From positions 1-20,325 of the IMG/VR virus record IMGVR_UViG_3300027782_000456: DNA of 20,325 bases; one strand, given 5' to 3'. Under the pieces are notes generated by a model that was not told where the DNA came from, ran no database searches, and saw only the letters and a program-made list of their open reading frames with translations. A program made the position numbers and the translations under genes. Within the stretch, counting starts at the first letter, position 1. Every line of letters starts with the position of its first letter. Positions 1-20,325 of this stretch are shown here, piece by piece. Source of the stretch: a virus.

Positions 1-2453
1 CATTGTCCTGCAATGTGAACGTTGGCATTACCTTCAATTAAAACAAAACCATCTTTTTCAATGATGGAATACCCATTACCAATAATTTTATTTACTTGAG
101 TTCCATCAGGTCCAGTCTCTGTAAAGGTTCCTGACTTGTGAGCAATATTCAAACGCTCGAATCCAGGAGTATCATCGATTTCTAATGCGTGTCCAGATTC
201 GCCAGCAAATACTTTATTGTATGGATATTTTGCAGCGTATGGAGTTGCTGGTTGTTCCCATGTAGATCCCGAACGACCTGCCATTTTAACAGCACGTTTT
301 CTCGATGCGTTTCTTGCGGCGGGAGAAGAACCGAGAGATTGTGATGATTTATCACCAGCAGATGTTCTCGGATCTGGATTAATTCCAGGGGAATTGACGC
401 CAAGCGCAAGACTATTAGTATCTGGTTTATTTACATAGTCGGGTTTCGGATAGGTTTTCTTCGGATCAGCAAATCCTTTACCATCCGCTTTAGCGATGTT
501 GGTGTTTTCATTTGTGGGGAGATTTTCTGCATCTGGTGCATTGACCGCAGTATTTACTGCGTCAGCTGCCTGTGCGGGATGAGAAATACCATTATCAATA
601 GTTGATTTTGGTTGTTCCTTTAATGGTGCTTGTACTTTCTCTACGCTCTTTGCTTGCGTAACAGTTCCATCTGTTTCTGTAGTTGTTGTGACTGTAGTAA
701 CAGCACCAGATGCTTGTAGTGTTGATACGGAAGAAGTGGAACTACCATCCACTGCAGTTATCGGTGTTTGTGACCCCGATGTGGTGATGCTTTGAATATC
801 TTCTGCAAAATTAGCAAGGATTTCGTTTTTCGCAGTATTACTTGCTTGAAATGTAAAATCATTCCCCATTCTTTGCGCATAGGTCGCCACTGAATCTAGT
901 TGTTTGACTAGAGTTTCTACATCAGCTGGATCATCAAACGCAATAACCTTATTAGATTCTGCTCGATCAATACTACCACTGCGCTCAAATTCTTTTTGTG
1001 CTTGTAGTTGCGTTACAATAGATGTTATATTATTAGTTATGAAACTTATTGTTTGTTGGATAGCAGCAGACCATTCTCCAACTCCCCTATCATGGCGCTG
1101 AGAACCTTCTGAATCTAGTAATTTCCGTAACGCAATAACTGCATCTGTTCCAGGTAGTTGATCATCCCCCTGAAAAAGAAAGCGACCACCTTTTTCTATC
1201 TTATCAATTATTTTAATCTCAAATGCGGTAGGATCAAATCCACCAATAAAATATATCGAAAGCGTAATACCATTAGCAGGAGATGTAGTATATGGATTTG
1301 AGAGAGCACTGGCAGAAGAAAATGGTGGTGTATCTTTTAATCCTGTTGTAACTCTTACGGAAATTGTTCCCGCTTCAGTCAATTCATATAAAATAGTTGA
1401 GAATTTATTTGCTTTAGATATTCTTCTAACGATTTGTTGGGTGGAATCTGCTGATGTTTTAGCAGTACCAACAACTGTTGAATCTGTAGGAACTGAAGCA
1501 ATCTCTTCTGCTGTAGGTGGAGGTGTTACTTCCGCATCGAGAACTACGCTTGTTGTACCTTCAGTTGGTCCTGGAGTTGCAACTTTTTCTGATGGTAGCG
1601 CGACAGCATTATAACCAACATCAAACCAATACTTGGCAGATATACCATTTGCATCTGTCTTAACATTTCCTCGCAAATAGTTTTGCGTTGCGTCGATGTC
1701 CCAACAAATTGATAGACCCAAAGCGCCAGCAAGAGTTTTCTTATCTACATTGACATTAATTGCCCTTGAAGTCAGTAACAATTGATATGTGAATTTAAGT
1801 AAATTTAATGCAGCAAGATCTTGCAAAAATGGATTTTCTATGAATCCTCCATGCATATCACCATGCTCTGTCAAAGCACCATCTGCATTCTTCAATGCTA
1901 ATTGTGGGTGAACAGAAACATTAAATCTGGGATCACCACCATTAATTGGATAAATTAGCATGTAGTATAATGCATTATTTCTGGCACTGACAGGCGCTTC
2001 AAGTATTCGTGTTTGCTTACCAGAATTATATTTTAAAAACCGACTATACCAACTTTCATATTCTTCATTGCCTCTTGATGGTACAGGAATATTTGGTAGA
2101 TTATTACTAACCCATGTATTCAACTCACTTCCGAATATTCCTGCATCAATTAACTGCGCGACACCAAGTTTATACACACCATATTCACCGTCTGCGTGCA
2201 CGACAGTAAATTTCCACTGATCGCCAGTTGGTGTTAATTTACCTCCAGGGGAAGCAAGCAAACTAAAACCTTGCCTCGGTGGTTCGCCGAAATTATATAC
2301 TCGATTATAATACTGCATGGTCATGGCATTCTGAATTTGTTTCAGAAGCGCAACAACATCATCGCGAGTCAGAGAACCAATGGTGTCATCTTCTGCCATG
2401 TTGATATTATCAGCAGAAGTGAAGTATGGAGTAAATGCATCGTACTTGTTCAT
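1..2453 (-). CDS. Baseplate protein with gp5C-like spike repeat at its C-terminal end (partial)
   Basis: The reading frame starts at an ATG at 2451-2453 and stays open for about 817 codons to the window edge, so the C-terminus is missing. AAAGG lies about 7 nt before the ATG, and the upstream gp5-like gene ends 10 nt away. The first ~300 residues are a domain I do not recognise. A Thr/Pro/Ala-rich linker follows. The visible end (roughly nt 1-270) contains GESGHALEIDDTPG, then ERLNIAHKSGTF and repeated GNxxxx strands. These match the start of the T4 gp5 C-terminal triple-stranded beta-helix (T4 has ESGHIQEFDDTPGQERYRLVH). In T4 that region belongs to gp5, which is cleaved during maturation. 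Here the spike-type repeat sits on a different gene from the OB fold. The likely role is a membrane-piercing tail spike or hub component. Family confidence is high for the C-terminal part and low for the N-terminal part. Confidence 0.8.
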   Translation of the reverse strand, partial: MNKYDAFTPYFTSADNINMAEDDTIGSLTRDDVVALLKQIQNAMTMQYYNRVYNFGEPPRQGFSLLASPGGKLTPTGDQWKFTVVHADGEYGVYKLGVAQLIDAGIFGSELNTWVSNNLPNIPVPSRGNEEYESWYSRFLKYNSGKQTRILEAPVSARNNALYYMLIYPINGGDPRFNVSVHPQLALKNADGALTEHGDMHGGFIENPFLQDLAALNLLKFTYQLLLTSRAINVNVDKKTLAGALGLSICWDIDATQNYLRGNVKTDANGISAKYWFDVGYNAVALPSEKVATPGPTEGTTSVVLDAEVTPPPTAEEIASVPTDSTVVGTAKTSADSTQQIVRRISKANKFSTILYELTEAGTISVRVTTGLKDTPPFSSASALSNPYTTSPANGITLSIYFIGGFDPTAFEIKIIDKIEKGGRFLFQGDDQLPGTDAVIALRKLLDSEGSQRHDRGVGEWSAAIQQTISFITNNITSIVTQLQAQKEFERSGSIDRAESNKVIAFDDPADVETLVKQLDSVATYAQRMGNDFTFQASNTAKNEILANFAEDIQSITTSGSQTPITAVDGSSTSSVSTLQASGAVTTVTTTTETDGTVTQAKSVEKVQAPLKEQPKSTIDNGISHPAQAADAVNTAVNAPDAENLPTNENTNIAKADGKGFADPKKTYPKPDYVNKPDTNSLALGVNSPGINPDPRTSAGDKSSQSLGSSPAARNASRKRAVKMAGRSGSTWEQPATPYAAKYPYNKVFAGESGHALEIDDTPGFERLNIAHKSGTFTETGPDGTQVNKIIGNGYSIIEKDGFVLIEGNANVHIAGQ

Positions 2454-2463
2454 TATCAAACCT

Positions 2464-3420
2464 TTATGCTAATGCTTGGTTGGTGACAAAAGATGGAACT
2501 TGCGCAACACCCTTTTCGCCATTATATGTGCTCTTTTTATTAAAACCAAAAGCATTTGTTCTGTTGCTACCAGGAATTCTATCGACCGCCTTATTTACAG
2601 CACCTTTATATGGATTTCCTCTGAAGTCCGTTCTTGGCCCAACAAATTTTCTAGACTTATCTTGTAGTTCTTTGTTCTTTAAATTGTTTGCAACAGTTAA
2701 CAATTGTTTTGCGTTTCCTTTTTTACCCAATGCCTTCACAGCGCTGTTTATATCTTTTATGTTTTTCCATTCAGCATTTGGTTTGCTTGTCGTACCTTGT
2801 TGTGGATAACTCCAAGTAGGTTCATATTGCCATGTGGCGCAAACGCATTGAGTTACTGATTTGCCACCATAAACTCCTGCGAGCATTCTGTTGTAGATAG
2901 ATTGTGCAACATCACATTGATCTTGTGCTTTATCTGCACCCATTCCTGCTTCCGCTGCACAAACTGCAACCAATGTCCAAAACTCTTGATTTGGCGGACC
3001 AGCAGAAATGGGTTGACCGCCATCTTCTTCGGATGGTGCGCCTGTTGCGTCGTCGCCAGAAGAACCTGACCCTTCTGATGGAGCGCAATCTGCTGATCTC
3101 AATCCTCCAGGAATTGCTCCGACTGTACCCCAGAACATAGGATGTTGCCCGTTCTCACCGTCAGCAAAAAATCCAACGACCCAAGTACCCTCGACAGCAC
3201 CAGTCGGCGACCAACCAACACCAGAAGTTCCTGCTGAATTTGCGGGCATGACTGGCATCGCCCATGGAAGATCGTCGGATGGTAGAACTTCACTATCTTC
3301 TGTATGATAACCGATAATTCTCACGCGACATCTACCCAGTCGAAGTGGGTCTTCTCTGTCTTCCACGACACCAAACCACCAATAAAAATTTGGGTTATTG
3401 TTAGATGTAATATTATCCAT
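2464..3420 (-). CDS. gp5: Baseplate central spike gp5-like: OB fold plus SleB-type cell wall hydrolase
   Basis: A protein of about 318 aa. Residues 12-105 match the T4 gp5 N-terminal OB fold: WWFGVVEDREDPLRLGRCRV, then LPWAMPVMPANSAGTSGVG, GAVEGTWVVGFFADG and FWGTVGAIPGG. A Gly/Ser/Asp-rich linker (about 110-145) leads to a hydrolase domain with AVCAAEAGMG, VAQSIYNRML and WQYEPTW. This is the SleB/Hydrolase_2 pattern, with Glu157 the likely catalytic acid. T4 gp5 instead has a T4-lysozyme domain here and continues into a beta-helix; this protein ends after the hydrolase. The ATG at 3418-3420 is chosen because it begins at the OB fold, has GAGAG upstream and lies 10 nt after the previous stop; an in-frame ATG at 3582 would overlap that gene by 150 nt. 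Expected role: hub plug that digests peptidoglycan during tail penetration. Confidence 0.88.
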   Translation of the reverse strand: MDNITSNNNPNFYWWFGVVEDREDPLRLGRCRVRIIGYHTEDSEVLPSDDLPWAMPVMPANSAGTSGVGWSPTGAVEGTWVVGFFADGENGQHPMFWGTVGAIPGGLRSADCAPSEGSGSSGDDATGAPSEEDGGQPISAGPPNQEFWTLVAVCAAEAGMGADKAQDQCDVAQSIYNRMLAGVYGGKSVTQCVCATWQYEPTWSYPQQGTTSKPNAEWKNIKDINSAVKALGKKGNAKQLLTVANNLKNKELQDKSRKFVGPRTDFRGNPYKGAVNKAVDRIPGSNRTNAFGFNKKSTYNGEKGVAQVPSFVTNQALA

Positions 3421-3430
3421 TATTATTCTC

Positions 3431-5047
3431 TCACGTTGTTGGTTTTGCCGCTGGGATTGCGGTTGGAGTTGTTGCTGGTGCTGGAGTTGCTGCTGGAGCA
3501 GTCGGAGCAGTTTCTGGTGTCTCAGGTTCTCCATCGTCAACATCATATAGAGGTTGAGCATAGGAGTCTTTAGCAATTTCAATAAACATTGTATGACGAA
3601 ATGGAGTTATTTGATGGTGAATCGCAGTTACCATGTAGATACCAGAAATTAAAATATCCCATATACCTGCTTCTGAATCATCTGTTACATTTTTCTCACC
3701 AACAGAAGGATAGTAAAACCGTATCAATCTTCCGACTTCAATGTCTGTTCTTCCAGGAACAGTTAATTGTAAACGCATAGTAGTTATATCCATCAAAGAA
3801 CTATTGCGTTGCGCGACAAACTGTTCTGGGTGGAGATCAATCGAATCTTCCGTTGAGTCTAATACTCCTGGATTTACTGTAGAAACAAATGGTCTATTGT
3901 CACCAGAACGTAAAACATTTATTGGAAATATCATGTTATATTTTCTAGTTTCATCATATTGAAAAGAACCAGCACCCTTCGAGTCTGCCACGAACTTATA
4001 AGATTCCATGTGCTTTATCGGGGTTTCTGGTTTTCCATTAAAATTGAAACCATGATCATAAGTATAAGGAGTATAATCTTTCTTCACAAGATCAAATGAG
4101 TGAACCGTGCTTGCAAAATGTCCCAGATCTTGACTTTGTATAATATCCAAATTAGTCAAGAAATTCATTGCTTCTACTGTAGCGAATCCTTTAGATAAAG
4201 AAGAAGTTGTGTCAAGACTATCAATATTTGGATGATAAACATAATCTGAGTAGATTTGATTGTTTTCTAATTGATATGCCACCAATTCTTCAATAGAAGA
4301 CAAATAAAATGCTTTCGTCGTTTCAAAGAAAAGAAACGTCGGGGTTTTATACTCAGAACCAATGCATCTTTTTGCCAACCAATTAATAGTTTGAATTGGT
4401 GACCACATCGGAGGAACAAATGTTATTACAGAACTATGTGGAGTATCTGCAATGAACAGTTGTGTTTTGTCATCTGTATCGTCTACTGCTTGTTTGTTTG
4501 TGAAAATACGAGGTGTTGAAATATTGTCTTCAAAAATCTTAAATGCGATTTCGTCTGTCGTACCTTCATATTTTTGACTCAAACGAATAATATTATCAGT
4601 GGATGCTTCAATAGAACAGAAAAATAATTGATAATACTGTTCTCTGTCATTGTTGAGTTTTCTATTTTTTACCGCATAAACAGAGAAAGATTTCTGAATT
4701 TTATTCAATGGATCAAAAGATCCCAAATTAGATTTATTTTCCCCCGCTAAATCACCCCATGGTGTTTGGATATCAACAGTTAAAATTTCATCGCCAATAA
4801 TAGGAAGTTTACCGATAAGATTTATCGCATCACGAATTACTATAGAACCTTGCAATGTTGGTGAAAAAATATCTTCATACAGATGAAACTCCATCATGTA
4901 TGGTTTTAAATCCAATGAAAATTCAGAACTTACTGTATTGAGCAACAGTTGATTGATAATTACGTCACCTGGTTTTTGCAAACCATCATCAATTGTTGCT
5001 GCTCTTTTTGCTTTAGGTTGTTCTTGTTTTGTTGCTTCTTCAGCCAT
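3431..5047 (-). CDS. Baseplate hub protein, gp27-like
   Basis: A 538-aa protein. The start ATG lies 2 nt after the gp53 stop, and the gp5-like gene follows 10 nt downstream, so it sits inside the baseplate operon. The N-terminal part contains the stretch EFHLYEDIFSPTLQGSIVI and then KLPIIGDEIL, which is typical of hub/gp27-like structural proteins in T4-like marine phages. The middle has FVPPMWSPIQTINWLAKRC, resembling hub-domain segments. The C-terminal ~40 residues are a low-complexity Ala/Pro/Thr tail. T4 gp27 (391 aa) is a trimeric torus that holds gp5; the size differs, but the neighbours gp48, gp53 and gp5 support the assignment. Family assignment is by context and pattern rather than by a clear residue signature. 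Confidence 0.68.
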   Translation of the reverse strand: MAEEATKQEQPKAKRAATIDDGLQKPGDVIINQLLLNTVSSEFSLDLKPYMMEFHLYEDIFSPTLQGSIVIRDAINLIGKLPIIGDEILTVDIQTPWGDLAGENKSNLGSFDPLNKIQKSFSVYAVKNRKLNNDREQYYQLFFCSIEASTDNIIRLSQKYEGTTDEIAFKIFEDNISTPRIFTNKQAVDDTDDKTQLFIADTPHSSVITFVPPMWSPIQTINWLAKRCIGSEYKTPTFLFFETTKAFYLSSIEELVAYQLENNQIYSDYVYHPNIDSLDTTSSLSKGFATVEAMNFLTNLDIIQSQDLGHFASTVHSFDLVKKDYTPYTYDHGFNFNGKPETPIKHMESYKFVADSKGAGSFQYDETRKYNMIFPINVLRSGDNRPFVSTVNPGVLDSTEDSIDLHPEQFVAQRNSSLMDITTMRLQLTVPGRTDIEVGRLIRFYYPSVGEKNVTDDSEAGIWDILISGIYMVTAIHHQITPFRHTMFIEIAKDSYAQPLYDVDDGEPETPETAPTAPAATPAPATTPTAIPAAKPTT

Positions 5048-5049
5048 TA

Positions 5050-5562
5050 TTATTTACCACTAATCAAGCTCGAATATATCGAGACGAATTCTCCGAGATA
5101 TTTAGATTCTAGCATTTTAATTTGTCGCTTGGAATCATTTGATTCCTCTTCATGTTGGATATTTGTCACTTCTTCTATAACTCCATTCGCAAGTCCTGCA
5201 GCATCATAATCCACAGTTAATTTATCAACATCTCTTGTTCTATAATGATGCGTTTCATATATTCCTGTTTCACCATATTTCTTTTTAGAATATGATAGAA
5301 GATCTGAATTACTCATTGGCCATTCTTTTCTGATATCAATTATATCATTGATGACCATAATAACCCAATGATAATCTGGTCGATTATAATACTTATCTGC
5401 AACTTGTTCGATAGTAAATCCGTCAGGAATAGTTACTTCTTGAAGAAGAACTATATTGTTTTTGAACGGATCCATCGAAACTCTGCGAAAAATATCAGTT
5501 ACGATTGCAGGTCCAGTTGGGAGATTTTCTATTCTTAAAAGAGGAAACATGGAAAAAAGCAT
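5050..5562 (-). CDS. gp53: Baseplate wedge subunit gp53
   Basis: A protein of about 170 aa. It begins MLFSMFPLL and carries IVTDIFRRV, then a LysM-like segment (GFTIEQVADKYYNRPDYHWVI), MVINDIIDIRKEWPMS and a Tyr-rich stretch. This is the layout of T4 gp53 (T4: MTDIFRNY, then ELANAIYGNPQLYWVLLMCND). gp53 joins neighbouring wedges into the hexameric baseplate. The start at 5560-5562 is preferred over the in-frame ATG at 5578-5580: AAGGA lies 7 nt upstream, it begins 1 nt after the gp48 stop, and it aligns with the T4 start MLFTFF. The gene is co-transcribed with gp48 upstream and the gp27-like gene downstream. Confidence 0.88.
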   Translation of the reverse strand: MLFSMFPLLRIENLPTGPAIVTDIFRRVSMDPFKNNIVLLQEVTIPDGFTIEQVADKYYNRPDYHWVIMVINDIIDIRKEWPMSNSDLLSYSKKKYGETGIYETHHYRTRDVDKLTVDYDAAGLANGVIEEVTNIQHEEESNDSKRQIKMLESKYLGEFVSIYSSLISGK

Positions 5563-5563
5563 C

Positions 5564-6823
5564 TTAGAATCCTTGTTCAATTCTATCTGTTGTTAGAGTT
5601 TCCAATTCAGTGAATAGTAACCGAATTGTCACTTCAGAAGGACAACCATTTGAGAAGGTTGTGAATCCTTCTGCGCCATATTCTAGAGTCATGTCTGTCA
5701 ATGCGCAATTAGAAATTTTCTTGATGTAATTATTTTCACTACCATTATGGTAGTAGATGATAAGAAATTCTGATGGGTAGGTCAAAAACAATCCATTTTG
5801 ACTTCTTGTTGGATGCATGTGTTTCGAGAAAGTTTGTATGATACCATCTTTACCGAAAATTTCTTGTGCTTCTTTATCATTCTTGGGGGAAAATCTATAA
5901 TCAAAGGCAAATTTTCTGAAACCCATGGAGCGAAATAGTTGTTCCTTGTATGGGTTTTCGACTTTCTTAGAAGTCGCGGCAACAACATTACTTATGTTAT
6001 CAAAACCAGCAATACTTGCAACCTTACCAAGTTTTCTTAATGCATAGTCACCAAGTTCGCCACCAGAACGCATCGCTGATCCTGCATCAAATTCGCCATT
6101 TTTATTGAACAATGAATCTGCTGACATTTTACCCGAAGCAACAGCACCAACGAGTCCACCGAGATCTGCAGTTTCCCAGTTTGCACTATATCCTGACGCA
6201 ACTTTATCTGGAATATGGAGAACAATTTCATCCTGCCCGAAGACAAGTCTTTGCTCACCAGCAACTGCTGCAGATGCTGCACCATATGCACCACCAACCG
6301 CTGTCCCTTTAATAATATCGCCGAAAACTTTACCGAGTTTGGCAGAACCCATAGAAACTGGTCCGCCGACTTTAGTTGCTCCTTGGTTTACTACTTTCCC
6401 ACCATTACTCTTGAGTAATTCACCAAGTCCACTTGCTGCACCAGCAGTAAATCCTGCTACTGCACCAGCAACAAGAGCAGCAGAAATATTGTTCTGTGGA
6501 TCCGCTCGGTTTTGATCAGACTGGTCAAAAATAACACCTTTACCAGATTTCATTAAGTCTTGACTGGATTTAGTTCCTTCGCGAGTTAATGGATAAAATA
6601 CAACCCAGTGTGGATATTCGTCGGAAGCACCAAGTTCCAGCGGATACCGTTTACTGTTTATCGTAAGTGTTGTTTCTAGTGGATTACCTGTTTGTTCAAT
6701 GAGTTTGCCTCTATTGAATCTACTTTCTTTTTTAGGATCTGGTGCTTGTGTTGCAGCAGCAGGTGCAGTTGCTCCTGGAGCAGGAGTTTGCGTAGGGGCT
6801 GCAGGTGCAGGAGTTAATGCCAT
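5564..6823 (-). CDS. gp48: Baseplate tail tube cap gp48
   Basis: A 419-aa protein and the first gene of the minus-strand baseplate operon. It has a low-complexity Ala/Pro/Thr start (residues 1-30), a central Gly/Ala-rich stretch with ALVAGAVAGFTAGAASGLG that looks like a helical hairpin, and a C-terminal domain characteristic of the T4 tail-cap family. That domain shows FRSMGFRKFAFDYRFSPKN, FSKHMHPT, FLTYPSEFLIIYYHNG, a CALTDMTLEYG segment and a final IRLLFTELETL. gp48 sits on the baseplate hub and nucleates the tail tube together with gp54. AGGA lies about 12 nt before the ATG, and a T4-type late box lies 37-44 nt upstream. The Gly/Ala-rich insertion makes it longer than T4 gp48 (about 364 aa). 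Confidence 0.82.
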   Translation of the reverse strand: MALTPAPAAPTQTPAPGATAPAAATQAPDPKKESRFNRGKLIEQTGNPLETTLTINSKRYPLELGASDEYPHWVVFYPLTREGTKSSQDLMKSGKGVIFDQSDQNRADPQNNISAALVAGAVAGFTAGAASGLGELLKSNGGKVVNQGATKVGGPVSMGSAKLGKVFGDIIKGTAVGGAYGAASAAVAGEQRLVFGQDEIVLHIPDKVASGYSANWETADLGGLVGAVASGKMSADSLFNKNGEFDAGSAMRSGGELGDYALRKLGKVASIAGFDNISNVVAATSKKVENPYKEQLFRSMGFRKFAFDYRFSPKNDKEAQEIFGKDGIIQTFSKHMHPTRSQNGLFLTYPSEFLIIYYHNGSENNYIKKISNCALTDMTLEYGAEGFTTFSNGCPSEVTIRLLFTELETLTTDRIEQGF

Positions 6824-6827
6824 CTAG

Positions 6828-6835
6828 AATAAATA
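6828..6835 (+). promoter_or_regulatory. Possible late promoter for the plus-strand operon
   Basis: AATAAATA differs at one position from TATAAATA. Spacing would place the start near 6841, a 26-nt leader before gp4. It lies in the only gap (6824-6866) between divergent structural operons, where a plus-strand promoter is needed. AATAAATA also occurs elsewhere by chance, so this call is weak. Confidence 0.35.
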
Positions 6836-6859
6836 TCCTATTAAGTATAGAGTTTGGAA

Positions 6860-6867
6860 TATTTATA
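6860..6867 (-). promoter_or_regulatory. T4-type late promoter for the baseplate operon
   Basis: The minus strand reads TATAAATA, an exact match to the T4 late consensus. The expected start is near 6854, giving a ~30-nt leader before the gp48 ATG. The box overlaps the first base of gp4 on the other strand. The presence of gp33 in this window supports gp55/gp33-style late transcription. Confidence 0.72.
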
Positions 6868-7325
6868 TGAGTTATGGTAAGGAATCTTTGAAAGGTCTGT
6901 ATAAAATACAGGATCCAAAGAAATATATTGGGAATCCGAACAATATTGTTTATCGGTCCAGTTGGGAACTAAAGTTCATGAAGTGGTGTGATAATAACGA
7001 CAACATATTGGAATGGGGATCTGAAGAGTTACCCATTCCATATATCTCTCCTTTAGATAATCGAGTACATAGATATTTCGTGGATTTTTATATCAAGGTT
7101 CAAGAAAAAAGTGGTGTTACAAAGAAGTATCTGGTTGAGGTAAAACCGCAGAAGTTTACTAAAGAACCCAAAGTGCCTGCTAGAAAAACAAAGAAGTTTC
7201 TACAGGAAGTTATGCAGTGGGGTGTGAACCAAGCAAAGTGGAAATTTGCTACTGAATTTTGTGAAGATAGAGGATGGAAATTTATCATCTTAACTGAAAA
7301 AGAGTTGGGAATCCGTAATAAATAA
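6867..7325 (+). CDS. gp4: Head completion protein gp4 (PD-(D/E)XK/TnsA-like fold)
   Basis: A 152-aa protein, close to T4 gp4 (about 150 aa). Hallmarks are KYIGNPNNIVYRSSWELKFM (residues 19-38), then SEELPIPYISP, RVHRYFVDFYI, YLVEVKPQ, and a C-terminal RKTKKFLQEVMQWGVNQAKW and DRGWKFIILTE. Glu34, Asp73 and Glu91-x-Lys93 form a PD-(D/E)XK-type constellation, as noted for the gp4/TnsA-like family. gp4 acts after DNA packaging to make heads competent for tail joining. It is the first gene of the plus-strand operon and is divergent from gp48. The ribosome binding site is weak (GGA about 10 nt upstream). Confidence 0.9.
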   Translation: MSYGKESLKGLYKIQDPKKYIGNPNNIVYRSSWELKFMKWCDNNDNILEWGSEELPIPYISPLDNRVHRYFVDFYIKVQEKSGVTKKYLVEVKPQKFTKEPKVPARKTKKFLQEVMQWGVNQAKWKFATEFCEDRGWKFIILTEKELGIRNK

Positions 7326-7339
7326 GAAGGAGAATATCT

Positions 7340-7495
7340 ATGGCAAAAGCAAGTGGCGGAAACAATAAGATTTCCTTTACTAATCAGAAAAAAGGCAAGA
7401 CCACAATTGGTGGTAGTGCCTCTTCGATAAAGTTTTCAACCATGAATAAACGCAAACGTGCGAACTATAAAGCATACAGAGGACAAGGTAGGTAA
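7340..7495 (+). CDS. Small basic T4-like protein of unknown function (51 aa)
   Basis: An ATG at 7340 follows a strong AGAAGGAG ribosome binding site and opens a 51-codon frame that ends TAA at 7493-7495, directly abutting the next gene's TTG start. The protein is Lys/Arg/Gly/Ser-rich and ends NKRKRANYKAYRGQGR. I recall similar small proteins next to gp4 in marine T4-like phages, but no function is known to me. Charge and position suggest a nucleic-acid-contacting or head-associated role; this is inference only. The tight spacing indicates translational coupling with both neighbours. Confidence 0.75.
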   Translation: MAKASGGNNKISFTNQKKGKTTIGGSASSIKFSTMNKRKRANYKAYRGQGR

Positions 7496-8068
7496 TTGGC
7501 AAATCCGTTTCAGAGACTTCGCGCCCGAGCAGGTGATGGACAAAAGTCCATGGATTGGTACATGCGAAATGTAAAAAACCTCGTGGGCGCGAGGTTGTCT
7601 CAGAGCAGCGTAATGAAATCTGATATTGGTGAATTAAACTCCAATATCGAGATTGGTTCGATGTATATGTATTTCTATGATCCAAAGTTGAAAGAAGAAC
7701 TTCCTTTCTATGACACCTTTCCGTTGGTACTACCATTTGGTCCAGCAAAAGGTGGATTCTATGGAATCAATTTACATTACCTGCCTTACCTGCTACGAGC
7801 ACAGGTTCTTGGTGAGTTATTAGACTATAAAACAACCAAGACATATTCTGAAACAACCAAGTTGCGTATGTCATACAATCTATTAAACAACTTGAAGAAT
7901 GCGAATGAAGTCAAACCATGTATCAAACATTATCTGACCAATCATGTTAACTCGCGATTCTTAAAAGTCAATCCTGAGGATTGGCAAGCAGCAATATTCT
8001 TACCAATCGAGAACTTTGTGGGCGCCACGAAAGAACAAGTATTCAGAGATTCTAGGAGCAAATTCTAA
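7496..8068 (+). CDS. Conserved T4-like virion-associated protein, possible gp2-like DNA end protector
   Basis: A 190-aa protein starting at TTG immediately after the previous stop; AAGGTAGG just upstream supports this start, and the first ATG lies 18 codons in, inside the conserved SMDWYMRN segment. Conserved-looking blocks are IGSMYMYFYDPKLKEELPFY, TFPLVLPF, GGFYGINLHYLPYLLRAQVL, LRMSYNLLNNL, KPCIKHYLTNHVNSRFLKV and WQAAIFLPIENFVGAT. This pattern recurs in T4-like phages. Gene order in T4 (3-2-4-53) makes gp2, which protects packaged DNA ends from RecBCD, a reasonable candidate, but I cannot confirm homology by eye. The stop overlaps the next start (TAATG). Confidence 0.55.
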   Translation: MANPFQRLRARAGDGQKSMDWYMRNVKNLVGARLSQSSVMKSDIGELNSNIEIGSMYMYFYDPKLKEELPFYDTFPLVLPFGPAKGGFYGINLHYLPYLLRAQVLGELLDYKTTKTYSETTKLRMSYNLLNNLKNANEVKPCIKHYLTNHVNSRFLKVNPEDWQAAIFLPIENFVGATKEQVFRDSRSKF

Positions 8069-8670
8069 TGGCGAGACCAACATATCATAACATCAATGAT
8101 TTTTTATCTCAAATTAGAAAAACTGATTTTGCGAGATCAAGTCGTTTTGAAGCATTGTTTTTACCGCCTCCGTTTATGCGCGAGCATAGAACAAGTCAAG
8201 GACCATCACCAAAATTAATTTCTATGATGGTCGAAGATGCAATGTTCCCAGGACTGTTGGTTGGAACTAGACCATTTAGAATAAACAACCTAAATGAACA
8301 ACGTGCAAATGCTATTGATTTTGGCGGGGATTCTATTTCGTTCACGTTTTTGTGCGATACCTCTTGGACGGCAAAAGATTTCTTCGGAGACTGGATGCGT
8401 AAAATTATTAATCCATACACGAGATATGTAAATTATCCATCTGAGTATTATTCAGAAATTGATTTGGTATCTCTAAACAATGAAGACAAAGTTATCGCTC
8501 ATTGGAGAATCTATGATGCATTTCCTAGATCTCTCGCACCAATAACTGTTTCTTCAACCAATTCGGAAGTTTTGAGACTACCCGTATCTTTCGCATATAA
8601 GAGATGGGAAGTCATAAGTGCATATACGCCAGAAGGCAAAGAATATAGCAATTTGAATGAAATAAATTAA
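8068..8670 (+). CDS. Tail tube-fold protein, probably gp54-like tube initiator
   Basis: A 200-aa protein. It contains DFARSSRFEALFLPP, then a central SISFTFLCDTSWTAKDFFGDW (WTAKDFF parallels the ...ARQKFVDW... of T4 gp19), IINPYTRYVNYPSEYYSEI and a final LPVSFAYKRWEVI (T4 gp19 ends VTLALDYWE). This is the general pattern of the tail tube / tube-initiator fold shared by gp19 and gp54. The bona fide tube gene normally sits with gp18 and gp20, which are not here, while tail-chaperone and tape-measure-type genes follow directly, so gp54 is the better guess. ATG overlaps the previous stop by 1 nt. It could instead be a second tube protein. Confidence 0.6.
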   Translation: MARPTYHNINDFLSQIRKTDFARSSRFEALFLPPPFMREHRTSQGPSPKLISMMVEDAMFPGLLVGTRPFRINNLNEQRANAIDFGGDSISFTFLCDTSWTAKDFFGDWMRKIINPYTRYVNYPSEYYSEIDLVSLNNEDKVIAHWRIYDAFPRSLAPITVSSTNSEVLRLPVSFAYKRWEVISAYTPEGKEYSNLNEIN

Positions 8671-8685
8671 TTTTTGGAGTAAATT

Positions 8686-9372
8686 ATGGCATTACCTATA
8701 TTATCAGTACCAACATTTGATGTTGATGTGTTTTCGACGAAACAAAAAGTAACGATGAGACCATTTCTGGTCAAAGAAGAGAAAATTCTTATCCTCGCAG
8801 CAGAGTCTGAACAAAGATCAGATATGGTCAGAGCGATGCAACAAGTTGTATTTTCCTGTTCGGACGGTAAACTTGATGCCGAGCAATTACCATTCTTCGA
8901 TTTACAAAATATTTTTATCAGATTGAGATCGCAGTCTATTGGAAAAGATTCGGAGTTCAATCTAATTTGCGGAGAGTGTGGTCACAAGACTGCAACTACA
9001 CTTGATCTCGATAATATACAACTACGAACAAATCCATCTCACAGTAATAAGATTATGATCGATAGTGACATTGGTGTCGTGATGAAGTATCCTACTGCAG
9101 AAATATTATCAAATGAGGATATGCCAATGTTTGATTTGGTGGTTTCATGTATCGATAAGATCTTCACGAAGGAAGAAGTTCACAATGCTTCGGAAGAGGG
9201 ATACGATGAAGTTGCGAAGTTTATCGATGGATTAACAAACGATCAGTTCGAAAAGATTGTTGAATTTTTCTTGACATCCCCTAAGATTTTCCACAATATT
9301 GATTATGTTTGTTCAAAATGTGAAACCGAAAACAGTGTAGTTGTGGATGGTGTTGAAAATTTTTTCGGATAA
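8686..9372 (+). CDS. T4 gp26/gp51-family tail protein (zero-frame product)
   Basis: A 228-aa protein beginning after TTGGAG. The N-terminal block VTMRPFLVKEEKILILAAES with a following LPFFDLQNIFIRLRSQSIG is the signature I associate with the T4 base plate family that holds gp26 and gp51. Residues around 95-101 (CGECGH) and near the C-terminus (CSKCETEN) form a zinc-ribbon-like set of CxxC pairs. The gene lies between a tube-type gene and the tape-measure-type gene, which is the position of tail assembly chaperones (lambda G/T) in other tailed phages. It ends at 9370-9372 just after a run of A and T that fits a -1 frameshift site (see the frameshift product). Role: tail or hub assembly chaperone. 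Confidence 0.78.
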   Translation: MALPILSVPTFDVDVFSTKQKVTMRPFLVKEEKILILAAESEQRSDMVRAMQQVVFSCSDGKLDAEQLPFFDLQNIFIRLRSQSIGKDSEFNLICGECGHKTATTLDLDNIQLRTNPSHSNKIMIDSDIGVVMKYPTAEILSNEDMPMFDLVVSCIDKIFTKEEVHNASEEGYDEVAKFIDGLTNDQFEKIVEFFLTSPKIFHNIDYVCSKCETENSVVVDGVENFFG

Positions 9373-9539
9373 CCCTTTCTCATGATAACTTGATGAATTT
9401 CTATAAAGTTAATTTTATTTTGATGCACGAGCATAAATATAGTTTAACTGAGTTAGAAAATATGATACCGTGGGAGAGGGAAGTCTATATTGGGATGTTG
9501 CTAACACATCTCAAAAAGAAAGCAGAGAATCAGGACTAA
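8686..9539 (+). CDS. Predicted -1 frameshift product of the gp26/gp51-family gene (G/GT-like tail chaperone)
   Basis: If ribosomes slip back one base at 9357-9366, translation continues from 9366 to the TAA at 9537-9539, giving join(8686..9366,9366..9539), 284 aa. The 57-residue extension has no good start of its own. It includes YSLTELENMIPWEREVYIGM and LLTHLKKKAEN, a compact acidic/aromatic motif followed by a basic tail, as in many phage tail chaperone extensions. Its stop overlaps the next ATG by 1 nt (TAATG), the usual coupling to a tape-measure gene. The frame and heptamer are read directly from the sequence; actual slippage is inferred by analogy with lambda gpG/gpGT. Confidence 0.65.
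9357..9366 (+). promoter_or_regulatory. Slippery sequence for -1 ribosomal frameshifting
   Basis: The zero-frame codons GAA AAT TTT TTC GGA TAA contain two overlapping X-XXY-YYZ heptamers: A-AAT-TTT (9357-9363) and T-TTT-TTC (9360-9366). Both allow full re-pairing in the -1 frame, and the zero-frame stop is 1 codon downstream. I did not identify a convincing stimulatory stem downstream. Confidence 0.65.
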
Positions 9540-11842
9540 TGAACGAATTAGACGAAAAAACTGGACCAATAAATGAAAAAGGAACTGCTGGTTCAGGAGT
9601 CGGTCAAGGGCGCACAATCGCTCAATCTGGTTCTACACCAAAAAAAGGCATTGGTAAGGAAGAACAACTTGCTAAGATTTCTGCTGCAGTAAACACAGCA
9701 TCAACTTCCGAAGCAAATGCTTCTGCTACACAATCTATGATTGCATCATTCAGTAAAAGTTTTAATACTGTTGCTCTTGAAATTGTTGGTAAAATAGACG
9801 ATGATCAAAGAGAGTTGATCAAAACAATGGTCGAGGAAATTACAAAACTCCAGACCAAAAACATGAGCGAATTTGAAAAAGCAATCGGTAAAATCACTGG
9901 TATTGCGAAGAAAATGATGGATTCGAACGATCCTAATTTGCAGGCACTTGGTTCTACTATGCAGGATCAAGCGAAAGAAGAATTGTTCAAGGCAAAGGGT
10001 ATTACTCTTACTGGTGAGAAAGATACATTCTTAAACAGAATGGGAAGAGAAGCTGGACTTGATACCGATAAAGAACCTGTTAAGAAAACCGCACGAGGTA
10101 TCGCAAAGGTCGCCAAAGGATTTATATCTAGTAGCGCATCTGGATTTGCTTCAGGACTTAAAGAAAGTTTCAGACCTGAAGGTGGGATGCTTGATAGAGT
10201 ATTAACCACCGACGAAGATAAACGCCAACGCGAATTGGCGAAACTGCAAGAAAACGAAAATGAATCGGGTACTGAATCTCTTGCAGACATGTTCAAAAAA
10301 GTTATTGAAGAAATATTAGATCAAGGTAAACAAGATAATTCAACAACTGGTAATAAAAAAGAAAAACAGCAGTTTCAACCTATTGATAAATTGACTGATT
10401 TAACAGAAGATCAAATTAAAACTCTAGAAGAACAAGGAATTGCTCCTGCTTCCGAAAAAGACATATCATACAGAAAAGACGGTAAACCAGTCAGCAAAGA
10501 TGAAATCAATCAGACCTTAGCAGCATCAAGCGAAAAGCAAGAAGATACTGCAGGAATTTCAGCAGATAATTCTCTAGCAGGAATGGCAGCAGTTGGTGCT
10601 GCTTTAGTTGCTCTACAATCCAATTCAGATGATTCGCTTGAGATATCAAAAAAACTTCTAGAGAAAATGGAATTTCTTGCATCTTGGTTTGAAACAAACG
10701 GGGCAAGTTTAGGTGGCGGCGGCGGTGGTGGAGGCGGTATACTTGATACTGCTGCGCAAGTTGCTGGTGGCGCATTGGGCGGTGGTTTGGGAATGGGAGC
10801 ATTAGCAACTGGTGCTGCCGTAACAGCAGGTGTCGCTGGTGTTGCATATGGTGCATATAAAGGATACACTGGATACCAGGATGCGAAACAACAAGAAGGT
10901 GCAGCAAATAAAGATATCGACGAGAAAGTTTCTCGGGGAGAACTTACACAGGCACAAGGATTAGATCAAAAAGATAAAACTAAAAAAACTGCTAGAGTGG
11001 AAAAATCCAAAGCAGTCGGCGAAGGTGCGGGTATCGCAGCAGGTGCTGCTGGTGGCGCTCTATTGGGCGCAACATATGGTTCTGCTCTTGGACCGATTGG
11101 TACAGCAGTCGGTGGAGTTGGCGGCGCTCTTGTCGGCGGTTTCCTCGGCGGTGGCGGTGGAAAATATTTGGGTGAAAAGGCCGGACAACTTAGCAACTGG
11201 TGGAAAGGCGATAGCGATAAAGCAGCAGCGATTGATGAAAAGGTCAAAAAGGGTGAGATAAGCAAAGCAGAAGGCGATAAACTCAAAAAACAACTAAAAC
11301 CTTCTGGGGGAGACAAGGTAAAGGGTGCCGCAAAAGGCGCTGCGATGGGTTCTTTTTTGGGTCCAGTTGGTGCGGTTGCTGGTGCAGCATATGGATTCTT
11401 CAATCAAGATGAAGCAAAAGCAGAAGCACCTGTTAAACCAAAGGCAAAAGCGACAGTAGAAAAATCAAAAGAAACAGTTAAACCTAAAGCAGTAGAAACT
11501 GTTAAGAAAGCAACCGAACCAAAGAAAAAGGAAGTAGCACCGTCTTTAGATGCAGGTAAGGTCGAGAGTAAAGGTAATCAAACGGGCGAACAAATTTCAC
11601 CAAAGAAGAAAACTGGTAAAACCGAAACAGGAAAGAACGTTGACGGTGCATTGGTTGAAGCAGGAACTGCTGCGACAAAGGAAAAAATGCAAGTGAATGT
11701 TCCACCGCCAACAGTGATTAATCAAGGCGGAGGTGGCGGGGATAAATCTGGTCCAAGTATGACGCCACAAGGAGGCGTAGGAGCAGTACGATCAGACGAT
11801 CCTACTTGGTTACAATATCAACGTAAACGAGTTGCGGTTTAA
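9539..11842 (+). CDS. Tape-measure-type tail protein with glycine-zipper membrane segments
   Basis: A 767-aa protein from the ATG at 9539 (AGGA 5 nt upstream, overlapping the frameshift product's stop). A GTG at 9470 in the same frame would lie inside the chaperone extension and is not preferred. The N-terminal half is charged and helical. A poly-Gly run (about residues 392-400) leads to three Gly/Ala-rich hydrophobic stretches: AQVAGGALGGGLGMGALATG, GIAAGAAGGALLGATYGSAL and KGAAKGAAMGSFLGPVGAVA. The last ~170 residues are Lys/Thr/Pro/Gly-rich and end DPTWLQYQRKRVAV. A motif IDEKVxxGELxxAxG occurs twice, each before a Gly/Ala segment. Length, position after a frameshifting chaperone, and membrane-like segments fit a tape measure or T4 gp29-like hub protein; at ~1.5 Å per residue the tail would be ~115 nm. 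Sequence similarity to gp29 itself is not evident. Confidence 0.62.
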   Translation: MNELDEKTGPINEKGTAGSGVGQGRTIAQSGSTPKKGIGKEEQLAKISAAVNTASTSEANASATQSMIASFSKSFNTVALEIVGKIDDDQRELIKTMVEEITKLQTKNMSEFEKAIGKITGIAKKMMDSNDPNLQALGSTMQDQAKEELFKAKGITLTGEKDTFLNRMGREAGLDTDKEPVKKTARGIAKVAKGFISSSASGFASGLKESFRPEGGMLDRVLTTDEDKRQRELAKLQENENESGTESLADMFKKVIEEILDQGKQDNSTTGNKKEKQQFQPIDKLTDLTEDQIKTLEEQGIAPASEKDISYRKDGKPVSKDEINQTLAASSEKQEDTAGISADNSLAGMAAVGAALVALQSNSDDSLEISKKLLEKMEFLASWFETNGASLGGGGGGGGGILDTAAQVAGGALGGGLGMGALATGAAVTAGVAGVAYGAYKGYTGYQDAKQQEGAANKDIDEKVSRGELTQAQGLDQKDKTKKTARVEKSKAVGEGAGIAAGAAGGALLGATYGSALGPIGTAVGGVGGALVGGFLGGGGGKYLGEKAGQLSNWWKGDSDKAAAIDEKVKKGEISKAEGDKLKKQLKPSGGDKVKGAAKGAAMGSFLGPVGAVAGAAYGFFNQDEAKAEAPVKPKAKATVEKSKETVKPKAVETVKKATEPKKKEVAPSLDAGKVESKGNQTGEQISPKKKTGKTETGKNVDGALVEAGTAATKEKMQVNVPPPTVINQGGGGGDKSGPSMTPQGGVGAVRSDDPTWLQYQRKRVAV

Positions 11843-11869
11843 AAAAGGGGGACAATAAGTCCCCCTTTT
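11843..11869. terminator. Bidirectional rho-independent terminator
   Basis: AAAAGGGGGAC, loop AATAA, then GTCCCCCTTTT forms an 11-bp perfect stem with a U-tract on either strand. It begins directly after the tape-measure stop and ends 4 nt before the end of gp32 on the opposite strand, so it serves both convergent operons. Confidence 0.92.
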
Positions 11870-11873
11870 CATT

Positions 11874-12797
11874 TTAGTCGTCAGCGAGACTCGAGAAGTA
11901 ACTCATCGTTTCATCGTCACTGTCTTCTTTCCATGGTGCCGAGTCATCCGTTGCCTTAGCAGCAGGTGCATTACGCATCTTGGTTTCAACGAACAGTTCG
12001 TCTTCAGCATCAAGCGGATTAACCTTCTCAGCAGTTGCCATACGAGCACCACCTGTGAGAACAGCATTCATCTTTGCTTTCAGTTCATCATATGACTTAA
12101 AGTTCGAAGGATCTAGGAAAGTGGCAAGCGAATGCGCATTCTTCCAGATCTGCTCCAACTTGTCTTCGTCTTCCGAGAGAGGAGTTGGACCATCGAATTC
12201 TGACTTATCGTAATTACGATAACCTTCAACCTGACGAATGCGCAACTTGAAGTTAGCACCTTCCCAGAGGTCGAACGGATTGACTGGTTTCTCATCCTCG
12301 AAGGTTGGTTGCATTACATCCTTGATCTTGTCAAAGATTTTCTTACCATACTTGTAAAGGAATACCTTACCTTCATTCTCAGGATTTGCTGGATCGCGAA
12401 TCACTAGAACGTTGGAGATGTAGGAAAGACGACGCTTTTGCTTACGAGCGATTTCCTTATTCGCTTCGATACCTGAGTTCCAAAGTTCGGAATTCAGTTC
12501 GCCGACTGGATCTGGTTTGTTGATTGTGGTCAACGAGTTTTCGATATACCACTTTCCAGTTGGTCCCTGGAAACCATGATCAAAAATGCGAACCCATGGA
12601 AGTTCCTCACCAGAAGGTGCAGGAAGAAAGCGAAGAACTGCTTGACCATTACCTGCCTTATCGACAGTTGGTTTCCAGAAGCGATCATCGTCACCACGCT
12701 TTTCATTTGATGGGTTTGCGATTGACTCAACTGCTTTCATGAGTGAGTCGAAGTTTCCGCGATTTTTACGGAGTTCTGATAGTGAATTAATTGACAT
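11874..12797 (-). CDS. gp32: Single-stranded DNA binding protein gp32
   Basis: A 307-aa protein matching T4 gp32 (301 aa) throughout. There is a basic N-terminal region (SELRKNRGNFDSL) for cooperative contacts, a core OB fold with KWYIENSLTTINK, SYISNVLVIRDPANPENEGK, VFLYKYGKKIFDKI and DLWEGANFKLRIRQVEGYRN, and an acidic C-terminal tail ending DDETMSYFSSLADD. It coats ssDNA in replication and recombination and recruits partners through the acidic tail. The protein contains no cysteine, so the His-Cys3 zinc site of T4 gp32 is absent. The start has AAGGA 8 nt upstream. It is the last gene of the gp33-gp59-57aa-gp32 cluster, the same order as in T4 (33-59-32) apart from the inserted small gene. 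Confidence 0.95.
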   Translation of the reverse strand: MSINSLSELRKNRGNFDSLMKAVESIANPSNEKRGDDDRFWKPTVDKAGNGQAVLRFLPAPSGEELPWVRIFDHGFQGPTGKWYIENSLTTINKPDPVGELNSELWNSGIEANKEIARKQKRRLSYISNVLVIRDPANPENEGKVFLYKYGKKIFDKIKDVMQPTFEDEKPVNPFDLWEGANFKLRIRQVEGYRNYDKSEFDGPTPLSEDEDKLEQIWKNAHSLATFLDPSNFKSYDELKAKMNAVLTGGARMATAEKVNPLDAEDELFVETKMRNAPAAKATDDSAPWKEDSDDETMSYFSSLADD

Positions 12798-12826
12798 ATG
12801 TATTGTCCTTATATTTGCGTTGTATG

Positions 12827-13000
12827 TTAGTATTTACGGTTTGTATTGTAATCATCGTAGTCATCATACTCATCTGTATCATTTCTACTAGAGTATTTAT
12901 ACAAGTTTTTACGGTGCTTATTTGATTTATCAACACCCTTGCGTACTTCTTTTACTCGGGGTTCAGACCCGTAGTAGTCCTTACTTCTTGAGTTACTCAT
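12827..13000 (-). CDS. Small T4-like protein of unknown function (57 aa)
   Basis: The ATG at 12998-13000 directly follows the gp59 stop (TAGATG) and the frame closes with TAA at 12827-12829, 29 nt before gp32. The N-terminal half is basic (KEVRKGVDKSNKHRKNLYKY) and the C-terminal half acidic and Tyr-rich (DEYDDYDDYN). I do not recognise a family with a function. Coupling to gp59 and the gp32 cluster suggests a replication-associated role, which is inference. A late promoter box for gp32 lies within it. Confidence 0.7.
   Translation of the reverse strand: MSNSRSKDYYGSEPRVKEVRKGVDKSNKHRKNLYKYSSRNDTDEYDDYDDYNTNRKY
12894..12901 (-). promoter_or_regulatory. Internal T4-type late promoter ahead of gp32
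   Basis: The minus strand reads TATAAATA inside the 57-aa gene. The predicted start is near 12888, about 90 nt before the gp32 ATG. T4 gp32 is also made from several promoters through infection, so a separate late source is plausible, though the box also encodes part of the small protein. Confidence 0.5.
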
Positions 13001-13603
13001 CTAACAGACCACTTGGCCTTTCTCCTTATTCCATAGTTCAAAGAATTTTGTTCGATCTATACGAACGAACGGACGGTACTTAATTATCAAAAGATTTAAA
13101 TCATTCCAGATAAAATCGTTCAACAATTCAGTAGTTACATTATACCTGAAATCTAGTAGTTTGTCAAGTATAATAACTGTTTCTAGTGAAATTTTTTTAC
13201 CAAGTAACATCTTAATTAATATTGGATGTTGATTGCTAACAGATACAAAAGGATCTTGTTCTGACTTCTCTGCCTCTAAGAGTAAGCGACTAATATCATC
13301 TGCAAACATGTAAGACAATCTATCTTGTCTACCCTTCCACTTTTCATAAATGTCATCAGAATCTGCACTAAAGATGCCGCCGTTTTTATCTCCTGTTGCA
13401 AAGTTTGCAACAAAGTAGTTGATAATTTCTTGGCGAGTGACGAACTTCTTCGCCAGTTTCCTGAATAGGAAAACATCCCTCCGTTTTAAGAAGGCAGATT
13501 CTGATGCCTTGACAGCACCCTTGGTTTTGGTGATGTCATATGACTCAGTAGTGAAATGTAGTTTAAGTGCCATGTAGAGGCGATAAACTTCATACGCTTC
13601 CAT
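13001..13603 (-). CDS. gp59: gp59, loader of the replicative helicase
   Basis: A 200-aa protein (T4 gp59: 217 aa). Matching features are VYRLYMALKLHFTTESYDIT near the start, SAFLKRRDVFLFRKLAKKF (T4 AAYQKRRDKYFFQKLSEKY), a central FVANFATGDKNGGIFS, and the C-terminal half with ISLETVIILDKLLDF (T4 ISFETFILLDSFL) and LLNDFIWNDLNLLIIKYRPF. gp59 binds fork DNA and gp32 and loads the gp41 helicase. The start overlaps the gp33 stop (TAATG), and the next gene begins right after its TAG. Confidence 0.9.
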   Translation of the reverse strand: MEAYEVYRLYMALKLHFTTESYDITKTKGAVKASESAFLKRRDVFLFRKLAKKFVTRQEIINYFVANFATGDKNGGIFSADSDDIYEKWKGRQDRLSYMFADDISRLLLEAEKSEQDPFVSVSNQHPILIKMLLGKKISLETVIILDKLLDFRYNVTTELLNDFIWNDLNLLIIKYRPFVRIDRTKFFELWNKEKGQVVC

Positions 13604-13878
13604 TAAAGTGGTAATTTCCCGCCAGATTTTCGCTTTAGCATATTTAGTTCTTCTGCTTCTGCTCGAATCTTTTCTTTCAGAGAAGTGGTGAGTAATACAG
13701 CAACAGATTCCATCTCAATATCTTTTTTGATACAATAATCAAGAAGAATATCCAAACAAGGAATACCATTCTCGAATGATTGTTTCTCCACGAATTGAGA
13801 GAACTCTATTGCTGTATTATACTCTTTCGTAATTAAAAATTCATTGGTTACTTCAGAACCATCCATTACCATGTTCAA
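13603..13878 (-). CDS. gp33: gp33, late transcription coactivator
   Basis: A protein of about 91 aa (T4 gp33: 112 aa). The C-terminal half, with LDILLDYCIKKDIEMESVAV, LLTTSLKEKIRAEAEELNML and KRKSGGKLPL, is the conserved gp33 portion that binds the RNA polymerase beta flap and contacts the sliding clamp through its C-terminal hydrophobic end (LPL here). Together with gp55 and gp45 it activates TATAAATA late promoters, several of which occur here. The start is uncertain: TTG at 13876-13878 has AGGA 8 nt upstream, while ATGs follow at 13870-13872 and 13864-13866. It is adjacent to gp59, as in T4. Confidence 0.82.
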   Translation of the reverse strand: MNMVMDGSEVTNEFLITKEYNTAIEFSQFVEKQSFENGIPCLDILLDYCIKKDIEMESVAVLLTTSLKEKIRAEAEELNMLKRKSGGKLPL

Positions 13879-13883
13879 TGTTA

Positions 13884-14489
13884 TTATCCTGCATAAAAAA
13901 TGTGATCACCGATTTTCGCAACACGCTTCAGATTCCATCTTGGATTAACATAATCCGCATGGTAGAATAGCACGTTACGTCCAAGTATACCCTGATTTGC
14001 CCCAGAAAGCAATACTTTTTCAGCAACTTTTTTTGATTCTGAATATTGCTGGGCACTGCGTATGCTCTTGTTACCTTCGCATACCCATGAGAACTGGCAA
14101 ACACGCTTAGTTCTTTGATACACGACTGCGCATACAGACTTCGGGAACTTGGGACTTTTTACGCGATTGATAGTTACTGCAGCAACCGCCAACTTTCCTT
14201 GAGTTGACTGGTTTCCTGCCTCGTAGTAAATATTGTCTGCTAGACATTTCAATTCGCGATTATTTGCTAAATGTATGTTTTGGGTTTCAATTTTTCTTAA
14301 TGCGGTTTTCTTTTTTTCTTCTGCCGCATCTTCTTTAATCTCTTGGATTACTTCTACAAAGCCAAGGGAGTATTCCCTTGTATCTCTCTCGATAGCATCT
14401 TCAGCATATGAATTGATTCCATATAAACTATATACTAATACTGTAAAAATCGAAAGAAACTTGAAAAACTTCTTGTTAAAGGAAGTCAT
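13884..14489 (-). CDS. Endolysin: secreted SleB-type cell wall hydrolase
   Basis: A 201-aa protein. Residues 1-29 form a signal peptide or signal-anchor (basic FNKKFFKFL, hydrophobic core, then INSYA-ED). A charged linker (30-75) precedes a Hydrolase_2/SleB domain: LKCLADNIYYEAGNQSTQGK with Glu90 as likely catalytic acid, LAVAAVTINRVKSPKFPKSV, CAVVYQ and CQFSWVCEG, then a C-terminal YHADYVNPRW and IGDHIFYAG. Such enzymes cut peptidoglycan glycan strands or muropeptides. The exported form suggests Sec-dependent release and lysis timing by a pinholin-like system or membrane tether; no holin is visible. AGGAAATAAG precedes the ATG. A late promoter and two leader hairpins lie upstream. Confidence 0.85.
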   Translation of the reverse strand: MTSFNKKFFKFLSIFTVLVYSLYGINSYAEDAIERDTREYSLGFVEVIQEIKEDAAEEKKKTALRKIETQNIHLANNRELKCLADNIYYEAGNQSTQGKLAVAAVTINRVKSPKFPKSVCAVVYQRTKRVCQFSWVCEGNKSIRSAQQYSESKKVAEKVLLSGANQGILGRNVLFYHADYVNPRWNLKRVAKIGDHIFYAG

Positions 14490-14527
14490 CTTATTTCCTA
14501 ATACTCGTTAAACTTGAGAGGGTATTA

Positions 14528-14549
14528 ACCAGTGACTCCCCACACTGGT
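14528..14549 (-). promoter_or_regulatory. Leader hairpin upstream of the endolysin
   Basis: ACCAGTG and CACTGGT form a 7-bp perfect stem with an 8-nt loop, 39 nt before the endolysin ATG. It does not cover the ribosome binding site. There is no U-tract, so it is not a terminator; it may stabilise the mRNA. Confidence 0.45.
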
Positions 14550-14559
14550 GCCCGAAGAC

Positions 14560-14606
14560 AAAAAAACCTACTAGGCGTGCTTTTTCAAGTAGAGGCATAG
14601 TAGGTT
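14560..14606 (-). terminator. Rho-independent terminator of the tmRNA gene
   Basis: On the minus strand AACCTACTA (14606-14598) pairs perfectly with TAGTAGGTT (14573-14565), with a 24-nt loop, and is followed by seven T (14566-14560). It ends the tmRNA transcription unit before the endolysin. A late promoter lies just upstream, so late endolysin transcripts would start with this hairpin (see findings). Confidence 0.75.
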
Positions 14607-14613
14607 ATGCAAA

Positions 14614-14621
14614 TATTTATA
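14614..14621 (-). promoter_or_regulatory. T4-type late promoter for the endolysin
   Basis: The minus strand reads TATAAATA, an exact late consensus, about 125 nt upstream of the endolysin ATG. With T4 spacing the start would be the A at 14608, two bases before the terminator stem. The timing fits a lysis gene. Confidence 0.7.
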
Positions 14622-14627
14622 AGTATG

Positions 14628-14835
14628 GAACCGCAGCAAGACTCGGTTCAACCGTTTAATCGAACGGTTGATAGTTTTATTCTGTTTCGAGGAAAAACTA
14701 TCAAAAACCCAATGCTAGCTTAAGCAGCTAGAGCAAAGGCAACGTTATCGTTTGCATTTACAGTTTGTGGCGCTTTGCCAGTCAATCAGTCTCGGTATTC
14801 CTATTACACGAAAATCGAATTCCAAGGTCACCCCC
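14628..14835 (-). ncRNA. ssrA: tmRNA coding piece (tag ANDNVAFALAA)
   Basis: It begins at G 14835 with the 5' acceptor strand, then a D-loop-like GACCTTGGAATTCGA. The resume codon GCA is at 14755-14753 and the stop TAA at 14722-14720. A hairpin CTAGC-TGCTTAA-GCTAG straddles the stop, as in the usual tmRNA helix 5. An 11-bp perfect stem (14694-14704 with 14668-14678) and two further stems follow. The 3' end is not fixed by sequence alone; it lies before the terminator at 14560-14606. Confidence 0.82.
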
Positions 14836-14900
14836 ATCAACTATCAAGTGCCGAATTACATACGCAATTCCCGTGCCAAGCAAACTAAACACTTGATAGA
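14836..14900 (-). other. Intervening segment of the permuted tmRNA precursor
   Basis: Ten-base arms CTATCAAGTG (14899-14890) and CACTTGATAG (14850-14841) pair perfectly next to the acceptor stem, with an inner GAATT/AATTC hairpin (14853-14870). The fold continues the acceptor stem and would hold the two halves together until RNase cleavage removes it. Confidence 0.75.
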
Positions 14901-14962
14901 TGGTGGAGGTGGAGGGAGTCGAACCCTCGTCTTTCCGCTTTTATTGTCAACTGTCAACAACT
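14901..14962 (-). ncRNA. ssrA: tmRNA acceptor piece
   Basis: Contains the T-arm (GAGGG-TTCGACT-CCCTC), the 3' acceptor strand CACCTCC, discriminator A and CCA. The 5' boundary is set only by the predicted transcription start near 14962-14964. The GCGGAAAG segment before the T-arm may pair with TTTTC of the coding piece as helix 2; this is a weak inference. Confidence 0.8.
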
Positions 14963-14969
14963 GATATAT

Positions 14970-15000
14970 TATTTATACTATACATAACGTAGAAAGTCAA
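14970..15000 (-). promoter_or_regulatory. Overlapping sigma70-like and late promoters for the tmRNA gene
   Basis: On the minus strand TTGACT (15000-14995), a 17-nt spacer and TATAAA (14977-14972) form a near-consensus host-type promoter. The -10 is also the start of an exact late box TATAAATA (14977-14970). Both would start transcription near 14962-14966, just before the acceptor piece. Confidence 0.7.
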
Positions 15001-15005
15001 GTGTT

Positions 15006-15200
15006 TTATGCTTCCCAAGGAAGTTTTTTTCCTACTGAACCCCACTTACCTATTGGGCAGGATGCGCGATTAAGTTTAGTTTTTGCTGGCATGAGACAAC
15101 CACATTTCATACACAGTTTTGCTTTAAAAAATTCACACTGCCTACAAATTTCCATCCGTTGTTCGGACAGTTCACTCACTGGTATAATACCCATTTTCAT
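15006..15200 (-). CDS. Cys-rich mini-protein, zinc-ribbon-like
   Basis: Up to 64 aa. Motifs are ICRQCEFF, CMKCGC and ASCPIGKWG, that is a CxxC pair, a CxxCxC group and a final Cys, plausibly binding one zinc. Similar small 'CPxxGKW' proteins occur in marine T4-like phages, without known function. Two starts are possible. The ATG at 15198-15200 overlaps the exonuclease by 29 nt. A GTG at 15177-15179 would overlap its stop by 8 nt (GTGAGTGA), the same style of overlap as between the 34-aa ORF and the carbamoyltransferase at 19040-19047. It is the last gene before the tmRNA promoter. Confidence 0.75.
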   Translation of the reverse strand: MKMGIIPVSELSEQRMEICRQCEFFKAKLCMKCGCLMPAKTKLNRASCPIGKWGSVGKKLPWEA

Positions 15201-15855
15201 AAAAGTCGCGAGTGCGAAGAAGTTTCTTCACCCAGTCATCACGCTTTTCGATGAATACCTGAGGAACATCATCCTCGACAGCGATTAGAATTACCAACCA
15301 AGGAACAGGAATACCAGTGCGTTCTTCATACATGATAGCATATGCTGCTGTCTGCATGAAGTAACTCTCGATATATGATTTTGACTTAGACTTGTTGGAA
15401 GTCTTAAAGTCGATAACAGCACGTTTACCATTATACTCAGCAATACAGTCGACACGACCTGCCATACGCAGGTGATCACTGTAAAGTGCAAGTTCCTGAC
15501 AATGGATGTTGCTGATTGGTTCTAGGATAGGTTTAAACTTATTAAACATTTCAACATCAAGCAACGATGCCTTGACCTCATCAATCTTGTCACCAACGTT
15601 TTCGTTCTTGAGAAACGTCTCAGTTAGTGTGTGAATCTTAGTTCCGCGAGTTGATGCTTTGCTTGAGATTTTATTTGCTTCTTCTTCGCCAACACGCTTT
15701 CGCCAAGCAGCGATAGAGTCGCGAGAGAGAACAGACAGAACGGTGGTGGCAGAGGGATATGCTACGCCACTGGCATTTACATAAACTCTACCACCATCTT
15801 CGCTCGTAGTTGATTGGGCAAAATCTTCATATTCATATATCGTTTCAAACATCAT
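15172..15855 (-). CDS. PD-(D/E)XK exonuclease, MGME1/RecB-like
   Basis: A 227-aa protein. The N-terminal YVNASGVAYPSATTVLSVLS and RGTKIHTLTE are typical of the MGME1-like branch of PD-(D/E)XK nucleases. The active site is Glu121 (CQELALYSD), Asp136 (GRVDCIAEYNGK) and Asp149-x-Lys151 (AVIDFKTSNKSKS), followed by the QTAAYA helix. These enzymes degrade single-stranded or flapped DNA ends. In a lytic phage it would take part in DNA processing or recycling of host DNA. Two adjacent ATGs (15855, 15852) could start it. A sigma70-like promoter lies directly ahead, giving almost no leader. Confidence 0.85.
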   Translation of the reverse strand: MMFETIYEYEDFAQSTTSEDGGRVYVNASGVAYPSATTVLSVLSRDSIAAWRKRVGEEEANKISSKASTRGTKIHTLTETFLKNENVGDKIDEVKASLLDVEMFNKFKPILEPISNIHCQELALYSDHLRMAGRVDCIAEYNGKRAVIDFKTSNKSKSKSYIESYFMQTAAYAIMYEERTGIPVPWLVILIAVEDDVPQVFIEKRDDWVKKLLRTRDFYENGYYTSE

Positions 15856-15861
15856 AAATCC

Positions 15862-15890
15862 ATTATACTATAATTTTTCAGAAAAGTCAA
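15862..15890 (-). promoter_or_regulatory. Sigma70-like promoter for the exonuclease gene
   Basis: TTGACT (15890-15885), a 17-nt spacer and TATAAT (15867-15862) on the minus strand match the host housekeeping consensus at 11 of 12 positions. The expected start falls at or next to the ATG at 15855. It suggests early expression by unmodified host polymerase. Confidence 0.75.
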
Positions 15891-15894
15891 GCCC

Positions 15895-16647
15895 TTAATT
15901 ATGTTTTTCTTCATATTCTAAACGAGCAAGGATATATTCCTTGACAAGTTTCGACCTGACAATATCATTCACGGAAAATTCAACCGTCTTAAATGATGGC
16001 ATCATCTCAGCAATTGCGATAAACTTTTGCAATCCTGACATGTCGTTCTTTTTATTTAGGTCGGTTTGGCGGAAGTCTCCACAGAAGATAATCTTGGAGT
16101 TCTTACCAATACGAGTCATAATAGAGTTGAGTTCCATGTCAGTCATGTTCTGGCATTCGTCAACAATTATGATTGAATTATCAAGTGTGATACCACGCAC
16201 AAACGAGGTGATCAGGAAATGAACGGTCTTTTGCTCCTGCATGCGCAGGAAGGGTTGAATGTGATTGAATAAGTCATCACATATCTCAACATATGGTAAA
16301 GTATAGACCTCTGTTTTTTCCTTCTCGTCACCTGGAAGGTGTCCGATATCTCTTGATGGTACTGCTGAACGCACAACAACCACACGCTCATAATCTGTTG
16401 TTGGATCCAGAACTTCTTCAAGCGCCTTATACATGGAAATAAAAGTTTTTCCTGTTCCTGCTACACCATGTAGTAGCATTGCAGTGGACTGTTGATTATA
16501 AAGATCGAAGAAGAGTCGTTGATTCTGTGTCTTAGGTTGAATATTTCGTAGATCCTCATATTTAACTTTACACAGTTTACTCTTTTCAATTGTTACCTTT
16601 GGTTCAGAATTCGTTACAACTTGGAGATTGTTTTTTCTTCTCGTCAT
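15895..16647 (-). CDS. phoH: PhoH-family ATPase
   Basis: A 250-aa protein with Walker A GVAGTGKT (61-68), Walker B IIIVDECQN (159-167), the PhoH-specific RSAVPSRDIGHLPGD (93-106) and IIFCGDFRQTDL. These define the PhoH-like P-loop family, widespread in marine T4-like phages and often linked to phosphate stress, though its activity in phages (RNA helicase or nuclease-associated ATPase) is unsettled. The C-terminal half carries VEFSVNDIVRSKLVKEYI, the conserved sensor region. AAGGA lies 8 nt before the ATG. Hairpins and a possible late box lie upstream, and the exonuclease starts 40 nt downstream behind its own promoter. Confidence 0.93.
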   Translation of the reverse strand: MTRRKNNLQVVTNSEPKVTIEKSKLCKVKYEDLRNIQPKTQNQRLFFDLYNQQSTAMLLHGVAGTGKTFISMYKALEEVLDPTTDYERVVVVRSAVPSRDIGHLPGDEKEKTEVYTLPYVEICDDLFNHIQPFLRMQEQKTVHFLITSFVRGITLDNSIIIVDECQNMTDMELNSIMTRIGKNSKIIFCGDFRQTDLNKKNDMSGLQKFIAIAEMMPSFKTVEFSVNDIVRSKLVKEYILARLEYEEKHN

Positions 16648-16679
16648 GAACAGTCCTTATTCTTACTAGAGTGAATACA

Positions 16680-16710
16680 AAAATGGCGACGCCACACAGG
16701 TGGAGTCGCC
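16680..16710 (-). terminator. Terminator-like hairpin upstream of phoH
   Basis: GGCGAC (16705-16710 complement) with GTCGCC (16685-16690 complement) and an inner CCAC/GTGG stem form a strong GC-rich hairpin, followed on the minus strand by ATTTTTG. It would end transcripts of the 179-aa gene. A second hairpin TACCGA/TCGGTA is at 16717-16734, without a U-tract. Confidence 0.65.
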
Positions 16711-16777
16711 GTTTGTTACCGAGGGAGTTCGGTATCTGAAATTGGAATTGGTGTTTTTGTTCTCATGTAAGTATTTA

Positions 16778-17317
16778 TTAAACTGCGTCGCTCCACCACT
16801 CTGGAACAGGACGATTTTTCCACTTTGCCATAGTTTTTTTTGCGCCGATATAATAGTTCCGATACGAAACAACCGAGCAAGGATCTTTGTATTCGTCAGG
16901 CATGGCAGGAGTCGGTTGCGTAAAATAACCAACAGGAATATTAGCAGGTGGTTTTCGCAACCAGTATACTAGACGATCAGTCGCATGAATCTTACCATAT
17001 CGGTAAGTATATTCCTGTAAAAGATCTTGCAACAAACACATCAACCAATTGTAATTATTATTAGACTGCCGAACCCAAATAGCACTGGGGTGGTTAATAT
17101 GTGATGCCTTATAAAGCATATTCTCCATGTTGTCATCGTTAAGACGCCAACGTTTTATGCGTCGACCAGAAGAGGCATCAATATATTCTTTACCATCAAG
17201 CATACGATGTGCTGTTGACAGTAATTGGGCATACTCTAAAATCATTTTAACAACGTGCTTATCATTGTGATATGTAGCACAAGTTTTGACGTCACGGTCA
17301 AGGTAAAAAATATTCAT
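16778..17317 (-). CDS. Conserved T4-like phage protein of unknown function (179 aa)
   Basis: It begins MNIFYLDRDVKTCATYHNDK and continues HVVKMILEYAQLLSTAHRML, then RRIKRWRL, SHINHPSAIWVRQSNNNYNW, a PxxxPVGYFTQPTPAMPDEY loop, VSYRNYYIGAKKTMAKWKNR and PEWW. I recall this pattern from many T4-like genomes as a conserved protein without a function. The invariant-looking His, Lys and Asp residues (YHNDKHVVKM) and the aromatic/His block HINHPSAIW hint at an enzyme or nucleic-acid binding site, but this is not established. It follows the 94-aa gene by 6 nt, so the two are co-transcribed. A terminator-like hairpin follows it. Confidence 0.78.
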   Translation of the reverse strand: MNIFYLDRDVKTCATYHNDKHVVKMILEYAQLLSTAHRMLDGKEYIDASSGRRIKRWRLNDDNMENMLYKASHINHPSAIWVRQSNNNYNWLMCLLQDLLQEYTYRYGKIHATDRLVYWLRKPPANIPVGYFTQPTPAMPDEYKDPCSVVSYRNYYIGAKKTMAKWKNRPVPEWWSDAV

Positions 17318-17323
17318 AATATA

Positions 17324-17608
17324 TTAGTTCTCAAGTTTAAAGGGGATTTCCTCAATCGACTTACGAATGCATTGAATATGCGCTTTCGTAGTATTAGAAA
17401 TATACTCTGATTCAAGCGAAAAGTCAATACATTTCATGACATCAACTGGGTCCATTTTAATTAAATCGTCGATAATTACACGATTATCCGTTTCACCGAA
17501 TGCATTAACGCAGAATAAAACAACATCAATGTCCATATCCGAATACAGCGGTATTCGGTATAGTCGCTTCCCATAAAACTTATCAGGAAATTTGAGTATG
17601 TCTGCCAT
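17324..17608 (-). CDS. Hypothetical protein (94 aa)
   Basis: A soluble, acidic protein beginning MADILKFPDKFYGKRLYRIP. It contains MDIDVVLFCVNAFGETDN and VIIDDLIKMDPVDVMKCIDF, predicted to be mostly helical. I do not recognise a family. No good ribosome binding site is visible. An AATAAATA late-like box ends 5 nt before the ATG and overlaps the stop of the carbamoyltransferase. It sits 11 nt after that gene and 6 nt before the 179-aa conserved gene, so it is probably part of the same transcript. Confidence 0.65.
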   Translation of the reverse strand: MADILKFPDKFYGKRLYRIPLYSDMDIDVVLFCVNAFGETDNRVIIDDLIKMDPVDVMKCIDFSLESEYISNTTKAHIQCIRKSIEEIPFKLEN

Positions 17609-17619
17609 AGATCTATTTA

Positions 17620-19047
17620 TTAAAATACTTCCACATTATAGATGTTTTGAAACATTGCCGCATCTTTTTCATCATTTACCATTGGAAAACCTTTGACGTT
17701 TAAACTGGTGTTGAGTAACATGGGACAACCTGTTTCTTCATACCATCTTGTCAGCAATTCAAACAATCCTGGATGCTGCTGCTCATTTACAGTTTGGACG
17801 CGAGATGTGCCATCAACGTGAATGATAGCAGGGAACTTTGTAGGAAATTTACATCTTGCAGTAAACTGCATGTAAGGGGATACTTCAACTGGCATGTCAA
17901 AATATTCTGCTGCATGTTGCTCAAGGATGACTGGTGCGAATGGTCTAAACTTTTGTCTGCGTTTGATTGCATTTACTCTGTCCTTAATATCTGGTCTGGT
18001 AGGATCGGCGAGGAGACTTCGGTTACCAAATGCCCTCGGACCAAACTCTGCCTTTCCACTAGCAACTCCAACTATACCCTCTTTAAGCAAAGAAGTCAAT
18101 AGTTTTTCTACAGGATATTCAGTATTAATATTCTCGCCGAGATATGGACCTTGCCAGTTTAGTTTTCTACGGTTGTTTGCAGCAATAGCACCAAGAGAAC
18201 TACCAGCGTCTCCTGGATTCGGAATGATCCAAACATTTTTGAAATATTTCAATGCGATATGATTCGCAGAGCAATTAAGTGCGCAACCCCCTGATAATAC
18301 TAGATTATTTTGAAAAGGATCTCGTATCTTTGCGCGAACGAGTAGTTTATCGAATTCTTCTTCATAAATCTTCTGCGCAGAAGCAGCAAGATCGTAGTGA
18401 TCAGGATCTTCGTTTTTCAACCACCACTTACAACCACGATGCAAATTAGTTCGCTCATATAGTTCGCGCATGTCCCAGTAGTGCTTATTGGGATTACCAT
18501 ACGCTGCCATGCCCATGAGGATATACTCATCTTCGTTTGGTTTCAATCCAACTCTGTCTGTTATAGCGGAATAAAATAACCCAAGCGATTTCGGATAATC
18601 CATACTCCACTTCTTCTTCATCTTATCGCCATCACACAACCATATAGATGCTGTGTCAAATTCACCGATAGCATCAATTACTAATGCAGTTGCAGATTCA
18701 AACTTAGAAGTGTAAAAACCTGCTGCAGCATGTGACTCGTGGTGAGATGCAAATTCAACAGGAACTTGGAGTCCAAATTCATCTTCTAGATAACGCCGAA
18801 CACTAAAACGAACTAGTCCTTGCCCCGTAAGTAATCTACGCATTGCTCGCAGTTTTGGTTTCTCATACCAGTGGATTTTTCCTGGTTTACCGAACTTCAG
18901 TGCTGCGTTGATCAGATCGTCATTTAGATGCTTGTCATTTTTGATTCCACTGTATCGCTCTGCATGAGAGGCAAAGAGTATCTCCGCGCCAGTAACAACA
19001 GTTAATGCAGCATCATGCGCCCCTGCAGATATTCCCCATTCAATCAT
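17620..19047 (-). CDS. Carbamoyltransferase, NodU/CmcH/TobZ family
   Basis: A 475-aa protein with both family domains. The N-terminal ASKHA/Kae1-like domain has ISAGAHDAALTVV (6-18), the metal-binding SHHESHAAAGF (101-111), VIDAIGEFDTASIW (123-136), LMGMAAYG (177-184), LVLSGGCALNCSANH (249-263) and NPGDAGSSLGAI (277-288). The C-terminal YrdC-like domain has GKAEFGPRAFGNRSLLADP (331-349), RRQKFRPFAPVIL (363-375) and a final LNTSLNVKGFPMV. These enzymes build carbamoyl-AMP from carbamoyl phosphate and ATP and pass the carbamoyl group to a hydroxyl. In phages a related enzyme has been reported to carbamoylate 5-hydroxymethylcytosine in DNA; whether that applies here is unknown. The ATG overlaps the 34-aa ORF stop by 8 nt (ATGATTGA). 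Confidence 0.93.
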   Translation of the reverse strand: MIEWGISAGAHDAALTVVTGAEILFASHAERYSGIKNDKHLNDDLINAALKFGKPGKIHWYEKPKLRAMRRLLTGQGLVRFSVRRYLEDEFGLQVPVEFASHHESHAAAGFYTSKFESATALVIDAIGEFDTASIWLCDGDKMKKKWSMDYPKSLGLFYSAITDRVGLKPNEDEYILMGMAAYGNPNKHYWDMRELYERTNLHRGCKWWLKNEDPDHYDLAASAQKIYEEEFDKLLVRAKIRDPFQNNLVLSGGCALNCSANHIALKYFKNVWIIPNPGDAGSSLGAIAANNRRKLNWQGPYLGENINTEYPVEKLLTSLLKEGIVGVASGKAEFGPRAFGNRSLLADPTRPDIKDRVNAIKRRQKFRPFAPVILEQHAAEYFDMPVEVSPYMQFTARCKFPTKFPAIIHVDGTSRVQTVNEQQHPGLFELLTRWYEETGCPMLLNTSLNVKGFPMVNDEKDAAMFQNIYNVEVF

Positions 19048-19144
19048 AGATAAAGGGATCCGCCTTTCTGATTTTCTTCATTCTCTGAATGTGTTTTCTT
19101 TTTATAATGTATTTCTTAATTTTGTCTATTAATAATTTTAACAT
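19040..19144 (-). CDS. Overlapping 34-aa basic ORF between SGNH hydrolase and carbamoyltransferase
   Basis: An ATG at 19142-19144 lies 8 nt after a perfect GGAGG, both inside the 3' end of the SGNH gene. The frame gives MLKLLIDKIKKYIIKRKHIQ and ends RKADPFIYD, stopping at TGA 19040-19042, inside the carbamoyltransferase start. The N-terminus is an amphipathic Lys-rich helix. Bacterial carbamoyltransferase loci often carry a small membrane protein of the DUF5989 type that begins with MLKLLK-like residues and ends with PFIY; this could be a shortened relative that has lost the membrane segment. At minimum it couples translation of the two enzymes. The strong ribosome binding site is the main evidence. 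Confidence 0.5.
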   Translation of the reverse strand: MLKLLIDKIKKYIIKRKHIQRMKKIRKADPFIYD

Positions 19145-19946
19145 ATAATGCCTCCGAGTAAATATCATGTGCAATCTCAGGTGGATGATTAAATCCACAT
19201 CTTTCATGTATAGTGCGATCGTAACATGAAGAGAGCCACACATGTTTATCTATAGTATGTTCAAGAAATTCGTCTAACATCTTTTTATACATGGAAAGAT
19301 ATTGCCAGTTTTTATCCAATTTATGATACAATTCATATTGCGGGTTCACGATGTCAGGATACAACATTTTCCAGTTTACAGATGGTTGTAATGTAAATTC
19401 GAAAGAATGCTTTATACAAAAATTCATAAAATTTTGAACAGCAAAATAATATGAATGCATAATTTTGTAATCATTATGAATGATATCTTCTTCGAAAAAC
19501 AATTCATGACTCATGACTCTGGTCAATGCATGACCCATCTCATTAAAATATAGATATCTGTGTGGTGTAGTTAATCCAAAAAAGATAATATCAGTATCAG
19601 GATTCAATTTTCCTGCATAAAATGCATCGAATAGTTTTAATGTAGAATGCTCTACTGACAATCCTGGTTCCGCATAATTTGTATGACTTAACCCCAGTTT
19701 CGTTGCAAGTTTACTAGCATATGTTTTCTTTGAAGAAATATCTACATATTGTTGGTGGGTAAGTCCTGTTTTCATTTTTAACATCAAATCAAAATCGCTG
19801 CTTGTTTTCCCAGAACGAAGGTGCTTCTCTTTCATTTTGTTGCATTCTTCGAATGTTACTCCCAGTATTTCATGGTCTGCTAATTCATGCCCTGCAGTAA
19901 AGGAACAACCAAAAAATACCATATTTTTCTTGCCAGCAACATTCAT
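19116..19946 (-). CDS. SGNH/GDSL-like hydrolase
   Basis: A 276-aa protein. Block I is FFGCSFTAGHE with Ser15 as likely nucleophile. A Gly-bearing NYAEPGLSVEHS (90-101) and DIIFFGLTTPHRYLYF (119-134) sit where blocks II/III belong. The C-terminal FNHPPEIAHDIYSEAL (about 252-267) offers the catalytic His. Such enzymes de-esterify sugars or lipids. Next to a carbamoyltransferase it may act on the same small molecule, nucleotide or glycan, an inference from neighbourhood. AGAGGA lies about 8 nt before the ATG; a second in-frame ATG (codon 9) is possible. It begins 6 nt after the upstream partial gene. Confidence 0.78.
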   Translation of the reverse strand: MNVAGKKNMVFFGCSFTAGHELADHEILGVTFEECNKMKEKHLRSGKTSSDFDLMLKMKTGLTHQQYVDISSKKTYASKLATKLGLSHTNYAEPGLSVEHSTLKLFDAFYAGKLNPDTDIIFFGLTTPHRYLYFNEMGHALTRVMSHELFFEEDIIHNDYKIMHSYYFAVQNFMNFCIKHSFEFTLQPSVNWKMLYPDIVNPQYELYHKLDKNWQYLSMYKKMLDEFLEHTIDKHVWLSSCYDRTIHERCGFNHPPEIAHDIYSEALYVKIINRQN

Positions 19947-19952
19947 GTCGCT

Positions 19953-20325
19953 TTATCCTCTATGGTCAGTAGTTATTGGGCGAGGATTATCAACAGTCTT
20001 ATCCCCTAGAAACGAGACCAAACTATTGCGCAAATCAATACATTGTTTCTTCATTTTACTGCCACTGAGTAATAGAGGAATTTGTTCATCATATATGGCA
20101 ATTACTTCTTCTAACTCTCGCTTTGACATGTTATGACAAGCCATGTGCTCAGGATAATATAGATAATTAAAATTTAACGGTTCTTTGTGCGTAAATGTTA
20201 CATATTGTTCAATTATTTGATACAATGTTATTGCGTCTCGAACATTAAATTTACTGACTGTCATAACAATAGAGCAATTAGAAGTATTAGTATCAAATTC
20301 TTTTGTTATAATTTCTTCTTGACAA
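19953..20325 (-). CDS. Hypothetical protein, 5' end outside the window (partial)
   Basis: An ATG at 20262-20264 (MTVSKFNVRDAIT) opens a 103-aa frame, but the same frame stays open upstream through at least 20 more codons (ending ...TNTSNCSIVM) to the window edge, and there is no ribosome binding site at that ATG. The gene therefore probably starts outside and this is its C-terminal part. Visible features are LYQIIEQYVTFTHKEP, a His/Cys-bearing YPEHMACHNMSKRELEEVIA and a helical LSGSKMKKQCIDLRNSLVSF. I do not recognise a family. It is the first visible member of the SGNH/carbamoyltransferase cassette. Confidence 0.6.
   Translation of the reverse strand, partial: CQEEIITKEFDTNTSNCSIVMTVSKFNVRDAITLYQIIEQYVTFTHKEPLNFNYLYYPEHMACHNMSKRELEEVIAIYDEQIPLLLSGSKMKKQCIDLRNSLVSFLGDKTVDNPRPITTDHRG

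Follow-up and report, generated by a model that had tools for sequence, protein, structure and literature searches.

The gp26/gp51 locus of a T4-like marine phage, IMG/VR virus record IMGVR_UViG_3300027782_000456, analysed over 20,325 nucleotides (the window), very probably encodes a tail assembly chaperone (TAC) pair of the lambda G/GT type, with a probability that we put at about 0.92. The basis is a slippery site at the end of the gp26-like gene, the conservation of this site, coding constraint in the −1 frame, homology of the extension to T4 gp51 and a predicted chaperone-like fold. We infer that slippage occurs, and likewise how efficient it is, what product ratio results and, by analogy with lambda, which partners are bound. 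The features of the locus are as follows.

8068–8670, + strand: upstream tail-tube-family protein, gp54/gp19-like (phrog_45, 5.4e-30; weak PF06841)
8686–9372, + strand: short form, gp26-like, 228 aa, proposed TAC-N and lambda gpG analogue (PF12322, phrog_150, structural model)
9357–9363, + strand: overlapping heptamer A_AAT_TTT, not generally conserved (in 8/60 non-redundant genes)
9360–9366, + strand: slippery heptamer T_TTT_TTC, the conserved one (80/80 relatives; TTT in 60/60 genes)
9366–9539, + strand: −1 extension of 57 codons plus stop, gp51 C-terminal domain (phrog_634; coding constraint)
9539–11842, + strand: downstream gene, 767 aa, in the tape-measure position (position, length)

The gp26-like gene and its overlapping extension

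By profile comparison the zero-frame product is a member of the T4 gp26 family. It matches PF12322 with an E-value of 1.2e-53 (182.5 bits against a cut-off of 24.5, residues 10–227 of 228) and phrog_150 with 3.4e-59. The extension belongs, on the same kind of evidence, to the gp51 C-terminal family, matching phrog_634 (baseplate hub assembly catalyst gp51) at 4.4e-24 over residues 2–59. It also separately matches the last 50 positions of phrog_150, a profile matched by T4-type gp51 along its full length. The predicted fusion product is about 284 aa long. A single gp26-like gene is present within the 20-kb record, which is a fragment. The gp26-like protein also carries two CxxC pairs, CGEC and CSKC, at residues of about 94–97 and 209–212; together with weak Zn-ribbon profile matches, these suggest a zinc-binding part, or zinc ribbon, in this chaperone family.

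The zero-frame gene ends with GAA (9355) AAT TTT TTC GGA TAA (9370–9372). As the initial annotation of the sequence had described, two overlapping heptamers, A_AAT_TTT and T_TTT_TTC, lie in frame, with only the codon GGA left before the stop. The −1 frame is indeed open for 57 codons from the slip to its stop: a TGA closes it at 9354 and it then stays open from 9357 to the TAA at 9537–9539. The residues of the extension are RITLSHDNLMNFYKVNF...LENMIPWEREVYIGM...ENQD. The statement that this frame has no good start of its own also held, given that its first candidates are a TTG at codon 11 from the slip and an ATG at codon 12, with no Shine–Dalgarno match longer than 3 nt at either.

The order of genes in the window is tube gene, gp26 with its extension, and long gene, and the tube-family identity of the upstream gene is clear from phrog_45. 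The stop of the extension overlaps the ATG of the next gene (9539) in a TAATG, as claimed initially; the accompanying description of that gene as tape-measure type is based mainly on its position and length. Profile searches returned no convincing family match for the 9539–11842 product, strong hydrophobic segments were not found in it, and similarity to it is detectable in close relatives only. In the pelagiphage HTVC008M, a gene near the same position is annotated as a putative tail tape measure.

Two further features of the record were observed. A permuted (two-piece type) alphaproteobacterial tmRNA is present at 14629–15004 on the − strand (Rfam tmRNA_permuted 91 bits, alpha_tmRNA 60 bits; tag ANDNVAFALAA), which suggests an alphaproteobacterial host. 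An ORF of 475 aa at 17620–19047, − strand, appears carbamoyltransferase-like by eye.

We compared the slip site with synonymous recodings that kept its residues and followed local codon usage. Of these recodings, 62% contained at least one heptamer and 33% contained two, and a −1 frame of such length stayed open in 0.5% of shuffles. Since recodings of this AT-rich window yield heptamers so often, the window alone is only suggestive and the weight falls on comparison.

Conservation of the slippery site and coding in the −1 frame

A scan of IMG/VR retrieved 80 relatives with 33–77% identity, and clustering at 90% identity gave 60 non-redundant genes, the gene of the window among them. All 80 relatives have T_TTT_TT[C/T/A], located 7–31 nt before the zero-frame stop, and all 80 have a homologous −1 extension. 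This conservation confirms, at the level of sequence, that the observation in the window is real and beyond chance. At the site, all 60 genes use TTT for the first Phe, compared with 78% of Phe codons elsewhere in the same genes (TTC 22%), and the codon before this one ends in T in every case (60/60). T_TTT_TTN occurs at only 10 of the 13,668 other codon sites of these genes. The A-site codon is not fixed at its third base, which is C in 49 of the 60 genes, T in 9 and A in 2. Thus, of the two heptamers first proposed as the slip site, T_TTT_TTC is conserved, whereas A_AAT_TTT is found in just 8 of the 60 genes.

The extension has the variation expected of a translated sequence. Across the 60 genes, the entropies at the three codon positions of −1 codons 6–11 are 0.87, 0.57 and 1.61 bits, a coding pattern, and the constraint begins just past the zero-frame stop, ahead of where a start codon is usually first found. 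Counting starts of any kind, the first mostly falls at codons 11–22 and the first ATG typically at codon 21–22; two relatives (L046 and L081) have no ATG, GTG or TTG before codon 58. Shine–Dalgarno matches at starts in the extension are 0–4 nt long, against mostly 5–7 nt at gp26 starts. Because an independently initiated gene would leave the codons between the slip and its first start free, their constraint argues that the extension is not independently initiated. A slippery sequence that is conserved and lies close to where the short ORF ends, and an overlapping ORF in another frame that lacks its own start, are features by which a G/GT-type chaperone gene is recognized, and the locus shows both.

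−1 sites stimulated by a Shine–Dalgarno-like sequence are known, for example in dnaX. Upstream of the slip, Shine–Dalgarno-like pairing is stronger in the relatives than in synonymous recodings (−5.3 vs −4.35 kcal/mol; 0 of 200 recodings as low). Among 66 positions compared, the windows next to the slip give the most extreme values of this signal, with |z| also reaching about 4 elsewhere, and the element in our window is weak (GGATGG only). An upstream stimulator is therefore a suggestive feature of these sequences; it does not appear in the literature consulted, within the limits of that literature. Downstream RNA structure, computed at this position only, has a mean z of −1.4 over the 60 relatives, with 19 of 60 below −2, and none was seen in the window (z −0.1); we make no claim of a conserved structure there.

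Named phages and the two-gene arrangement of T4

The search of cyanophages and pelagiphages that the initial annotation had put forward as a check found the heptamer, as T_TTT_TT[C/T/G], and the −1 extension in 18 of 21 non-T4-type phages: S-PM2, P-SSM2, P-HM2, S-WAM1, MC09, S-CRM01, HTVC008M, Mosig, Melnitz-3, KVP40, CC2, Ah1, Mendera, RHph_N34, P10VF, phiM7, SRB7757 and ORM_20. The groups covered are cyanophages, pelagiphages, a methylophage, rhizobiophages, KVP40, and Aeromonas, Stenotrophomonas and Nitratidesulfovibrio phages. S-PM2, P-SSM2 and KVP40 resemble the window in heptamer, −1 extension and gene order, but their gp26 is only about 24–38% identical to that of the window and the two parts are annotated there as separate genes.

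Three phages depart from this arrangement. S-SCSM1 (L109, 2484–2680) keeps the heptamer with the gp51 extension in the +1 frame relative to gp26, through either a natural indel or a sequencing error. Vi01 (L104, near 2741) and Vibrio D494 (L103, near 2672) have a −1 extension and lack the canonical heptamer; their gp26 genes end in ATT TTC ATT TAA and CTT TTC AAG TAA, respectively, and slippage there may use another site. The gp26 stop of KVP40, Mendera, RHph_N34 and P10VF shares bases with an ATG (TAATG or TGATG) that is in frame with the extension, and slippage and re-initiation could both be at work in these phages. None of the deposited records examined marks a joined gene; several have a small gp51 with a downstream start and others omit gp51.

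Such records and the overlapping ATG of these four phages would fit the view that the extension is a small separate gene, gp51, with an independent start or with termination–reinitiation after gp26. We consider this highly improbable: the −1 constraint runs from just past the zero-frame stop, the starts come late and with little or no Shine–Dalgarno complementarity, and the retention of the slippery site in 60 of 60 genes would go unexplained. The initial annotation had said that an independently encoded extension with a strong ribosome binding site would speak against frameshifting; instead, the constraint in these genes precedes the usual start. The −1 product might also come from RNA polymerase, rather than the ribosome, slipping on the T run, given that a homopolymer of at least six T is present at the site in all relatives. 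Most of these runs are 6–7 T, however, and the usual sites of transcriptional slippage are longer. The conserved unit is a codon-phased tandem heptamer, as tRNA re-pairing predicts, with the qualification that the Phe-Phe pair also fixes the phase. We regard a transcriptional origin as extremely improbable.

In T4 the same parts are arranged differently. T4 gp26 and gp51 are encoded on opposite strands and are paralogues (2e-6), and in alignment T4 gp51 corresponds to a gp26-like protein plus the extension. T4 thus resembles the window in having a short protein and a homologous C-terminal extension, but it uses two separate paralogous genes without slippery codons where the window has one gene with a −1 overlap. 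The long form of T4-type phages is therefore a separate gene, as the independent-gene alternative would have it, yet it is a complete gp26 paralogue with the extension attached, which fits the chaperone-pair reading. The C-terminus of T4-type gp26 is GLKEFF or a variant, and its terminal Phe region is encoded by TTC TTT, TTC ATT, TTA TTT or TTT ATT. Judging from these codons, the Phe-Phe residues are largely retained and the slippery site is lost. RB43 (L110, 2501–3794) has a gp51-like gene followed on the same strand by an apparent short gp26-like gene, an order unlike that of T4.

In an unrooted tree, the short and long T4-type genes group together, apart from all frameshift-type genes (support 99/98), and KVP40, CC2 and Ah1 fall on the frameshift side. 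On this topology a single switch between the frameshift and two-gene modes would be enough. As an unrooted tree in which two long branches join, it does not show the direction of the switch.

Fold, function and relation to published chaperones

The AlphaFold model of the gp26-like protein has a pLDDT of 90.4. Foldseek alone gave no match of this model to the PDB at E < 0.001; chaperones surfaced when its candidates were re-aligned. The best two matches among the PDB candidates were then HK97 gp13 (2ob9; Z 6.7, 84 residues aligned) and YqbN (3klu; Z 6.2, 85 aligned), both over residues 1–90, and the next candidate confined to this region had a Z of 2.6. HK97 gp13 and YqbN are phage tail assembly chaperones (PMC9603447). 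The model thus supports, rather than proves, a TAC fold for the N-terminal domain of gp26, as the structural Z values are modest. A comparison of the gp26 profile with the sequences of solved structures returned noise only, and the candidate list for the model of one T4-type gp51 (L086) contained no chaperone, which is not evidence against the fold.

The customary names of gp26 and gp51 imply another function, with gp26 a structural subunit of the hub, gp51 a catalyst of hub assembly, and the frameshift giving a hub protein with a variant tail. T4 genetic studies put gp26 in the hub (reviewed in PMC3004832), but the same review also counts both proteins among the hub assembly chaperones and has gp51 absent from the final particle. 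The N-terminal fold is closest to solved TACs, and the gene has the tube gene on one side and the long gene on the other. In addition, the TAC genes of T4-like phages have already been identified, according to papers that cite Vladimirov et al. 2022. We therefore consider a hub role very improbable. The preference of the initial annotation for a tail assembly chaperone pair over the baseplate hub name is supported, but it is not a new idea, T4-like chaperone genes having been published in 2022.

The tail assembly chaperones G and GT of lambda are well described (Levin 1993; Xu 2004, 2013, 2014, cited in PMC5009743), and in the lambda model the long form recruits tube subunits to the tape measure (reviewed in PMC5009743). 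The lambda genes and those of the window both lie between a tube-protein gene and the tape-measure position. The window differs in having T_TTT_TTN instead of the lambda site, and a PF12322 protein that has additional parts towards its C-terminus and two CxxC pairs. In the window, most ribosomes would terminate at the TAA at 9370 to give the 228-aa short form (gp26), and a minority would slip by −1 on T_TTT_TTC, with two tRNAs re-pairing on TTT TTT, to give the fusion with its gp51-type C-terminal domain. If lambda is a guide, the short form would coat the product of the next gene, the tape-measure protein, the tail of the long form would recruit tube subunits to the tape measure, and neither form would stay in the virion.

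According to the PRFect authors, who cite Vladimirov et al. 2022, some T4-like phages have separate short and long genes and no frameshift. The paper on Pseudomonas phage Adele (PMC12846349) credits Vladimirov et al. 2022 with polyT slippery sequences in the TAC-N genes of T4-like phages. As far as these citations go, the kind of gene has already been published, and probably the polyT site too. Adele itself (Vandenendeviridae/Andersonviridae) has, as here, a polyT motif ending TAC-N and a conserved open −1 frame; unlike the window, its TAC locus belongs to other phage families and has the motif GTTTTT. What we add is breadth, codon-level tests, the contrast with T4 codons and the annotation gap: annotations usually split the two halves into distinct 'baseplate hub' genes. 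We suggest that the gp26/gp51 locus of marine T4-like phages be annotated as a single gene with a −1 frameshift product, in place of a hub subunit and a tiny catalyst with a guessed start. An earlier comparison described the gp51 of cyanophages and marine vibriophages as truncated, without about 200 N-terminal residues, and a −1 frameshift would explain these missing residues.

A broader reading, which we hold tentatively and at somewhat less than even odds, is that T4-like phages have two solutions to one ratio problem, namely a −1 frameshift with an internal Shine–Dalgarno-like stimulator and gene duplication. Marine, rhizobial, vibrio and several Aeromonas lineages would use the frameshift, with the stimulator upstream of T_TTT_TTN. 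In T4-type phages, a duplication that gave gp26 and gp51 would have taken the place of the frameshift, and the slippery codons would have decayed. This scheme would also account for the 'truncated' gp51 of cyanophages. The locus thus offers a natural comparison of frameshifting and gene duplication as ways of setting a chaperone ratio.
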